Assembly: GCA_019638615.1 (NCBI GenBank)
Contig: JAHBTL010000043.1
Location: forward strand, 1-63,380
Length of the DNA stretch: 63,380 bases
Direction: 5' to 3'
Origin: Chitinophagaceae bacterium
Lineage (GTDB): Bacteria; Bacteroidota; Bacteroidia; Chitinophagales; Chitinophagaceae
The notes under the pieces were generated by a model. The model was not told where the DNA came from and ran no database searches. It saw only the letters and a program-made list of their open reading frames with translations. Shown in pieces: positions 1 to 63,380 of this stretch (positions within the stretch are counted from its first letter, which is position 1; every line of letters begins with the position of its first letter). Position numbers and translations under genes: made by a program.

Positions 1-724
1 GGATTTTTTTTCACTGCGAGACCACCCGTGCGCTGCAATAAATTAAATGGATTTGACAGCAGGAGAAGAAATCCCGACAGTTTTTGATTTGCTCCCGCTG
101 TGCGAGGTGTCTCCGCCTCGCACGAAATTGTTGGTGCCAAATATAAAACCGATTTAATAAGGGAGTCAAGCCCTCTTTTAATCATTGTATATGAACTGTC
201 GGCAATGTCGTTCTTAAACTTGCCGCCAACTCTCATATTGCAGCAATGCACCAAAATTACTATAATCTGCGTAACCGGGCAGAAAGGGTGTATTTACCTT
301 TGGTGAGAAAAGTTCTCTCCCGCCATAATTATGCGTTTAAATTAATACAGGCGGAAGGCGGGGTGCCAATGACGTATTTTACAACCAGCATTAAAACAAA
401 ATATCCGATTACTCAACCTCTTACCCGTCATCCCGATCCCAACCGAAGGTCGGGAGAGAGATCTGCCGGGCTTTTGTACTATTGCTCAACATTAGTACTG
501 CCGTCCAACAGATTTACCTTCGGTGAGAACTATTTTCATTGCGGCAAAACCAGAGATAAACAAATACCGCAATAAAAGTTCTCAGGCACGGATGAATACC
601 CACCAGCAGCCTGAGCTCCAGCACGTATCAAAAAAAATCCCTTCCCCTGTTGACCTTTTGAGGATTTATACGATTCTATATATACCCCGGCGCAACTTAA
701 AATTCATAATAATTAAAATAACAA
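1..724. other. Non-coding region with repeats and a hairpin
   Basis: No credible gene is seen; the open frames here are short, overlapping and unlike any family I recognise. The stretch holds a perfect 8-bp stem (GTGCGAGG at 100-107 with CCTCGCAC at 116-123), a full copy of the dispersed repeat (291-478), and a segment (462-518) that recurs at 1566-1618. Bases 16-36 (GAGACCACCCGTGCG) resemble the right end of the structured element at 24283-24300, so the extreme left may be a piece of that family. Confidence 0.6.
291..478 (+). repeat. Dispersed repeat, copy A
   Basis: This segment aligns with the far end of the window (63155-63296). The shared blocks are GTATTTACCTT, a CGYATTTAAAT/AATACA stretch, TTTTACAACCAGC, AAAACAAAATATCC, ATTACTCAACCTCT and CGATCCCAACCGAAGGTCGG. 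A shorter inverted copy is at 3752-3802 and a related piece at 1530-1625. There is no open reading frame conserved between copies, so it reads as a non-coding interspersed repeat. Confidence 0.75.
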
Positions 725-1516
725 ATGATGCAAAAAATGAATCTATCCCCGCTAAAGATAATTCCGGTCTTACTGGCTGTTATTGTCTCCTTTTCCTGTA
801 GCAAAGACAAAGACAATAAAGACAACGATGACGATTATACATGCACTTCCTGCGCTTCAGCGCCTGTAGCAGTGGCTGCGAACAACACGATCAACAAAGG
901 GATTTATAAAGGAGTACTGATCGGTTCCTCCGGAACCCTGATCTTCAATATTCAAAATACTACCAATACCATCACAGGCACTATGGTGATTGATGGAGAT
1001 GTGGTTAGCCTGACCTGTGAGGCTGTCGACCTGGATGTAAACAGCGATTTTGAAGCATCCTTCACCGGAACATTGAACGACTATCTTGTTATTATACGCT
1101 TTCATGTAGAAAAAGGCGGAACAAACCCAACCATCGTCTCAGCTACCATACCAGGGCATCCTGATGCTGTTTTCATTGTAGCAAAAGAAACTTCTGATAC
1201 TTTACTGGAATGTTATGAAGGCACCTACACTATTTCCGGCGACTGGACAGAAGAAGGAACGTATAACTTCCTGGTGGCAAGAAAGAGCGGAGGAGGAACC
1301 TGGAAGGCTATTGCAGCAGAAGACGGATTTCCCGAAGAATTTACCTCTGGTAAAGGCTATATGTCGGGCAACAATGTAGTGGACCCTAATCGTCTCGGCC
1401 AGGGTGCGGATGTTGTTATTGCTACTATTAACGGTCACACTATATCCGGTAATTTTGTGGATACCGATGGAGATGAAAAAGCTACGGTTAATCATAAAGG
1501 TAAGCGTACGCTATAA
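725..1516 (+). CDS. Putative surface lipoprotein of unknown function
   Basis: The 263-residue product begins with a short basic N-terminus, a hydrophobic run and a lipobox ending VSFSC at about residues 23-27, so it should be processed by signal peptidase II. The lipobox Cys is followed directly by a charged, Asp-rich stretch (SKDKDNKDNDDD). In Bacteroidota, acidic residues just after the Cys can act as a lipoprotein export signal to the cell surface; that role here is inferred. The remainder is Thr/Gly-rich and probably beta-rich, with repeats of ISG and ITG type suggesting a beta-sandwich or barrel. I do not recognise a family. Two ATG codons are adjacent at 725 and 728; either could be the start. 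It stands alone, flanked by repeats on both sides. Confidence 0.75.
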   Translation: MMQKMNLSPLKIIPVLLAVIVSFSCSKDKDNKDNDDDYTCTSCASAPVAVAANNTINKGIYKGVLIGSSGTLIFNIQNTTNTITGTMVIDGDVVSLTCEAVDLDVNSDFEASFTGTLNDYLVIIRFHVEKGGTNPTIVSATIPGHPDAVFIVAKETSDTLLECYEGTYTISGDWTEEGTYNFLVARKSGGGTWKAIAAEDGFPEEFTSGKGYMSGNNVVDPNRLGQGADVVIATINGHTISGNFVDTDGDEKATVNHKGKRTL

Positions 1517-1529
1517 TCAAATCACTCTT

Positions 1530-1625
1530 TCGCGAGGGAGAACTTCTTTCATCGAAGGTAAATTTGCCCGGCCTTTGTACTGATGCTCAACATTTGGACT
1601 TTGCTCAACAGATTTCTCTCCCGCC
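1530..1625. repeat. Partial copy of the window-end repeat family
   Basis: Bases 1566-1618 match 462-518 closely: TGCCSGGC, TTTGTACT, TGCTCAACATT and CAACAGATTT recur in the same order. The last part, CTCTCCCGCCA (about 1615-1625), also occurs at 316-326 inside copy A. Immediately beyond it begins the truncated ATPase coding sequence, so the repeat edge and the gene break coincide. Confidence 0.6.
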
Positions 1626-2159
1626 ACTCGGGTATGATTCACCCGTAAGGCTGGCTTCGTTTATATACAACTGGTTCGATTCAAATACCAGGCAATCGGC
1701 AGGGATCATGTCGCCCGCATGCAGGAGCAGCACATCGCCTGGAACCACCTCGCCGGAAGGAATTTCGACAGGCGTACCGTCTCTTACAACAGCACATTTG
1801 AGGGTGATCAAAGATTGCAGCTTTTCAATCACCTTACCCGCATTTCTTTCCTGGAAAAAGCTCATCAGTCCTGAAGACAAAACAATGAACAGTATAATGA
1901 ACACATCTGACGCATCGCCGAGAAAAGCCGATAATATAACTGCCCCGATCAAAAGCAACATCAGCGGGCTTTTGAACTGGCTTAAAAACAAATGAATATT
2001 TTTCTGAAAGGAACTCTTTGCAACAATGCGCTCATTCAGCGCCTGATACTTTAAGGCCGCCTCCGTTGCGCCAAGCCCGTTTTCTGAGCTTTGCAACTTT
2101 TGGAACCAATACCCCGCATCGTATTGCCAGAATGCAGCAGACGACAGAGTGTTATGCAT
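1605..2159 (-). pseudogene. Truncated Mg2+-type P-type ATPase (MgtA-like), N-terminal fragment
   Basis: The 184-residue frame reads as the cytoplasmic N-terminus, the first two membrane helices (about residues 63-105) and the actuator domain of a P-type ATPase, ending with the actuator motif TGES (residues 172-175) and a few unrelated residues. A full MgtA-like pump is near 850-900 residues. The DKTGT phosphorylation site, nucleotide-binding domain and remaining helices are all missing. The break falls right after TGESYP, where a copy of the dispersed repeat starts. A stable or active pump is not expected; the remnant was probably left by a deletion or insertion at the repeat. Confidence 0.85.
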
Positions 2160-2393
2160 GGTACTGAAATTTAGGCGGTTTCCGCATGATCTTTATAAAA
2201 GGACTGCTGCAGGCTTTTCAAAATATACATACAACGCTTTTCGATTTGCTGTACAGAAGAAGCAGGCTTGAAGAAACATTGCAAAAGTATGTTGGAAGAA
2301 TAACAGGGGAATGGCAGGACAGCGTAGTGCGGAGGCTGCTTCTCAGCCAGCAGCCTTCCGTTCTGATGAACCCAACGAAGAAAGGCGATATTT

Positions 2394-2786
2394 CTATTTT
2401 TTTCCTCCTTTTTTCTTCGGAGCTGTTTTCCGGGCAGGTGATTTTTTGGCGATTTTGGATGCTGATTTCTTCACCGGGGCAGCCGCTTTTTTTACTGCTT
2501 TGGAAACTTTCTTAGCCGCCTTCCGGGCAACAGGTTTCGCTTTTTTCGCGGTCTTCACTACTTTTTTCGCTGCTTTTTTAACCGCTTTCTTCACAGGCTT
2601 TGCCTTTCCGGAGATCTTTTTCTTAATGGCTTCTTTTACTCCTGTAAATTTTTCAGCAACGGTTTCCGTAACCGCGGTGGCGCCGGCAACAATATCGGTT
2701 TTCAGTTCTGACGCGGCTTCGCTTATCCTTTCAAAAAGAGTTGGCTGCTCCAGGGCCGATGAGGCTTTTTGTTTCTTTGATGGCAT
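2394..2786 (-). CDS. Histone H1-like Lys/Ala-rich DNA-binding protein
   Basis: From the internal ATG at 2786 the product is 130 residues starting MPSKKQKASS; the longer frame up to 2837 adds an unconvincing leader, so I prefer the shorter form. Residues 1-60 are mixed and could form an amphipathic helix (LFERISEAASELKTDIVAGA). From about residue 60 to the end the chain is almost only Lys, Ala, Val, Pro and Ser in degenerate KKAVKKAAKK-type repeats, ending KKKGGKK. This composition matches bacterial histone H1/Hc1-like proteins, which bind DNA non-specifically and compact the nucleoid. The tail repeats are prone to length variation. The function is inferred from composition only. Confidence 0.8.
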   Translation of the reverse strand: MPSKKQKASSALEQPTLFERISEAASELKTDIVAGATAVTETVAEKFTGVKEAIKKKISGKAKPVKKAVKKAAKKVVKTAKKAKPVARKAAKKVSKAVKKAAAPVKKSASKIAKKSPARKTAPKKKGGKK

Positions 2787-3248
2787 ATGGTATTTATTGT
2801 GTTTGCGTAAAGTTAGTGTTCCTCTCTCAACAAGCAAAAATTACTGTATCAGGGGAATGAATAAACGTTCTATAATTGCGATCAGATGTTCCTACGCTTA
2901 AAAAATCCCTGTAGAAAGCTACCAGTCACTCTTTTGTAAATAAGATTGCGATTCCGACCTCCCCGAAAAATTGGAATACGCTCCGGGTGTATTTCAAATT
3001 TTTGCATCATCCGCGGTATTCCGGTCGGTGAGACCTGCCCGACTGCGTCATTCAGGCGGGCACCGACCGGTAGCGGGCTCTAGGAGCTGACTAAAAAGGT
3101 AAATGAAGGCGCTGAGAATCGCATAAACGACTATTAGTCTCCATCACCTACCCGAATAAATTATTTATTTAGCGACCTTTTTGGTCATTCCCCGAAAATT
3201 TGAAACACCCTACGCTCCCATAAGCTTACTCTTATAATGCTTCTGTTG
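2787..3248. other. Intergenic region with a long hairpin
   Basis: Bases 3021-3030 (CCGGTCGGTG) pair perfectly with 3061-3070 (CACCGACCGG read as the reverse arm), and TGCCCG (3036-3041) pairs with CGGGCA just inside it. The stem is GC-rich and has no U-tract, so it is not a typical terminator. It carries the GGTGAGACC word that also marks both ends of the element at 24074-24297. No gene is seen here. Confidence 0.5.
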
Positions 3249-3256
3249 TAACTTTG
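3249..3256 (+). promoter_or_regulatory. Bacteroidota -7 promoter element TAACTTTG
   Basis: TAACTTTG fits the Bacteroidota -7 consensus TAnnTTTG exactly. It ends one base before the ATG at 3258, so the transcript would be leaderless or the true start would lie slightly downstream. No clear -33 TTG was found at the expected distance. Confidence 0.4.
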
Positions 3257-3257
3257 C

Positions 3258-3668
3258 ATGGTGAAAGAAAACGAGCATCCTGTAATACTCTTCGATGGGG
3301 TATGCAATCTTTGTAACAACAGCGTTCAATTTGTTATTAAAAATGACAAAAAGAAGGCATTCTATTTTACCTCCCTGCAAAGCAATGCAGGACAACAACT
3401 CCTGGAGCAATACCGGCTATCTCCCGACAGGTTCGATTCTTTCGTTTTAATTGAAAATAAAAAAGCCTATACAAGAAGCACAGCCGCATTAAGAGTGGTA
3501 AAAAGATTGGGGGGATTATGGACATTGCTGTACGGGTTCATTATCATTCCTCCGTTTATCCGGAATGCCCTCTACGATTGGGTGGCGCGAAACAGGTATC
3601 AATGGTTTGGCAAATCCGAAAGCTGCATGCTCCCTACACCTGAATTAAAAGCAAGATTTCTGAATTGA
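3258..3668 (+). CDS. DCC family protein (DUF393, thiol-disulfide oxidoreductase-like)
   Basis: The 136-residue protein has the family signature FDGVCNLCN near its N-terminus, with Cys16 and Cys19 forming a CxxC in a thioredoxin-like context. The second half carries the typical RSTAALRVVKRLGG and RNRYQWFGK segments. Length and motif order match stand-alone DCC (DUF393/YuxK) proteins. The family is thought to act in thiol-disulfide chemistry, but its physiological partner is not established. It has no signal peptide, so it should be cytoplasmic. It is monocistronic and lies between two decayed loci. Confidence 0.9.
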   Translation: MVKENEHPVILFDGVCNLCNNSVQFVIKNDKKKAFYFTSLQSNAGQQLLEQYRLSPDRFDSFVLIENKKAYTRSTAALRVVKRLGGLWTLLYGFIIIPPFIRNALYDWVARNRYQWFGKSESCMLPTPELKARFLN

Positions 3669-3751
3669 TTGCCGAAACTTTCGTTCAATTCAAACCCTTA
3701 TACTGGCGGAATCGCAGTGACCGGGAGTGTTTTATTTTTGCAATCATAAAA

Positions 3752-3802
3752 CCAAATACGTCATTGGCATCCTGCCCTTAGGTTGTATTGAATTAAACAT
3801 TC
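3752..3802 (-). repeat. Dispersed repeat, partial inverted copy
   Basis: Read on the minus strand this is AATTCAATACAACCTAAGGG then CAGGATGCCAATGACGTATT, the same order as in copy A (about 340-385) and copy B (about 63175-63225). Its left edge is the last sequence before recognisable deformylase codons begin, so the repeat marks the break in that gene. Confidence 0.7.
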
Positions 3803-4106
3803 ATCAATGCCGAAATAATGGAACGTTCGGCAGAAACCCGGCAGGATGAAGAAGGTTGCTTAAGCATCCCTAACCTAAGCCGTAACCGAACTATTACAAT
3901 CGAATATTTCAATAAAGATTTTAAAAAGCAAATCAAAACATTCGGCGGAACAACGGCAAGAATGATACAACACGAATATGACCACACAGGGAATTTTATA
4001 CCTTGACTACCTGAAGCCGCTAACCAGGAAGCTGATGCAATCAAAGCTGAAAAAGATCATAAAAGGGCAGATCGACCCGAAATACCCGATGAAGTTTATA
4101 GATTGA
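3803..4106 (+). pseudogene. def: Peptide deformylase remnant (5'-truncated and frameshifted)
   Basis: Translation gives the deformylase motifs EGCLSIP and QHEYDH, which supply the metal ligands Cys and the two His of this enzyme. The N-terminal third, with the GxGLAAxQ motif, is absent. Just after EYDH the frame hits a stop at about 4006. Shifting frame restores a normal C-terminus, from YLDYLKPLTRKL to the end near KYPMKF, and stops at 4106. The gene therefore has a lost 5' end plus at least one frameshift. Deformylase is normally essential, so an intact copy must exist elsewhere in the genome. The 5' break is at the repeat copy 3752-3802. Confidence 0.9.
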
Positions 4107-4147
4107 ACGGAAGCAACTGCTTCGTCAAAAAAATACTTTTTTAGCAT

Positions 4148-5353
4148 TTATCGCCCGAATGCAAAATAAGGCGTCAGGAGGTGCCCTTTACCTTTAAGCC
4201 AGTTCGATACCATTTCCATCCCGGTAACGGAAAACGTGATGCCGTTGCCTCCAAACCCTAAAACGAAATAGGAATTTTTAAAGGCTTTGTGTTCGCCTAT
4301 ATAGGGCAACCCGTCTTTGGTTTCCCCGAAAGTGCCTGTCCAGGCAAAATCTGACTGGAAAGGAATACCCGGTAAATACTTTTCAAAAGATTTCAGCAGC
4401 TTGTGTTCCTTCTTCCCGATCAAAGCGTCGCGCTTCTGCGGATCGCGAAATTCCTCGTCTTCACCGCCGATCAGCATCCTGCCATCATCGGTAGTGCGCA
4501 TATACAGGTAGGGATCTACGGTATTCCAGATCAGCACGTTTTTGTATTTCCGGCTTACGGCAGGCGCTACTTCAGATACAATAGCATAGGTGCTGATAAG
4601 ATCAACAAATTTTTCTTTGATCATTGAAGCGCTTTCATACCCCACGCAATACACGATCTTTTTACACCGGATGGTTGCCCCTGTGCTTAATTTGACTTCA
4701 TTGGTACGACTGCCATATTTTACTCCTGTAAGCTCAGTTTTATCATATACCTGCAGACCTCTTTTTTGGTTGTATGCCAATAGCTCATGCACCAGCATAA
4801 AGGCATCCACGCTTCCTCCCTGTTTGGAAAGAATGCCGCCATAGGTTTCGTGCAGATCGTATTTCTTTACAATTTCATCTGGTACCATCCACTTTACCGC
4901 AAACCCTGCTTTCTTCCGCGCGTCCAATTCTTTCTCCAATCCCTTCACGTCTTTTTTCAACGCGGCGAAATAAAGAGAGTCTTTTTTCCGGAAACCGGCT
5001 TTGGATCTTATTTGCCGGGCCAATTTGCCCAATTGATCTATTGATTTTGAACATGCTTCATAGCTTGCTACTGCGCCTTTTTCTCCTACTTTTTCAATCA
5101 GTTCGTACAACGGCGTATCAATTTCATACTGCAGCATGGAAGTGGTAGCCGAAGAGCTGCCGTTGGCGATCTCCCGCTTATCGATCAGGATGGTTTTATA
5201 ACCATCCCGGATGCACTGGTGCGCAATCAGGCTGCCGGTAATACCACCACCCACCACCAGCACATCACATTTCGCATCTTCCTTCAGCGAGGGATAAGTA
5301 GCCGGCAGCCCGTTTTTTACCAGCCAGAAGGGTTCGTTCGATTTTAAGTCCAT
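4148..5353 (-). CDS. FAD-dependent oxidoreductase (DadA/glycine oxidase-like)
   Basis: The 401-residue protein has a clear dinucleotide-binding fold: VLVVGGGITGS at residues 31-41, an acidic DKRE at the end of strand 2, and a C-terminal FAD motif with LPYIGEHKAFKNSYFVLGFGGNG. This is the DAO (PF01266) fold, in which an FAD-bound enzyme oxidises an amine or amino acid. The ATTSMLQYEID segment after the first Rossmann strand is seen in relatives that carry a C-terminal Rieske domain, but no Rieske domain is present here. There is no signal peptide. It begins 11 bases after the end of the HEAT-repeat gene on the same strand, so the two may be co-transcribed. The substrate is unknown. Confidence 0.88.
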   Translation of the reverse strand: MDLKSNEPFWLVKNGLPATYPSLKEDAKCDVLVVGGGITGSLIAHQCIRDGYKTILIDKREIANGSSSATTSMLQYEIDTPLYELIEKVGEKGAVASYEACSKSIDQLGKLARQIRSKAGFRKKDSLYFAALKKDVKGLEKELDARKKAGFAVKWMVPDEIVKKYDLHETYGGILSKQGGSVDAFMLVHELLAYNQKRGLQVYDKTELTGVKYGSRTNEVKLSTGATIRCKKIVYCVGYESASMIKEKFVDLISTYAIVSEVAPAVSRKYKNVLIWNTVDPYLYMRTTDDGRMLIGGEDEEFRDPQKRDALIGKKEHKLLKSFEKYLPGIPFQSDFAWTGTFGETKDGLPYIGEHKAFKNSYFVLGFGGNGITFSVTGMEMVSNWLKGKGHLLTPYFAFGR

Positions 5354-5364
5354 AATGTTGTATA

Positions 5365-5961
5365 TTATTTCCCCACTAATTTCTTTACAAATCTGATTTT
5401 GGGGTCATCTATATTCCAGCCCGCTGTTTCTTTATCCACTAAATCTCTATTCTTTTTACGGATATCTCTCAAAGCATTACCAACAGATTTTCTCAGATAT
5501 TCGCTTTCATCTTCCCTGTGCTCACTGATCAGGTGTATGGCAGCTTTTGGATTTTCTTTGAAATAAGGGCGACTCGTCCAAATTCTTAATCCTTCAATAA
5601 CTGCTCTTTTTACATTTGGATTTTTGTCAGACAGCCATTTTTTAATAGTGGACAGACTGTTCTCATATCCCTTTGCCCTGCAATAATTATCAAATGCTTT
5701 GGCTAACATTTCCTGAACGCGCCAGTCTTTGTCTTTTGCAACCTTTGTCTCAAGAAATTTAAGCGCTTGGGGATTTTCGGTTGAAAGTTGTCCCAAAAGA
5801 TAGGTTGCTAACATTCTCACCTGGTAAGTTTTGTCAGACAAAAGATCTTTTGCCATCCCGAAATGATTTTCTGCTTTATTATCTAAAATAATATTCCCAG
5901 CTTCAATAATATGCTTAAACCCGTGTTCAATTTTTTTTATGTCATCAATCAGTTGTTTCAT
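5365..5961 (-). CDS. HEAT-repeat protein, DNA alkylation repair (AlkD-like) family
   Basis: The 198-residue product is all-helical and built from about five HEAT-like helix pairs, for example YQVRMLATYLLGQL, DWRVQEMLAKAFDNYC, NPNVKRAVIEGLRIW and YLRKSVGNALRDI. This pattern, with aromatic and Arg residues on the inner helices, matches the DNA alkylation repair enzyme family (PF08713), in which the HEAT superhelix cradles damaged DNA. It is shorter than canonical AlkD (about 230 residues), and I cannot confirm the catalytic Asp, so a non-enzymatic HEAT protein remains possible. The FAD oxidoreductase gene follows by 11 bp. Confidence 0.7.
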   Translation of the reverse strand: MKQLIDDIKKIEHGFKHIIEAGNIILDNKAENHFGMAKDLLSDKTYQVRMLATYLLGQLSTENPQALKFLETKVAKDKDWRVQEMLAKAFDNYCRAKGYENSLSTIKKWLSDKNPNVKRAVIEGLRIWTSRPYFKENPKAAIHLISEHREDESEYLRKSVGNALRDIRKKNRDLVDKETAGWNIDDPKIRFVKKLVGK

Positions 5962-5989
5962 CGTTGGGAGAATGTTGTTAAGTCTAACT

Positions 5990-6235
5990 TTAGTCTATGA
6001 CTTCCCACAGTTGAACTTTGTTTCCTTCCGCGTCAAGGATATGTATAAATTTACCATAGTCCTATGTTTCAATCTTGTCCACAATGGTTCCCTTTCTTTT
6101 TTTAATCCCTCAACAAGTGCTTCCAGATTTTCTACCCCTGTAATTTATCATAAACGTCTTTTCAAAGTAATTCTGTCATTTTCTTTGGGTCCTTGCATTA
6201 AAAAAAACACCGTCAATACCTGTTACCTTTTTCAT
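5990..6235 (-). pseudogene. VOC/glyoxalase family remnant
   Basis: Read from the ATG at 6235, the sequence gives MKKVTGIDGVFFNARTQRK then a stop; a frameshift restores KDPKKMTE. After a deleted middle comes VENLEALVEGLKKER, and after another shift the normal VOC ending, DAEGNKVQLWEVID, stopping at 5990. An intact VOC protein of this type is about 125 residues, while only about 245 bp remain. There are two or more frameshifts, an in-frame stop, and an internal deletion of roughly 130 bp, so the gene is dead. Confidence 0.85.
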
Positions 6236-6250
6236 TGTATGGTTGTTTTC

Positions 6251-6721
6251 TTATTGATTTCTCAATATTTTTTTAATCAATACAATTTGCCCTAAATGAT
6301 AGTAACTATGTTCGATCATCCCGTCTATATTCCTTAAACAGGTTCCATATTTTTCGTCTACAAAACTTTCAAATAGCTTTTCCTCGGGCATTTGCTCGAT
6401 TAACCCGGCAAATTCTTCTGCATCACTCCAAAATTTATTCAGAAATTTTTCCCATTCTTCCTGCGATTCAACTGGCGGAAAATCAAAACTGAATTTATCT
6501 CTGATTTCCAAATTCCCTCCAAGAAAAACATTTTTAATCCCGTTTATATAATAATGAATGTGCCGGGCAAGAGCCGAAATTGTATTTAAGTCCTGAAGTT
6601 TAGTTGTTGCAATCTTCCAATCCAGGTTGTCCAATTGATTTTTAAAATTTGTATTTGAAATCCATGTTCCATTTAAAATTACTTCTCTGAATCTATTGGC
6701 AAGCTGAGCACGATTATTCAT
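6251..6721 (-). CDS. DinB-like protein (DUF1572)
   Basis: The 156-residue protein is helical, with His residues placed as in the DinB/YfiT four-helix bundle: ARHIHYYING in the second helix and MIEHSYYHLGQI near the C-terminus. These His residues usually hold a divalent metal. The closing HLGQIVLIKKI is typical of the DUF1572 branch. The family includes bacillithiol/mycothiol-type transferases and many uncharacterised stress proteins, and the substrate here is unknown. It lies in the same orientation as the FMN split-barrel gene, which ends 36 bp upstream, so the two may share a transcript. Confidence 0.85.
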   Translation of the reverse strand: MNNRAQLANRFREVILNGTWISNTNFKNQLDNLDWKIATTKLQDLNTISALARHIHYYINGIKNVFLGGNLEIRDKFSFDFPPVESQEEWEKFLNKFWSDAEEFAGLIEQMPEEKLFESFVDEKYGTCLRNIDGMIEHSYYHLGQIVLIKKILRNQ

Positions 6722-6757
6722 TTTCCTTTTATTCTGATATATTTTATTAAAGCTGTT

Positions 6758-7264
6758 TTACAAATTCAGCTTACCGTCTCTTCCGATATCCATCTGCTGA
6801 CCCGAAATAGCACTGGCAGCCACTTTGAGCAGGGTAACCAGCTTGTTGGATTTGTTGTCCCAGTAATGCGCTTCGCCGGGTGTTACTTTTAGTACACGGA
6901 TGTGTGGATCTTCTTTCCCTTTTTCAAACCAGGCTTCGATCATTTTATTCCAGTACTTGTCAATCCTTTCCCGATCCAGGGAAATTTCACCCGTACCGTT
7001 GATACTTAAAAAATTGTAATCGCCCACATGCGCATAAAGCAGGCTTACCTTGCTGTTGCTTTGAAGATTATGGTGGGTTTCGCTTTCTGAAGAAAAGAGG
7101 AACCATATATTGCCTTCTTCATCCACTTCCTGCCGGCTCATAGGCACCGCGTGGGGATAGTCGCTGCCCGGTGTAAAGGAGCACATCATCCCGATATCAA
7201 TTTTATTGACCATTTCTTTGATCTTGTCAATGGCTTCCCGGTCGTGCAAATTTTCTGTACTCAT
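6758..7264 (-). CDS. General stress protein 26-like FMN-binding split-barrel protein
   Basis: The 168-residue product fits the pyridoxamine 5'-phosphate oxidase-like split-barrel fold (PF16242). Features are an early MVNKIDIGMMCSF strand, HAVPMSRQEVDEEGNIWFLF, the SKVSLLYAHVGDYNFLSINGTGEI core and a C-terminal TPGEAHYWDN. Relatives bind FMN or a related flavin and are often induced by general stress. It is unlikely to be PdxH because the length and the C-terminal active-site Arg/His pattern differ. The likely location is the cytoplasm. The start ATG at 7264 has MSTENLHDREAI, the normal N-terminus of this family. Confidence 0.88.
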   Translation of the reverse strand: MSTENLHDREAIDKIKEMVNKIDIGMMCSFTPGSDYPHAVPMSRQEVDEEGNIWFLFSSESETHHNLQSNSKVSLLYAHVGDYNFLSINGTGEISLDRERIDKYWNKMIEAWFEKGKEDPHIRVLKVTPGEAHYWDNKSNKLVTLLKVAASAISGQQMDIGRDGKLNL

Positions 7265-7275
7265 AGCTGATATAT

Positions 7276-7452
7276 TTAATAATGATGGAATTGAGTTAAA
7301 TATAACAATATAACCAGCCAGGCTTCAGGTGCGGGATATGTAAAGATACGATTTGTAAGTATATCCCCGATATGAAGGGGCTTTACGGGCTGGCTGTATA
7401 CATGAATGAATAGTCCGCACAGCACAATGGCCGTTACCAGTTTTGTGTACAT
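7276..7452 (-). pseudogene. Truncated secreted thioredoxin-like (TlpA-type) N-terminus
   Basis: This 58-codon frame starts with a good signal peptide (MYTKLVTAIVLCGLFIHVYS) followed by QPVKPLHIGDILTNR. That is the usual opening of large periplasmic TlpA/thioredoxin-like proteins of this phylum (xPVKPLxIGDxxPN). After about 40 codons the sequence no longer fits and stops, and no thioredoxin CxxC domain follows. I read it as the remnant of a deleted gene. The assignment rests on a short match. Confidence 0.45.
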
Positions 7453-7929
7453 GAAAAATATTTTTTTAATAAAGTGATTGATGAAGGCAGTTGCGGATAC
7501 TGCCTCATAAAAGGGTTCTTGCGGTGCAACCCCGGGGAGTATAAAGATGAAATGTTCAGCCTGGATAGAAAAACCAAATTGGGGATAGATTATCCGCCTT
7601 CAAAGCTATTTTGTTGCTTTTGCACGGAATAATTTCAAAAAACGTGGAAAAAATCACATTTTTCGAACTTATCTCTGCCAAGGGGAGATAAAAGCAAATA
7701 GAGTGTACGCTGATCGCCTGGCAAAAAGCCCACGATCTTATCATTTTATGGTCGCATTCCTTTCTTCAATGTTAGTAGTCAAATAAAGACAAGGAACTTC
7801 TTGCAGGCATGGGATATTTCGGAGAAGAAAGCAGCTTACAGGATAATTGACAACTACCGGGTGAATCGTATTTTTTATTTTCGTTTTGCACGGTAAATTT
7901 ATTCTAATATCTGTTTTACTCTAATTGCA
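7453..7929. other. Intergenic, probable gene debris
   Basis: No complete gene is seen. Two short open stretches on the plus strand have protein-like composition: about 7483-7623 (ending CCFCTE then stop) and about 7808-7903 (through RIIDNYRVNRIFYF then stop). I cannot assign either to a family. Given the truncated genes on both sides, they may be fragments of deleted neighbours. Confidence 0.35.
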
Positions 7930-8085
7930 ATGACGCTCACTGCCACTCATATCAACTACTACCATGCTTGCAAAAGCAAGCTGTGGCTGTTCTGTAACGG
8001 TATCAACATGGAGCATACCAGTGATGCGGTATATGACGGTAAAATGCTGCACGAGACCAGCTACTTACCATCACCCCGGCTTTGA
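7930..8085 (+). pseudogene. cas4: cas4 remnant (N-terminal ~46 codons)
   Basis: The 51-residue frame reads MTLTATHINYYHACKSKLWL then FCNGINMEHTSDAVYDGKML then HETSY. This is the standard opening of CRISPR-associated Cas4: the first cluster Cys (in the xxCxxKLWLF context) and the MEHTSDxVxxGKxxHETSY helix. Coding similarity stops at about 8066 and a stop follows at 8083. The nuclease motifs and the three C-terminal iron-sulfur Cys of full Cas4 (about 165-200 residues) are missing. No other cas gene or repeat array is present in the window, so this is a relic of a lost CRISPR-Cas locus. Confidence 0.82.
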
Positions 8086-8104
8086 TTTAAGCTGCTATAG
8101 CTGT

Positions 8105-8155
8105 TACCCCTAACTTTTGTTCTATTGACCTGCAAATGTGCATACAGTAAGTTAG
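8105..8155 (+). promoter_or_regulatory. Shared upstream box plus inverted repeat, copy 1
   Basis: TAACTTTTGTTCTATTG (8111-8127) is identical at 9671-9687 and 11328-11344. With six further bases on the left (8105-8110) it is identical to copy 2. TAACTTTTG is close to the Bacteroidota -7 element TAnnTTTG. CTAACTT (8110-8116) is mirrored by AAGTTAG (8149-8155), exactly as in copy 2 with the same 39-base offset. The first ATG of the lipoprotein follows at 8173. Confidence 0.65.
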
Positions 8156-8172
8156 CAGGCAAATGGTATAAT

Positions 8173-9621
8173 ATGTACAAGTTTATCAGCATTGCTTTTT
8201 TCATCCTGTTTTTAATGCCGGGCTGTAAAAAGGCTAATATAGATACCGAAGATTTGCCCCCCGTTAATGAAACGCCGGCCATTACTGAAACGGGAACGCC
8301 TGCAGGAGCCGCAATCGTTAAGGAAATCGGTGCTGGTGGCGGGAAATTGAGCTCTGCTGATGGCAAAATTGATGTAATAATACCATCCGGCGCAGTTAAC
8401 GTCAATACGCAGTTCAGCATACAGCCCATTACAAATGAATGCCCTAATGGAAGAAATGCGTTCAGGCTCATGCCTTCAGGAATGGTGTTTGCCATGCCTG
8501 TTACCATTATATTTCATTATACCGATAAAGATATTGAAGGCAGTTTACCTGAGCTGCTGGCAGTTGCTTACCAGGACATCAATCAAATCTGGTACCGTAT
8601 TCCTTCAGCCGATATCGACACCATTGCAAAAACCATCTCCGTAAAAGCAAAACATTTTACCGACTGGTCAGACCTGGAAGGGTTAAAACTGAAAGCATCT
8701 TCTGAAGGTAAAGAAACAGGTGAAGTAAAAATAAGCAAGCAACTGCTACTGGAAGTATCCGGCACCAATGATGCCAAACCTTTACCACCGGCTCCGGATA
8801 ATCCTTCGCCCGAGGATGACGAGCTTCCGCCATTACCTCTTCCATCACCCAAAAAGCCTGAATGGTATGTTAACAGGTATAAAAAAGGCAATGCCACGGT
8901 AGGTACTGTTTCTCCTGCACCCGACGATTTAGGGACTTATTTTAAATACATGGCTATATATACTGCCCCTGATAAAGTACCCTCTCCTTCAACCGTTACA
9001 GTAAATGCAGAACTTACAGGGCTTAACTGGAAAGCCAAGGTACACGGACGTATGATCAGGTTTGAAAAAGTTATATTAAGCAAACCAATAAATATCATCG
9101 GGAATGAATATGATTATACGGTGGAGATAGCATATAACGATAATAATATAACCGGTTATACAGGGCAGCTATATACGGATAAGGCGAGCTTTAATATGCA
9201 TGTAAAATTAGAAGACGAGAATGCAGTAGTTGCTCTTTCAGAAATAAAGAACTATGACGCTTCTGTAACTCCCGAAGTAAAAACATATAATCTCCCGGGA
9301 TCTTCTATTACATTCACATGGCTTCATGGCGGGGGAATATCTAATGCAGGATTTATGAATATAACGGGAACCCAGGTTTCTCATTATTCCGAAAGTGACA
9401 CCCTGTTAAATCTTGCGCTGTTGCATAAGGACCCCATAAATGTAAAATTTGAATATAAATCCGTAGTTGGTGGCGGTTCACAAACAGGAATTATTGGCGG
9501 AGAACCTATGTCTAACGGAATCCCGGGCGATATACTCATGAAAGTAGTAAACAGGGAACAAATATTCAGGCAGGAAAACGGCATGGGTATATTTATTAAG
9601 ATCACACCGGTAAAGAAATAA
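8173..9621 (+). CDS. ZU5-domain lipoprotein (paralogue 1)
   Basis: I choose the ATG at 8173 because it gives a clean lipoprotein signal (MYKFISIAFFILFLMPGC, Cys18); the frame is open further upstream, but that part runs into the regulatory leader. The 482-residue product has an N-terminal ZU5-like domain at about residues 50-180, with the motifs GGKLSSADGKIDVIIPSGAV, FSIQPIT and AKHFTDWSDL. A Pro/Asp/Glu-rich linker (about residues 200-235, PLPPAPDNPSPEDDELPPLP) follows, then a C-terminal beta-rich region I do not recognise. ZU5 domains mediate protein contacts. It is probably anchored at the cell surface. The next gene is a paralogue, conserved through the linker and diverged after it. Confidence 0.85.
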   Translation: MYKFISIAFFILFLMPGCKKANIDTEDLPPVNETPAITETGTPAGAAIVKEIGAGGGKLSSADGKIDVIIPSGAVNVNTQFSIQPITNECPNGRNAFRLMPSGMVFAMPVTIIFHYTDKDIEGSLPELLAVAYQDINQIWYRIPSADIDTIAKTISVKAKHFTDWSDLEGLKLKASSEGKETGEVKISKQLLLEVSGTNDAKPLPPAPDNPSPEDDELPPLPLPSPKKPEWYVNRYKKGNATVGTVSPAPDDLGTYFKYMAIYTAPDKVPSPSTVTVNAELTGLNWKAKVHGRMIRFEKVILSKPINIIGNEYDYTVEIAYNDNNITGYTGQLYTDKASFNMHVKLEDENAVVALSEIKNYDASVTPEVKTYNLPGSSITFTWLHGGGISNAGFMNITGTQVSHYSESDTLLNLALLHKDPINVKFEYKSVVGGGSQTGIIGGEPMSNGIPGDILMKVVNREQIFRQENGMGIFIKITPVKK

Positions 9622-9664
9622 ATCTTAACCAACAGTTTCATACGATGCTCCATGATGTAGCTAC

Positions 9665-9715
9665 TACCCCTAACTTTTGTTCTATTGTTTCTGGTTTTTA
9701 CACAACGTAAGTTAG
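9665..9715 (+). promoter_or_regulatory. Shared upstream box plus inverted repeat, copy 2
   Basis: The 17-base box TAACTTTTGTTCTATTG lies at 9671-9687, preceded by the same TACCCC as copy 1. The inverted repeat CTAACTT (9670-9676) and AAGTTAG (9709-9715) has the same spacing as copy 1, although the bases in between differ. The lipoprotein ATG follows at 9737. Confidence 0.65.
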
Positions 9716-9736
9716 CTGCTTAAAATAATTACGGGT

Positions 9737-11149
9737 ATGAAAAGAGGAATATGTTTTTGTATCATTCTAATACTTGCGTCAGCAGCGTGTAAAAAAATCC
9801 CTTCGGAACAAATTAACAATTACCAGCCGGCCATTACACCGGTAGGTACACCTGACGGTGATGCTGTAACCAAAGAAATTGGCACAGCGGGAGGCAGTAT
9901 CAGTTCCGCAGATGGCAAAATTGATGTAACAATACCCTCCGGGGCTGTTACCGTCAATACGCAATTCAGCATACAGCCCATTACCAGTAATTGCCCGGGC
10001 GGATTGAATGCTTACCGGTTGCTGCCTTCAGGAATAACATTCCCCAATCCTGTTACCATCAGTTTTAAGTATACCGATGAAGAAACAGACGGCAGCCTGC
10101 CTGAATTATTGGGCATTGCTTTCCAGGATAAAAGCGGTATATGGTATCGCATCCCGTCGGCGAATATTGATACGGTGGCAAAAACCATTTCAGTAAAAGC
10201 GAAACACTTTACCGACTGGTCCAAATTATCCAGGCTGGCAATTATGCCGCGGGGTAATTTGTCGGTGAAAATAAAAAAATCACTGGATTTAAATGTTGTC
10301 GGAGCGCCGGATGCAGGCACATCGGTAAAACCTGATAATCCTACTCCCGGTGAAGACGATCTGCCGCCCCTGCCTCCCCCAACGCCTTTTAATACAGAAT
10401 GGTATGTAAACAAAGAAAAGGGCGGAAATGGGACCATTGGAACCATTCTTAACGGAAGTACAACCACAACAACCTATACCGCGCCGGAAAAAATTCCTTC
10501 TCCTTCCGTTGTTGCCGCACAGGCACAGCTTACCGGTTTTACCTGGAAGGCGAAGATAATGGGTCAGGAAATGGTCTTTAATAAAGTAGTGTTGCCGAAG
10601 CGGATCAAAATAACCGGGGAGGAAAAAAAGTTTGCTGTTACGTTGAGATACATAAAGGACACATCCGTTGGTATTCCCGGTCTCAGGTATGTGGATAGCG
10701 TGAGCATGATAATACACGTATCGCCTGACGCAAAACCAGACAGCGTTGTATTCGCCACCGATATTGAAAACCATGCTCCCGGATCCCTCCCCGACCCTTT
10801 TTTATATAAAGGTTGTTTTCTTCATGAATTTATTCCTGAAACCTATGGAACGATCCACTTCACATCCGGGAAAGGAAGGGTTTTCAGGGAATCGCTGGGC
10901 AGCGGGGCTTATAATGATATGGTGGAGGTTGACATGGCAAACGATCATACCGCCGCGCCAAGATGGAGAATAACCAATGGCTGCAACCCCGGGGGGCCGC
11001 TCACCTATATTCGCGGCGGAGATCTTAATGGCTCACCTATTAAATATCCTGATGGAGTGTTGAAATTTTATTTTCCGTTGACCCAGTCAACCATTCAAAC
11101 ACATCAAAGTTATCACCCTTATATAAGCTATACTGTTCAGCCATTATAA
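9737..11149 (+). CDS. ZU5-domain lipoprotein (paralogue 2)
   Basis: The 470-residue product starts MKRGICFCIILILASAAC, a lipoprotein signal ending at Cys18. Residues of about 35-165 repeat the ZU5-like domain of the preceding gene almost motif for motif (SSADGKIDVTIPSGAV, TQFSIQPIT, WYRIPSANIDT, VKAKHFTDWS). The acidic Pro-rich linker (KPDNPTPGEDDLPPLPPPTP) and the EWYVN that follows are also kept. The C-terminal half is diverged and of unknown function. This looks like a tandem duplication that included the upstream regulatory leader. Both products are probably displayed on the outer surface. Confidence 0.85.
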   Translation: MKRGICFCIILILASAACKKIPSEQINNYQPAITPVGTPDGDAVTKEIGTAGGSISSADGKIDVTIPSGAVTVNTQFSIQPITSNCPGGLNAYRLLPSGITFPNPVTISFKYTDEETDGSLPELLGIAFQDKSGIWYRIPSANIDTVAKTISVKAKHFTDWSKLSRLAIMPRGNLSVKIKKSLDLNVVGAPDAGTSVKPDNPTPGEDDLPPLPPPTPFNTEWYVNKEKGGNGTIGTILNGSTTTTTYTAPEKIPSPSVVAAQAQLTGFTWKAKIMGQEMVFNKVVLPKRIKITGEEKKFAVTLRYIKDTSVGIPGLRYVDSVSMIIHVSPDAKPDSVVFATDIENHAPGSLPDPFLYKGCFLHEFIPETYGTIHFTSGKGRVFRESLGSGAYNDMVEVDMANDHTAAPRWRITNGCNPGGPLTYIRGGDLNGSPIKYPDGVLKFYFPLTQSTIQTHQSYHPYISYTVQPL

Positions 11150-11204
11150 GCGCGTTAAAGGAAATCTCCGCGCACAATTATGTCTTTTAATGGCAATATT
11201 TCAT

Positions 11205-11310
11205 TCAATGTCGTTTCCTTAACATTTCTGTGTAGTTGCGGGTGTTTTCACCCGCAACGGCGACCGCCGATGTTGGTGTTTTCACCAACATCTTAAGGAA
11301 ACGACATTGA
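11205..11310. mobile_element. MITE-like element with 18-bp terminal inverted repeats
   Basis: The ends are perfect inverted repeats: TCAATGTCGTTTCCTTAA (11205-11222) and its reverse complement (11293-11310). They are flanked by a 10-base direct repeat, ATATTTCATT, at 11196-11205 and 11310-11319, as expected for a target-site duplication. Inside are two perfect 10-bp hairpins with TTTT loops: stem GTTGCGGGTG at 11235-11258 and stem GATGTTGGTG at 11269-11292. No protein is encoded. This is a miniature inverted-repeat element, or a strong bidirectional terminator derived from one, inserted between copies 2 and 3 of the shared-box genes. Confidence 0.8.
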
Positions 11311-11327
11311 TATTTCATTAGCACATA

Positions 11328-11344
11328 TAACTTTTGTTCTATTG
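11328..11344 (+). promoter_or_regulatory. Shared upstream box, copy 3
   Basis: TAACTTTTGTTCTATTG is identical to the boxes at 8111 and 9671. The accompanying AAGTTAG arm is absent here. The distance to the chosen ATG (11394) is 49 bases, the same as at copy 2 (49) and near copy 1 (45). Confidence 0.55.
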
Positions 11345-11393
11345 CCAAAGCTGCCAGGGCTATATACATTTAACGGGATCAAAGCCTGTAGTC

Positions 11394-13880
11394 ATGAAAA
11401 GAATATTTACATTGATAAGTTTCCTGGTCTTTTGCTATAACAGTAATGCCCAGGTGCAGGGCTCCTCGTTAGTAAATATACAGGGATGCGGAGGCGCAAC
11501 GCTGATAGGCACTCTCTTTTGGGGAACGGGCAATACGAATCCCGCAACGCTTTATTACGAAAAACAAGTGGGCACCAACTGGGTTCTGGTTACTTCGCAG
11601 GTTTGGGTAAGCGGCAATAACTATATCATCATCACACCCAGCGATATTAACACTGCCACGCTTTACAGGCTAAGGGTAAGAGACGAGGTAAGTACACAGG
11701 AGTTTATTTCTGCCGGCGTTACAGTCAACCCCGCTACATGGAATGCAACGTTGCCGTTTGGTAGTTCCGTAAGCGGATATACTGCATGGGGCAATGCATG
11801 CGGTTCGGGAGATGATTATTTATATGTTCAACCCCACACTTTACCCGGTGGCCGTCCTCCCTATAGAATTGAGTATAAAAAAACAACTGATGCAGACTAT
11901 ACGGTTGCTGCCGCAGAAGCACTAGGGGCTGATATCAATAATATTCTGCCCAATACCAATTATATGGTAAGGGTGACGGATTTTTGTGGCAGGGTGGCCA
12001 CATCAGGCGGCTTCAGGTTAAGAATAGAAGCTTCTCCTTTCATCACAGAACCAACCACCTGCAATAACGGCTTGATCCGCCTGTACACTTCAGGCAGCAT
12101 CGCCACGCTGGGAACGCCTCCTTTCACTTATGGCATCGGTAAGCATACCGATACAATGACGACCATTCGCCCGGCTTTGGTTTTCGGCACCAATGCCACT
12201 TTTTCCGGACTCGGGCCCGGTGATTATGATCTGCAGGTTAAAGACGCCTGCGGTATCTTGTCAGATATTATGTTTGTGCGCCTCGGCGGGGGATTGCCGA
12301 GAATATCTGTAATATATACAAACCCGGCTGCAGACTCCTGTTCCTATACTGCAGTCGTTACAAGGTTTACCGGAACTTACCCGCTCCGATATGGAATATT
12401 AGCCCCCGGGCAAACACAATACACTTACCAGGATGACAGTGTGTTCAATGGTCTTACAACGCCGGGCATTTATTACTTTAAAATAAAAGATCAGTGTGGG
12501 GACAGCAGTGTACCCCAGGCTATTCCCTTGTCGTTTGCACCCCCTGTTATTAATTCAGTGAGCGTTTTGCCGGGCCAGCCTTCGTGCAGCAAAAATTTTG
12601 TGATAAACACCGGAACAAAGTTGAAACCTTATCAATACGGTATCAGGCCAAAAAATACAGGAAGTTTTGTATACCAGCTTTCAGACACATTTCGTAATAT
12701 ACCACAGGGTTTATATGATTTAAGTGTAATGGACAGGTGCGGGCGGATATCCAATACTTTCGAGCTGGATATTAGGGACGCATCCTGCACGGTAAGAACA
12801 ATACCCGGAGATTTTGAAGTTGCCAATGCACAGGGTTGCAGCAATATGACCGGTAATGCCTGGATTGATGCAAAAGATGACAATGGCAATATTGTTTTTT
12901 CCATCAATCCACAGGGCAATGATCTGCAACAGGTATGCTGGGGTGTAAGGATCACAGACGGGATGGGAAGCAGTTTGCGCAGCACCGTTATCAACGGCTC
13001 AACAGTGTCATTCCTCGACCGGAATTTTTATATAGAGCCCAACCCGGCACCAACCCTCGCGCAACCTGTTTTGCTCAGGCTGTATTTCACCAATACCGAA
13101 TTGAGCAATATGCTTTGGTATTTACAGAATAATGGTTATCCGGCAGCTTCATTGGCCGATTTAAAGATCCTGAAGAAAAAGGGAAGCGCAGGCTCACCCG
13201 TTGACCTTGAAGTTACCAATGAAAATATTACACCTACCAGTCAACTGACCAGTATAGTGCCAACCATCGCGCCATTCGGTACAAACGACTGGTATATGGA
13301 ATTCAGCATCAGCAGCTTTTCGGAACTGATGACCTATATGGGCAACCTCAGCATACTTCCGCTCCGCTTTATTTCTTTTACTGCGAATAATCATGGCGAA
13401 GCAGTTACGCTGCAATGGAAAACCAGCAATGAAATCAATACCAAAAGCTTTGATGTGGAATGGAGCAAAGACGCGGTCACTTTTGTGAAGATCGGCTCTG
13501 TAGCTTCCGGGAATACCCCCGGAGAGCACAGCTATTCTTTTGAACATCGCCCGCCTGCAGGAGGAAGCAATTACTATCGTTTAAAACAATCAGATATCGA
13601 TGGAAAATTTGTTTACAGCGCAGTGGTTAAGATAAGCGTGGCTGGTAACAACGGAATAAAAGTGTATCCTAACCCTACACGTAATGACATGCAAATTGTA
13701 TTGAAGAACAGCAACGAAAAGATCAGGCAGATACAGCTAACAGATGCAACGGGAAAGCAATTATCGGTAAAGCAGCGCCAGGCAAACCATATTTCTCTTT
13801 CTTTCTTACCGCCGGGTATTTACTGGTTAAAAATCATGACAGATGCAGACGTATACATCCTTAAGATCAGCAGGCTGTAA
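11394..13880 (+). CDS. Large surface protein with T9SS type A sorting domain
   Basis: The preferred ATG at 11394 gives MKRIFTLISFLVFCYNSNAQ, a typical signal peptide with cleavage after NAQ; the longer frame would start inside the regulatory box. The 828-residue product is beta-rich, with several repeated units of about 100 residues that each have YGI and FxGLxPGxYDLxVKDxCG-like endings (SprB-like or adhesin-like). Near the C-terminus is an FnIII-like segment (LQWKTSNEINTKSFDVEWS, NYYRLKQSDIDGKFVYS). The last ~70 residues are the type IX sorting domain, with VYPNPT, LPPGIYWLKI and a basic end. It should be exported to or beyond the outer surface. Its role may be adhesion, inferred from the architecture. 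Confidence 0.85.
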   Translation: MKRIFTLISFLVFCYNSNAQVQGSSLVNIQGCGGATLIGTLFWGTGNTNPATLYYEKQVGTNWVLVTSQVWVSGNNYIIITPSDINTATLYRLRVRDEVSTQEFISAGVTVNPATWNATLPFGSSVSGYTAWGNACGSGDDYLYVQPHTLPGGRPPYRIEYKKTTDADYTVAAAEALGADINNILPNTNYMVRVTDFCGRVATSGGFRLRIEASPFITEPTTCNNGLIRLYTSGSIATLGTPPFTYGIGKHTDTMTTIRPALVFGTNATFSGLGPGDYDLQVKDACGILSDIMFVRLGGGLPRISVIYTNPAADSCSYTAVVTRFTGTYPLRYGILAPGQTQYTYQDDSVFNGLTTPGIYYFKIKDQCGDSSVPQAIPLSFAPPVINSVSVLPGQPSCSKNFVINTGTKLKPYQYGIRPKNTGSFVYQLSDTFRNIPQGLYDLSVMDRCGRISNTFELDIRDASCTVRTIPGDFEVANAQGCSNMTGNAWIDAKDDNGNIVFSINPQGNDLQQVCWGVRITDGMGSSLRSTVINGSTVSFLDRNFYIEPNPAPTLAQPVLLRLYFTNTELSNMLWYLQNNGYPAASLADLKILKKKGSAGSPVDLEVTNENITPTSQLTSIVPTIAPFGTNDWYMEFSISSFSELMTYMGNLSILPLRFISFTANNHGEAVTLQWKTSNEINTKSFDVEWSKDAVTFVKIGSVASGNTPGEHSYSFEHRPPAGGSNYYRLKQSDIDGKFVYSAVVKISVAGNNGIKVYPNPTRNDMQIVLKNSNEKIRQIQLTDATGKQLSVKQRQANHISLSFLPPGIYWLKIMTDADVYILKISRL

Positions 13881-13919
13881 AAGCGGGTTATTATTGCAAT
13901 TTAAGCATTACATTTAAGG

Positions 13920-16913
13920 ATGCGTTACCACTGCTGCATACTGCTTGTATTGTACGCTACGGCGGCGTTCAGCCAGGATTACCGTATTCAGCATTGGGGA
14001 GTGGAAGACGGGCTTTCGCAGGGCATCAATCAAAAAATACTAAAAGATAAAAGAGGATTTTTGTGGATCACTTCCTATGAAGGGCTCAACCGTTTTGACG
14101 GGAAAAATTTCAAAAATTTTTATTCCTTTCCTGAAAAAAGAAATGCAATAAGAGGTGCCGAAACAACCGGGCTGGTGGAAGACTCGCTGCATAATATCTG
14201 GATAGGCTCCGGAGAGGGACTCAGCAGGTATGATCCTGTTGCAGATTCAACCATTTTTTTTCTGCCTGAAGGAAAAAATTCTTTACAGCATTATTTTATA
14301 CCGCTGGCCGCTACTGCCGGTGAAGTGATCTGCTACGATATCGGCGGGCAATTAACCGCTTTCAGCATCCGCAACCTGAAAAAAAAAGTGATCTGCAATA
14401 ATATTTCCTGGCACGATGATTATTTATCCGCTATTCATAACTGGCTTGATAAGAAAAGAAATATTTTATGGATGCCTGCGGAGAAGGGTCTTTTAAAGAT
14501 CGATCTGAATACGGGTGATACTGCCACCTGGTTTGCCACGCAAAAAATAAATACTGTTATATACGACGACCAAAAGCAACTGATGATCATCGGAACAAAT
14601 GACGGCTATATGGAATGGAACATGAGGGAAGCAAACCATATTCGCCATATAAAAGAGTTAAACGCCCAACCTTTACAGAAAGTCACTTCTCTTGCAACAG
14701 ACATTTACCGCAATATGTGGGTGGGTACTGAAGAACACGGAATCTTCATGGTATCTGGCGATGGAAGCGTTTTGCGGTTCAATAAAAACAATGACCACCA
14801 AAGCTCCATCAACGACAATAAGATCAATACAATTTATTGTGATAACGATGGAACGGTTTGGGCAGGCATTGCTACAAACGGAATTGACCAGTTGATACCA
14901 GGCAACAGGTTTGAACATTTCCGGGAAAACTCCTTAAAAAATAACCTTACCAGTAACATAGTGCGTTGCTTTTTTGAAGATGAGAAAAAGCAGATATGGA
15001 TCGCCACCCAGGGAGGGGGGATAAATATATTTAATCCGGAGCAGAAAGCATTCTCATCCATTACACAAAAAAATGTTCCTGGTCTGCCTTTTGACTTTAT
15101 ACGCTTCATGGTGAAAGAAAACAATTACGCGCTGGTCGGAACAGAAAAAGGGATGTGCAGGCTGAACAGGCAGACTTTTGCTGCACACAAGATTCATTTT
15201 GCCGGAAACAAAAGTCAATCCATCTACGATCCCTATATTGAACAGATCATTGATTTTACAAATGACAGTTGGCTCATCGCAACAAAGTCTCACGGATTAT
15301 TTGAATTAAAAAAGAAAGCTGACACTGCCCGGCAACTGGATTTTCCCGGCAATAAGCATGTTTTTTATATTGCCTTTATAAATAATTTACTGTTTGTATC
15401 ATTGTGGGAGGGCAGTCAAAAAATTTTCGAAATAAAAAATGGCAATTGGGTTGACCTGAAAAAAGACATTCAATCCTCTCTTATCACCTATGTTTTATAC
15501 GATCAGCATAAAAAAAGATACTGGATCGGGACGCTGAAAGGGCTGCTTGAAGCCGACGCTGATTTAAGTGTTATTCACCACTATACCACAGATGACGGAT
15601 TAAGCAACAATTATGTATATGCGCTTTTGCAGGACGAATCCGGGATGATCTGGATAAGCACCAATAAAGGACTCTCCATGCTTAATCCTGCGACAGGCGT
15701 ATTCAATGTATTCACTCCTTCAGATGGGTTACAGGGATATGAATACAACGCGAAAGCATGTTTGCTTTCATCAGATAATAAATTGTATTTTGGGGGTGTA
15801 AACGGCTTCAATGTAATAAAGCCGGCAGCTATAACGCCCTTTTCTGCTGCTCCTTCGTTTTATATTAAAGAGCTGCTGGTTAATAATATTTTATTGCCTG
15901 GCGACAGGAACATCAGCTATATTTCAACAATACAATTGCCCTACACCGGCAATAATATAACCATACAATCAGGCGTAATAGATTTTATTGAAAAAGAAAA
16001 AAGTAAAATTTACTACCAGTTAAAAGGCATTGATACAGGCTGGCAAACTGCAGAAAGGGATTTTGTAATAAATTATTCAGGGCTGCCGCCGGGCAGTTAT
16101 ACGTTTAATGCAACCGCTTCTGCGGCAGATGGCAATAAAACCAATTCGTTTACAACATTACAAATTCAAATCAATAAGCCCTGGTGGCAAACATGGTGGT
16201 TCAGGTCAATCGTGGGTATCATATTGCTTGCTGTAGCGGGAACTATTATACATGCTTATTATTCCGGGAAGTGGGAAAAGCAAAAAGCATTACTGGAAAA
16301 GCAGTCTGCTATTGAACAGGAAAGAAACAGGATCGCTACAGACATGCATGATGACCTGGGAGCCGGACTGTCGAGGATCAGGTTTTTAAGTGAAACGATC
16401 GGGTTAAAAAAAGAAATGCAGGAGCCAATTGAAGAGGAGCTGGGCAAAATGCAGTGGTACGCGCATGAAATGATTGATAAAATGGGAGAGATTGTATGGG
16501 CATTGAATCAAAAGAACGATACACTGCCGGACCTGATCACCTATACAAGGGCCTATGCCGTTGAATATTTATCGCAAAGCAATATTCAATGTATCATGTC
16601 GGTTCCCGGTAAAATACCTGAAGCCGGGTTGAGCGGAGAATACAGGCGTAATGTTTTTCTTGCAGTTAAAGAAGCATTGCACAACATCGTTAAGCATGCC
16701 CATGCAACCCAGGTAAAGATGCATATAACCTGCGAAGACCTTTTAAATATAATTATCCATGATAACGGGGTGGGCTTTAATGAAACGGCACTTAAAAAAG
16801 CAGGGAACGGTCTTCACAATATGCGCAAACGTATTTCAGATATAAAAGGCGAAATGCACATCAATACAAATAATGGAACCCGGGTACAGTTTAAGATACC
16901 TTTTCCTGTATAA
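13920..16913 (+). CDS. Periplasmic-propeller sensor histidine kinase (HisKA_3 type)
   Basis: The 997-residue protein starts with a signal peptide (CILLVLYATAAFSQ). It continues with about 700 residues of two-component-regulator propeller repeats (GLSQGINQKIL, DKRGFLWITSYEGLNRFDG, DDGLSNNYVYALLQD), which form two periplasmic beta-propellers. A Y_Y_Y domain (about 650-740) comes next, then one membrane helix (WWFRSIVGIILLAVAGTII). The cytoplasmic part is a HisKA_3 dimerisation domain with the phospho-acceptor His810 in DMHDDLGAGLSRIR, and a HATPase with KEALHNIVKHAHAT, DNGVGF and GNGLHNM. There is no receiver domain, so it is not a one-protein hybrid; it should phosphorylate the LuxR-type regulator encoded 48 bp downstream. 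The ligand is unknown. Confidence 0.93.
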   Translation: MRYHCCILLVLYATAAFSQDYRIQHWGVEDGLSQGINQKILKDKRGFLWITSYEGLNRFDGKNFKNFYSFPEKRNAIRGAETTGLVEDSLHNIWIGSGEGLSRYDPVADSTIFFLPEGKNSLQHYFIPLAATAGEVICYDIGGQLTAFSIRNLKKKVICNNISWHDDYLSAIHNWLDKKRNILWMPAEKGLLKIDLNTGDTATWFATQKINTVIYDDQKQLMIIGTNDGYMEWNMREANHIRHIKELNAQPLQKVTSLATDIYRNMWVGTEEHGIFMVSGDGSVLRFNKNNDHQSSINDNKINTIYCDNDGTVWAGIATNGIDQLIPGNRFEHFRENSLKNNLTSNIVRCFFEDEKKQIWIATQGGGINIFNPEQKAFSSITQKNVPGLPFDFIRFMVKENNYALVGTEKGMCRLNRQTFAAHKIHFAGNKSQSIYDPYIEQIIDFTNDSWLIATKSHGLFELKKKADTARQLDFPGNKHVFYIAFINNLLFVSLWEGSQKIFEIKNGNWVDLKKDIQSSLITYVLYDQHKKRYWIGTLKGLLEADADLSVIHHYTTDDGLSNNYVYALLQDESGMIWISTNKGLSMLNPATGVFNVFTPSDGLQGYEYNAKACLLSSDNKLYFGGVNGFNVIKPAAITPFSAAPSFYIKELLVNNILLPGDRNISYISTIQLPYTGNNITIQSGVIDFIEKEKSKIYYQLKGIDTGWQTAERDFVINYSGLPPGSYTFNATASAADGNKTNSFTTLQIQINKPWWQTWWFRSIVGIILLAVAGTIIHAYYSGKWEKQKALLEKQSAIEQERNRIATDMHDDLGAGLSRIRFLSETIGLKKEMQEPIEEELGKMQWYAHEMIDKMGEIVWALNQKNDTLPDLITYTRAYAVEYLSQSNIQCIMSVPGKIPEAGLSGEYRRNVFLAVKEALHNIVKHAHATQVKMHITCEDLLNIIIHDNGVGFNETALKKAGNGLHNMRKRISDIKGEMHINTNNGTRVQFKIPFPV

Positions 16914-16926
16914 CCAATGTTCTATT
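16911..16926 (+). promoter_or_regulatory. Degenerate copy of the shared box before the response regulator gene
   Basis: TAACCAATGTTCTATT matches TAACTTTTGTTCTATT at 13 of 16 positions. It overlaps the kinase stop codon and lies 35 bases before the regulator ATG. It may be coincidence or an autoregulatory site. Confidence 0.3.
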
Positions 16927-16961
16927 TTACATGATACCGGTAATGTTTAACTTGAACACTT

Positions 16962-17588
16962 ATGAGCATAACCATAGCAATAGTAGAAGATCTTGAAGAA
17001 GTAAGAACAGGCCTGAAAAATTTCTTCAGCCTGAATAAGGAATTTACTGTATTAGATACATTCAGCACCGCAGAAGAGGCCTTATACGATATACCCAAAC
17101 TTAAACCCGATATTGTTATTATGGATATCAGCCTTCCGGAAATGGATGGCATAACATGCATACGCCAGGTTAAACGAAGTTGCCCTTCCACGCAGTTTAT
17201 GATGTTTACCATATACGAAACGGATGAAAAAGTATTTGAAGCGCTTAAGTCCGGCGCTTCAGGGTACCTGTTAAAAAACAGCGGGTTTAACCAGATAGCT
17301 GACGCGTTGAAGGAATTGCACAATGGCGGCTCACCCATGAGTGGCAATATCGCAAGAAAGCTCGTCAACATTTTCAGGGAAAACGAAAAAGACAGGGAGC
17401 GTATTGAAGTATTGAGCCATCGTGAAAATGATATCCTTGAGCTATTGGCCAACGGGCTATTGTATAAGGAAATTGCCGAAAAGCTTTCTATAAGTAACGG
17501 CACGGTTAAACAGCATATACACCGTATTTATGAAAAGCTGCATGTGCAAAACAGAACGGAAGCCATTAATAAAACGATCCGGCGATAA
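16962..17588 (+). CDS. NarL/LuxR-family response regulator
   Basis: The 208-residue protein has a receiver domain with the acidic pair near VEDLEE, the phospho-accepting Asp55 in VIMDISLPEMDG, the conserved Thr in MMFTIYE and Lys in LLKNSGF. A C-terminal LuxR-type helix-turn-helix (about residues 145-205) follows: LSHRENDILELLANGLLYKE, IAEKLSISNGTVKQHIHRIY. It begins 48 bp after the histidine kinase and is its likely partner. Phosphorylation should promote dimerisation and DNA binding. The identical boxes upstream of the three surface genes are plausible targets (inference). Confidence 0.93.
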   Translation: MSITIAIVEDLEEVRTGLKNFFSLNKEFTVLDTFSTAEEALYDIPKLKPDIVIMDISLPEMDGITCIRQVKRSCPSTQFMMFTIYETDEKVFEALKSGASGYLLKNSGFNQIADALKELHNGGSPMSGNIARKLVNIFRENEKDRERIEVLSHRENDILELLANGLLYKEIAEKLSISNGTVKQHIHRIYEKLHVQNRTEAINKTIRR

Positions 17589-17625
17589 AAGATTGCTAAC
17601 AGCGCCGCAGATCAGTCCCCGAAAA

Positions 17626-17655
17626 AAAAGGCAACCGTATAACCGGCTGCCTTTT
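17626..17655. terminator. Bidirectional terminator
   Basis: An AAAAGGCA...TGCCTTTT stem with CCG/CGG at its inside and a TATAA-containing loop lies between the convergent regulator and SusD genes. An A-run on the left and T-run on the right allow it to act in both directions. Confidence 0.75.
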
Positions 17656-17683
17656 GGCTTCAATGATAGTGTGTATGTAAGAA

Positions 17684-19300
17684 TCAGTTCTGTTGTGCCA
17701 ACGGATTGTACAACATTTCGTTTTCAGGAATCTGCAAAGTCATATTAGGAACGCTGTAAGTAGTTTTAGTTACATGGTTGGCAGAGGAGGTTCTGTCTAC
17801 GGGAATGTTCCAGCGTTTGTTGTTGTAAAACTCTCTTCCGCCTTCGCCCCACAGCTCAATACGGGTTTGCAGTTGTACCATTTGTAAAGCGCTTAAGCCC
17901 GCCATGCCCGGATAGTTATCGCAGGTTAAAGTGGGGCTGCCGCTTTTGGTACGTGCAGCCAGTAACACATTCAATGTTGTTTTAGCCGCATCATCACTTA
18001 CGCTCTGTGCTTCAGCTTCTGCTTTCATCAACAATACTTCAGAACTGCGCATATAAAAAGCCGTAGAAGCGCCAACTTCCTTTTTGTCCGGACTACCCAA
18101 TCCATGGGTGGCAGCGAATTTGACATTGGTGTATGAAGGTATAAACGCCACTGTGCCTGTTACCGGGTAAGTATAGTTACCGAATGCATCCAGCATAAAG
18201 CAATCCTTACGGTAATCATCGTCCGCTATCTTTTCATACAAACGGTTGTCTATCCTTTTATACGCTCTTGATACCCCCCCATTGCCAATGCCAAAGCAGT
18301 TCATATAGCTGGTAAAATGTGTATTGGCCTGTCCTAAAGGAAAGCCCAATATTACCTCGGGGTTAACGGCATTATTCAAAAATCCATTGGTTTCCGGTAA
18401 AAAGGTAGGGTCTGTAGGGGTGCCGGTGTTTTTACCGCCATACTGCGCCTGGCTCATCAAAGTAGCATAGTTGCCCAGGATATTGTTACATGCTGTAATG
18501 GCTGTGGGCCAATCGCCTGTCCATACAGATACGCGTGCCAGCAGGAAATTAGCAACCCCCAGATCGATATCTGCCAAATCAGGTGTATACCCTATGCCCG
18601 CCGCCTGTAACAGTGTAATAGCGGTAGTGAGGTCGTTCTTAATAAACTGGTATGTTTCTGAAGATGATGCACGGGGTTTATTTTCCTGGTTTGGATTGAA
18701 TGTATCATACAACATAATACCCAGCTTATTATTGCCACCCTGCAGGTAAGCATCCTGGTAGTTTTCCATCAGGTAATTATAGGCATAAGCCCTTACTACC
18801 AGCCCTCTTGCCTTACAGTCTTTCAGGAAGCTGTTATTGGATACTATATCATCGGTAAGATAATTCAGCATTTGGTTGGCAATAGTAATGCAATACCAGG
18901 CATAGTTCCAGTATGCTACATTTTTACCATTGGCAGCCGTAATAAAATCACCCAATTGATATTCAACAGTACCAAAAAGAACATTCAGACCTTCCTGGTC
19001 ACCCATAATCAAATCATTCCCTTCAAGGCTTCGGTTGGCGTCCAGTCCCTGGTTGGTATAATACATATCTGCCACACCTGAACCTGTACCGCCGGCATTA
19101 TTAAAAAGCAAGGGCATATTATTCGCCATACTCCCCATTACGGTTCTTATTTTGGCCGTATCACCTGATGCCAGCAAGTCAGCAATCTGCTGATCATAAA
19201 TATTATTGGGCGGAGTTACCTCCAGCTTTTTTGAACAGGCTGAAAAAAACAGGAGGGCCAACACAACCGAACCCATTATATATTTTCTCATAATTTTCAT
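17684..19300 (-). CDS. SusD/RagB family glycan-binding lipoprotein
   Basis: The 538-residue product has a lipoprotein signal (GSVVLALLFFSAC) and the SusD/RagB fold markers: a tetratricopeptide-rich N-terminal part, ARGLVVRAYAYNYLMENYQD, RIELWGEGGREFYNNKRW near the C-terminus, and a closing LQIPENEMLYNPLAQQN. SusD proteins lie on the outer membrane as the lid of the SusC channel and capture the substrate. It starts 11 bp after the SusC gene ends, so they are co-transcribed. This branch resembles the SusD-like proteins of large Chitinophagaceae paralogue sets; the ligand cannot be read from the sequence. Confidence 0.95.
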   Translation of the reverse strand: MKIMRKYIMGSVVLALLFFSACSKKLEVTPPNNIYDQQIADLLASGDTAKIRTVMGSMANNMPLLFNNAGGTGSGVADMYYTNQGLDANRSLEGNDLIMGDQEGLNVLFGTVEYQLGDFITAANGKNVAYWNYAWYCITIANQMLNYLTDDIVSNNSFLKDCKARGLVVRAYAYNYLMENYQDAYLQGGNNKLGIMLYDTFNPNQENKPRASSSETYQFIKNDLTTAITLLQAAGIGYTPDLADIDLGVANFLLARVSVWTGDWPTAITACNNILGNYATLMSQAQYGGKNTGTPTDPTFLPETNGFLNNAVNPEVILGFPLGQANTHFTSYMNCFGIGNGGVSRAYKRIDNRLYEKIADDDYRKDCFMLDAFGNYTYPVTGTVAFIPSYTNVKFAATHGLGSPDKKEVGASTAFYMRSSEVLLMKAEAEAQSVSDDAAKTTLNVLLAARTKSGSPTLTCDNYPGMAGLSALQMVQLQTRIELWGEGGREFYNNKRWNIPVDRTSSANHVTKTTYSVPNMTLQIPENEMLYNPLAQQN

Positions 19301-19311
19301 CTTTAATTAAT

Positions 19312-22300
19312 TTAGAAATTCACATTTAGTCCTACAGACATTGAACTATAAGGAAGATATACTGCAGCACCCACTTCCATACCTCCTACCAGCGACATGC
19401 GGGGGTCAATGCCCGAATGTGAAGTGAACATGGCTATATTATCCGCAGATGCATAGATCCTGATATTTTTAGCCTTTATTTTATCTGCTATAGCGCTGCT
19501 GAAGTTATACCCTAAGGTTAGGTTTTTAATATTCAGGTAAGATGCATTAAATAAAGACATATCACTGTATTGCCATGAGCCATGGGTAGAGCCTGCCGTA
19601 TACCTGTCATCCCCATAAAAAGTCATAGGGAATTTGGCACCTTTATTTTCCGGCGTCCAGGTATTACCCAGCAACTCTGCGGATAATGCATTGCCTATAT
19701 TGCCACTCCTGTATAAATGGTTAGCATATTCCACACTAAAAAATTTACCCCCTATCTGGTAGGCTAATATCGCCGTAAAATCAAAGCCTTTGTATTGTAG
19801 CATTGTAGTAAACCCGCCTATCCATTTTGGCAAAGCACTTCCCATACTATAACGATCAGCCATGGTATAATTGGTTGTACTTACAATATCTCCCGGCTTG
19901 CTGCCACCAAAAAGCCCGTCATCAAGATTTTTTTGTGTTACAGTATGATGGAACAACGGCAATCCGGTGCTTTGATCAACACCAGCATATTTAAACAAAT
20001 ACAGGTTGTAATAATCCATTCCTTCCCCACGTAAAAAAGTTTGCCCGGCAGAAGTAGCGCCGCCACTGGCAGCACCCCATCCGTCAATATCTGCAATATA
20101 TTTATTACCCAATGCGGCAGACAATACAGTTGGAGGCACTTTTAATAAAATGGTTCGGTAATGAGTGCCGTTTAAGCCAATGTTCCACCTGAAATTTTGA
20201 TTACGGATCACATCAATATTCAATTCAACTTCAAAACCACGGTTTACAATTTCTGCGCTGTTTCGCCTTAACACTCTTTGACCCAATGAATATGCTATTG
20301 GCTCATCGTAAACTGAGTTAACTGTGCGTTTGTTATAATAGTCAACAGACCCATTGATCCTCCTGTCCCACAAAGAAAAATCTATACCCCCATCAATGGT
20401 ATGTGTATTTTCCCAGGTGATTGCTGGTTGTATTGATCCCTGGCTCAGGGTATAGCTAACCGGTACCCCGGTACCATTGTTCACCATTGAGTATACAGCT
20501 CCGTAGTTCCACAACTGGTATCCTGAATAATTACCGATACCACTCTGGTTGCCTATCACGCCATAGCTGGCTCTGAGTTTTAGATCATTCAACCAGTTTT
20601 TGGTATCCTGCATAAAATTTTCTTCGCTTAAGCGCCAGCCTGCTCCAACAGACCAGAAAGTACCCCAGCGGTCTTTCTCATACCTGAATTTGGATGACCC
20701 ATCGCGTCTTGCAGAACCTTCCAGGAAATATTTTTCGTTGTAGTTGTAACTAACCCTGCCGAAATAGCTCTCAAGAGCTGATATATCACCACCACCGCCA
20801 GGTGTACCGAATGGCGCACCTGAAGAATTATAACGGGATACAAAGTTGGCATATCCGGTAAAGTCATTGATAATTGAGTATGCAGAAGCATAGTTCAACA
20901 AATCGCTTTTATACTGGTAATATTCATGTCCGGCTAATGCTGTAAATGAATGTTTGCCGAAGCCTTTATTCCAGTTTAACAATTGTTGCGAATTAAACAC
21001 GCTTGTATTGGAATAGTATTGCCCCATAGCTCCAGAGCCTGCAACAGCCCCGGTTTCGGGGTTACCGTAACGCAGGCGAACTTCCGAAAACCGGTCGTAA
21101 GAAAGATTGACAGTAAACCTGAAATCTTTTAAAAAGTTTACGGTAGCATACCCTTTCAGGTTCAGGTCATGCGATTCTCTCCTGTCAATGTCCTTATCTA
21201 AAAGTTTAATAAGGTTGGTAGTATAAAGTGGCTGGCTGGTAGTTCCATTGGGGAACTGAGGGGTAGACTGAAGCTGCACACCCAGCGGAGTGTAACTTAC
21301 ATTGGCATTGTCATGCACCCTGTCGGTACCATCCGGGTTCTTCATAATGTTACCGTCTTTATCACGGGCAAACAGAGGGATCAAAGGGTTTTGCCCGTTC
21401 GTCCAACGAAAAGCATTCTGCTGCACGGTACCCGGGTTACGACCAAACCGGGTAGCCGGAGATTGTGTGTTACGGTAACTATATCCCATATTGGCGCCTA
21501 CTTTTAACCAACTGGTTAATTGCGCATTTATATTGCTTCTTACATTATATCTTTTAAATTTTGACCCCCTGATATAAGAAGGATCTTCCAACATACCAAG
21601 TGAAACGAAATAGTCCATTTTTTCAGTTCCGCCACTCGCAGAGAGTGTATGCTCCTGGCGGAACATCCTTTCAAAAAAATAATTCTCGTACGAGCCGGCT
21701 TCGTATAGCTGTCTTGCGTTCGGATTTAATTTACCGTCAGTATTTACGAGGTAAGCGCCAGACATGGTAGCACTGGCACTAGCGCTGCCTTTTGTTGGGT
21801 CTGGAACGCCCGTAAGGGTATATACTGCACCTGGCACATCATACAACATCCAGTTTCCCAGTGCATTGCGTGAAAAATTTGTCATAGACCCCGCATAATC
21901 AAACAAATGCGCACTGGCAAATTCGGCCGCTTCCTGGTGAGACATATTTGGATTCTGTACATTTGTTGTGAACTTGCCATTGGTTGAGGAGCTACCCTCA
22001 TATCCATACCTCGCAGAGTTGTAAATGGCGAGCCAGGCATGTTCGTAAAAATCTTTGGCATTATCAATTCTGTCATACCGCATGGTGCCCAGGAAGTTAT
22101 AGCCCATACGTGTTTCAAATGAAATATTGGCTTTACTTCTTGAACCTTTTTTTGTTGTAACGAGTAATACACCGTTAGAACCACGAGAACCATATACAGC
22201 CGTGGATGCAGCATCCTTTAGTACGCTAATACTTTCAATATCTTTTGGATTGATAGAAGCAAGTGCATTAGGATATTCTGTAGGTACCCCATCAATTACA

Positions 22301-22842
22301 ATCAATGCATTAGAACTGTTTTGCATCGTAGAACCTGCGCCGCGCAAACGGATCCCCATATCCAAACCAGGTTGGCCGTCTATAGACGAAACCTGTATAC
22401 CGGGTACTACGCCCTCGAGTGCACGGGTAACTGTAGAGTTGGCCTGTGTGGAAATTATTTTGGAGTTAACCTGCGTAACAGCACCGGTATAGTCCCGTTT
22501 TTTGGCAGTACCATACCCGATTACCACCAGCGTATCCATGGCAGAAAGCGCTTCGGACAGTTTAACATTGATATTGGTATTGGTACCTACTCTTACTTCC
22601 TGCGTGCCATACCCAACAAAGCTGAATACCAGCACTGCGTTGGCAGAAGGAACATTGCCAAGGGTGAACATTCCGTTTTCAAGGGTAGAGGTACTGTTCC
22701 TGGTTCCTTTCACAGACACGGTTACTCCTTCCATGGCATTGCCATTTGCATCGGTAACCTTACCTGAAACAGAAACCTGCGCATTTGCTGCTATACAAAC
22801 GCACAAAAAGCAGGAGAGCATGAAAAGCAGCTTCTTCTTCAT
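19312..22842 (-). CDS. SusC/RagA family TonB-linked outer membrane protein
   Basis: The 1176-residue protein has a signal peptide (LFMLSCFLCVCIAANAQ), a carboxypeptidase-regulatory-like domain (about residues 20-100, VSGKVTDANGNAMEGVTVSV), the phylum signature DTLVVIGYGTAKKRDYTGAV at about 105-125, and a plug domain with LRGAGSTMQNSSNALIVIDG and ISVLKDAASTAVYGSRGSNG. A 22-strand beta-barrel follows and ends in Phe (MSVGLNVNF), as needed for barrel insertion. It imports an oligomer in a TonB-dependent manner with the SusD lid. No ECF sigma/anti-sigma pair sits next to it; the nearest regulators are the convergent two-component pair. Confidence 0.95.
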   Translation of the reverse strand: MKKKLLFMLSCFLCVCIAANAQVSVSGKVTDANGNAMEGVTVSVKGTRNSTSTLENGMFTLGNVPSANAVLVFSFVGYGTQEVRVGTNTNINVKLSEALSAMDTLVVIGYGTAKKRDYTGAVTQVNSKIISTQANSTVTRALEGVVPGIQVSSIDGQPGLDMGIRLRGAGSTMQNSSNALIVIDGVPTEYPNALASINPKDIESISVLKDAASTAVYGSRGSNGVLLVTTKKGSRSKANISFETRMGYNFLGTMRYDRIDNAKDFYEHAWLAIYNSARYGYEGSSSTNGKFTTNVQNPNMSHQEAAEFASAHLFDYAGSMTNFSRNALGNWMLYDVPGAVYTLTGVPDPTKGSASASATMSGAYLVNTDGKLNPNARQLYEAGSYENYFFERMFRQEHTLSASGGTEKMDYFVSLGMLEDPSYIRGSKFKRYNVRSNINAQLTSWLKVGANMGYSYRNTQSPATRFGRNPGTVQQNAFRWTNGQNPLIPLFARDKDGNIMKNPDGTDRVHDNANVSYTPLGVQLQSTPQFPNGTTSQPLYTTNLIKLLDKDIDRRESHDLNLKGYATVNFLKDFRFTVNLSYDRFSEVRLRYGNPETGAVAGSGAMGQYYSNTSVFNSQQLLNWNKGFGKHSFTALAGHEYYQYKSDLLNYASAYSIINDFTGYANFVSRYNSSGAPFGTPGGGGDISALESYFGRVSYNYNEKYFLEGSARRDGSSKFRYEKDRWGTFWSVGAGWRLSEENFMQDTKNWLNDLKLRASYGVIGNQSGIGNYSGYQLWNYGAVYSMVNNGTGVPVSYTLSQGSIQPAITWENTHTIDGGIDFSLWDRRINGSVDYYNKRTVNSVYDEPIAYSLGQRVLRRNSAEIVNRGFEVELNIDVIRNQNFRWNIGLNGTHYRTILLKVPPTVLSAALGNKYIADIDGWGAASGGATSAGQTFLRGEGMDYYNLYLFKYAGVDQSTGLPLFHHTVTQKNLDDGLFGGSKPGDIVSTTNYTMADRYSMGSALPKWIGGFTTMLQYKGFDFTAILAYQIGGKFFSVEYANHLYRSGNIGNALSAELLGNTWTPENKGAKFPMTFYGDDRYTAGSTHGSWQYSDMSLFNASYLNIKNLTLGYNFSSAIADKIKAKNIRIYASADNIAMFTSHSGIDPRMSLVGGMEVGAAVYLPYSSMSVGLNVNF

Positions 22843-23433
22843 TTTGGTTTGAGTTTAAGTGATTAAAAAGATAGATGTTTAATTAATGGAAAAATGTCAC
22901 ATTTATTTATAGCATCGCTACAAATTACAAATTGATTTTACCGGTACGCCCCGGCAGGGAAATAGTATTAAACTGTCGATTCGGTATAATCTGACAGGTT
23001 GCAGCTTTAACAGGAAGCAGTTCATTGGCATACATTGAGATTAATTATAACAATCGCTTAATTGAAACAATTTGTGATTACAGTTTTTAAAATTAGAGTG
23101 AATAAAGCAGGAAAACTTATGGTTACATATCTAAAAAATATGCTTTTATAACATTGCATTCTCCGGCTCATTGTATTGTTGTAGTAATATAACTACAGGA
23201 CATGAACAGTATCTGAAATGCTGCACGATGAAAGTAAAATCGTGGCCGGAAAATATGCGGCCGGATACCTTTCATGAAACATTCCCAGGATGGTTGCTCA
23301 AAACCAACTGCAATAAGAATACTCATAAAAGACTTCACCTCACGGGTACCCCTTTTGCAAAACAGCTCATGGCAGTAAACAGTATAGTGATTTAACCGGG
23401 TTTTACTGTAGCTTTACGATAAACATCAGCGTC
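22843..23433. other. Divergent intergenic region upstream of susC and the DinB gene
   Basis: This AT-rich 591-bp gap must contain the susC promoter (minus strand) and the promoter of the plus-strand DinB gene. TAGCTTTA at 23409-23416, about 18 bases before the DinB ATG, is one base off TAnnTTTG. A 55-codon plus-strand frame starting at 23228 has no recognisable similarity. I see no riboswitch or repeat. Confidence 0.4.
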
Positions 23434-23943
23434 ATGCGTCCGCTTCCAACCGATTATTCGCCCTATTCCGAAACATATGTTTCGCTTGTCAGATCAAACG
23501 ATATACGATCTGCACTCCCCGAATCATATACTCATTTAAAATATTTTCTTGACAGCATACCGGAAAGCAAAGCCGGTTATGTATATGCGCCCGGCAAATG
23601 GACGGTTAAGGTAGTATTGCAACATGCCATAGATACGGAAAAAGTATTTGCTTACCGGGCCATGTGCTTTGCAAGAGGCGAGCAGCAACCGCTTCCTGGC
23701 TTTGACCAGGATGAATATGCAGCGAATGCAGACGTAAGCGCCAGAACGCTGGAAGGGCTGAAGGAGGAATTGCTGCTCACAAGGAAACTTTCCATCCTTT
23801 TTTTTGAGAACCTCCGCAATGAAGACTGGAATAAGAAAGGCATTGCCAGCAACCATCCCGTAACGGTGCTTGCCTGCGCATATATTATTGTAGGGCACTG
23901 GCTGCACCACGAAAAAATATTTAAAGAAAAATACCAGCTCTAA
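23434..23943 (+). CDS. DinB family protein
   Basis: The 169-residue protein fits the DinB four-helix bundle. APGKWTVKVVLQHAIDTEKV carries the first metal-ligand His in the classic KWSxxxxxxHxxD context, and the C-terminal VGHWLHHEKIFKEKY carries the other two. This motif set is typical of DinB_2 proteins, which bind a metal and in some cases transfer thiols. It has no signal peptide. It is the second DinB-type protein in the window, but the two are distant in sequence. No operon partner is apparent. Confidence 0.9.
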   Translation: MRPLPTDYSPYSETYVSLVRSNDIRSALPESYTHLKYFLDSIPESKAGYVYAPGKWTVKVVLQHAIDTEKVFAYRAMCFARGEQQPLPGFDQDEYAANADVSARTLEGLKEELLLTRKLSILFFENLRNEDWNKKGIASNHPVTVLACAYIIVGHWLHHEKIFKEKYQL

Positions 23944-24073
23944 CCTGGCTTACACACCATATTAGTCAATATGCAATAACCCCAACCAGCCACAGGAAAG
24001 CGCAGGATACGTCTTGCAAATGTTTCCGTATATTGCCTGATCGTTCAAGCAATGGGACCTATTGCAAATTTTC

Positions 24074-24297
24074 CGGGCGGTGAGACACCATAGCCGTGAA
24101 CTTAAGCCCGGAGGGCTTGAATTTGAATAGCCCCCAACTTTGTTGGGGGACAAAAATGCCGAATTTTTTGTTGAACCCCGACGAGGTTCAATGTGAAATG
24201 CGCCAATATACCACCGGTTGCACCGATGGCTATTCAAATTAAACCCCATTCGGGGTAGGTTTATTAAATTGACGTCTATGGTGAGACACCACCCGCC
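24074..24297. repeat. Structured non-coding repeat with inverted ends
   Basis: The ends are near inverted repeats around GGTGAGACACC: GGGCGGTGAGACACCATAG at about 24075-24093, and CTATGGTGAGACACCACCC at about 24276-24294. Between them are four hairpins in a row: AAGCCC/GGGCTT (24104-24118), CCCCCAAC/GTTGGGGG (about 24131-24149), GAACCCC/GGGTTC-like (about 24174-24190) and AACCCC/GGGGT (24242-24256). No ORF. It looks like a non-autonomous mobile or REP-like element. The GGTGAGACNCC word also occurs in the hairpin at 3021-3070. Confidence 0.65.
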
Positions 24298-24306
24298 TGC
24301 GAAAAC

Positions 24307-24338
24307 TTGAACTTTATTGCGGCATGTGCTTATTTTTG
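24307..24338 (+). promoter_or_regulatory. Putative promoter of the glycosidase operon
   Basis: TATTTTTG (24331-24338) fits TAnnTTTG, and TTG (24307-24309) lies 21 bases upstream as the -33 element. The ATG follows at 24372. The -33 element starts about ten bases after the repeat element ends, so the repeat abuts the promoter. Confidence 0.4.
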
Positions 24339-24371
24339 ATTTTGCCCCAGTCAACGATATAATATCTTATT

Positions 24372-25439
24372 ATGCTCATCAGGTTTTTTCTTTTTTATAC
24401 TGTACTCTTTCTTTTTTCCTGCAAAAACAATCTTCCTGTTGTTGTTACGCAACAAAAAATGCAGGAAGTATACGAGGAGGTTAAAACACCCTATAAATAT
24501 GGAATAGTGCTTACCGCTCCCGATTCAACTAAAATGGCAGACAGCCCCACCATTTTCAGGCTGAATGGCAAATGGTATATGACCTATATTATTTTTGACG
24601 GCAAAGGCTATGAAACATGGCTGGCAGAAAGTGATAACCTGCTGCAATGGACGACTACCGGCAGGTTGATGTCGTTTACAGAAAACACCTGGGACGCAAG
24701 CCAGAAGGCCGGGTATGTTTCGCTGGTAGATATTGCATGGGGAGGAAGCTACGAGCCGGGGAAATATGACGGACGCTACTGGATATCGTACCTGGGTGGA
24801 GCAGACAAAGGCTATGAGGCAGGAAGGCTGGGCGTTGGAATGTCGTATACCAGCGATTTAACCCACCCCCGGGAAGTAGAAAGGCTGAAAGAGCCCGTAT
24901 TGTCTGCCATTGACAGCCAGGCAACATGGTACGACAATAAAACCATTTATAAAAGTTCGGTCATTGCCGATCCTCAAAAACATACCGGCTACCCTTTTGT
25001 TATGTTTTACAATGCGGCAGGCAAAAAAGGCGATGAAAAAGGACGCCAGTTTGAAAGCATCGCCATGGCAGTATCGGATGATATGGAGCACTGGAAACGT
25101 TTTGGCGATAAGCCTGTACTTTCCAGGGGAAGAGGCATTTGCGGTGATGCGCAGATCGTAAAGATGAACGACCTGTACGTGATGTTTTATTTCGGATACC
25201 ACTGGGAAGAGCAAAATACCGGCGCGTTTGACCGGTTTGCCTGCTCGTACGATCTTACAAACTGGACCGACTGGGAAGGACCGAACCTCGTAGAACCCAC
25301 GGAACCTTATGATCGAACGTACGCGCACAAGCCCTGGATGATACGATGGAACGGTGTGGTATACCACTTCTATAACGCGGTGGGCAGCCAGGGCAGGGTG
25401 ATCGCGCTGGCAACTTCCAAAGACCTGAAAAATCCCTGA
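24372..25439 (+). CDS. Five-bladed beta-propeller glycoside hydrolase (GH43-like), lipoprotein
   Basis: The 355-residue product begins with a lipoprotein signal (FFLFYTVLFLFSC). The rest has the repeating blade pattern of five-bladed propeller glycosidases: ADSPTIFRLNGKWYMTYIIF, ETWLAESDNLLQWTTTGRL, PFVMFYNAAG, SIAMAVSDDMEHWKRFG, GDAQIVKMNDLYVMFYFG and KPWMIRWNGVVYHFYNA. Candidate acidic catalytic residues are Asp in MADSP and the Asp/Glu in GICGDAQ or HWEEQ. The exact family (GH43, GH117 or GH130-like) cannot be fixed by eye. It precedes the GH78 rhamnosidase by 34 bp and probably acts on the same glycan. Confidence 0.8.
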   Translation: MLIRFFLFYTVLFLFSCKNNLPVVVTQQKMQEVYEEVKTPYKYGIVLTAPDSTKMADSPTIFRLNGKWYMTYIIFDGKGYETWLAESDNLLQWTTTGRLMSFTENTWDASQKAGYVSLVDIAWGGSYEPGKYDGRYWISYLGGADKGYEAGRLGVGMSYTSDLTHPREVERLKEPVLSAIDSQATWYDNKTIYKSSVIADPQKHTGYPFVMFYNAAGKKGDEKGRQFESIAMAVSDDMEHWKRFGDKPVLSRGRGICGDAQIVKMNDLYVMFYFGYHWEEQNTGAFDRFACSYDLTNWTDWEGPNLVEPTEPYDRTYAHKPWMIRWNGVVYHFYNAVGSQGRVIALATSKDLKNP

Positions 25440-25473
25440 CCGGGTATCTTTTTTATAACCACTTACTTTTTTT

Positions 25474-28263
25474 ATGCAAACTAACTACAGCCTGTTTAAC
25501 AATGCCTTGCGGCAACTTGTATGCCTGTTCTTCTTTATAGCACCGGTTATTTCCGTTTTTGCAGATCCTGTTAATCCGGGTAAGCTTACCTGTGAGTATA
25601 TTGAGAACCCGCTGGGTATAAGCACAGGAGAGCCCCGTTTGAGCTGGACCCTGGAATCCAGCCTGCGTAACCAACGGCAAAGCGCATACGAACTGATCGT
25701 GAGCGACAATTTCAAAGATATACAGGCGGCTAAAGGAAATGTATGGACAACGGGAAAAATCACTTCCTCACAATCCCTGCATATTGTGTATGCAGGATCG
25801 CCTCTCCGGTCATTCACCCGTTATTACTGGCGGGTACGTGTACACAACCAGGACGATGCGGCATCCGGATGGAGCCAGCCGGCATGGTTTGAAACTTCCA
25901 TGCTTGCTCAAAGCGACTGGCAGGCAAGCTGGATAGGCGATGGCAGCAAGCAGTTCACCAGCAGCGAAGATTTTTTTAAAGAAGACCCGATGCCACTTTT
26001 CAGGAGAACCTTTACAACCAAAAAGAAAATTGCCGCCGCAAGGCTTTATATTTCCGGTCTGGGTTATTACGAAGCATATATAAACGGGCAAAAAGTGGGA
26101 GATCATGTGTTGGATCCGGGCTGGACAAATTACAGCAAGCAATACCTGTATATTGTGCACGATATAACACAACACATGCGCAATGGCGCAAACGCAGCGG
26201 GCATTATGCTGGGCAATGGCTGGTACAATGCGGCTCCGCTCAGGTTGTTCGGGAGATTTGTGCTGCGCGATGTGCAGGAAACAGGGCGTCCCTGCGTGAA
26301 AGCGCAAATACGTTTACAATATACCGATGGCAGTACTGAAACCATTGTAACGGATAAAAGCTGGCAAACAGCGCCCGGACCCATCATACGGAACAATATT
26401 TACCTCGGTGAGCATTATGATGCCGGGAGGGAAAAAGAAGGATGGTCAACCTCCGGCCATCGTTCCTCCGGGTGGAAAACTGCGACTGAAACCAGCGGGC
26501 CGTCCGGCAAGCCGGAGCCACAGATGCTGCCGCCCATACGGGTTACCAAAGTGGTGCAACCGGTAGGCATAGCCGAAACCGCGCCGGGCGTTTTTGTATT
26601 TGACATGGGGCAGAACTTTGCCGGCGTAGCCCGCATTAAAGTGCAGGGCCCTGCCGGTACGCATATTGTGCTGCGTTATGGAGAAGATAAGCTTAAAGAC
26701 GGCTCTGTGAATGTAATGACTTCTGTTGCAGGGCAAATCAAAGAGGGCAACGGAGGCGCGGGCGCTCCCGAAATTGCCTGGCAGGAAGACAGCTATATAT
26801 TGAAAGGAAAAGGAAAGGAAATATGGTCGCCCCGTTTTACTTTTCATGGCTTCAGGTATGTAGAAGTAAAAGGATGGCCCGGCAAGCCCACTCTGCTGGA
26901 TATGGAAGGATTGCGGATGAACACAGACGTTCCGGCAACGGGAAGCTTTACCAGTTCCAACAACATGTTCAACCAGCTTTATCAAAATATACACTGGACA
27001 TTCCTGAGCAATATTTTCGGCGTACAAAGCGATTGCCCCGCCCGCGAAAAACTGGGATATGGCGGCGATATAGTAGCCACTGCAGAATCATTTATCTACA
27101 ATTATAATATGGCGCAGTTTTACCGGAAAGCCATACAGGATTTTGCCAACGACCAACGCCCCCGGGGTGGCATAACCGAAACAGCTCCATTTGTTGGCAT
27201 AGCCGACCGTGGCCCGGGAGATGGCTCAGGGCCTTTAGGCTGGCAACTGGCATATCCCTACCTGATGAAACAGCTTTATGAGTTTTACGGCGACAAACAA
27301 GTCATAGAGCAACAATACAATGCTTTTGTAAAGCAGATGGATTTCCTTCAGGCTACTGCAATAGAAGGGTTGCACCATATTGACATCAGCGATCACGAAG
27401 CGCTGGATACCAAACCCGAAGCTTTTAGCGCCGCTTTGTTCTATTATCATCATGCTGTACTGATCGCAGAATTTGCCGGCATTTTAAATAAAAAAGAGGA
27501 TGCACAGCAGTACACCCGGCTGGCAAACAGGATTAAAAGCGATATTGTAGGTAAATTTTTAGTGCCGGGTACCGGGCGATTTGACAACGCTACCCAATCG
27601 GCGCAAATACTTGCCTTGTGGTATAACATGGCCGATGAAAAAGAAAAGAAAAGCACTCTGGATATGTTAATGAAAGAATTTGAACGCAAAGACTGGCACT
27701 TATCAACCGGGATATTTGCCACGAAGATGATGTTTGACATATTGCGCAATGAAAACAGGAATGATATTGCCTACCGTATTGCCACTCAAAGAAGTTTTCC
27801 AGGATGGGCGTACATGATTGAAAAAGGCGCCACTACCTTATGGGAAAGCTGGGCTTATTCCGATGGCGAGTATTCACAAAATCATCCTATGTTCGGTTCC
27901 GTTAACGAATGGTTTTACCGCTCACTGTTAGGCATAAACGCCGCGGCGCCCGGGTTTGAAAAAATCATTGTTAAGCCGCAGCCGGCAGGCGATCTTGCTT
28001 CCGCGGCCGGCAGCTTTGAAACGGTGCGGGGAAAAATCACAAGTAACTGGAAGATCGAAAATAAATCATTCACCCTCGGAGTGGAAATTCCTGCCAATAC
28101 CACCGCTGAAATTTGGGTGCCGTCCAAACAAGGCAGTGAAATACTTGAATCCGGAAAGCCTGTAAAAGAAATCGCGGGATTACAATTGCTACGCTATGAA
28201 AATGGATATGCCGTTATTCAAACCGGCTCAGGAAAATATTCGTTTTCCGCACATATAAATTAA
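25474..28263 (+). CDS. Alpha-L-rhamnosidase (GH78)
   Basis: The 929-residue secreted enzyme (signal peptide ending near SVFAD) shows the full GH78 order: an N-terminal fibronectin-like domain, the Bac_rhamnosid_N domain (about 160-330, YISGLGYYEAYINGQKVGD and LDPGWTNY), the domain with FDMGQNFAGVARI, the (alpha/alpha)6 catalytic barrel, and a C-terminal beta domain. In the barrel, DCPAREKLGYGGD places Asp520, Glu525 and Asp532 with the spacing of known GH78 catalytic residues, and TTLWESW gives Glu791 as the candidate general base. It removes terminal alpha-L-rhamnose from plant-type glycans or glycosides. The upstream glycosidase is in the same operon. Confidence 0.95.
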   Translation: MQTNYSLFNNALRQLVCLFFFIAPVISVFADPVNPGKLTCEYIENPLGISTGEPRLSWTLESSLRNQRQSAYELIVSDNFKDIQAAKGNVWTTGKITSSQSLHIVYAGSPLRSFTRYYWRVRVHNQDDAASGWSQPAWFETSMLAQSDWQASWIGDGSKQFTSSEDFFKEDPMPLFRRTFTTKKKIAAARLYISGLGYYEAYINGQKVGDHVLDPGWTNYSKQYLYIVHDITQHMRNGANAAGIMLGNGWYNAAPLRLFGRFVLRDVQETGRPCVKAQIRLQYTDGSTETIVTDKSWQTAPGPIIRNNIYLGEHYDAGREKEGWSTSGHRSSGWKTATETSGPSGKPEPQMLPPIRVTKVVQPVGIAETAPGVFVFDMGQNFAGVARIKVQGPAGTHIVLRYGEDKLKDGSVNVMTSVAGQIKEGNGGAGAPEIAWQEDSYILKGKGKEIWSPRFTFHGFRYVEVKGWPGKPTLLDMEGLRMNTDVPATGSFTSSNNMFNQLYQNIHWTFLSNIFGVQSDCPAREKLGYGGDIVATAESFIYNYNMAQFYRKAIQDFANDQRPRGGITETAPFVGIADRGPGDGSGPLGWQLAYPYLMKQLYEFYGDKQVIEQQYNAFVKQMDFLQATAIEGLHHIDISDHEALDTKPEAFSAALFYYHHAVLIAEFAGILNKKEDAQQYTRLANRIKSDIVGKFLVPGTGRFDNATQSAQILALWYNMADEKEKKSTLDMLMKEFERKDWHLSTGIFATKMMFDILRNENRNDIAYRIATQRSFPGWAYMIEKGATTLWESWAYSDGEYSQNHPMFGSVNEWFYRSLLGINAAAPGFEKIIVKPQPAGDLASAAGSFETVRGKITSNWKIENKSFTLGVEIPANTTAEIWVPSKQGSEILESGKPVKEIAGLQLLRYENGYAVIQTGSGKYSFSAHIN

Positions 28264-28536
28264 AGTGCTGCAACGGCAAACTATCCCGTAGTGTACTGGT
28301 TCGCCTGCGGTTGTATTCATAATGCTACTACAGGGATGCACTGTTTTAAAAACCAGGCCCACCATGCAATACAGCGTATAAGGCCAATTGAAATCACACT
28401 CAAGCTAACTGTATCGGCCTTTTGTTGTATGTTTTTTTTATGGATTGTACATACAATTACCGGGCTGTTGCTTTTTTTCATTTAAATTCAACGTTTATTC
28501 ATTAATGATTGCTATAAAGCAGGGATTTTATCTACC

Positions 28537-31500
28537 ATGAATATGAAAAGAACAATCGCGGCAGCCATATGGTGCATGCTGGTGCATGCTGCTTGTAATG
28601 ACAGCCAAAAAGAGAATGCAGGCAATGCCTCTGATACTTTGTACAGCGGAACAAAATTCAATGAACATATCCGTTCTACTACCGCCCGGACACCCGAGGA
28701 AGAACGAAAAGGTTTTAAGCTTCCTGAGGGATTTGAAATCCAACTGTATGCCTCCGAACCAGATATCGGCAAGCCCATCAACATCTCTTTTGACGCTAAA
28801 GGACGCGTGTGGGTTACCCAATCATTTGAGTATCCTTTTGCAGCCACTCCCGGAAAAGGCAAGGACAGGTTAAGCATACTGGAAGATACTGATGGGGATG
28901 GTAAAGCTGATAAGTTTACACACTTTGATGATACATTAAACATACCGATCGGGATTTTACCTGTTAAAGACGGCGCTGTTGCCTTTTCTATTCCCAATGT
29001 AATGCACTTTACCGATGCCGATGGCGACGGTACGCCTGAAAGCCAGCAGCGGCTGTACGGGCCATTTGAGTACAAAGACACGCATGGCATGGTCAATAAT
29101 TTTACAGACGGGTACGATGGATGGATATACGGATGCCACGGGTTTACCAACCGATCAAATGTTGCGGGAGCGGATGGCGACAGCATTCATTTGATATCAG
29201 GCAATACCATCCGGTTCCGGTCTGACGGAAGCCGTATTGAACACCATACTGTCGGCAGGATCAACCCATTTGGTTTGGCATTCGACGAACTGGGTTACCT
29301 GTATTCCAGTGATTGTCATACTTCTCCATTATACCAGTTGATAAGGGGGGGCGACTACTCGCAATGGGGTAAGGAAGAAGGAATGGGATTTGCACCCGAT
29401 ATGAAGCCTTTTGAAAACGAAGCGACTGCCCTGGCAGGACTTGCCTATTATGCAGATGTTCAATATCCGGAAGCGTATCAAAAAAATTTATTTATAGGAG
29501 ATGTTGTGGCTTCAAGGGTATACAGGAACTCATTTACTTTCAAAGGGTCTACGCCCATAGGAAAAAGAGAAGCGGATTTTGTATTGAGTGAAGATCCCTG
29601 GTTCCGCCCCGTTGATGTAAAAATGGGCCCGGATGGAGCTATTTATATTGCCGATTTTTACAACAGCATCATCGGGCACTACGAAGTACCGTTAGACCAT
29701 CCCAAACGAGACAGGATCAGCGGAAGGATATGGCGCATTACCTATAAAGGCCGGTCTAATAAAAAACAAGACCTGAGCGCGGCAAATGTACAGGAGCTGA
29801 GCGCGGCATTGAACGCAGACAATATCAAAATAAGAATGGAAGCTGCCAACCAGCTTGCAGACAGGATTGGCAATGATGCCATAGAGCCGGCAAAGGCTGT
29901 ACTGGCAAAAAAAGATGCTACACCGCGGGAATATATACACAGCTTGTGGGTGCTGCACCGCCTGAACGCATTGACAGACGAAATCATCCAAACTTCGGCT
30001 ACTCACGCAGACCTGTTGATCCGCTTACATACCATGCGCGTATTAAACGAACAAAAAGATACTTCCGCTGCACTGTATCCGCTCATTACAACTGCTTTGG
30101 ATGATAAAGATGTGCATGTAAGAAGAGCTGCGGTAGAATTGATGGGGAGATATATAAATACAGATGCAGTAGACAAGCTGATAGCTTTCAGGAAAAAAGT
30201 GGAGGACTTTGATACACACCTGGTTTATACAATACGCCTGACGCTTCGTAACATGCTGCGTCATGAATTTTTGATGAATGAAATAGCGGGCAGGCAATGG
30301 AAAAACGAAGATGCCGCTGTGTTGGCCACCGTGCTGGCAGGCGTTCAAACGCCCGCATCGGCCACCTTCCTGTATGATTTCCTCAAAACAAACGACATTT
30401 CAAAAGAGGAGGTTCCTAAAGCATTTATGCATATTGCACGGTTCATCCCCGATGCACAGTTGAACGAAGTGATAACTACGGGTATGCAAAAAGGCAGTAA
30501 AGACGCTGATCTTGACTACAGCATTTTCAAAAACATCCAGGACGGGATAGTAAGAAGAGGGGGAAAAGAAACAGCTCCATTCCGGGAGTGGGGCAAAAAG
30601 CTCGCAGTGAATGTGATTGATAACAATAAAAGCAGCAAAATAGAAGGCGATCAACTGAAAACAGATAAACAAAAATTCGCGATGGACCTTGCGGGCAATT
30701 ACAAAGTAAACACTGTAGCACCCGCCCTTTTGTCCATTGCGAGAGACACCGCTAACAGGCGCGATGTGAGAACGACTGCCCTGAGGGCATTGTTAAAGCT
30801 GGATATAAATAAAAATGCGGCCCTTGCAGGAGAATTATTGCAGGATCCGAAAGCAACCGGCGATTTTAAAAGAGACATTGTCTCAGCACTGGGAGAATTT
30901 CCCGGTGCAGTAACTGCCAAAGTGCTTGCCGCCATTAAAAATGCGGAACCCGATTTACAGCAAACCATAGCCATTGCCTTAGCCAGCACCAGCGCAGGCA
31001 AAGACATCATATTTGATAAAGTAAGAAAAGGGGAAATGTTCGCACGTGTTTTGATACAACCGAAAGTGGAAGAAAGGTTATCGTTGAATATTTCACCCAC
31101 ACAACAGGCCGTATTAAAAGCGCTCACGGCTGATCTTGAAGATGTAAGCAAAGAACGGCAGGCGCTGATCAACGAAAGAGTAGCTGCTTTTCACGCAGCC
31201 AGGACCACTCCTTCCCCATCTGCGGGGCGAGCGGTATTTACCCGCAACTGCTCACCTTGTCACAGTATTGGCGATGACGGAGGCGGTATGATCGGCCCCC
31301 AGTTAAACAGCGTAGGTAAATGGGGAGTACAGTCGTTATCGGAAAAAATACTGGACCCCAACAGGAATATTTCCGAATCGTTCCGCAGCTACACTATTAA
31401 ATTAAAAGATGGCAAGGTAATGACAGGGCTTTTCAGACGGGAAGAAGGCGCTGCTACTGTATATGCCGATGCATCCGGGAAAGAATTTTCTGTTGCCAAA

Positions 31501-31620
31501 AACGATGTAGCGGAACGCAAAGCATCGAAGTATACTTTGATGCCCGATCAGTTCGGCACCATTTTATCGCCGGAGGATTACAATGCACTGATCGCTTACC
31601 TGCTTACCGTACAAAATTAA
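28537..31620 (+). CDS. PVC-type propeller/HEAT/cytochrome c lipoprotein dehydrogenase
   Basis: The 1027-residue protein has a lipoprotein signal (MLVHAAC), an N-terminal six-bladed propeller of the membrane-bound dehydrogenase type (about 50-410, GFEIQLYASEPDIGKPINIS, GRVWVTQSFEYP, NPFGLAFDELGYLY, GPDGAIYIADFYN), about 450 residues of HEAT repeats, and a C-terminal heme-binding domain with CSPCH at residues 905-909 and GPQLNSVG. The axial Met is probably supplied by the late LMPDQ. The architecture is common in Planctomycetes and Verrucomicrobia and also found in Bacteroidota. It is thought to oxidise sugars or polyols and pass electrons to the chain. The rhamnosidase gene is 273 bp upstream. 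Confidence 0.88.
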   Translation: MNMKRTIAAAIWCMLVHAACNDSQKENAGNASDTLYSGTKFNEHIRSTTARTPEEERKGFKLPEGFEIQLYASEPDIGKPINISFDAKGRVWVTQSFEYPFAATPGKGKDRLSILEDTDGDGKADKFTHFDDTLNIPIGILPVKDGAVAFSIPNVMHFTDADGDGTPESQQRLYGPFEYKDTHGMVNNFTDGYDGWIYGCHGFTNRSNVAGADGDSIHLISGNTIRFRSDGSRIEHHTVGRINPFGLAFDELGYLYSSDCHTSPLYQLIRGGDYSQWGKEEGMGFAPDMKPFENEATALAGLAYYADVQYPEAYQKNLFIGDVVASRVYRNSFTFKGSTPIGKREADFVLSEDPWFRPVDVKMGPDGAIYIADFYNSIIGHYEVPLDHPKRDRISGRIWRITYKGRSNKKQDLSAANVQELSAALNADNIKIRMEAANQLADRIGNDAIEPAKAVLAKKDATPREYIHSLWVLHRLNALTDEIIQTSATHADLLIRLHTMRVLNEQKDTSAALYPLITTALDDKDVHVRRAAVELMGRYINTDAVDKLIAFRKKVEDFDTHLVYTIRLTLRNMLRHEFLMNEIAGRQWKNEDAAVLATVLAGVQTPASATFLYDFLKTNDISKEEVPKAFMHIARFIPDAQLNEVITTGMQKGSKDADLDYSIFKNIQDGIVRRGGKETAPFREWGKKLAVNVIDNNKSSKIEGDQLKTDKQKFAMDLAGNYKVNTVAPALLSIARDTANRRDVRTTALRALLKLDINKNAALAGELLQDPKATGDFKRDIVSALGEFPGAVTAKVLAAIKNAEPDLQQTIAIALASTSAGKDIIFDKVRKGEMFARVLIQPKVEERLSLNISPTQQAVLKALTADLEDVSKERQALINERVAAFHAARTTPSPSAGRAVFTRNCSPCHSIGDDGGGMIGPQLNSVGKWGVQSLSEKILDPNRNISESFRSYTIKLKDGKVMTGLFRREEGAATVYADASGKEFSVAKNDVAERKASKYTLMPDQFGTILSPEDYNALIAYLLTVQN

Positions 31621-31623
31621 ACG

Positions 31624-31654
31624 GGGTTTCCAACCTTTGAAAGGTTGGAAACCC
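31624..31654. terminator. Perfect 14-bp hairpin between convergent genes
   Basis: GGGTTTCCAACCTT and AAGGTTGGAAACCC flank a 3-base loop directly after the stop codon of the dehydrogenase gene. It lies between convergent genes and can act in both directions. The right arm ends without a long T-run, so part of its role may be mRNA stabilisation. Confidence 0.65.
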
Positions 31655-31710
31655 TTCATGCGGGAACTTCACGCTGCAACAAACAATACGAGGCAGTATC
31701 TTTTTGCATA

Positions 31711-32517
31711 TCAGCGCATGGCATCCAGCAGCTTATCCAATACTTTTGTTACCCCGTTATCGTCGTTAGAAGCTGTAATAAACCGGGCTGCTCCTTTAAT
31801 CGCAGGATGTGCATTTTCCATTGCATAGCTGAAATATCCTTCTTTCATCATTTCCAGGTCATTCAAATAATCCCCGAATACCATTGTTTCGTTATATCCA
31901 ATGTTGAATTCCTTTTGTAACGCTTTTATGGCCTGCCCTTTATTAGCCAGTATATGCGACAGATCAAGCCACAGGCTGCCGGATACCTTTACCTGCAATT
32001 CATTTTCAAGATGCCGGAACCATTCATAGCTGTTTTGCTCAGATCCCCGGAAATCGCATATAGCAATTTTCAAAAACTGATCGTGCTCTACTTCCAGAAG
32101 ATCGTTCACCACCATCTGCCTGTCGTAATACATATTTACATGCTCTATAAAACGAGCATCTGTATTTTCAATATACGCCTGTTGCTTACCGCATACAATT
32201 GTATACGCGTCGGGAATTTTCCGTGCGATCCGAACCAGGCCATGAACTATATCTTTATTTAAATCCTGCACCAGCAACTCCCTGTTTCTATATGCTACGT
32301 AGCTCCCGTTTTCCGCAATAAATATTACATCCTCTTTAATGGAAGAAAGTTCGTTTTGCAGGTTAAAAAGCTGGCGCCCGCTGGCTGCCGCAAATAATAC
32401 CTGCTTCGTTTTAAGCTGATCAAACAGATGAAAGAAAACAGGACTTAATTCTTTTTCAGAGTTCAGCAGGGTGCCATCCATATCGGTTGCTATCAGCTTA
32501 ACATCAGTCAGGTTCAT
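31711..32517 (-). CDS. Cof-type HAD phosphatase
   Basis: The 268-residue product has the HAD motif I LIATDMDGTLL, with nucleophile Asp12 and acid/base Asp14. Motif II is AAASGR, and motifs III/IV are VFGDYLNDLEMM near the C-terminus, preceded by NKGQAIKAL. The type IIB cap between motifs II and III (about residues 85-190) identifies it as a Cof-type enzyme, which dephosphorylates sugar phosphates or similar metabolites. It is cytoplasmic. It stands alone and faces the dehydrogenase gene. Confidence 0.95.
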   Translation of the reverse strand: MNLTDVKLIATDMDGTLLNSEKELSPVFFHLFDQLKTKQVLFAAASGRQLFNLQNELSSIKEDVIFIAENGSYVAYRNRELLVQDLNKDIVHGLVRIARKIPDAYTIVCGKQQAYIENTDARFIEHVNMYYDRQMVVNDLLEVEHDQFLKIAICDFRGSEQNSYEWFRHLENELQVKVSGSLWLDLSHILANKGQAIKALQKEFNIGYNETMVFGDYLNDLEMMKEGYFSYAMENAHPAIKGAARFITASNDDNGVTKVLDKLLDAMR

Positions 32518-32559
32518 TCATTTCAGGTTTGCGGCGAAAGTAATTCTTTTATATAAGGT

Positions 32560-32630
32560 ATGAGCTGTCAGCCGTCAGCCATCGGCTTTCAGCAGTTTAG
32601 GTATAGCTGTCTTGAGATTTGAAATCATTG
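32560..32630. repeat. Degenerate word array (CTGTCAGC and TTTGAGATT types)
   Basis: GAGCTGTCAGCCGTCAGCC is followed by ATCGGCTTTCAGCAG and then CTTGAGATTTGAAATC. The same words recur at 47042-47145, 50862-51005, 55300-55450 and 61155-61437. No coding potential. Confidence 0.6.
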
Positions 32631-32968
32631 TTGTCCGGTTAAAATGTTAGCCGAAACGACCAAAGCCATGGCTGTACTGAATTTCATCAGAGTTTATGGC
32701 ATAACCTACTTACCATTGGGTATTCCACTTTTTTCTTGATAAAAAAGTGGAGCAAAAAATCAAGGCTTCGGTAAAATGGCTAAAAATTGTCTTTCCCGGC
32801 TAAGAAAAACAAGTTCAAGCAGCAAATCAAACCCAGTAGGGGTGCGACTTCTGAGCTAATTGCACTTCCTAACTGTGGCATATAGTGTTTTTCTTTTAAC
32901 GCCGTCCAAGCCAATTTTCTTAACGCCATTTTTCCGAGGCCGACATCCCTTTATATTTTACCGGACAA
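32631..32968. mobile_element. Non-coding element with ~20-bp imperfect terminal inverted repeats
   Basis: The left end TTGTCCGGTTAAAATGTTAG (32631-32650) and the reverse complement of the right end (32949-32968, reading TTGTCCGGTAAAATATAAAG) agree at most positions. An internal perfect 10-bp hairpin, CCACTTTTTT/AAAAAAGTGG with loop CTTGAT, is at 32725-32750. No ORF of significance. GATTTGAAAT occurs close to both outer flanks (32616 and 32973), but not at the exact boundaries, so a target duplication is uncertain. It is best read as a MITE or insertion-sequence remnant. Confidence 0.65.
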
Positions 32969-32969
32969 T

Positions 32970-33105
32970 ACTGATTTGAAATTTTAAATTTGAGATGTTT
33001 GTGGTTTGTAGTTGCTACCAATGACCGGCAAGCCAATTTCAAATTTCTAATGTCAAATTTCCAATACCCAAAACCTCAAACCCTAAACCATAAACCTTAA
33101 ACCCA
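32970..33105. repeat. Degenerate word array (TTTGAAATTT and AAACCTAAACC types)
   Basis: This AT-rich stretch has repeated TTTGAAATTT/AAATTTGAGAT words and ends with CCTCAAACCCTAAACCATAA followed by ACCTTAAACCC. The second part resembles 41879-41930 and 61370-61437. Beyond it, 33106-33548 shows no gene or structure I can support apart from the unidentified promoter of the next gene. Confidence 0.55.
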
Positions 33106-33548
33106 ACCTATCGTACCATCCCGCTCTGTCCTGTGGCATGTCGAAACAGGATGAAGCAAAGCCACATCAATCCGTGCAGCAGGTTCACACTCACTCACTT
33201 TCCCAGGTCGCCTTACAATCCTTTACCAGCAGGCATTCCGGGGAATATATTCACTGGCCGCCGTGAAAGCTGCAAAATATATTCCATGTTAATGTTTGTT
33301 AAAAGAACCTGGAAGCCGGAAAAGAGCAGTCCTGTCATTCAAAATATTCTTGTTATCAAATTGATACTTTGTATTTATATAGTATTTTACCGCCTGAATT
33401 GGTTGATACTTAACAGCAGGTACTGAGAATAAGAATAAACCGATTGCAGGTACAAAGGAAGATAAGATTGCAGGGCCATTTCGATGATGTGGATCTCCCG
33501 TACCGGTTTTATTGTAAAAATTGTTTTTAGTAATATTAATTTTCCACT

Positions 33549-36251
33549 ATGCATCGAAACTTCCCTTCTGTAAAGTTGGTTCTGTGCCTCTTTATGCTTG
33601 GCTGTATAGCCTTTTCCTGTAACAGCGAAAAAAAGCAGGATGAGCAATCTGCAGGACCGGTTGATCCCAAAGTTGAAAAGTTAAAATTGCCTCCCGGTTT
33701 TAAAGCCGACAGGTTGTATGGACCCTCCGAAAATGGAGAAGGCTCATGGGTATCCATGACCTTTGACGATAAGGGCCGGTTAATTGCGTCGGACCAGTAT
33801 GGCGCCATTTACAGGCTTACGCTCCCACCCATTGGAGATACCAGCAAAAAAACAGGCATTGAAAAGCTGCAGATCACTACCGACCAGGTGGTAGCTGCAG
33901 ATACCAGCGGCAAAAAAGTAAGCATCGGCTATGCACAAGGGTTATTGTACGCTTTCAACAGCCTGTATGTAATGGTGAGCCATACCAAAGATGATCGTTT
34001 GGATAAAAGCAGCGGCTTATACCGCCTGCAGGATACCGACGGCGATGACCAGTTTGATAAAGTAACTTTATTAAAATCGCTGAAAGGTGAAGGCGAGCAT
34101 GGCCCCCACAGCATTGTATTGGCGCCCGATGGAAAATCTCTGTATGTTGTAGCGGGTAACCATACTGATATACCTGAAATGAATGCTTACCGTCTTCCTT
34201 CCAACTGGAAAGAAGACAACCTGTTTCCTTTGTTTACCGATCCTAATGGTCATGCCGTAGACCGCAAAGCGCCGGGAGGCTGGATCGCACATATTGATTC
34301 TACCGGCAGCAACTGGGAACTGGTAAGTGCAGGCTACCGCAATGAATTTGATATTGCGTTTAACGACCTGGGAGATATGTTTACTTATGACTCTGATATG
34401 GAATGGGACTTTGGCACTCCCTGGTATCGCCCCACGCGTATTTGTCATGCAACCAGCGGAAGTGAATTCGGCTGGCGTACGGGCAACAGCAAGTGGTCGC
34501 CTACTTACCCCGACAACCTGCCTCCTGTTGTAAATGTAGGGCAGGGCTCTCCTACCAATGTAGTATACGGCGGAAAAGCAAAATTTCCTGAAAAATATCG
34601 CAAGGCAGTTTTTGCATTCGACTGGAGCTTTGGAATTATTTATGCCATTCTGATTGAGCCTGACGGAGCCTCCTATAAAGCCACAGGCGAAGAATTTGTA
34701 TCCGGCTCTCCTCTGCCGCTTACTGATGGTGTAATAGGCCCTGATGGCGCCCTGTATTTCCTGACCGGTGGCCGCAGACTAGAATCTGATCTTTACAGGG
34801 TGTATTACGGAGGCAACTTGGACGAAAAAGATCATACGCCTACAATAGAAACCCCTGAACATAAAATACGTATTGAGCTGGAAGCCTATCATCATGGTCC
34901 CAAAGCCGGTGCCGTAGATTTTGCATGGCCTTATTTAAAGCACAACGACAGGTTTATACGTTATGCAGCAAGGATTGCCATAGAACATCAACCTGTAAAA
35001 GAATGGCAGGAAAAAACGCTGGCAGAAAAGGACCCTGTTACGTTAACACAGGCTTCTCTTTCGCTGGCGAGGCAAGGCAATGCATCTGTTCAGCCGCAAT
35101 TGCTCCACGCGGTTGCAGGCATTGATTTCAGCAAGCTTTCCGAATCACAGCAAATTGATGTGGTGCGCACTTTTGAAGTAATCATTGCCAGGATGGGCAT
35201 ACCCGATGCAGTTGGTAAAGCAGCAGTGATCAACTATCTTAACGCTCAATATCCCGCAAAAAACAATGAGATCAACAGGCTGCTTGCCAAAGTGCTGTTA
35301 TATCTTGACGCTCCTGAAGCAGTCAGCAAAACCATGGCATTAATGGCAAATGCAAAAGACGATAACTCTTCAGGTCAGAAAACGCTCATGGAGTCATCAG
35401 ATCTCATTATGCGTAACCCCCAGTATGGTATGGACATAGCGGGCATGCTCTCCAGTGTTCCGCCTGCCCAGCAAACTTACTATGCCGTAGCGCTCTGTAA
35501 AGTAAAAAACGGCTGGACGCCGGAGTTGCGTGAACAATATTTCAAATGGTTTTACAAAGCATTCAGCTATAAGGGAGGTCACAGCTTCAGAGGCTTTATC
35601 AACAACGCAAGAAAAGCAGCGCTGGAAAATGTGCCTAAAGCCGAGTTCGCACTGTATAATACCATGTCCGGCGACTCTCTTGTAAACCGCCCGAGAAACG
35701 CCTGGGAAGATAATGCGACGCAGCCCAAAGGACCCGGCAGGAACTGGAAAATGGAAGAAGCTGCTTCTGTTGTTACAGACAGCCTTACACTCACCCCCAG
35801 GAATTTCGAAAACGGCAAGGCCATGTTCGCTGCTTCTCAATGTCTTTCCTGTCATAATATGAAGGGCGAAGGCGGCACTTCGGGACCTGATCTTACCCAA
35901 CTGGGCACTCGTTTTTCAGCCAAAGATATCCTGGAGGCGATCATTGATCCAAGCAAAACAATTTCTGATCAGTATGGCGCCACAGTGCTTTATTTAAAAG
36001 ACGGCGGCTCTGTTATCGGCAGGATCGTAAGCCAGGATGATCAGAAATATTCTATCTCTCAAAATCCGTTTGCCCCGCAAATCTTAAGAGATGTTCCTAA
36101 GAAAGATGTAACCAGGACAAGGGTTTCGGAGATCTCGCCCATGCTGCCGGGCATGGTCAACAGGTTAAACCCCGAAGAGCTGAGAGACCTGATTGCTTAC
36201 CTGGTATCGGGAGGTAATAAGGACAATGAAATTTACAAGGGAAAAAATTAA
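33549..36251 (+). CDS. PVC-type propeller/cytochrome c lipoprotein dehydrogenase (second copy)
   Basis: The 900-residue product has a lipoprotein signal (LFMLGCIAFSC). An N-terminal propeller (about 45-430) has LPPGFKADRLYGPSENGEGS, LYRLQDTDGDDQFD, EHGPHSIVLAPDGKSLYVVA and GPDGALYFLTGG. A helical mid-region and a C-terminal heme-binding domain follow. The heme motif is CLSCH at residues 765-769, followed by GEGGTSGPDLTQLG, EAIIDPSKTISDQYG and a late MLPGM that can supply the Met ligand. The layout matches the 1027-residue protein upstream, but the sequences are clearly diverged (heme domain as in TIGR02603). It probably oxidises a sugar-type substrate at the outer face of the periplasm. Confidence 0.88.
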   Translation: MHRNFPSVKLVLCLFMLGCIAFSCNSEKKQDEQSAGPVDPKVEKLKLPPGFKADRLYGPSENGEGSWVSMTFDDKGRLIASDQYGAIYRLTLPPIGDTSKKTGIEKLQITTDQVVAADTSGKKVSIGYAQGLLYAFNSLYVMVSHTKDDRLDKSSGLYRLQDTDGDDQFDKVTLLKSLKGEGEHGPHSIVLAPDGKSLYVVAGNHTDIPEMNAYRLPSNWKEDNLFPLFTDPNGHAVDRKAPGGWIAHIDSTGSNWELVSAGYRNEFDIAFNDLGDMFTYDSDMEWDFGTPWYRPTRICHATSGSEFGWRTGNSKWSPTYPDNLPPVVNVGQGSPTNVVYGGKAKFPEKYRKAVFAFDWSFGIIYAILIEPDGASYKATGEEFVSGSPLPLTDGVIGPDGALYFLTGGRRLESDLYRVYYGGNLDEKDHTPTIETPEHKIRIELEAYHHGPKAGAVDFAWPYLKHNDRFIRYAARIAIEHQPVKEWQEKTLAEKDPVTLTQASLSLARQGNASVQPQLLHAVAGIDFSKLSESQQIDVVRTFEVIIARMGIPDAVGKAAVINYLNAQYPAKNNEINRLLAKVLLYLDAPEAVSKTMALMANAKDDNSSGQKTLMESSDLIMRNPQYGMDIAGMLSSVPPAQQTYYAVALCKVKNGWTPELREQYFKWFYKAFSYKGGHSFRGFINNARKAALENVPKAEFALYNTMSGDSLVNRPRNAWEDNATQPKGPGRNWKMEEAASVVTDSLTLTPRNFENGKAMFAASQCLSCHNMKGEGGTSGPDLTQLGTRFSAKDILEAIIDPSKTISDQYGATVLYLKDGGSVIGRIVSQDDQKYSISQNPFAPQILRDVPKKDVTRTRVSEISPMLPGMVNRLNPEELRDLIAYLVSGGNKDNEIYKGKN

Positions 36252-36272
36252 TAATCACGCATCGCCGGTTGT

Positions 36273-36306
36273 AAACTCCGTTGGATAGTCAACGGAGTTT
36301 TTTATT
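36273..36306 (+). terminator. Rho-independent terminator
   Basis: AAACTCCGTTG (36273-36283) pairs with CAACGGAGTTT (36290-36300) around a 6-base loop and is followed by a T-rich run. It ends the dehydrogenase transcript 22 bp after the stop codon. Confidence 0.85.
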
Positions 36307-36335
36307 TTATATTCGCTGACAAAATTCAGCGTACC

Positions 36336-37208
36336 ATGCGGAGAATTCTTATCTTAATACATACCGCATTTACCAGTTCGTTGGCACTCGCACAACTGGT
36401 GGATGACTCAATTGCCATAGAAGGGAATTACCGGACTTTTCATTTCAGGGAACCCCGGGTACAACCCAATGCTGCGCTTGTATTTGTTCTTCACGGATCG
36501 GGCGGCGATGGAAAGGGCATTATGCAAACGTCCAAAAGGCTTGAAGAGGCAGCTCAAAAAGAAAATATACTGATCGTTTACCCCGACGGGTATAAACATT
36601 TCTGGAACGAATGCCGGAAAATGGCAGAAACGCCTCCCAACAAAGAAAACATCAATGAAGAAGCCTTTTTTACAGCAATGATTGATTACTTTACAACGAA
36701 ATATAAAACAGGTCCTGAAAAAGTTTTTGTTATAGGCACTTCCGGCGGCGGGCATATGGCATATAAGCTTGCCATGAATATTCCCGCTAAAATACGGGCT
36801 ATTACAGCCATTGTAGCCAATTTGCCGGATAGCGCCAATATGGATTGCACTCCTTCGGGAAAACCAATAGCAGTAATGATCGTAAATGGAACGGAAGATG
36901 AAGTAAACCCTTATGGAGGCGGACTGGTTCGCGCAGCCAATGTAAGTCTTGGAACCGTTCGCTCTACCGATCAAACATTTGTTTACTGGTCGGCTGTTGC
37001 CGGATATAAGGGACAGCCTGTAAAAAAAGCATACGCCGACACCGATCCTTCTGATGGGAAAACCATTGAAGGATATACCTATAAGAAAGCACGCAAACCG
37101 GAAATTACTTTGCTGAAAGTAGTGGGCGGCAAACATGATTATCCCGGAGATATAGATGTTTACCTGGAAGCCTGGGCTTTTTTTAAAAGGCAGCTAAGCA
37201 CTCGTTAA
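36336..37208 (+). CDS. Secreted esterase, PHB depolymerase/LpqC-like alpha/beta hydrolase
   Basis: The 290-residue protein has a signal peptide (ILIHTAFTSSLALAQ) and the alpha/beta-hydrolase features VFVLHGSGGDG (oxyanion loop), IGTSGGGHMAYKLA with the nucleophile Ser136, VNGTEDEVNPYGGG (acid) and GGKHDYPGDI (His). This order and the short length match the Esterase PHB/LpqC group, which contains polyhydroxybutyrate depolymerases and feruloyl or acetyl esterases. A carbohydrate esterase role would suit the nearby rhamnosidase, but that is only context. Confidence 0.88.
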   Translation: MRRILILIHTAFTSSLALAQLVDDSIAIEGNYRTFHFREPRVQPNAALVFVLHGSGGDGKGIMQTSKRLEEAAQKENILIVYPDGYKHFWNECRKMAETPPNKENINEEAFFTAMIDYFTTKYKTGPEKVFVIGTSGGGHMAYKLAMNIPAKIRAITAIVANLPDSANMDCTPSGKPIAVMIVNGTEDEVNPYGGGLVRAANVSLGTVRSTDQTFVYWSAVAGYKGQPVKKAYADTDPSDGKTIEGYTYKKARKPEITLLKVVGGKHDYPGDIDVYLEAWAFFKRQLSTR

Positions 37209-37281
37209 TTTTGGGGCATTCCGAATTATCGCTTGTTTGTTCAGGCTTGTTTTTGATATTTACTTTTCGATTTGTATTCTT

Positions 37282-38046
37282 ATGTTCATTATCGGCAAAC
37301 TGTTTACCGCATTGTTAAATCCTGTTTTATGGATTGTGCTGCTTTTTTTATGGGGGCTGCTTGCTAAAAAAGAAAAAAGAAAGAAGCGCTGCTTTGTTGC
37401 CGGTGTTGTGATGCTGCTGTTTTTCAGCAATCCCTTTATCATACAACGATTCACACTGGCATACCAGGCTAAAAAGTATTCACTGAATAAAGACGAAGTA
37501 TACAGTGCGGGTATTTTATTAGGCGGCTTTGCCGGGATGAACGAATCTGACAGGCAGGTATACTACGGGGAAGCCTCAGACAGGTTCATTCAAACAGCCG
37601 AACTGTACAAAACAGGGCATATCCATAAAATTATCATTGCTGCCGGAAGCGGATCCATATTCCAGGATAAATCATTTCGTGAAGCAGATTTTGCACAGGA
37701 ACAACTGATCAACCTCTGTATTCCGCCCGGGGACGTTTTTGCAGACCGCGATTCAAAGAATACAGCAGAAAACGCCGCAAATGCAAAAAAAATCATTGAC
37801 TCTCTTCAGCTAAAACCGCCTTACCTGCTCATTACTTCTGCCGTTCATATGCCCCGCGCCGTTCGCACCTTTACTAAAGCTGGTTTGATCGTAAAACCAT
37901 TCCCCGCGGCTTTTGCCGTGGTTCCTCCCAGCGGCTTCGACCTGGAAGATTACATTATTCCATCGGCGGCGGCATTTAAAAACTGGCATGTTTTTCTTAA
38001 GGAAATGGTGGGTACGGCAGCATATAAAATTACAGGCAGGGGGTAA
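37282..38046 (+). CDS. YdcF/SanA-like DUF218 membrane protein
   Basis: I place the start at the ATG 37282 rather than the upstream TTG (37237). The 254-residue product has two N-terminal membrane helices (about residues 5-25 and 37-55) and a DUF218 domain: AGILLGGFAG, IIIAAGSGS, DRDSKNTAENAANAKKII and LITSAVHMPRAVRTF. This is the YdcF/ElyC/SanA type, associated with envelope integrity and lipid-carrier homeostasis; no precise reaction is established. It follows the esterase gene closely and may be co-transcribed with it. Confidence 0.88.
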   Translation: MFIIGKLFTALLNPVLWIVLLFLWGLLAKKEKRKKRCFVAGVVMLLFFSNPFIIQRFTLAYQAKKYSLNKDEVYSAGILLGGFAGMNESDRQVYYGEASDRFIQTAELYKTGHIHKIIIAAGSGSIFQDKSFREADFAQEQLINLCIPPGDVFADRDSKNTAENAANAKKIIDSLQLKPPYLLITSAVHMPRAVRTFTKAGLIVKPFPAAFAVVPPSGFDLEDYIIPSAAAFKNWHVFLKEMVGTAAYKITGRG

Positions 38047-38104
38047 AAAATGTATAGCCGGGGGATGTGTTTGCCTTGCTAACAACCGTTTTCTGCAAGT
38101 TCCT

Positions 38105-38112
38105 TACATTTG
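38105..38112 (+). promoter_or_regulatory. Bacteroidota -7 promoter element TACATTTG
   Basis: This is an exact fit to TAnnTTTG, eight bases before the chosen ATG at 38121, which implies a leaderless or near-leaderless transcript for the receptor gene. No -33 TTG lies at the standard distance; the nearest is 26 bases upstream. Confidence 0.4.
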
Positions 38113-38120
38113 CCCGCGTT

Positions 38121-40040
38121 ATGAATACAACTGCCGGAATACTAATTGCAATGATCGGTTTTACCATTGCTGTAAATGCAACCGCCCAGGAGATAGAGCT
38201 GGATCCTGTTACGGTTACAGCCTCCTTAAGCCAAAAAAGAGCTTCCGAAACCGGCAGGAATATTACCATTATAAAAGGGGAACGTTTTGCCAGGCTGCCG
38301 GTTCATTCGGTAGATGAATTGCTCCGTTATATACCGGGATTGGAAATACAGGCGCGCGGTCCCATGGGATCGCAAAGCGATATCGTATTAAGAGGCGGCA
38401 CTTTTCAACAGGTATTGGTCATACTGGATGGCATGCGCCTGAACGACCCCAATACCGGTCACTTCAACAGCTATATTCCTATTGCTCCTTCAGAAATTGA
38501 ACGCATTGAGGTGCTGAAAGGCGCTTCGTCTGCCATACATGGCGCCGATGCCGTAGGCGGAGTGATATACATTATAACAAAATCGTTTGCCGCTAAACAA
38601 AACGAAGATACAACCCGGATAAGCGCGGGGATAAGCGCAGGTGAATATGGATTTCTGAATGCAGATGCCGGTTTTTTATACAGTAAAAAAAATATAAACA
38701 TCGGCGGAGGTATACTTACGAACAATGCAGATGGAGTGGAACAAAGAGGTACCACAGGCTTTTTCCATAATACCACGGCTTCTTTATCTGCCAATTATCA
38801 CCTGAACAACAAATGGAATATTGCTTACCGCTACGCGTACGACACGAGAGATTTTGCCGCACAGAATTTCTATACAACATTTCTTTCCGATACTGCAAAA
38901 GAAAAAGTCATTTCCCGGTGGCACCAGGCAAGAGTGGCATACCACTCAGAAGAGCAAACCTTTTCATTAGATGCAGGAATCAAAAATGTAACTGACAGAT
39001 ACAGCTATAACAAAGCGTCAGCGCCCAACAGCAGCACATCAAAATTGTTGCAGGCTTTGTTGGTCTACCAGCGGAAGCTCAGCCAGTCCACCGTACTGGT
39101 AAGCGGGTTCAATTACCAGCAAAAGAATATTGAATCGAACGACCGTGGAGATCATACCCTGTTTCTCGCATCTCCTTTTGTAAATGTATCGCAACAGATT
39201 GGAAAGCTTACCATTCGCCCTTCTGCACAATGGGTATTCTTTAAGAACATCGCTTCTGAATTTGTACCGCAACTCGATCTTTCTTTTAAAACGAAAGGCA
39301 TTCAGTTTCGTGGCAGTGTAGGGAAAACCATTCGTGACGCCGATTTTACAGAACGCTATAACAATTATAATAAAACGCTGGTTACAAGCGGACGGATAGG
39401 AAATCCTATGTTAAAAGCCGAACGATCTTTAAGTTATGAAGCCGGTGCGGACTGGTTTTGGCAGAACCGCTTAAAAGTATCAGCTACTTTTTTTCAGCGC
39501 TTTCATGAACGTTTAATTGATTACAGCAATACAGCATATGCCGATATGCCCCGAAAAGAAAACCTTTCTCCTGCCGGTACCTACGCGCTGGCTAAAAACA
39601 TTGCCGAAGTAAATACAAAAGGCTTTGAAACGGACATTCAATATACGCATGATCTGCCGGGCCAACAGTTCATTACCGCAAGTGCAGGATGGGTATGGCT
39701 GAACAGCAACAGCAGCGATGCGGATCCCTCTTTTTATATTTCATCGCACGCAAAGTTTCTCAACAATTTTTCTGTTATTTACCAATGCCATAACCTTACA
39801 CTAAGCATAAATGGCTTGTATAAAAAAAGACAGGGGCAGTCTGCAGATGCTATCAATGCGAAAATCACACCTGATTATTTTATACTAAACGGCAAAGCGG
39901 AATATAGTTTCCTGCACAAATCGCTTTCTGTGTTTGTGCAAACAGATAATATATTCAATAAACAATACAGCGACCTGCTGGGTTCCGTTATGCCGGGCAG
40001 GTGGATGATGGGAGGGATAAAATACCAGTTTGCCAGGTAG
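38121..40040 (+). CDS. TonB-dependent receptor (BtuB/Cir-like)
   Basis: The ATG at 38121 gives MNTTAGILIAMIGFTIAVNA, a good signal peptide; the longer frame begins inside the promoter. The 639-residue protein has a TonB-box-like DPVTVTAS, a plug domain with VDELLRYIPGLEIQARGPMG, DIVLRGGTFQQVLVILDGMR and IERIEVLKGASSAIHGADAV, then a 22-strand barrel ending WMMGGIKYQFAR. It lacks the carboxypeptidase-like extension and any SusD partner, so it belongs to the classic small-ligand receptors (vitamin B12 or siderophore-type). No cobalamin riboswitch or Fur-like box was recognised upstream, so the ligand stays open. Confidence 0.92.
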   Translation: MNTTAGILIAMIGFTIAVNATAQEIELDPVTVTASLSQKRASETGRNITIIKGERFARLPVHSVDELLRYIPGLEIQARGPMGSQSDIVLRGGTFQQVLVILDGMRLNDPNTGHFNSYIPIAPSEIERIEVLKGASSAIHGADAVGGVIYIITKSFAAKQNEDTTRISAGISAGEYGFLNADAGFLYSKKNINIGGGILTNNADGVEQRGTTGFFHNTTASLSANYHLNNKWNIAYRYAYDTRDFAAQNFYTTFLSDTAKEKVISRWHQARVAYHSEEQTFSLDAGIKNVTDRYSYNKASAPNSSTSKLLQALLVYQRKLSQSTVLVSGFNYQQKNIESNDRGDHTLFLASPFVNVSQQIGKLTIRPSAQWVFFKNIASEFVPQLDLSFKTKGIQFRGSVGKTIRDADFTERYNNYNKTLVTSGRIGNPMLKAERSLSYEAGADWFWQNRLKVSATFFQRFHERLIDYSNTAYADMPRKENLSPAGTYALAKNIAEVNTKGFETDIQYTHDLPGQQFITASAGWVWLNSNSSDADPSFYISSHAKFLNNFSVIYQCHNLTLSINGLYKKRQGQSADAINAKITPDYFILNGKAEYSFLHKSLSVFVQTDNIFNKQYSDLLGSVMPGRWMMGGIKYQFAR

Positions 40041-40063
40041 AACGGCAATCATGCGCATTGTAC

Positions 40064-41080
40064 TTAACTAAAATATGCCCTGATTTCATCAATGCAATTA
40101 TAACTGTCAATACTCTCTTTTTTAATATTGCTTACAGGATTGTTGCCAAGAGATAATACTGTAAGCTTCTTTAATTTTTCAACCCAGTCTTTTGTGATAG
40201 ATGTGATATTGTTATAGCCAAGATGTAAAATTTGCAAATCGGATAAACCGGATAACAAGCTAATATCCGATATCCGGTTATCCACAAGCTCTAAATTTTG
40301 CAGCGCTGTTAAACCTGCCAGAAAGCCGATATCTGAAATTTGATTGGCATTAAGATATAAAGAATGCAGATTGGTTAGTTTTGATAAAAAACCGGCATTT
40401 GAAATTTGATTATCGCTAAGATCTAACATTTGCAAGCCGGTCAGGTTTTCGAGAGAACGAATGTCTGATATTTCATTATTACAAAGGATCAGGAATTGAA
40501 GGTTGTATAAATCAGCGAGCAAGCTGATATCCGATATGTGATTGGAGCTAAGGTTTAAAGTTTGTAAACCGGTTAGCTTCGACAGGGAACTTATATTCGG
40601 AATCTGATTCCCGCCAAGCCCTAAAGTCTGCAGGTGAGTTAAATCAGACAGGAAGCTGATATCCGATATCTGGTTTTCAATAAGGTATAAAATTCGTGCG
40701 CTGGTTAATTCAGACAGAACACTATAATCCGCAACCTGATTGCGACTAAGATCTAAAGTGTGCAAGCCGCTTAACTTTGACAGGAAGCCGATATCTGAAA
40801 TCCGGGTGAAGCTTATATCCAGGCTGCGCAGCCCGGTTATGCAGGCCAGGGGATCGGCATCTGAAATATGCGTGAAACTTATATCTACACTTTGTAAGCC
40901 GGTTAAGCAAGCCAGCAGGCTGATGTCGCTAAGCCCATTGTCGCTAAGATTTATTTTCCTAAGCCACACACAACCCGATAATTCCTCCGGTAACGTTTTC
41001 AGGTCGCAACTACTCAAATCCAGTTCGGGGTTTTGAGTATGTATATTCTCTGCGATTAATTGCGATGGCTGCCGATCCAT
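40064..41080 (-). CDS. Leucine-rich repeat protein (possible truncated Roco)
   Basis: The 338-residue product is nearly all leucine-rich repeats: about 12-13 units of 22 residues of SDS22/internalin type, with consensus LTGLQTLDLSxNxISDISxL. There is no signal peptide or membrane helix, so it should be cytoplasmic. The tail, NPVSNIKKESIDSYNCIDEI then RAYFS, resembles the linker that joins the LRR to the Roc GTPase in Roco proteins, and the frame stops there. It may therefore be a stand-alone LRR protein or the N-terminal half of a degraded Roco gene. It ends 23 bp from the convergent receptor gene. Confidence 0.85.
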   Translation of the reverse strand: MDRQPSQLIAENIHTQNPELDLSSCDLKTLPEELSGCVWLRKINLSDNGLSDISLLACLTGLQSVDISFTHISDADPLACITGLRSLDISFTRISDIGFLSKLSGLHTLDLSRNQVADYSVLSELTSARILYLIENQISDISFLSDLTHLQTLGLGGNQIPNISSLSKLTGLQTLNLSSNHISDISLLADLYNLQFLILCNNEISDIRSLENLTGLQMLDLSDNQISNAGFLSKLTNLHSLYLNANQISDIGFLAGLTALQNLELVDNRISDISLLSGLSDLQILHLGYNNITSITKDWVEKLKKLTVLSLGNNPVSNIKKESIDSYNCIDEIRAYFS

Positions 41081-41119
41081 GAGAAATAAGTATTAAGACA
41101 ACAATTGCTGAGCCTCCAC

Positions 41120-41833
41120 TCATTCTATCGGTCTTACCGATCCACTGCCGTGAATGCTTGAGCTAACGGCGCCGCCGCCTTTATAAGAAATATCGCCGCT
41201 ACCGCTTATAGAAGCATCTACTTTTACACTGGCAAATACGCTGATGCTGCCACTGCCCAGGGTGCTTACCTTTGCGTTTTCAGCTTTCAGTTCTGTAGCT
41301 TTTATATTGCCGCTGCCGGTGGTGCTGCATTCTATATCTTTGGTATTGCCCGACAATTGAATATCTCCCGAACCGGTAACCCCTGCTTCTACAGAAGGCG
41401 CATCCAGCTCAAGCCTGATATTGCCGGACCCGGTAATTTTTACTTTGACTTCATCGCTGCTTTCAAATTTTCCTTCCCCTGTTATATCGCCGGATCCGGT
41501 AACGCGCACCTCATCCAACTCCGTTGCATTTACATGAACAATTAAGTCCCTGGTGGTATGAATGCTGGTGTTGTCTTTATATTTCATTACAAGCTTTCCA
41601 TCATGTATAAACGTCTCTACGAACGGTAATATATTTTCCTCCCCTTCAATCTCTACGGAGCGGTCTGATGCCTTCTTAAGCTGCACGTTCATAGATCCCC
41701 GCAATTCCACTCCGTCAAAAGAACCGACATTCCTGGTCTCGGAAACCTTGTTCCCATTTCCACGCACCGTTTCCCGGTCGATGCATGCATACACCAGGAA
41801 TCCTATGCATATATATAATAATACATTTTTCAT
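41120..41833 (-). CDS. DUF2807 (head GIN domain) lipoprotein
   Basis: The 237-residue protein has a lipoprotein signal (ICIGFLVYAC) and then the DUF2807 parallel beta-helix. The start FDGVELRGSMNVQLKK is typical, followed by tandem GSGDI/TGSGNI turns (VTGSGDITGEGKF, ITGSGNIRLELD, VTGSGDIQLSG, TTGSGNIKATEL, LGSGSI, ISGSGDISYKGG, IHGSGSVRPIE). The family is very common in Bacteroidota; its function is unknown, and adhesin or autotransporter labels are tentative. It ends at the protein's last turn, so it appears complete. It precedes the LRR gene on the same strand (39-bp gap). Confidence 0.92.
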   Translation of the reverse strand: MKNVLLYICIGFLVYACIDRETVRGNGNKVSETRNVGSFDGVELRGSMNVQLKKASDRSVEIEGEENILPFVETFIHDGKLVMKYKDNTSIHTTRDLIVHVNATELDEVRVTGSGDITGEGKFESSDEVKVKITGSGNIRLELDAPSVEAGVTGSGDIQLSGNTKDIECSTTGSGNIKATELKAENAKVSTLGSGSISVFASVKVDASISGSGDISYKGGGAVSSSIHGSGSVRPIE

Positions 41834-41878
41834 ATTCAGTTTTTTTGCTGTTACAAACCTACAGAAATTCAGGGAGAT

Positions 41879-41929
41879 GGTTTAGGGTTTATGGTTTGAA
41901 CCAAAAACAATAAACCATAAACTCCAAAT
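41879..41929. repeat. Degenerate word array (GGTTTATGGTTT type)
   Basis: GGTTTAGGGTTTATGGTTTG is followed by AACAATAAACCATAAACTCC, i.e. the same word in both orientations and able to fold back. It matches the words at 33070-33105 and 61270-61437. Confidence 0.6.
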
Positions 41930-42862
41930 TCATTTTTCCGACAGCAGGTCTTTTACAGCAGGCTGTATGGAGGGAAAAAGAAACTGGAATCCTTCTTTTC
42001 TGATCTTACCTGAACTGGCTGTAAGGCTTTGCAGCAACGCTGCGCTCATTTCTCCCAGCATCCAGCTCAGTACAAAAGAAGGCACATGCATCGTAACAAA
42101 AAAAGAACCTTTCATTTGTTTCGCCAGCTCCAGCACCAGGGTTTTGTGATCTACAGGAAGAGGAGCTACTCCGTTGTATACGCCGCTTATTCTTTCGTTT
42201 TCCATAGCATATATAAATATCCTGCACACATCATCAATATGGATCCAGCTCTGCATTTGCCTGCCATTACCCAAAACAGCGGCAAACCCCAGCCGTACGG
42301 GTTTCATAAATTCTTTTAATGCTCCGCCAGTCCTGGCTAAAACCAGGCCTACTCTTATTTTTACCAATCTTTTTCCTGATTGAGTGACTGGGTCTATGCT
42401 TGCCTCCCACGCCGCGCAAGCCTTTCCTAAAAAACCAGTATCGGCTGACATCTCTTCGGTAAAAGCTGTCTCATTATCCTTCAGCCTGCTGTCATCTCCA
42501 TACCAACCCATAGCAGAAGCATTAATAACAGCCCTGACTTTATTTGGATTTTCCTGTAATGCTTTTACAATGAGCTGCCCGGTTTTTACCCTGCTGCCGA
42601 TTATTATTTTTTTCCGCTTCTCTGTCCAACGCTTATCGGCAATACCTGCACCGGCCAGGTTAATAATATAATCTGCCTTCGCCAAAGCTGCAAGGTCAAT
42701 GACCCCCTCATCCGGGTTCCATAATGCAAATGAATGGCTGCCGTTGCGCTGCTTTTTAATGCTCCTGGTTAAAACAATCACCTCGTGCTTCTTTTCAGCA
42801 AGCAATTCACACAGCCGCCGGCCGATCAGTCCCGTACCGCCGCATATGAGTACAACGGCCAT
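41930..42862 (-). CDS. TIGR01777 family epimerase (YfcH-like SDR)
   Basis: The ATG at 42862 starts MAVVLICGGTGLIGRRLCEL, which contains the Rossmann GGTGLIGxxL motif; it follows the ftsZ stop with a 2-base gap. The 310-residue product has YIINLAGAGIADKRWTEKRK, INASAMGWYGD (active-site region), WEASIDPVTQSGKRLVKIRV, SWIHIDDV and the C-terminal DUF1731 segment FVLSWMLGEMSAALLQS. This matches TIGR01777/YfcH, an atypical SDR whose substrate is not firmly known. It is co-directional with the dcw genes and may be read through from ftsZ. Confidence 0.92.
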   Translation of the reverse strand: MAVVLICGGTGLIGRRLCELLAEKKHEVIVLTRSIKKQRNGSHSFALWNPDEGVIDLAALAKADYIINLAGAGIADKRWTEKRKKIIIGSRVKTGQLIVKALQENPNKVRAVINASAMGWYGDDSRLKDNETAFTEEMSADTGFLGKACAAWEASIDPVTQSGKRLVKIRVGLVLARTGGALKEFMKPVRLGFAAVLGNGRQMQSWIHIDDVCRIFIYAMENERISGVYNGVAPLPVDHKTLVLELAKQMKGSFFVTMHVPSFVLSWMLGEMSAALLQSLTASSGKIRKEGFQFLFPSIQPAVKDLLSEK

Positions 42863-42864
42863 GA

Positions 42865-44691
42865 TCAATCCGGGTTTTTACCATCCAGGAATGTATTGAT
42901 CGTACTGATCTGACCCTGGTTTTTATCATCTGATTTAACGGTGTAGTTACTGTAAAATTTTTCAACCGACGCGAGCGCATCCTTTAAATGAAAATTGCGG
43001 CGGACGTATGCCGGCACAGTTTCAAACTCATTATTAGGATCGGAAGCATTCGCGTTAAAAGACAAATTGCGCAATTTGTTTAAACGTTCAGCCGCCTTTC
43101 TTTTTTGATCTTCGGCCTCGTCCTGCATTGCAGGTTCCTCGACCGAATAGCTTTCGCTTTGAGTTGTTCGTGCCACAGGCTCATCCGCCGCAGTGGGATC
43201 TTTAATCACCATCTGCATTTCATTCATCTTCCCGTCGGACGGTGAAGTAGTTTGCACCGGTGATGGTTCTTCAAAAGAACTTTCAATGGATTGTAATTGG
43301 TTGGTCTCCTCAGCATAGATGTTGGATGGTTTCGACAAATAACCACCTGACGTCGGGGTGGTGCTAGCTTCTTTAAAAATATTTTGATTGATATTCCGGG
43401 CCTGGTCAATTTCTTCAGGGGCCGGGATAGAACTTTTGTGTTTGCCCTGTTCAACGGATGAGGTATCCGGTGAAGTTAAAGAAGAAATCTCTAAACTCAA
43501 TATTTCTTTTTCTTCTTTCTCAGGAACTACCGGCGGCACCTGAGCTACAACATCCAGAATGCTTTTATTTTCAGGAACTTCTATAATTTGTGGCGCCATC
43601 GGATCTTTTGTCTCTTCCGCCTGCATCACCGGAATTTCTTTTTCAGGAGCTTCCTGACCCAAAGTGAGTATTATTTTTTCCTCCCTGGGCTCTTCTTTTT
43701 TAACTACGGGCTGATCGAACGGGTCTTTATGCTCAAACCCCGTGGCGATCAGGGTAATGCCAATCTTATCATTCAGGGTATTATCATATCCCAGTCCCAT
43801 AATAACATTGGTATGTTCGCCGGCCTGGCTGATCAGGTAGTTTTGGATAATATCCACTTCATCCATGGTAAACTCCGTATCGCCTTCTGCCGAATTGATA
43901 TTGATGAGTATCCATTTAGCGCCACGGATATCGTTGTCGTTTAACAGCGGAGAATTGATAGCATCCTGGATAGCTTTTTGCGCACGGTTTTCACCACTGG
44001 CGGCTGCACTGCCCAATATCGCAACGCCACCATCACGCATGACCGTGCAAACGTCTGCAAAATCCACATTGATCTGCCCGGTTGAATTAATAACATCTGT
44101 AATACACTTGGCTGCTGTTGCCAACACATTATCGGCTTTGGAAAATGCCGCACGCATGGTAAGGTTGCCGTACTGATGCCGCAGCTTATCATTGCTGATC
44201 ACCAGCAATGTATCTACATAATCCTTCAGCTTAGTAATACCTTCTTCCGCCTGCGCAAACCGCTTTTTACCTTCGTATGCAAAAGGAGTTGTTACAATGC
44301 CTACGGTTAAAATACCGAGATCTTTACAGATCTTAGCCAAAATAGGCGCGCCGCCCGTTCCGGTACCGCCACCCATTCCGGCCGTAATAAACGCCATCTT
44401 GGTATTCACTTCCAGTATACGGCGAATTTCTTCCAGGCTTTCTTCGGTTGCCTGGCGGCCAATATCAGGATTGGCTCCGGCTCCCAGCCCCTGTGTAAGC
44501 ATGGGGCCTAACTGGATCTTATTAGGTATATTACTCAATGCGAGTGCCTGCGCGTCTGTATTACAAATAATAAAGTTCACGCCTTCTATGTTCTGACCGA
44601 ACATATAATTAACCGCATTACTGCCTCCGCCACCAACGCCTATTACTTTAATGATGGAGGATTTTTCTTTGGGCAAATCAAAGTGTATCAT
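42865..44691 (-). CDS. ftsZ: Cell division protein FtsZ
   Basis: The 608-residue protein is a tubulin-like GTPase that polymerises into the Z ring. Seen are VGGGGSNAVNYM near the N-terminus, the tubulin signature GGGTGTGGAP, the T7-type NVDFADV with the catalytic acidic residue, and RGAKWILININS. The globular core ends near residue 320. A long variable linker (about 320-545) follows, then the conserved peptide VPAYVRRN, which recruits FtsA. Unusually about 45 residues continue beyond that peptide. It ends the dcw order, 122 bp after ftsA. Confidence 0.98.
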   Translation of the reverse strand: MIHFDLPKEKSSIIKVIGVGGGGSNAVNYMFGQNIEGVNFIICNTDAQALALSNIPNKIQLGPMLTQGLGAGANPDIGRQATEESLEEIRRILEVNTKMAFITAGMGGGTGTGGAPILAKICKDLGILTVGIVTTPFAYEGKKRFAQAEEGITKLKDYVDTLLVISNDKLRHQYGNLTMRAAFSKADNVLATAAKCITDVINSTGQINVDFADVCTVMRDGGVAILGSAAASGENRAQKAIQDAINSPLLNDNDIRGAKWILININSAEGDTEFTMDEVDIIQNYLISQAGEHTNVIMGLGYDNTLNDKIGITLIATGFEHKDPFDQPVVKKEEPREEKIILTLGQEAPEKEIPVMQAEETKDPMAPQIIEVPENKSILDVVAQVPPVVPEKEEKEILSLEISSLTSPDTSSVEQGKHKSSIPAPEEIDQARNINQNIFKEASTTPTSGGYLSKPSNIYAEETNQLQSIESSFEEPSPVQTTSPSDGKMNEMQMVIKDPTAADEPVARTTQSESYSVEEPAMQDEAEDQKRKAAERLNKLRNLSFNANASDPNNEFETVPAYVRRNFHLKDALASVEKFYSNYTVKSDDKNQGQISTINTFLDGKNPD

Positions 44692-44813
44692 AATCTTCTG
44701 GTTAATTTTGTCTCATCAGTAACCATGCACTGAATAAGATTGTTGAATAAATGGTTAGTAAGTATTTTAAATAATGATATAAATTTTTAACGCACGTTCA
44801 CTGCTACTTCCGT

Positions 44814-46187
44814 TTATTTGAACTGCTCGTCTCCTTCTTCTTTGAATAATTCTATCAATCCTCCTTTTATAGAGTCCATAAATTCTTTCAGGCTTTTGCT
44901 CCTTTTTTTGGTTTTCTCTGCGCCAATGCCTCTTTGCTTTGATTTGCCTTTCACCTCTTCAGGCTGTTCCTCTTTTTCTTCCTTTGCTGCATAAGGGCGG
45001 TATTTAAATTTTTCCAGTGAATTTTCATACACGTTATACCCTTTTAAGATCAAGCCTATACAAGTGGCATACATTGGCTTGGTAAGCTCCTCTATATGTC
45101 CCGATGCCAGGTGCTCATTGGGCAATCCTATACGCGCATCCAACCCCGTAACATATTCGGTCAGTTGAATAAGATGCTTTAATTGTGAGCCTCCCCCGGT
45201 AAGGATAATTCCGCCATTCAGCATCTTGTTTTCGAGACCTACCTGCTTTAAGTGATAGGTAACAAAATCAAGTATCTCACTCATCCGCGCCTGTATGATA
45301 CCCGCAAGGTTCTTAACGCTGATCTCCTTGGGCGTCATTCCTCTTAAACCGGGAATAGTGATATAGGCATTGCTTTTCGCTTCTTCCGCCAGGGCGCTTC
45401 CAAACTGCACTTTCATTTGTTCCGCCTGGGTTTTTAACACACCCAGCCCGGTTTTGATATCGTTGGTAATATTTTCACCACCAAACGGAATGACGGCAGT
45501 ATGCTTAAGAATGCCTTCATAAAACACCGCCATGTCGGTCGTTCCACCCCCTATATCTACAATTACCACGCCGGCTTCAAGATCCTGCTCACACATTACC
45601 GCAGCAGCGGATGCCAATGGTTGCAATACAAGATCCCTCACTTTCAGGTTCGACTTTTCAACGCTCCTGTTGATATTACGGATCGCATTCCTGTCGCCGG
45701 TAATAATATGGAAATTAGCGCCCACTTTAACACCGCTGTACCCGATGGGGTTGGTAATATTCTGAAAATTGTCTACCGTAAACTCCTGGGGTATTACATC
45801 GATGATCTGATCGCCGGCAGGGATATAGGTTTTGTATTGATTGGCAACCAACTGGTCAATTTCCGCCTGCGCAATTTCATCTTCATTATTATGACGGACA
45901 ATATCGCCTCTCGTTTGTAAGCTTTTTATATGATGTCCCGCTATGCCAACATACACTTCGCTGATCTCCAGGTTAGGATTGGATGCGTAACAATTTTCAA
46001 GGGCGGATTGTATGGCTTTAATGGTTTGGTCAATGTTCAGCACCATGCCATGCTGAACGCCGTTGCTGTTGGCGCGGCCAAAACCAAGTATTTCTAATTT
46101 ACCATATTCGTTTTTACGTCCTGCTATGGCTGCTATCTTGGTGGTTCCAATATCAAGACCTACAATGATGGGTTGTTCAGTGTTCAT
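44814..46187 (-). CDS. ftsA: Cell division protein FtsA
   Basis: The start ATG at 46187 gives MNTEQPIIVGLDIGTTKIAA; a longer frame overlaps ftsQ but lacks the family's N-terminus. The 457-residue actin-like ATPase has the phosphate-1 motif LDIGTTK, VVIVDIGGGTTDMAVF (phosphate-2), the SHS2-type 1C subdomain, and GGIILTGGGSQL. The C-terminus has a long basic segment and a final amphipathic helix (LKEFMDSIKGGLIELFKEEG) for membrane anchoring. It tethers FtsZ through FtsZ's C-terminal peptide. It begins 10 bp after ftsQ. Confidence 0.98.
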   Translation of the reverse strand: MNTEQPIIVGLDIGTTKIAAIAGRKNEYGKLEILGFGRANSNGVQHGMVLNIDQTIKAIQSALENCYASNPNLEISEVYVGIAGHHIKSLQTRGDIVRHNNEDEIAQAEIDQLVANQYKTYIPAGDQIIDVIPQEFTVDNFQNITNPIGYSGVKVGANFHIITGDRNAIRNINRSVEKSNLKVRDLVLQPLASAAAVMCEQDLEAGVVIVDIGGGTTDMAVFYEGILKHTAVIPFGGENITNDIKTGLGVLKTQAEQMKVQFGSALAEEAKSNAYITIPGLRGMTPKEISVKNLAGIIQARMSEILDFVTYHLKQVGLENKMLNGGIILTGGGSQLKHLIQLTEYVTGLDARIGLPNEHLASGHIEELTKPMYATCIGLILKGYNVYENSLEKFKYRPYAAKEEKEEQPEEVKGKSKQRGIGAEKTKKRSKSLKEFMDSIKGGLIELFKEEGDEQFK

Positions 46188-46197
46188 GTTGGTTGAT

Positions 46198-47037
46198 TTA
46201 TTGCGTTGTGTCGTTGGCATTTTGAATATTGTTGTATAAAATATTTTTTTTCGTATTGTCTTTCCGGGTAGCAACTATCTGTCCCTTGTATTGCACATCA
46301 ATAACGGAATACAAATTCCACCCGGCCTTGGTCAATACCTCTTTATAAAAAAGCTGTAATTTCCTGAACTTGGCTTCCAGGTTGCTGTCATCTCCCAGCA
46401 CTATTACATGATCGCCAATGGTAGGTATAAACTCAAACTGTTTTTTCTCATTGTAATAATGAACCTGTGCCACCTGTGCCATCCAGAATTCACTGGAGGA
46501 AACAAATTCACTGATCGCTTTCACCTGTCGCAATAATACACTGTCGGCGCCGCTCCATTTGGTTTTATCGAGTGGACAACCTGTAAATACCGGCACGCGC
46601 GCCGAGAACTTAGTGCTAAGCGCCAGCCGGACAAAATCTTTATCAGTATAATAGCTTTTGCCACCTGTCGTAAAAATCCTTGCCATCGGTTCACGCTCCC
46701 ATACTTTTACACGCAGTATTTCATTGTTATCGAAAAACAACTCTGCATCTTTCACCCATATATTTCCTTCCAGCGTTTTTTCCATTTGCTGAAGGTTAAA
46801 TACCGAAAGCGGCTTTCCTTTTATTTCAGGCATGATATGCGTAAGCATACCACGTATGTCATTTTTATCGGCAAAAAGGTTGTTTTTAACATCCATTATC
46901 TCAATGCTTATCCCATTGCAGATTTTATCGTCCCTTTTACGCATTGCGGCAATCAGGAAAACAATCAGGGCAATACCAGCTCCCATCCACAAAGTGGCTG
47001 AAATGAACCTGAGTATTTTTTTCCTGCTTACACGCAT
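46198..47037 (-). CDS. ftsQ: Cell division protein FtsQ (POTRA-containing)
   Basis: The 279-residue protein has a short cytoplasmic N-terminus, one membrane helix (about residues 11-29, ISATLWMGAGIALIVFLIA), and a periplasmic POTRA/FtsQ region: FADKNDIRGMLTHIM, LSVFNLQQMEKTLEGNIWVK and RVKVWEREPMARIF. It then has the beta domain ending YSVIDVQYKGQIVATRKDN. FtsQ links early division proteins to FtsL/FtsI. The low similarity typical of Bacteroidota FtsQ fits. Position between murC and ftsA supports the call. Confidence 0.95.
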   Translation of the reverse strand: MRVSRKKILRFISATLWMGAGIALIVFLIAAMRKRDDKICNGISIEIMDVKNNLFADKNDIRGMLTHIMPEIKGKPLSVFNLQQMEKTLEGNIWVKDAELFFDNNEILRVKVWEREPMARIFTTGGKSYYTDKDFVRLALSTKFSARVPVFTGCPLDKTKWSGADSVLLRQVKAISEFVSSSEFWMAQVAQVHYYNEKKQFEFIPTIGDHVIVLGDDSNLEAKFRKLQLFYKEVLTKAGWNLYSVIDVQYKGQIVATRKDNTKKNILYNNIQNANDTTQ

Positions 47038-47041
47038 CTAA

Positions 47042-47145
47042 TAATTTCTGATCTTTTTATTTCTGATTTCTGATTTGAGATTCGATATTTGAGATTTGAG
47101 ATTTGAGATTAATTCCCACTCTTACACATTCCCACATTCCCACAT
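47042..47145. repeat. Degenerate word array between ftsQ and murC
   Basis: The stretch has TTTCTGATTTCTGATTTGAG, then ATTTGAGATTTGAGATTTGAG and TTCCCACATTCCCACATTC-like words. These are short tandem words of 8-10 bases with slight changes, seen also at 50862-51005 and 61208-61235. It lies inside the dcw operon and is not coding. Confidence 0.65.
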
Positions 47146-47147
47146 TC

Positions 47148-48539
47148 TCAAATTTTCAAATTAACAATCATCTGCTTTACCGGTTCTACCAGCTTGTCTA
47201 TATCGCCGGCGCCGGCTGTTATCAACACTTCCAAATCATTTCCGTATGACAGCCTGTCGTCTATTATCTTCATCAACTCTTCTTTTGAAACAACCGAAGC
47301 CTTATTGCCACTCACCTGCCGGGCTATTATTTCGCTTGTTACGCCCGGCACAGGCAACTCTCTTGCCGGGTAAATGGGCAACAAAAGCACTTCATCTGCC
47401 AAACTGAGGCTTTCTGCAAACTCCCTGGCGAAATCATGGGTTCTGCTGAACAAATGCGGTTGAAATATTACCGTGCATTTTTTGCCGGGGAATAAATTTT
47501 TCGCACCTGTTATCAAAGCTTCGAGTTCTGCCGGGTGGTGTGCATAATCATCTATATAAACCACTCCTTTACCATCAGCAACCGGAACAATGTATTCAAA
47601 CCGCCTTTTTACTCCCTTAAAATCAGCAACTGCCTCTTTTACCTTATCATCATCTATCTCCAGGAAATGAGCAATAGCGATGGCCGCAACCGAATTTTCC
47701 ACATTGTGCAATCCCCCCATATTCAACAGCACATCCTTCAGTTCCCAGTTACCCCATTTTACATTGTATATATAACCGCCCTCCTTATTACGAATATTAT
47801 ATGCATACACATCTGCTTCACTACCGGAACGGCTATACGTAAAATGCTGACTGGCTTTCAGGGCTTTTGTTTTTTCCAGTCCCCACTTACTGAATAACGC
47901 ACCGCCCTCTTTCACCTTACCCGAAAACTCAACAAACGCTTCCTGCATCTGCTCAGGCGTCCCATATATGTCAAGATGGTCTGCATCCATCGCACTGATC
48001 ACAGCTATATCAGGGCTGAGCTTTAAAAAGCTTCTGTCGTATTCATCCGCTTCCACCACGCACACATTTCTTTCGCTGCTCCAGAAATTACTGTTATAGT
48101 TAGCCGCTATACCACCCAAAAAAGCATTGCAACCATATCCTGTATGCCGCAGCACATGCGCCACCATAGTAGTAATGGTGGTTTTGCCATGTGTTCCTGC
48201 CACGCATATATTAAAAGAGCTTCGTGTAATCGCGCCCAGCACATCGCTCCGCTTCAAAATTTCAAACGAGTGAGCTGTATAATAGGCCAGCTCCTCATGA
48301 TCTTTAGGTATAGCAGGTGTATATACCACTATATCGGGATGCTTTGGCGCCAGCGCTGCATTGTCTTCATAGTGTATCTCAATCCCTTCAGCCACTAATT
48401 GCCTGGTTAGCTCCGTCTCCGTTTTATCGTACCCGCTTACTTTTTTGCCAAGCGATCTGAAATACCTGGCCAATGCACTCATGCCTATTCCTCCAATACC
48501 AATAAAATAAACTTCCTTTATATCCAGTATATCTTTCAT
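47148..48539 (-). CDS. murC: UDP-N-acetylmuramate-L-alanine ligase MurC
   Basis: The start ATG at 48539 gives MKDILDIKEVYFIGIGGIGM. The 463-residue Mur ligase has the GIGGIGMSALA Rossmann-like motif, the ATP-binding loop AGTHGKTTITTMV, the metal-binding VVEADEYDRSFL and DADHLDIYG, and the C-terminal HPAELEALI and YPARE. MurC adds L-Ala to UDP-MurNAc in the cytoplasm, the first peptide step. It sits between murG and ftsQ, without the adjacent murB found in some phyla. Confidence 0.98.
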   Translation of the reverse strand: MKDILDIKEVYFIGIGGIGMSALARYFRSLGKKVSGYDKTETELTRQLVAEGIEIHYEDNAALAPKHPDIVVYTPAIPKDHEELAYYTAHSFEILKRSDVLGAITRSSFNICVAGTHGKTTITTMVAHVLRHTGYGCNAFLGGIAANYNSNFWSSERNVCVVEADEYDRSFLKLSPDIAVISAMDADHLDIYGTPEQMQEAFVEFSGKVKEGGALFSKWGLEKTKALKASQHFTYSRSGSEADVYAYNIRNKEGGYIYNVKWGNWELKDVLLNMGGLHNVENSVAAIAIAHFLEIDDDKVKEAVADFKGVKRRFEYIVPVADGKGVVYIDDYAHHPAELEALITGAKNLFPGKKCTVIFQPHLFSRTHDFAREFAESLSLADEVLLLPIYPARELPVPGVTSEIIARQVSGNKASVVSKEELMKIIDDRLSYGNDLEVLITAGAGDIDKLVEPVKQMIVNLKI

Positions 48540-48574
48540 CAATCAGTCCTTATTGTATTTTCAACCTGATCATT

Positions 48575-49654
48575 TTATATCAACTTTAATACTTCCTTTG
48601 CTATTACTTCGTCCGCATTGGTAATTGCCAGCCTGGCAATGTTATTTTTCAGCTCCTGTTGCTCAGCATCATCCAACGCCAATGCAACAGCCGTTTTTAC
48701 CAATAACTCATTCGCTTCACTGTCTTTTATCATCCAAGCAGCATTTTTATCAACCAATCGTTTTGCATTTACTGTTTGATGATCCTCTGCTGCAAACGGG
48801 TAGGGCACAAAAATCACGGGCTTTTGCACTACACACAATTCGGCTACCGACATGGCGCCGGATCTTGATATCACCACATCCGCCGCCGCATAAGCATACT
48901 CCATATTCGTAATAAAATCATTCGTCCAGATATTTGTCTTTCCCCTGCTCGCCCGGTCAACAAAAAGCTTACCGGTTTGCCAAATCAACTGCAGGTCATT
49001 TTTTTCAAACGCATCTATATGTGCTGCTATCGCTTCATTAATACTTTTTGCTCCTAAACTTCCGCCGGTAACCAGTATCGTTTTTTTCGCTGGGTTCAAC
49101 TGGAAAAAGCCAATACCATCTTTTTTAGTGATATTGCTTTTTACGATCACCTCCCGTACCGGGTTGCCCGTAACCATTATTTTTTCCGCCGGGAAAAACT
49201 TTTCCATTCCATCACCGCCTGTAAACACCCTGTTCGCTCTTTTGCTCAATTGAATATTGGCTTTTCCTCCAAAAGAATTGGCCTCGTGAATAAATGTGGT
49301 AATGTTTTTTTGCTGTGCATAACGGAGCGCCGGAAAACTTGAATACCCGCCAACACCGATCACAGCATCCGGCTTAAACTCCCGGATCACTTTCCGCACC
49401 TGCAAAAAGCTTTTGATGATCTTAAAGGGCAATCCGATATTTTTTATCAAAGAACTCCTGTTAAAGCCTGCAATATCCAATCCTTCAATTTTGTATCCTG
49501 CCTGTGGCACTTTTTCCATTTCCATTTTTCCTTTGGCGCCTACAAACAAAATATCAATGCCTGCATCCTGCTTTTTTAAAGCATTGGCAATGGCAATAGC
49601 CGGGAAAATATGTCCGCCTGTTCCTCCGCCCGCGATGATGATCCTTTTTGCCAT
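48575..49654 (-). CDS. murG: Lipid II synthase MurG
   Basis: The 359-residue glycosyltransferase has GGGTGGHIFPAIAIA, a GT-B N-terminal domain with PDAVIGVGGYSSFPAL, the LVTGGSLGAKSINEAI linker strand and the C-terminal SRSGAMSVAELCVVQKP with FVPYPFAAEDHQTVNA. These are the diagnostic MurG motifs. The enzyme attaches GlcNAc to lipid I on the inner face of the membrane. It begins 2 bp after the ftsW stop. Confidence 0.98.
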   Translation of the reverse strand: MAKRIIIAGGGTGGHIFPAIAIANALKKQDAGIDILFVGAKGKMEMEKVPQAGYKIEGLDIAGFNRSSLIKNIGLPFKIIKSFLQVRKVIREFKPDAVIGVGGYSSFPALRYAQQKNITTFIHEANSFGGKANIQLSKRANRVFTGGDGMEKFFPAEKIMVTGNPVREVIVKSNITKKDGIGFFQLNPAKKTILVTGGSLGAKSINEAIAAHIDAFEKNDLQLIWQTGKLFVDRASRGKTNIWTNDFITNMEYAYAAADVVISRSGAMSVAELCVVQKPVIFVPYPFAAEDHQTVNAKRLVDKNAAWMIKDSEANELLVKTAVALALDDAEQQELKNNIARLAITNADEVIAKEVLKLI

Positions 49655-49656
49655 TT

Positions 49657-50859
49657 TTATTCGTTGGTTGTTGCCGGTCCCGGAATTTTACCTTCCATTT
49701 TTTCTACATTCCGGGCCACACTCAGTAAAATACCTATGGTAAGACAGGTAAACAGAAAACTGCTTCCGCCCATACTTACCAATGGCAGTGTAACTCCCGT
49801 AACCGGGAACAGGTTCACGTTTACCGCCATATTTACCAGTGCCTGTATGACCAGGGTAAAGCTCAATGCCAGTGCCAAAAATGCGCCGAAGGCAAAGGGA
49901 CATTTTTTGAATATCCTTATACTTCGAAAAAGGAACAACAGGTATATAAATACGATCAGAATCCCACCAATCAATCCATACTCTTCAATTATTATTGAAT
50001 AAATGGAATCGCTGTAAGGATGGGGCACGAAGTTGCGCTGCTCACTATTGCCCGGGCCCAATCCCAACCAGCCGCCTTTTGCGATGGCTATCTTCATTTG
50101 TTGTACCTGGTACGCCGCCTCCTCTTTATCAGCATAGGCAAAATCCTGTATTCGTTTTATCCAGGTAGGAATACGCCCCATTTGCAAAACCGCCGGTAAT
50201 TCCCTGCTTTGGCGTTCTTCCTTATTATAATAACCCAGTGCAATGCCCACCAGCATTATTAAAGGAATCAAAGCAATGCCTATTACCAGACCGATGTGTT
50301 TTAAGCTCACCCTTCCGATAAACATCAACAAAAGGCTTGTTGCGCCGATCAACAATGCAGTGGATAAGTTAGCGGGAGCGATGAGCGCGCAGGTGATGCC
50401 TACAGGAACGATGAGCGGCAAAAATCCTTTTTTGAAATCTTTGATCTCATCCTGCGAACGGCTCAATTGTCTTGACAGGTACATGAATAAGGCCAACTTT
50501 GCAAGATCAGATGTTTGAAATGTAAGGTTAACGATGGGCAGCTTGATCCATCGGGTACCCTCATTGATTTCCGCTCCAAAAAATATGGTATATATTAATA
50601 AAGGTATAGAGACCAGGAAAAGGATCAATGCCAGCCGGGAATATAACGTGTAGTTAATACGGTGAGCAAAGTAAATGATCATAAGCCCGACCGCGGTAAA
50701 TGCAAACTGTTTAAACAGGTACGACTCCGCACTCTTCGACAACCTGTACGCAAGCGTACCGGTACTGCTGTATACCACCAGCATGCTTACGAGCGTCAGC
50801 AGTATTACTGCCGCCCATATCACTTTGTCGCCTTTTGTTTTATTTAATAATGCCTGCAC
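49657..50859 (-). CDS. ftsW: SEDS glycosyltransferase FtsW
   Basis: The 400-residue protein has about ten membrane helices and SEDS motifs: YFAHRINYTLYSR, GTRWIKLP, SDLAKLALFMYLSR, LGPGNSEQRNFVPHPYSDSIYSI, IIEEYGLIGG and VTGVTLPLVSMGGSSFL. FtsW polymerises lipid II with FtsI at the septum. The most upstream plausible start is GTG at 50859 (MQALLNKTKG). Placement next to murG and murD supports FtsW over RodA. Confidence 0.95.
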   Translation of the reverse strand: MQALLNKTKGDKVIWAAVILLTLVSMLVVYSSTGTLAYRLSKSAESYLFKQFAFTAVGLMIIYFAHRINYTLYSRLALILFLVSIPLLIYTIFFGAEINEGTRWIKLPIVNLTFQTSDLAKLALFMYLSRQLSRSQDEIKDFKKGFLPLIVPVGITCALIAPANLSTALLIGATSLLLMFIGRVSLKHIGLVIGIALIPLIMLVGIALGYYNKEERQSRELPAVLQMGRIPTWIKRIQDFAYADKEEAAYQVQQMKIAIAKGGWLGLGPGNSEQRNFVPHPYSDSIYSIIIEEYGLIGGILIVFIYLLFLFRSIRIFKKCPFAFGAFLALALSFTLVIQALVNMAVNVNLFPVTGVTLPLVSMGGSSFLFTCLTIGILLSVARNVEKMEGKIPGPATTNE

Positions 50860-50861
50860 GA

Positions 50862-51005
50862 AATTGATTTGAGATTTCTGATTTGAGATTATCTAATCAC
50901 AATCGTTAATTATTTTATGCGATCTGTTTCTAACTTCCACTCTCCGCCCTTTACCTTCCACCTTCTTCCTCACTCCCAGCAACCTGCCACTTGCTCCCTG
51001 AAACC
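50862..51005. repeat. Degenerate word array between murD and ftsW
   Basis: The stretch has ATTTGAGATTTCTGATTTGA, then a C-rich part of CTTCCAC/CCTTCCACC and CACTCCCAGCAACCTGCC, AACCTGCAACCTACAAC words. The first half matches 47042-47100 and 61208-61235; the second half matches 55425-55450 and 61380-61410. Non-coding and inside the dcw operon. Confidence 0.65.
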
Positions 51006-51011
51006 TGCAAC

Positions 51012-52352
51012 CTACAACTCCCTCACCGCCTCCTTAAATTGCCTTCCCCTGTCTTCATAATTTTTGAACAGATCAAAGCTTGAACAGGCAGGGCTCAACA
51101 ACACCACATCTCCTTTATTGGCCAAATGAAACGCTGCCTGCACTGCTTCTTTCGCGCTACCGGTATTGATCATTACTTCCACATGCTTACCAAACGCTTC
51201 ATGTATTTTCCGGTTATCTGTGCCCATGCATACAATTGCTTTTACTTTCTCTTTCACCGCGTTCAGCATGGTAGAATAATCATTGCCTTTATCAACCCCT
51301 CCCAGGATCAGTATGACAGGCTGCTTCATGGTTTCCAGCGCATACCAGGTACTGTTTACATTGGTTGCTTTACTGTCGTTAATGAAATCAACACCTTTAA
51401 CCGTAAGTACTTTCTCCATCCTGTGCTCAAGGCCTTCAAAAGTTTCCACTGCTTTCCTGATCTTCCCTTTGCGTATGCCCATTGTAGCACCTGCCAGTCC
51501 CGCAGCCATTGTATTATACTGGTTGTGCTTTCCCTTTACGGCGAAATCAAATACGCTCATGGTCGTTTTTTCTGAATCAACCTTAATGGTCATCATATTA
51601 TCTCTTATATAAGCTCCTTTTGGTAGTTCGTACTGCATAGTAAAAGGCAATGAGTTAGGAAGTAATGTTATTTTTTCCAGGTACTGCTTTATTACAGGAT
51701 CGTCTTCGCAATAAATGAAAACGTCATCCTGTGTTTGGTTTTTTATAATATTGAATTTGGATTGGATATAATTCTCAAACTTGTAATCATACCGGTCCAG
51801 GTGATCTTCCGTAATGTTTAACAATATGGCTATATCCGGCCTGAATGTTTCAATATCGTCTAGCTGGAAGCTGCTGATCTCGGCTATATACAATGGCCTG
51901 GGATCCAACGCCACCTGCCTGGCAAATGAAAAACCAATATTGCCCACCATTGCACAATCCATTCCTCCTGTTTTACAAATGAACCATGTAAGAGAAGTGG
52001 TAGTGCTTTTTCCATTGCTTCCGGTTATTGCTATGATCTTACTATTACCTTTATACCTGTATGCCAGTTCTATTTCGCTGATCACTTTTATACCCTTCGC
52101 TCTTATTTTTTTAACAAGCTCATTTTTTCCGGGAATACCGGGGCTCTTCACCACTTCATCGGCATTCAGGATCTTTTCTTCTGAATGTTTTCCTTCCTCG
52201 AATGCAATATCAAACTGCAGCAAATCGTTCTTATACCTGTCGAGTATATTGCCACTATCAGAAACAAATACATCATACCCCTCCTTACGGGCAAGGATAG
52301 CCGCCCCTACACCACTTTCGGCTGCACCTAATATGACCATTCTTTTTGCCAT
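51012..52352 (-). CDS. murD: UDP-N-acetylmuramoylalanine-D-glutamate ligase MurD
   Basis: The 446-residue Mur ligase has the N-terminal VILGAAESGVGAAILA, VVKSPGIPG, the ATP loop ITGSNGKSTTTSLTW, EISSFQLDDI, NITEDHLDRYD, and the C-terminal FINDSKATNVNSTWYAL and LSPACSSFDLFKNYEDRG. These motifs separate MurD from other Mur ligases. It adds D-Glu to UDP-MurNAc-L-Ala in the cytoplasm. mraY is upstream by 122 bp and ftsW follows. Confidence 0.98.
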   Translation of the reverse strand: MAKRMVILGAAESGVGAAILARKEGYDVFVSDSGNILDRYKNDLLQFDIAFEEGKHSEEKILNADEVVKSPGIPGKNELVKKIRAKGIKVISEIELAYRYKGNSKIIAITGSNGKSTTTSLTWFICKTGGMDCAMVGNIGFSFARQVALDPRPLYIAEISSFQLDDIETFRPDIAILLNITEDHLDRYDYKFENYIQSKFNIIKNQTQDDVFIYCEDDPVIKQYLEKITLLPNSLPFTMQYELPKGAYIRDNMMTIKVDSEKTTMSVFDFAVKGKHNQYNTMAAGLAGATMGIRKGKIRKAVETFEGLEHRMEKVLTVKGVDFINDSKATNVNSTWYALETMKQPVILILGGVDKGNDYSTMLNAVKEKVKAIVCMGTDNRKIHEAFGKHVEVMINTGSAKEAVQAAFHLANKGDVVLLSPACSSFDLFKNYEDRGRQFKEAVREL

Positions 52353-52474
52353 TCTCCTTTTTGTTAAAAAAGGTTTTTCAACGGGACTGATTTTCGTTCT
52401 ACGAAAACTCGCTTAAACTTCTTCACCAGGGTTTATCGTGTTTTTTCAACAGACGTTTTATTCATCCACACGCT

Positions 52475-53791
52475 TTATCTCATTTTTAAGGTTGCAATAG
52501 CAAACAGCACACACAAAATCGTTACGATCCAAAACCTTACTGCTATCTTGCTTTCGTGATAACCCAGCTTTTGATAATGGTGATGGAGAGGGCTCATTAA
52601 AAATATCCTTCGCCCCTCGCCATACTTTCGCTTCGTATACTTAAAATAGCTTACCTGCAATATCACGCTCAGGTTCTCTACCAGGAACACCCCACAGAAT
52701 ATCGGTATCAGCAATTCTTTTCTAACAATAATTGCCAGCGAGGCAATGATGCCGCCTAATGCCAGGCTTCCCGTATCGCCCATAAAAACCTGCGCGGGAT
52801 AGGCGTTGTACCACAAAAAGCCAATACACCCTCCTACAAACGCTCCTACAAAAACCGACAACTCTCCCAGGTTAGGTATATACATGATATTAAGATAGTC
52901 TGCAAAGCGCGTGCTTCCGCTCACATATATGAACACTCCCAAACACGCACCAATTAAAGCGCTTACTCCCGCAGCCAGTCCGTCTAATCCGTCGGTAAGA
53001 TTTGCCCCGTTAGAAACAGCGGTAATGATAAGGGTTACCGCAATGATGTAGATCACCCAACTGAATTTTTCAGCACCTTCCCCTATCCAGCTAATCAACC
53101 GGCTGTAATTGAACTCGTGGCTTTTTACGAACGGAATAGTGGTAATAGGCGTTTTTACAATGGCATACCGGTGTTCCTTGCCTTCCATCGTCACAATGGT
53201 ATCGCCTAACTTTTTTTCACCGCGCTTTAAAAAGCCGTCTGTTTGCACACTCTGCGGCTCATAATATTCTCTCCATACCACTACTTTATCGTTAAAGTAC
53301 AGGGTGGCGCCTATTATAATACCCAGGCCAACCTGTCCAATGATCTTTAATACACCGGCCAACCCATCACTGTCTTTCTTTTTATATTTTTCACCTTTTG
53401 CCTGCGCTGCTTTGCGGGCCTTGAGCTTCAGGTAATCATCCATAAAACCGATCAGCCCCAGCCATACCGTACACAATAACATCAGACGGATGTACACTTT
53501 ATTCAGATCTGCAAAAAGCAAGGTGGGAATCAAAATAGCCAGCAGTATAATAATACCGCCCATGGTGGGTGTTCCCTTTTTTTGTTGCTCGCCTGCCAGT
53601 CCAAGATCACGCACACTTTCCCCGATCTGTTTTTTCTTCAATAAATTGATCAATCTCTTTCCGTATACAGTTGAAATAAAAAGCGACAGCAGCACAGCCA
53701 GTAATACCCTGAAGGTGATGAACTGGAATAACCCGCTGCCGGGAAATTTTACTCCTTCAGATTTTAGCCATTCAAAAAAATAGTACAGCAT
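52475..53791 (-). CDS. mraY: Phospho-N-acetylmuramoyl-pentapeptide transferase MraY
   Basis: The 438-residue polytopic protein has the MraY motifs [35 protein letters not shown] and [11 protein letters not shown]. It makes lipid I from UDP-MurNAc-pentapeptide and undecaprenyl phosphate. At 438 residues it is longer than the usual 320-360, because of an insertion at about residues 165-240 ([20 protein letters not shown] to FSW), which is normal for MraY in Bacteroidota. It starts 33 bp after the murE stop. Confidence 0.98.
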
Positions 53792-53824
53792 TCCGCTTTT
53801 TATTTGTATTTAAAGAAACAATCA

Positions 53825-55291
53825 TTATTTATCCAATAACGCAAACATATCCCGCAATACCTGCTTATCGTCGAAAGGATATTTTACTCCTTTGACCTCC
53901 TGGTATTTTTCATGTCCCTTCCCCGCTATCAGCAATATATCTTCCTTACCGGCCAGGCTTACCGCAGTCTTTATCGCTTCCTTCCGGTCTGCGATCGTTA
54001 TATATTTTCTGCGCATAGAAGGTTGCAGTCCTGCTTCCATATCATTTAATATGGCGCCCGGATCTTCCGTACGCGGGTTATCGGATGTAAAAACAACCCT
54101 GTCGCTGTATTCGCAAGCCACTTCGGCCATTACCGGGCGCTTGGTTTTATCTCTGTCTCCACCGCAACCCACCACTGTAATAATGCGTTCGTTGCCCTGC
54201 TTTAATTTTTTTACGGTTGCCAATACATTTAACAGCGCATCAGGTGTATGCGCATAATCCACTATACCGATGATCTTTTCATTTTCAGAAACAGTGTAAT
54301 CAAACCGCCCTTCCGCTCCCGTAAGGTTGCTCAGCACCTGCAATATTTTTTGCCTGTCTTCGCCCATGCATACCGCTGCGCCATATACGGCCAGCAGGTT
54401 GTACGCATTAAATTCACCGATCAGCCTGAAGTGTACTTCCTGGTCATTGATGTTCATCTGCAAACCGGTCAACCCGCTTTCCAGTATTTTACCCTTGAAC
54501 TCGGCCAGTGTTTTTAAACTATACAAGTGTTTGCCGGCATGGGTATTCTGCAACATCACAATTCCCCTTTTATCATCGGCATTGCTGACAGCAAAGGCCT
54601 CAGAAGGAAGATTATCAAAGAATGATTTTTTTACACGGATGTATTCATCAAAGGTCTTATGATAATCCAGGTGGTCGTGCGTTATATTGCTGAAGATCGC
54701 CCCGGTAAAATACAAGCCGGTAATCCTGTGCTGGTGTATGGCATGACTGCTACATTCCATAAACACATGACTACATCCCTGTTCCAGCATGGTTTTCATC
54801 AACGCATTGATGCTAATGGCATCAGGGGTGGTATGGGTGGCAGATACGATCTCATCGCCAATCTGGTTTTGCACGGTTGAAAACAAGCCGCACTTATAAC
54901 CGAGCCCTGAAAACAGGCGAAACAATAAAGTTGCAATGGTGGTTTTGCCATTGGTTCCTGTTACTCCTACCACTTTCATTTTCCGGGAGGGCGATCCGTA
55001 AAAATTATCAGCCATGTACCCCGCTGCCGCCGCACTGTTTTCCACCTGCACATACGTTATATTTTCCTGCCTGGTTTCGGGTAAGGTTTCAGCTACAATG
55101 CACACTGCTCCTTTTTCAATGGCTGCATCGGTATAAGCATGCCCGTCCCGGGTATTTCCTTTCACAGCAATAAAACAGGTTCCGGCAGACACATTGCGCG
55201 AATCTATCTGCAAGCCGGTAATATCAAGACGCAGGTTCCCAAATACCGACCTGATATTCACCCTGTATAATATGTCCTGTAATATTGCCAT
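53825..55291 (-). CDS. murE: UDP-MurNAc-tripeptide synthetase MurE (meso-DAP type)
   Basis: The 488-residue Mur ligase has GLQIDSRNV, FIAVKGNTRDGHAY, the ATP loop VTGTNGKTTIATLL, THTTPDAI, NITHDHLDYHKTF and VDYAHTPDAL. It also has FTSDNPRTEDP, where DNPR is the signature for meso-diaminopimelate addition (lysine enzymes differ). It follows ftsI with a 161-bp word-array gap and precedes mraY. murF, which would come next in many clusters, is not here. Confidence 0.98.
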   Translation of the reverse strand: MAILQDILYRVNIRSVFGNLRLDITGLQIDSRNVSAGTCFIAVKGNTRDGHAYTDAAIEKGAVCIVAETLPETRQENITYVQVENSAAAAGYMADNFYGSPSRKMKVVGVTGTNGKTTIATLLFRLFSGLGYKCGLFSTVQNQIGDEIVSATHTTPDAISINALMKTMLEQGCSHVFMECSSHAIHQHRITGLYFTGAIFSNITHDHLDYHKTFDEYIRVKKSFFDNLPSEAFAVSNADDKRGIVMLQNTHAGKHLYSLKTLAEFKGKILESGLTGLQMNINDQEVHFRLIGEFNAYNLLAVYGAAVCMGEDRQKILQVLSNLTGAEGRFDYTVSENEKIIGIVDYAHTPDALLNVLATVKKLKQGNERIITVVGCGGDRDKTKRPVMAEVACEYSDRVVFTSDNPRTEDPGAILNDMEAGLQPSMRRKYITIADRKEAIKTAVSLAGKEDILLIAGKGHEKYQEVKGVKYPFDDKQVLRDMFALLDK

Positions 55292-55299
55292 TTGTTTTT

Positions 55300-55450
55300 T
55301 TAGCTATAAGCTGTCAGCTATCAGCCGTCAGCAATGGATAGTTGACGATGGAGAATGGACAATGACAAGAGAATCATCGTCAATTGTCAACCATCAACTG
55401 TCAACCTTCATAAACCCTGCAACCTGTAACTTGCAACCTGCAACCCGCCC
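55300..55450. repeat. Degenerate word array between murE and ftsI
   Basis: The stretch has AGCTGTCAGCTATCAGCCGT, then ATTGTCAACCATCAACTGTC and AACCTGTAACTTGCAACCTG. Three word families (CTGTCAGC, GTCAACCATCAAC, AACCTGCAACCTG) are joined end to end. The first matches 32560-32600 and 61155-61190, the last matches 61380-61410. Non-coding. Confidence 0.65.
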
Positions 55451-55452
55451 CC

Positions 55453-57582
55453 CTAATTCAACTCCAGCACCATCGTTTGTCCTTTACCGATAGCTGAACC
55501 TGCCGCTATTGATTGACCTGTTACTTTTCCTTTTCCTTTTACTTCTACTTTAACATTCATATTTTCCAGCAGGTACAACGCGTCTTTCAACCCCATTCCT
55601 TTTACATCCGGCACCATTTGCCGGGTTACGGATATTGCTTTCATTACCGGCTGCGCATGATTGTCGGCGATATATCCCCATTTTTCGGACGACAAAGAAT
55701 CAGCGTATTTGAATTCAAGTTCATCCAGCACTTTTTTTACATCGCTGCTATAACCGCTCCACCGGTAGCTGCTGCTATCCACCATAGCGCTTACGATGTA
55801 TAATTTTTGTTCTTCCACACTCAATGCATACAGTTTATCTGCAATTTCCCTGAACACCGGCGCCGCCACCGCTCCTCCAAAATATTGCCGTGCATGTGGC
55901 TTGTTTTTAATTACCACTATACAGGAATACTTAGGTTTCTCAGCCGGAAAATACCCGGCAAACGACGACTGGTAAACGCCGTCGTTGTATTTAAACCTGC
56001 CATCGTTCACTTTGGCCGTACCGGTTTTACCAGCGGCCCTGTATACGGCATCGCTGAATATTTTTTTAGCAGTTCCGTCGGTACAAACAGCCATCATACA
56101 ATCCTGCAGGTCCTTTAATGTTTTCTCAGAACATATTTTGTCGCTGAGGATGTGTGGCTCATATTCCTGTAACGCCATACCATCTTTTTCCACCTGGTTA
56201 ACCAGATAGGGCTTCATTAATCTGCCGTTATTTGCTACTGCGTTATATACCATGAGTATTTGTAAAGGGCTCAGCATCACTTCGTATCCAAAACCCATAG
56301 ACGGAAGCGTTTGCATGTGCCAGTCCTTCCGTTTGGGGTTTTTAACCAGGGGTCTGAACTCTTCCTTTAAATCAATTCCCGTGCGACCCGTGAGATGAAG
56401 CGTTTCGTAATGTTTAATAAACGCAGCCGGTTTTTTTGAATAATAATTGTATGCCAGCTTTGCCATTGCCACATTACTGCTATGCTCAAACGATTCCTTG
56501 ATGGTCATAAAACTTTTGGGTGATTTTTCCGCGTCTCTTATATGCCGTCCGTTCAGCATCCACGAGCCTCCGTTAATTTCTATCATGTCCGACGTGGTAA
56601 CATACCGGTCTTCCAGGGCAGCCATCAATGTAACCAGCTTAATGGTAGATCCCGGCTCCGAAGTCTTCAATGCGTAATTGTCCTGCTCGAAATAAGTTCC
56701 GTCGGGCATGCGGCCCAGGTTTGCCATCGCCTTGATCTTACCTGTAGCTACTTCCATTACAATGGCACACCCTTCCAGCGCTTCATTTGCGATCATCATA
56801 CGCATAAGCGCTGTTTGTGCAATATCCTGTACATTCACATCCAGCGTTGTTACAATGTCTTTACCATTTTCCGGCTCAATTTCCGATCCTTCTACAGGCA
56901 CAAACGCTCCTCCCGAAATCCGGCGTACCAACCGTTTCCCCGAAACCCCTCTCAGCAGGCTGTCGTAAGTTTTTTCAAGCCCCACGTTCTGCGTAACTAC
57001 TCTCCGGTTGCCATCCGTATACGACCGTGATAAGCCGATCGTCCTGTTCGCCAGCAGTCCAAAAGGTGTGAGCCTTTTTTCGGTATCCTCCATAATAAAA
57101 CCACTCTTGTTCCTGCCTAACCTCACCAACGGGAACCGGCGCAATTCCTGGTATTGCTGAAAGCTCACCTTCTTTTTCAGCAGGAAATAACGATCTTTCT
57201 TTTTATATCCTGCCTGGAGCTGTTTTTTGTATGCCGCGGCATTCTGATCTTTAAACAAGCCTGCCAGTGCGATGGATAACGAGTCAAGATTTTCTTTAAA
57301 ACGCCTGCCTTCCTTTTCACGCAGTCCGTCCGCTAAAAAATCAATATGAATGTCAAAGAACGGGATGGAAGTGCTTAACATGCTTCCATCTTCACTGTAT
57401 ATGGTACCCCTGTCTGCATCTAATGCCCTGTATTCAAGGTGCAGGCTGTCGCTTACACTTTTCCAGTAAGCTCCCTGTACCTGCTGTATATAAAAAGCCT
57501 TACCAATTATAAGCACGCTTAGCGCTACAATACCCAGGAAACAGAGGTACACCCGCCACAATATGTCTTTTTTTACTTCCAA
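55453..57582 (-). CDS. ftsI: Septal peptidoglycan transpeptidase FtsI (PBP2B-like) with PASTA
   Basis: The 709-residue class B penicillin-binding protein has one N-terminal membrane helix (about 12-30), a dimerisation domain, and the transpeptidase motifs: STIK (in EPGSTIKLVTL, near residue 310), SSN (in FEHSSNVAMAKL) and KTGTAK (in YRAAGKTGTAKVND). A C-terminal PASTA domain (VPDVKGMGLKDALYLLENMN) may bind peptidoglycan. It cross-links septal peptidoglycan with FtsW. The start is probably TTG at 57582, since no in-frame ATG lies nearby and the TTG precedes the conserved VKKDILWRVY. Confidence 0.96.
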   Translation of the reverse strand: MEVKKDILWRVYLCFLGIVALSVLIIGKAFYIQQVQGAYWKSVSDSLHLEYRALDADRGTIYSEDGSMLSTSIPFFDIHIDFLADGLREKEGRRFKENLDSLSIALAGLFKDQNAAAYKKQLQAGYKKKDRYFLLKKKVSFQQYQELRRFPLVRLGRNKSGFIMEDTEKRLTPFGLLANRTIGLSRSYTDGNRRVVTQNVGLEKTYDSLLRGVSGKRLVRRISGGAFVPVEGSEIEPENGKDIVTTLDVNVQDIAQTALMRMMIANEALEGCAIVMEVATGKIKAMANLGRMPDGTYFEQDNYALKTSEPGSTIKLVTLMAALEDRYVTTSDMIEINGGSWMLNGRHIRDAEKSPKSFMTIKESFEHSSNVAMAKLAYNYYSKKPAAFIKHYETLHLTGRTGIDLKEEFRPLVKNPKRKDWHMQTLPSMGFGYEVMLSPLQILMVYNAVANNGRLMKPYLVNQVEKDGMALQEYEPHILSDKICSEKTLKDLQDCMMAVCTDGTAKKIFSDAVYRAAGKTGTAKVNDGRFKYNDGVYQSSFAGYFPAEKPKYSCIVVIKNKPHARQYFGGAVAAPVFREIADKLYALSVEEQKLYIVSAMVDSSSYRWSGYSSDVKKVLDELEFKYADSLSSEKWGYIADNHAQPVMKAISVTRQMVPDVKGMGLKDALYLLENMNVKVEVKGKGKVTGQSIAAGSAIGKGQTMVLELN

Positions 57583-57684
57583 GGTTTTTGTATTAATACT
57601 GCAGGCACCTGTATGCGAAAAGAGAAAGGATAAAATACAGTCATTTTTATCCTTTCACTACTTCTGCATTTGCCGCCCCATTCT

Positions 57685-58032
57685 TTATTTTTTTGCCTCA
57701 ATTTTTAAAGGAGGCTCTTTCAATTCTTTTAATCCAAGTGGTTCTACCGCTTTAGCCAGCTCGCTTTGTTTGCTCCGCATCATCAACTCGCCTTTCACCG
57801 TTTTATATTCATATTGCAATTCTTTTAACTCCCTGGCTCCCCGGTTGATATCCTTGATGGTGTTTTCAGCGTAATGACCATTATATATATATACCACCGC
57901 CAGCGCTGCAAAGAAAAGAAAATAGTAAATGTTCTTTACCACCCATCCGTAGCTCAGCAGGCGTTTTAGACCTGCCATCCTGGAGGTTTCTTCTTTTTTT
58001 ATTTCATCTTTTATGCTTTGATGATCTTCCAT
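57685..58032 (-). CDS. FtsL-like cell division protein (Bacteroidota type)
   Basis: The 115-residue bitopic protein has a charged N-terminus, one membrane helix (about 33-52, IYYFLFFAALAVVYIYNG) and a heptad-rich periplasmic coiled coil (NTIKDINRGARELKELQYEY then KTVKGELMMRSKQSELAKAV). It ends with GLKELKEPPLKIEAKK. This is the FtsL-like form found between rsmH and ftsI in Bacteroidota. Its role is to bridge FtsQ to FtsI/FtsW, inferred from position and topology. Confidence 0.88.
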   Translation of the reverse strand: MEDHQSIKDEIKKEETSRMAGLKRLLSYGWVVKNIYYFLFFAALAVVYIYNGHYAENTIKDINRGARELKELQYEYKTVKGELMMRSKQSELAKAVEPLGLKELKEPPLKIEAKK

Positions 58033-58090
58033 ATCAAGAAAATCTTTTCAGTTTTTACGATCAATGCACAACCTGCTACCGGTTGCATTT

Positions 58091-59002
58091 TTATTTTTTT
58101 TCCGCTACACGAAGCCTGGCGCTCCGGCTGCGCGGGTTATCCTGTATTTCTTTCCCCGAAGGCACTATTGGTTTTTTGGTAATGATATTGAACGGACTTT
58201 CAGGCTTTGTGCCGTACAGCGAATCGGCTTCCGCTTCGGTGAAACTGCCATTGCGGAAAAATTTTTTTACCAGCCTGTCTTCAATGCTATGAAAAGTAAT
58301 AATGGCAACCCGGCCACCTTTCTTCAAAAGAGCGGGAAGTTGTTGCAGCATTTCCTGTAAAGCCCCCATTTCGTCGTTCACTTCCATGCGCAACGCCTGG
58401 AATACCTGGGCAAAGTATTTGTTGGGATTACCTTTTACCACAGAAGCAACAGCATGTTTAAACCCGCTGATGGTATTGCATGAAACCGTTTGCCGTTGCT
58501 GTACGATTACTTTAGCGAGCGTTCTGGCATTGGTTACTTCGCCATACTTTTCAAACAGCTTATGCAGTTGCTGCTCAGTATAACTTTGCAGGATGTCCGC
58601 TGCTGTAAGTTCCTGGCGCCTGTCCATACGCATATCCACAGGCGCATCCTCAAACCTCGTGGAAAAACCACGTTCCGCCTCGTCGAACTGATAACTGGAG
58701 ACGCCCAGATCCGCTAATATGCCGTCTACTTCGCCTGACTTATGGAGCCTTAAAAACTTTTGCAGGTGCCGGAAGTTGTGGGGAATAAACAGGATGCGGG
58801 CATCATCGGGCAGGTTACGCCGGGCATCATCATCCTGGTCAAACACAAACAATCTGCCGCCGGGTCCCAGTTCTGCCAGTATAGCCCTGCTGTGTCCGCC
58901 ACCGCCAAACGTACAATCAACATATACCCCGTTTTTTTGAATGTTCAACGCGGAAATGGTTTCCCTGAGCAAAACCGGTATATGATAGGCCTTTTGTTCC
59001 AT
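58091..59002 (-). CDS. rsmH: 16S rRNA (cytosine1402-N4)-methyltransferase RsmH
   Basis: The 303-residue methyltransferase has HIPVLLRETI at the N-terminus, the SAM motif VDCTFGGGGHSRAIL, DLGVSSYQFDEAERGFSTRF, DMRMDRRQELTAADIL, VFQALRMEVNDE and ITFHSIEDRLVKKFF. All are RsmH (MraW) signatures. It methylates C1402 of 16S rRNA. It sits 78 bp after mraZ. Confidence 0.98.
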   Translation of the reverse strand: MEQKAYHIPVLLRETISALNIQKNGVYVDCTFGGGGHSRAILAELGPGGRLFVFDQDDDARRNLPDDARILFIPHNFRHLQKFLRLHKSGEVDGILADLGVSSYQFDEAERGFSTRFEDAPVDMRMDRRQELTAADILQSYTEQQLHKLFEKYGEVTNARTLAKVIVQQRQTVSCNTISGFKHAVASVVKGNPNKYFAQVFQALRMEVNDEMGALQEMLQQLPALLKKGGRVAIITFHSIEDRLVKKFFRNGSFTEAEADSLYGTKPESPFNIITKKPIVPSGKEIQDNPRSRSARLRVAEKK

Positions 59003-59080
59003 TTAGAAGCTATAGCGAAAGCCGGCACAAATGAACCTTCAGCGCCAATGACCTTCCTTTTGCAACAAAGCCACCAGCAT

Positions 59081-59536
59081 TTAAGCGTTGCTTTCCTTTG
59101 CCATAACCTCCTGAGCCAGTTTACTGAATGCTTCGGGTGAAAAAGTGTCAAAGAACTGATGGTACTTACTTTTATCCCAGATTTCAATTTTATCGTATGC
59201 CGAAACCAGCAGGATATCCTTCTCCAGCCCGGCATAATCCATTAAATTTTTGGGGAGCAACAATCTGCCCGCACTGTCCAGCTCCAGGGTAGCTCCGTTC
59301 AGGTAGTAGCGGCGGAATTCTCTTACCTTCGGGTCAAAATCACTTTTTCTGCCAATCTCTTCAAAAATGGGTTCCCAGTTTTTCATCGGGTACAGGGTAA
59401 GACAGCTTTCGAATCCCCTGTTAATAAAGAAGCTACCGGTTTCCCCTTCCGGGATTTGCCTTTTAATCCCTGTTGGAAGGAGAAACCGACCTTTTGCGTC
59501 CAGAGTAGCTTCATATTCCCCTAAAAACCGTATCAT
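59081..59536 (-). CDS. mraZ: Transcriptional regulator MraZ
   Basis: The 151-residue protein has two MraZ half-domains, each with a DxxxR motif: LDAKGRFLLP (residues 12-21) and LDSAGRLLLP in the second half. MraZ forms a multimeric ring, binds repeats upstream of its own operon and represses the dcw genes. Two possible binding sites lie just upstream (59554-59592). It is the first gene of the dcw cluster. Confidence 0.98.
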   Translation of the reverse strand: MIRFLGEYEATLDAKGRFLLPTGIKRQIPEGETGSFFINRGFESCLTLYPMKNWEPIFEEIGRKSDFDPKVREFRRYYLNGATLELDSAGRLLLPKNLMDYAGLEKDILLVSAYDKIEIWDKSKYHQFFDTFSPEAFSKLAQEVMAKESNA

Positions 59537-59553
59537 TTATAAAGAGTTACACT

Positions 59554-59592
59554 ATTTTCCCATTAATTCACACAAAATAACACATTTTCCCA
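59554..59592 (-). promoter_or_regulatory. Putative MraZ operator (two TGGGAAAAT repeats)
   Basis: On the minus strand TGGGAAAAT occurs at 59592-59584 and 59562-59554, spaced 30 bases (about three helical turns), 18 and 48 bases before the mraZ ATG. Known MraZ operators are TGGG-containing tandem repeats in front of mraZ, though usually with shorter spacing. Function inferred. Confidence 0.5.
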
Positions 59593-59621
59593 CCTTTAAC
59601 GAGCCTTTTGAAGTAAATATT

Positions 59622-59742
59622 TTATCCACAGCAAAAAAAATTTTGTAATCCTTGCTGGAAAAGGGTTATAAAGGATTTTGCTATGTTTTTGAGGGGAACG
59701 GGCTGTACAGGGTGTGGATATGTGTGAATACACTGTGGATAT
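59622..59742. other. Cluster of three DnaA-box-like sites
   Basis: TTATCCACA at 59622-59630 is a perfect consensus DnaA box on the plus strand. TGTGGATAT occurs twice, at 59713-59721 and 59734-59742, each one base from the consensus on the opposite strand and spaced 21 bases (two helical turns). An A/T-rich tract (59632-59646) lies between. The cluster is in the divergent gap between mraZ and queA. It could be a minor DnaA-binding site, part of an origin, or chance. Confidence 0.45.
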
Positions 59743-59927
59743 GTAAGAATCCGGCTCCTGTACTTCAAAAAATAGGTGAGGTCGGTACTATTTCTGTAAA
59801 GGCATGGACTTCATTGATATAATTCCTGTCACGTCGGGGTCTCATGGCTGCCCGCAATAGCTTCCCCGGTGCAACTTAAAATTTTCGCAATATCTTGCAA
59901 CCGTAACAGCAGTTGGCTGTAATAGTT

Positions 59928-61151
59928 ATGCATCCAAGAGATATTGTAATAGAAGACTTTACTTACATCCTTCCGGAAAACCGTATTGCCTGGCGCCCGC
60001 TGGAAAAAAGAGACGAATCAAAGCTGTTGATATACAGGGAAGGGAGCATCACAGAAGACAAATATGCGCATATCAGCCGCCACCTGCCCGGAAACTCATT
60101 ACTGGTATTCAATAATACCCGGGTAGTGGAAGCGCGCATTATTTTCCGGAAGGCAACCGGCGGATTGATAGAAATATTTTGCCTGGAGCCGCATTCGCGA
60201 TACAAAGATATTACGTCGGCCATGCTGCAAAAAGGAAAGGTTTGGTGGAATTGCCTGGTAGGTGGTGCAGGCAAATGGAAGCATGGCAATATGCTTGAAA
60301 AAAGTATCAGCATTCCAGCAGGCGCACTGATGCTGAAAGCAGGTATCGTGGAACGGCAGACCGACTCTTTTACCATCGAATTCAACTGGCAACCAGGATC
60401 GATCAGCTTCGCGGAGGTATTGCATCATGCCGGCTTAATTCCGCTACCGCCATATATAAAAAGGAAAGCGGAAGAAGCAGACAAAGAAAGATATCAAACC
60501 ATTTATGCTGAAAATGAGGGATCGGTAGCGGCTCCTACTGCGGGTTTGCATTTTACGGAGAATATTTTCAGATCGCTGCATGACAAACATATTGCAACCG
60601 GTTTTGTAACGCTGCATGTAGGCGCGGGTACCTTTAAGCCGGTAAAGGCATCGCGTATGGAAGATCACCTGATGCATACGGAGTTCATAGATGTATCGCA
60701 GGCATTGATTGAACAATTGCTTGAGCATACCGGCAATACTTTTTGCGTAGGTACCACGTCCATGCGCGCCCTGGAAAGCATATACTGGATGGGGGTTAAA
60801 ATACTACAGTATCCCCAACTGGAAGCAGATCAATTATCCATCGCGCAATGGGAAGCATACGATAGTCTTCCACAGGATATAAGCGTTACTACCGCGCTGA
60901 AAGCCTTATTACAATGGATGAAAACAAAACAACTGCAAAGACTGGTTTCCCAAACACAGATATTGATCGCTCCGGGTTACCGTACCAGGGTGATATCAGG
61001 GCTGATCACCAATTTCCACCAGCCACAATCTACCTTACTGCTGCTGGTAGCGGCGCTCATTGGCAGCGACTGGAAAAAAGTGTATGCATACGCGTTAGAA
61101 AATAATTTCAGGTTTTTAAGCTATGGCGATGGGTGCCTGTTGTTTAAATAG
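59928..61151 (+). CDS. queA: S-adenosylmethionine:tRNA ribosyltransferase-isomerase QueA
   Basis: I use the ATG at 59928 (MHPRDIVIEDFTYILPENRI); an upstream TTG frame adds five residues of no value. The 407-residue enzyme has LLVFNNTRVVEARI, GSVAAPTAGLHFT, TLHVGAGTFKPV and VGTTSMRALES. The last step before epoxyqueuosine reduction in tRNA queuosine synthesis uses SAM as ribosyl donor. It is longer than classical QueA (about 345), in line with the Bacteroidota form. It is transcribed away from the dcw cluster. Confidence 0.97.
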   Translation: MHPRDIVIEDFTYILPENRIAWRPLEKRDESKLLIYREGSITEDKYAHISRHLPGNSLLVFNNTRVVEARIIFRKATGGLIEIFCLEPHSRYKDITSAMLQKGKVWWNCLVGGAGKWKHGNMLEKSISIPAGALMLKAGIVERQTDSFTIEFNWQPGSISFAEVLHHAGLIPLPPYIKRKAEEADKERYQTIYAENEGSVAAPTAGLHFTENIFRSLHDKHIATGFVTLHVGAGTFKPVKASRMEDHLMHTEFIDVSQALIEQLLEHTGNTFCVGTTSMRALESIYWMGVKILQYPQLEADQLSIAQWEAYDSLPQDISVTTALKALLQWMKTKQLQRLVSQTQILIAPGYRTRVISGLITNFHQPQSTLLLLVAALIGSDWKKVYAYALENNFRFLSYGDGCLLFK

Positions 61152-61154
61152 CGA

Positions 61155-61437
61155 TGAGCTGTCGGCGATCGGCTGTCAGCCATGGGCTATGGGGTAGAGT
61201 TTTTTGATTTCTGATTTTGAGATTTCTGATTTGAGGTATCAGCCGCGAGCGATCAGTGTCATCCATCAGCGATTTATAGTTTATGGTTTTTTGTTTATAG
61301 TTGAAAACCACAAATAGCTATCAGCTATCAGTCGTCAGCTATCATCTATGGTTCACTATAAACTCCAAACCCGAAACCTGCAACTTGAAACCTGCAACCT
61401 GAAACAAACTTGAAACCATAAACCAAAAACTCTAAAC
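61155..61437. repeat. Degenerate word array downstream of queA
   Basis: Here all word types seen elsewhere are joined: AGCTGTCGGCGATCGGCTGT, TTGATTTCTGATTTTGAGA, ATCAGCCGCGAGCGATCAGT, TTTATAGTTTATGGTTTTTT, AGCTATCAGCTATCAGTCGT, AACCTGCAACTTGAAACCTG and GAAACCATAAACC. At 283 bp it is the longest such array in the window. Non-coding. Confidence 0.7.
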
Positions 61438-61441
61438 GCGG

Positions 61442-63079
61442 CTACCGGGAAAAAAACTTTTCTCCATTCACATAAGTAGCGGTCACCTGTGTTCTTAAAA
61501 TCTGCAAAGGATCGCATTGCATGATGTCGGTATCAGTGATGACAAAGTCTGCTGTTTTTCCTTTTTCGATGCTTCCTTTTTCCTGTTCTTCAAAATTTCC
61601 CTTTGCGGCCCAAATAGTCATTCCCCGCAAGGCCTCTTCCCTGCCAAGCGCATTCCGCGGTTCAAAACCACCCTCCGGATAGCCCGATGCATCTTTTCTT
61701 ACAACTGCCGCGTAAAATGTTTTAAAGGGACTGATATCTTCCACAGGAAAATCAGTGCCCAATACGATCCAGTTGTTTTGCTGCAGCAGGCGTTTGAAAG
61801 CGTACGCGTTCTTAATTCTTTCCCCGCCTAAGCGATCTCCGGCCCAGTACATATCCGAAGTAGCGTGTGTAGGTTGCACAGAGGGAATAATATTGTACTC
61901 TTTAAAAAAATGTACATCGCCGCTATCTACTACCTGCGCATGTTCAACCCTCCACCGGCGATCATTTCCCCTGCTCAACAATGCCGCGTACTGCTCAAGT
62001 ATCATACGGTTGGCCGAATCGCCGATAGCGTGTGTGCATGCCTGAAAGTTCAACTGAAGAATTTGCCGCAATGCCTTTGTATAATGACTTACACTATCCA
62101 GTAAAAATCCGCTCCAGCCCGGCTTATCGTTATAGGGTTGCAACAAACATGCGCCGCGCGATCCAAGCGCACCGTCGGCAAACAACTTGAATCCTGCTAT
62201 ATGTATCCGTTCCGCTGTGTATGGACCTTTCCGAAGATAATGCGCATAATTCCCGGGATCGTCAGACAACATGATGGTCAACCTCATTCTCAGCTTATTC
62301 TCTCTTTGCAAACGCTCCAGGAAATCTACCTGCTTTTTAACTAAGCCGCAGTCCGTAATTCCGGTTAGCCCCACGGCAAAGCAGTTCCTTTCCGCAAGCA
62401 AAAAAACATCTTCCAGTGAATCCTCCGCAGGCTCGGGAATCATTGCACTTACCCTTGCTATTGCATTATCGATCAAAATACCGGTAAGCTTTTTATTTTT
62501 TGTTTCGATCAACCCACCCTGCACTGTATCCCCCGACTTAATATGCGCTTTATTAAGCGCCGCTTCGTTGGCTATTGCCGCATGCCCGTCGATGCGGGAG
62601 AGCAATACAGGATTTTGAGGAAAATTTTTGTCAAGCAGCTCTTTACCGGGAAATACTTTATCTACCCAATCATTCTGATCCCACCCATTGCCCACAATCC
62701 ACTCCCCTGCCTGCACTCTTTGTTTTTCTGCAAATGCCTGTATACGGGCTATGCATTCATCCCAGCTTTTAGTACCTACCAGGTTTACCTCCTGTAACGA
62801 CATGGCATAGCCGTAAAAGTGGGCATGCCCGTCAATAAACCCGGGATATATTGTTTGCTGTTGTGCATTCAACACGCTGTCTGCAGTATAATGATCCAGT
62901 ATCTGATCATTGGATCCAACATCTTCTATTTTTCCATCTTTTACCGCAAAAGCCTGAGCGATTGTAAATAAGCTGTCCACCGAATACACAGTACCGTTAT
63001 GCACTATCAGATCAACCTGCATTTTACTCTTGCAGGATAATACGGCAAAGACCCAGAACAGCCATTTTAATTTTTTCAT
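61442..63079 (-). CDS. Secreted amidohydrolase lipoprotein (YtcJ-like)
   Basis: The ATG at 63079 gives MKKLKWLFWVFAVLSC, a lipoprotein signal with Cys16; the longer frame adds nine Phe-rich residues. The 545-residue product is an amidohydrolase of the PF07969 type: YPGFIDGHAHFYGYA supplies the metal HxH, DGHAAIANEAALN, FADGALGSRGACL, THAIGDSANRMIL, WRVEHAQVV and LGTDFPVEDISPF supply the rest. The family hydrolyses cyclic amides or amines; the YtcJ branch is not defined biochemically. It is monocistronic. Confidence 0.93.
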   Translation of the reverse strand: MKKLKWLFWVFAVLSCKSKMQVDLIVHNGTVYSVDSLFTIAQAFAVKDGKIEDVGSNDQILDHYTADSVLNAQQQTIYPGFIDGHAHFYGYAMSLQEVNLVGTKSWDECIARIQAFAEKQRVQAGEWIVGNGWDQNDWVDKVFPGKELLDKNFPQNPVLLSRIDGHAAIANEAALNKAHIKSGDTVQGGLIETKNKKLTGILIDNAIARVSAMIPEPAEDSLEDVFLLAERNCFAVGLTGITDCGLVKKQVDFLERLQRENKLRMRLTIMLSDDPGNYAHYLRKGPYTAERIHIAGFKLFADGALGSRGACLLQPYNDKPGWSGFLLDSVSHYTKALRQILQLNFQACTHAIGDSANRMILEQYAALLSRGNDRRWRVEHAQVVDSGDVHFFKEYNIIPSVQPTHATSDMYWAGDRLGGERIKNAYAFKRLLQQNNWIVLGTDFPVEDISPFKTFYAAVVRKDASGYPEGGFEPRNALGREEALRGMTIWAAKGNFEEQEKGSIEKGKTADFVITDTDIMQCDPLQILRTQVTATYVNGEKFFSR

Positions 63080-63154
63080 AAAAAAGAAATTAAACAACCT
63101 CCACAATTTAAAGAAACTGTTTATGCCGCAATTGCAAATAGTTTCAAAAACGCG

Positions 63155-63296
63155 TATTTACCTTCGGTTACGCATTTAAATCAATACAACTTGTGGGAGG
63201 GATGCCACATACATATTTGGTTTTACAACCAGCGCAAAACAAAATATCCCATTACTCAACCTCTCACAGTCATTACGATCCCAACCGAAGGTCGGG
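63155..63296 (+). repeat. Dispersed repeat, copy B
   Basis: This copy aligns with 291-455 in the same orientation but lacks about 20 bases (CTCTCCCGCCATAATTATG region) present in copy A. It lies downstream of the amidohydrolase start in a non-coding tail (63107-63380) where no gene is seen. Confidence 0.75.
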
Positions 63297-63380
63297 AAAA
63301 GCAATCCGCCTGGATATGCATCTTTCAAACTGCGGATCTGCCACGATATGCTTTTAATTCAATGCAACACATGGGCGGTC

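Follow-up and report, generated by a model that had tools for sequence, protein, structure and literature searches.

The locus considered here raises the question of why one 17-bp sequence should stand, letter for letter the same, before three neighbouring genes for surface proteins, and which protein would read it. It lies in a stretch of 63,380 nucleotides from a Chitinophagaceae bacterium (contig JAHBTL010000043.1), which is analysed as a whole and called the window. A preliminary description had proposed a small regulon of cell-surface proteins controlled by its own sensor, beside a kinase and a LuxR-type regulator, and had suggested that the box could combine a promoter with an operator. 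Except for the promoter element assigned to the box, this proposal is supported by the present analysis, in which control by the adjacent kinase and LuxR/NarL-type regulator is very probable and the arrangement was found to recur in other genera.

Genes and boxes of the locus

The features of the locus, all on the + strand, are as follows.

8111..8127, +: box 1, putative operator TAACTTTTGTTC and candidate -33 element TATTG; exact 17-mer, perfect match to the composite motif
8148..8155, +: predicted -7 element TAAGTTAG of promoter 1
8173..9621, +: lipoprotein P0001, 482 aa, with a ZU5-like N-terminal region (sub-threshold); lipobox read from the sequence
9671..9687, +: box 2; exact 17-mer, perfect match to the composite motif
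9708..9715, +: predicted -7 element TAAGTTAG of promoter 2
9737..11149, +: lipoprotein P0002, 470 aa, tandem paralogue of P0001 (45% aa identity)
11328..11344, +: box 3; exact 17-mer, perfect match to the composite motif
11365..11372, +: predicted -7 element TACATTTA of promoter 3
11394..13880, +: T9SS-exported protein P0003, 828 aa, with a C-terminal type A sorting domain
13920..16913, +: sensor histidine kinase P0004 (Reg_prop propeller, Y_Y_Y, HisKA_3, HATPase_c; four families above cut-offs)
16911..16927, +: box 4, degenerate, before the response regulator; first three letters are the kinase stop TAA; perfect match to the composite motif
16948..16955, +: -7-like TAACTTGA of promoter 4, at the same offset from the box as in the other copies
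16962..17588, +: NarL/LuxR-type response regulator P0005, 208 aa (Response_reg and GerE)

The two lipoproteins have no Pfam or NCBIfam family match at E 1e-3, and their ZU5 scores (PF00791; 13.8 bits for P0001 and 13.2 for P0002) lie below the cut-off of 21, which one of two homologues at a related locus in another genus (L144, discussed below) passes with 25.1 bits, the other scoring 18.6. P0003 is a type A cargo of the T9SS by its sorting domain (PF18962, 44.6 bits, cut-off 27; TIGR04183, 47.3 bits, cut-off 23); among the matches listed, its relatives begin after residue 350 except the window's own and that of G105 (residues 15-261). P0004 has the propeller repeats, Y_Y_Y, HisKA_3 and HATPase domains of a Reg_prop sensor histidine kinase, and no receiver or DNA-binding domain was found in it at E <= 1e-3, the regulator being encoded by a separate gene. 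P0005 has the domains of a NarL/FixJ regulator (PF00072, 84.3 bits, cut-off 30.2; PF00196, 65.5 bits, cut-off 23.5). Two GGTGTTTTCACC hairpins between the P0002 gene and box 3 (11205-11310) are framed by a 28-nt inverted repeat with 86% complementarity; the whole may be terminator-like or a small mobile hairpin element. Beyond the regulator and convergent with it are genes without a box that we take to be SusD-like and SusC-like (17684-22842, - strand). Such a pair, the T9SS cargo and the Reg_prop kinase together are gene content that points to Bacteroidota.

The 17-mer TAACTTTTGTTCTATTG was found exactly where it had been described, at 8111, 9671 and 11328 on the + strand, and the earlier distance of 45-49 bp to the starts was borne out by gaps of 45, 49 and 49 nt between the box end and the ATGs at 8173, 9737 and 11394. 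Only one of 100 window shuffles gave at least three matches, even with up to three mismatches allowed. A search of the genome itself (7,180,285 bases in 87 contigs), one of the checks proposed at the outset, returned three exact copies, all in the window, none at one mismatch in the 7.18 Mb and three places at two mismatches. At up to three mismatches there were 40 places against 56 for the reversed pattern; since this control is the higher of the two, such weak matches are noise. The weaker copy noted at 16911, TAACCAATGTTCTATTT, agrees with the box in 13 of 17 letters, and is real. A relaxed composite motif has just four perfect matches in the genome, namely the three boxes and this weak site, each before one of four cluster genes; the other 29 places, with one or two mismatches, are noise (33 in all, control 36).

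Could the repeats be neutral leftovers of tandem duplication, or have arisen by chance? The genes after copies 1 and 2 are indeed tandem paralogues, and these two copies are not independent of one another, because their promoters (62% alike) resemble each other about as much as the coding sequences do (58-64%), the identical positions clustering in the box and the -7. Copy 3, on the other hand, stands before a gene unrelated to the genes after copies 1 and 2, and its flanks are unrelated as well: over 94-bp promoter regions, copies 2 and 3 share 49 matches, box included, which is hardly above the shuffle mean of 47.5. Copy 3's gene and flanks led us to reject a neutral remnant of duplication alone, and window shuffles, genome counts and family-wide exact copies a chance origin of the box. 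With exact copies in 14 other genomes of the family and a box or variant before all 20 close regulators, both described below, we consider this reading improbable in the extreme.

Anatomy of the promoters

The 47 sites aligned here, with up to two mismatches, come from the window and from 19 further loci, all selected because they carry the box. Beyond the box itself a single element is strongly conserved, with TA at +38/39 and TT at +42/43 counted from the box start; TAnnTT occurs at +38 in 40 of the 47 sites, whereas the other offsets between 18 and 85 have on average 0.42 occurrences each. We identify this element as the Bacteroidota -7 element TAnnTTTG (+38 to +45), which two studies (PMC9723704, PMC7366714) place at -12 to -5, together with a second element near -33. 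The promoters are thus of the Bacteroidota housekeeping type, although the final G is often missing, and the transcription start is a predicted one. With the -7 at +38, the predicted start comes to about position 50 counted from the box start, which places TATTG near -33 and the centre of TAAC-N4-GTT(C/A) near -43. In the window, transcription would then begin near 8160, 9720, 11377 and 16960, the last some 2 nt ahead of the regulator's ATG. The assignment of TATTG as the -33 element is less certain than that of the -7, because a -33 motif was not found in Flavobacterium johnsoniae according to the available text of one of these studies (PMC7366714).

This layout changes the earlier reading in two respects. 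The part TAACTTTTG of the box had been suggested as a -7-like element, which was wrong: the conserved TAnnTT at +38 rules out the box as a -7 element, and its TATTG end lies at -33 instead. An inverted repeat CTAACTT/AAGTTAG with a 39-bp offset had also been described, and does exist in copies 1 and 2; its distal part AAGTTAG, however, is better explained as part of the -7 TAAGTTAG. As an operator arm it was rejected, being absent from copy 3, where TACATTTA occupies the same offset. At the weak site before the regulator, the -7-like TAACTTGA stands at the common offset.

Searched together at up to three mismatches, box and -7 occur at 49 places in 16 chosen genomes (control 9) and at three in the window's own genome (control 1). 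Two of the 16 gave no match, G295 and G139, the latter having a 55% identical regulator. Variants of the box such as TAACTTAAGTTATATTG contain a perfect 12-bp palindrome, TAACTTAAGTTA; in the commonest box the palindrome is imperfect, with three of six pairs matching. Trying every centre with at least four pairs in the commonest box revealed no dyad better than half matched, so the palindrome rests on the variants of relatives. In two loci the box occurs in pairs, 61 bp apart in one (L178, 11886 and 11947) and 32 bp apart in the other (L183, 402 and 434), which are possibly double sites.

The position of the box bears on what a bound regulator might do there. Class II activators contact RNA polymerase from a site that overlaps or abuts the -35/-33 element, and the geometry of the box, whose putative operator abuts the -33 element, fits this. 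The same regulator could also act as a repressor at the same site, covering the -33 element, in which the box ends, and blocking RNA polymerase until a signal changes its phosphorylation; members of the NarL family can repress. Repressor sites, however, tolerate variable placement, while the fixed spacing from box to -7 (40 of 47 sites) is the layout expected of an activator that contacts polymerase, and repression therefore seems to us unlikely. Much less likely still is action of the box in an RNA leader, for instance in translational control. It would suit the distance of the box start from the start codon, which is 48-72 nt at 30 of the 43 sites for which a following gene was identified, but the -7 lies 38 bp downstream at fixed spacing, so that the box would be upstream of the predicted start and outside that transcript.

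Distribution of box and regulator in the family

The proposed search of relatives was also carried out. Of 394 family genomes, 15 contain the exact box, and these belong to 9 of 101 genera; there are 30 places in all, as compared with two for the reversed pattern, and 14 of the 15 genomes are other than the window's own. The exact box was found in none of the 11 other genomes of the window's own genus, where there is no orthologous locus, only distant homologues, and where the best kinase matches are 26-35% identical. Two of those 11 genomes hold three places at one mismatch, none with a -7 at +38; two of the places are inside genes and one is about 170 bp before an unrelated lipoprotein-like gene. 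Across the order, a strict composite motif occurs in 3 of 396 sampled genomes, all from the window's family.

In another genus (G050), locus L144 has a kinase and a regulator of 70% identity alongside ZU5-like homologues; the box occurs there three times exactly and once with one mismatch, and none of 200 shuffles reached four. At L143 a box with one mismatch precedes a 72% identical regulator. On gene maps drawn for 20 loci around box hits, the boxes lie mainly between the kinase and a P0005-related NarL-type regulator and ahead of genes for exported proteins next to them. In 11 of 13 mapped regulator promoters (the window and 12 others) the first three letters of the box are the kinase's TAA stop.

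With the kinase as query, seven of the 394 family genomes gave a match at E <= 1e-110; one of them is the window's own genome, and the best match in the others is 55% identical. A separate search for loci related through the kinase gave 43, none with a match to the lipoproteins at E 1e-5. The closest kinase (G058, 54-55%) adjoins a gene that we take to be dxs-like and has no adjacent lipoprotein genes, so kinase and targets are not strictly linked. In that genome the kinase is followed by the start of another kinase (L140), and a nearly identical kinase start stands with a regulator and boxes on another contig (L173), which suggests that an older form of the locus had two kinases in tandem.

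Regulators like P0005 (E <= 1e-68) were found in 32 of the 394 genomes, in 20 of them at 66% identity or more. Such a close regulator is present in 14 of 15 genomes with the exact box and in 6 of 379 others (Fisher p 2.9e-20, treating genomes as independent, which they are not). Ahead of every one of the 20 close regulators, 48-55 bp from the ATG, stands the box or a variant of it; in the six genomes without an exact box it is a variant that occupies this place. On a scoring matrix trained on the 47 sites, 12 regulator promoters among them, nine relatives' regulator sites from outside the training set score 22.7-36.5; the window's own regulator site, likewise outside it, has the lowest score of the 20 (14.1, the others 22.7-40.5).

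The letters of the box change with the regulator. Boxes like TAACGTTCGTCCTATTG, belonging to regulators 58-62% identical to P0005, were found at 13 places in 11 of 20 chosen genomes, with none in the control. By coordinate comparison two of the places are ordinary boxes, and the other 11 include six exact copies. Ten of these 11 lie 49-54 bp before a P0005-like regulator, the exception being in G096. The candidate operators of the two kinds are TAACTTTTGTTC and TAACGTTCGTCC, and the regulators themselves are paralogues, because eight of the ten genomes with a variant-box regulator also have one at 66% identity or more.

In a tree of 39 regulators, box presence requires four changes, as compared with 10.5 in shuffles (0 of 500 as low); 27 rows count as having a box, two of them weak (L240, L245), and 12 are without one by the cut-offs used. 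Of the ten variant-box regulators the tree contains only three, which group with L239 in a single clade (100/100). L239 itself shows no box within the 145 bp seen; its genome is G096, in which the variant box is on another contig, away from any listed regulator. Regulators with the recognition helix HIGK (L242, L246, L247) are without a box, and two sister sequences with TVRIHIH (L232, L235) share a GTCA variant, both pairings representing few independent events.

Another protein might read the box, either a different regulator or an alternative sigma factor with an extended -33, the neighbouring regulator being merely a target. The regulator gene is indeed itself a target, and one genome (G295) has the box without a close regulator. 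There, at about 9303 of L174, the box precedes a response-regulator-like frame interrupted by a stop, with TAnnTT one base nearer than usual; this copy looks decayed. Against a different reader, however, presence of the box tracks the regulator group, its letters change with the regulator paralogue, and the -7 is of the housekeeping TAnnTTTG type. We rate this reading as improbable, somewhat more so than repression. The box is very probably the docking site of the adjacent regulator, because this tag marks the promoters of regulator and exported genes and recurs likewise in other genera.

What the boxes precede was assessed with simple rules, an ORF being at least 100 aa within 320 bp and exported-like status following from hydrophobicity. 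Of the 47 sites, 30 are before exported-like genes (28 different), 12 before a response regulator, one before another gene and four without an ORF. Under the same rule 84 of 141 genes not after a box, from 13 of those loci, are exported-like, so such genes abound in the neighbourhood with or without a box. In a Pfam scan of ten cluster proteins the boxed genes include OMP beta-barrel, NHL, TPR and YadA-head matches; three of the ten have no match at 1e-3.

A proposed regulon and its relation to known systems

What the sequence itself shows is the box with its constant spacing to the -7, its location ahead of regulator and exported genes, and the way it occurs and varies together with the regulator group. 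These features make it likely that the two-component system and the surface-protein genes form one autoregulated regulon, in which P0005 would bind the box and activate. First, the propeller sensor kinase P0004 probably phosphorylates P0005. Second, P0005 dimers would bind the 12-bp TAAC-N4-GTT(C/A), the first 12 letters of the box, which directly abuts the putative -33 TATTG, itself 20 bp upstream of the housekeeping-type -7 TAnnTTTG. Finally, bound with its centre at about -43, P0005 could contact RNA polymerase as a class II activator and switch on the two lipoprotein genes, the gene of the T9SS-exported protein and, more weakly, its own. Direct binding, phosphorylation, activation rather than repression and the transcription starts are what we infer.

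In the window (16911-16962) and in relatives (box start to ATG 48-55 bp) the predicted start lies within about 6 nt of the regulator's ATG, so the regulator mRNA is predicted to be leaderless or nearly so. A further reading, which we put forward tentatively and at slightly less than even chances, is a switch with positive feedback whose DNA code is specific to the paralogue: the operator would overlap the kinase stop and drive a nearly leaderless regulator mRNA together with a changing set of surface proteins, its letters diverging along with the duplicated regulators across the family. The analysis thus proposes a specific operator for a propeller-sensor and NarL-type two-component system in a Bacteroidota family, and a DNA motif that would predict which exported proteins answer to which sensor. 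Because box and regulator paralogues diverge together, recognition specificity is directly open to study here.

Three known systems invite comparison. P0005 resembles the NarL/FixJ regulators NarL, VraR and DevR in having a receiver and GerE, with PDB relatives at E 1e-28 to 1e-33; regulators of this group typically control their own genes and have short dyad sites near -40. In contrast to these, the promoter here is of the Bacteroidota kind (-7 TAnnTTTG, putative -33 TATTG) rather than sigma-70, and the operator would be TAAC-N4-GTT(C/A) with exported-protein targets. P0004 is like the Reg_prop/Y_Y_Y sensors of Bacteroidetes HTCS in placing propeller and Y_Y_Y before the kinase. In HTCS, however, receiver and DNA-binding domain are fused to the kinase, whereas P0004 is not a hybrid, being of the HisKA_3 type with a separate NarL-type regulator. 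The sigma-ABfr promoters of Bacteroidetes likewise have a -7 TAnnTTTG and an element near -33, as given in the two studies (PMC7366714, PMC9723704), but here the -33 end is joined directly to a conserved site of 12 bp on its upstream side. In literature searches of partly accessible sources, no description was found of the whole system or of an operator TAAC-N4-GTT(C/A) with exported-protein targets, nor was the box, as one string in forward orientation, found in the text searched.
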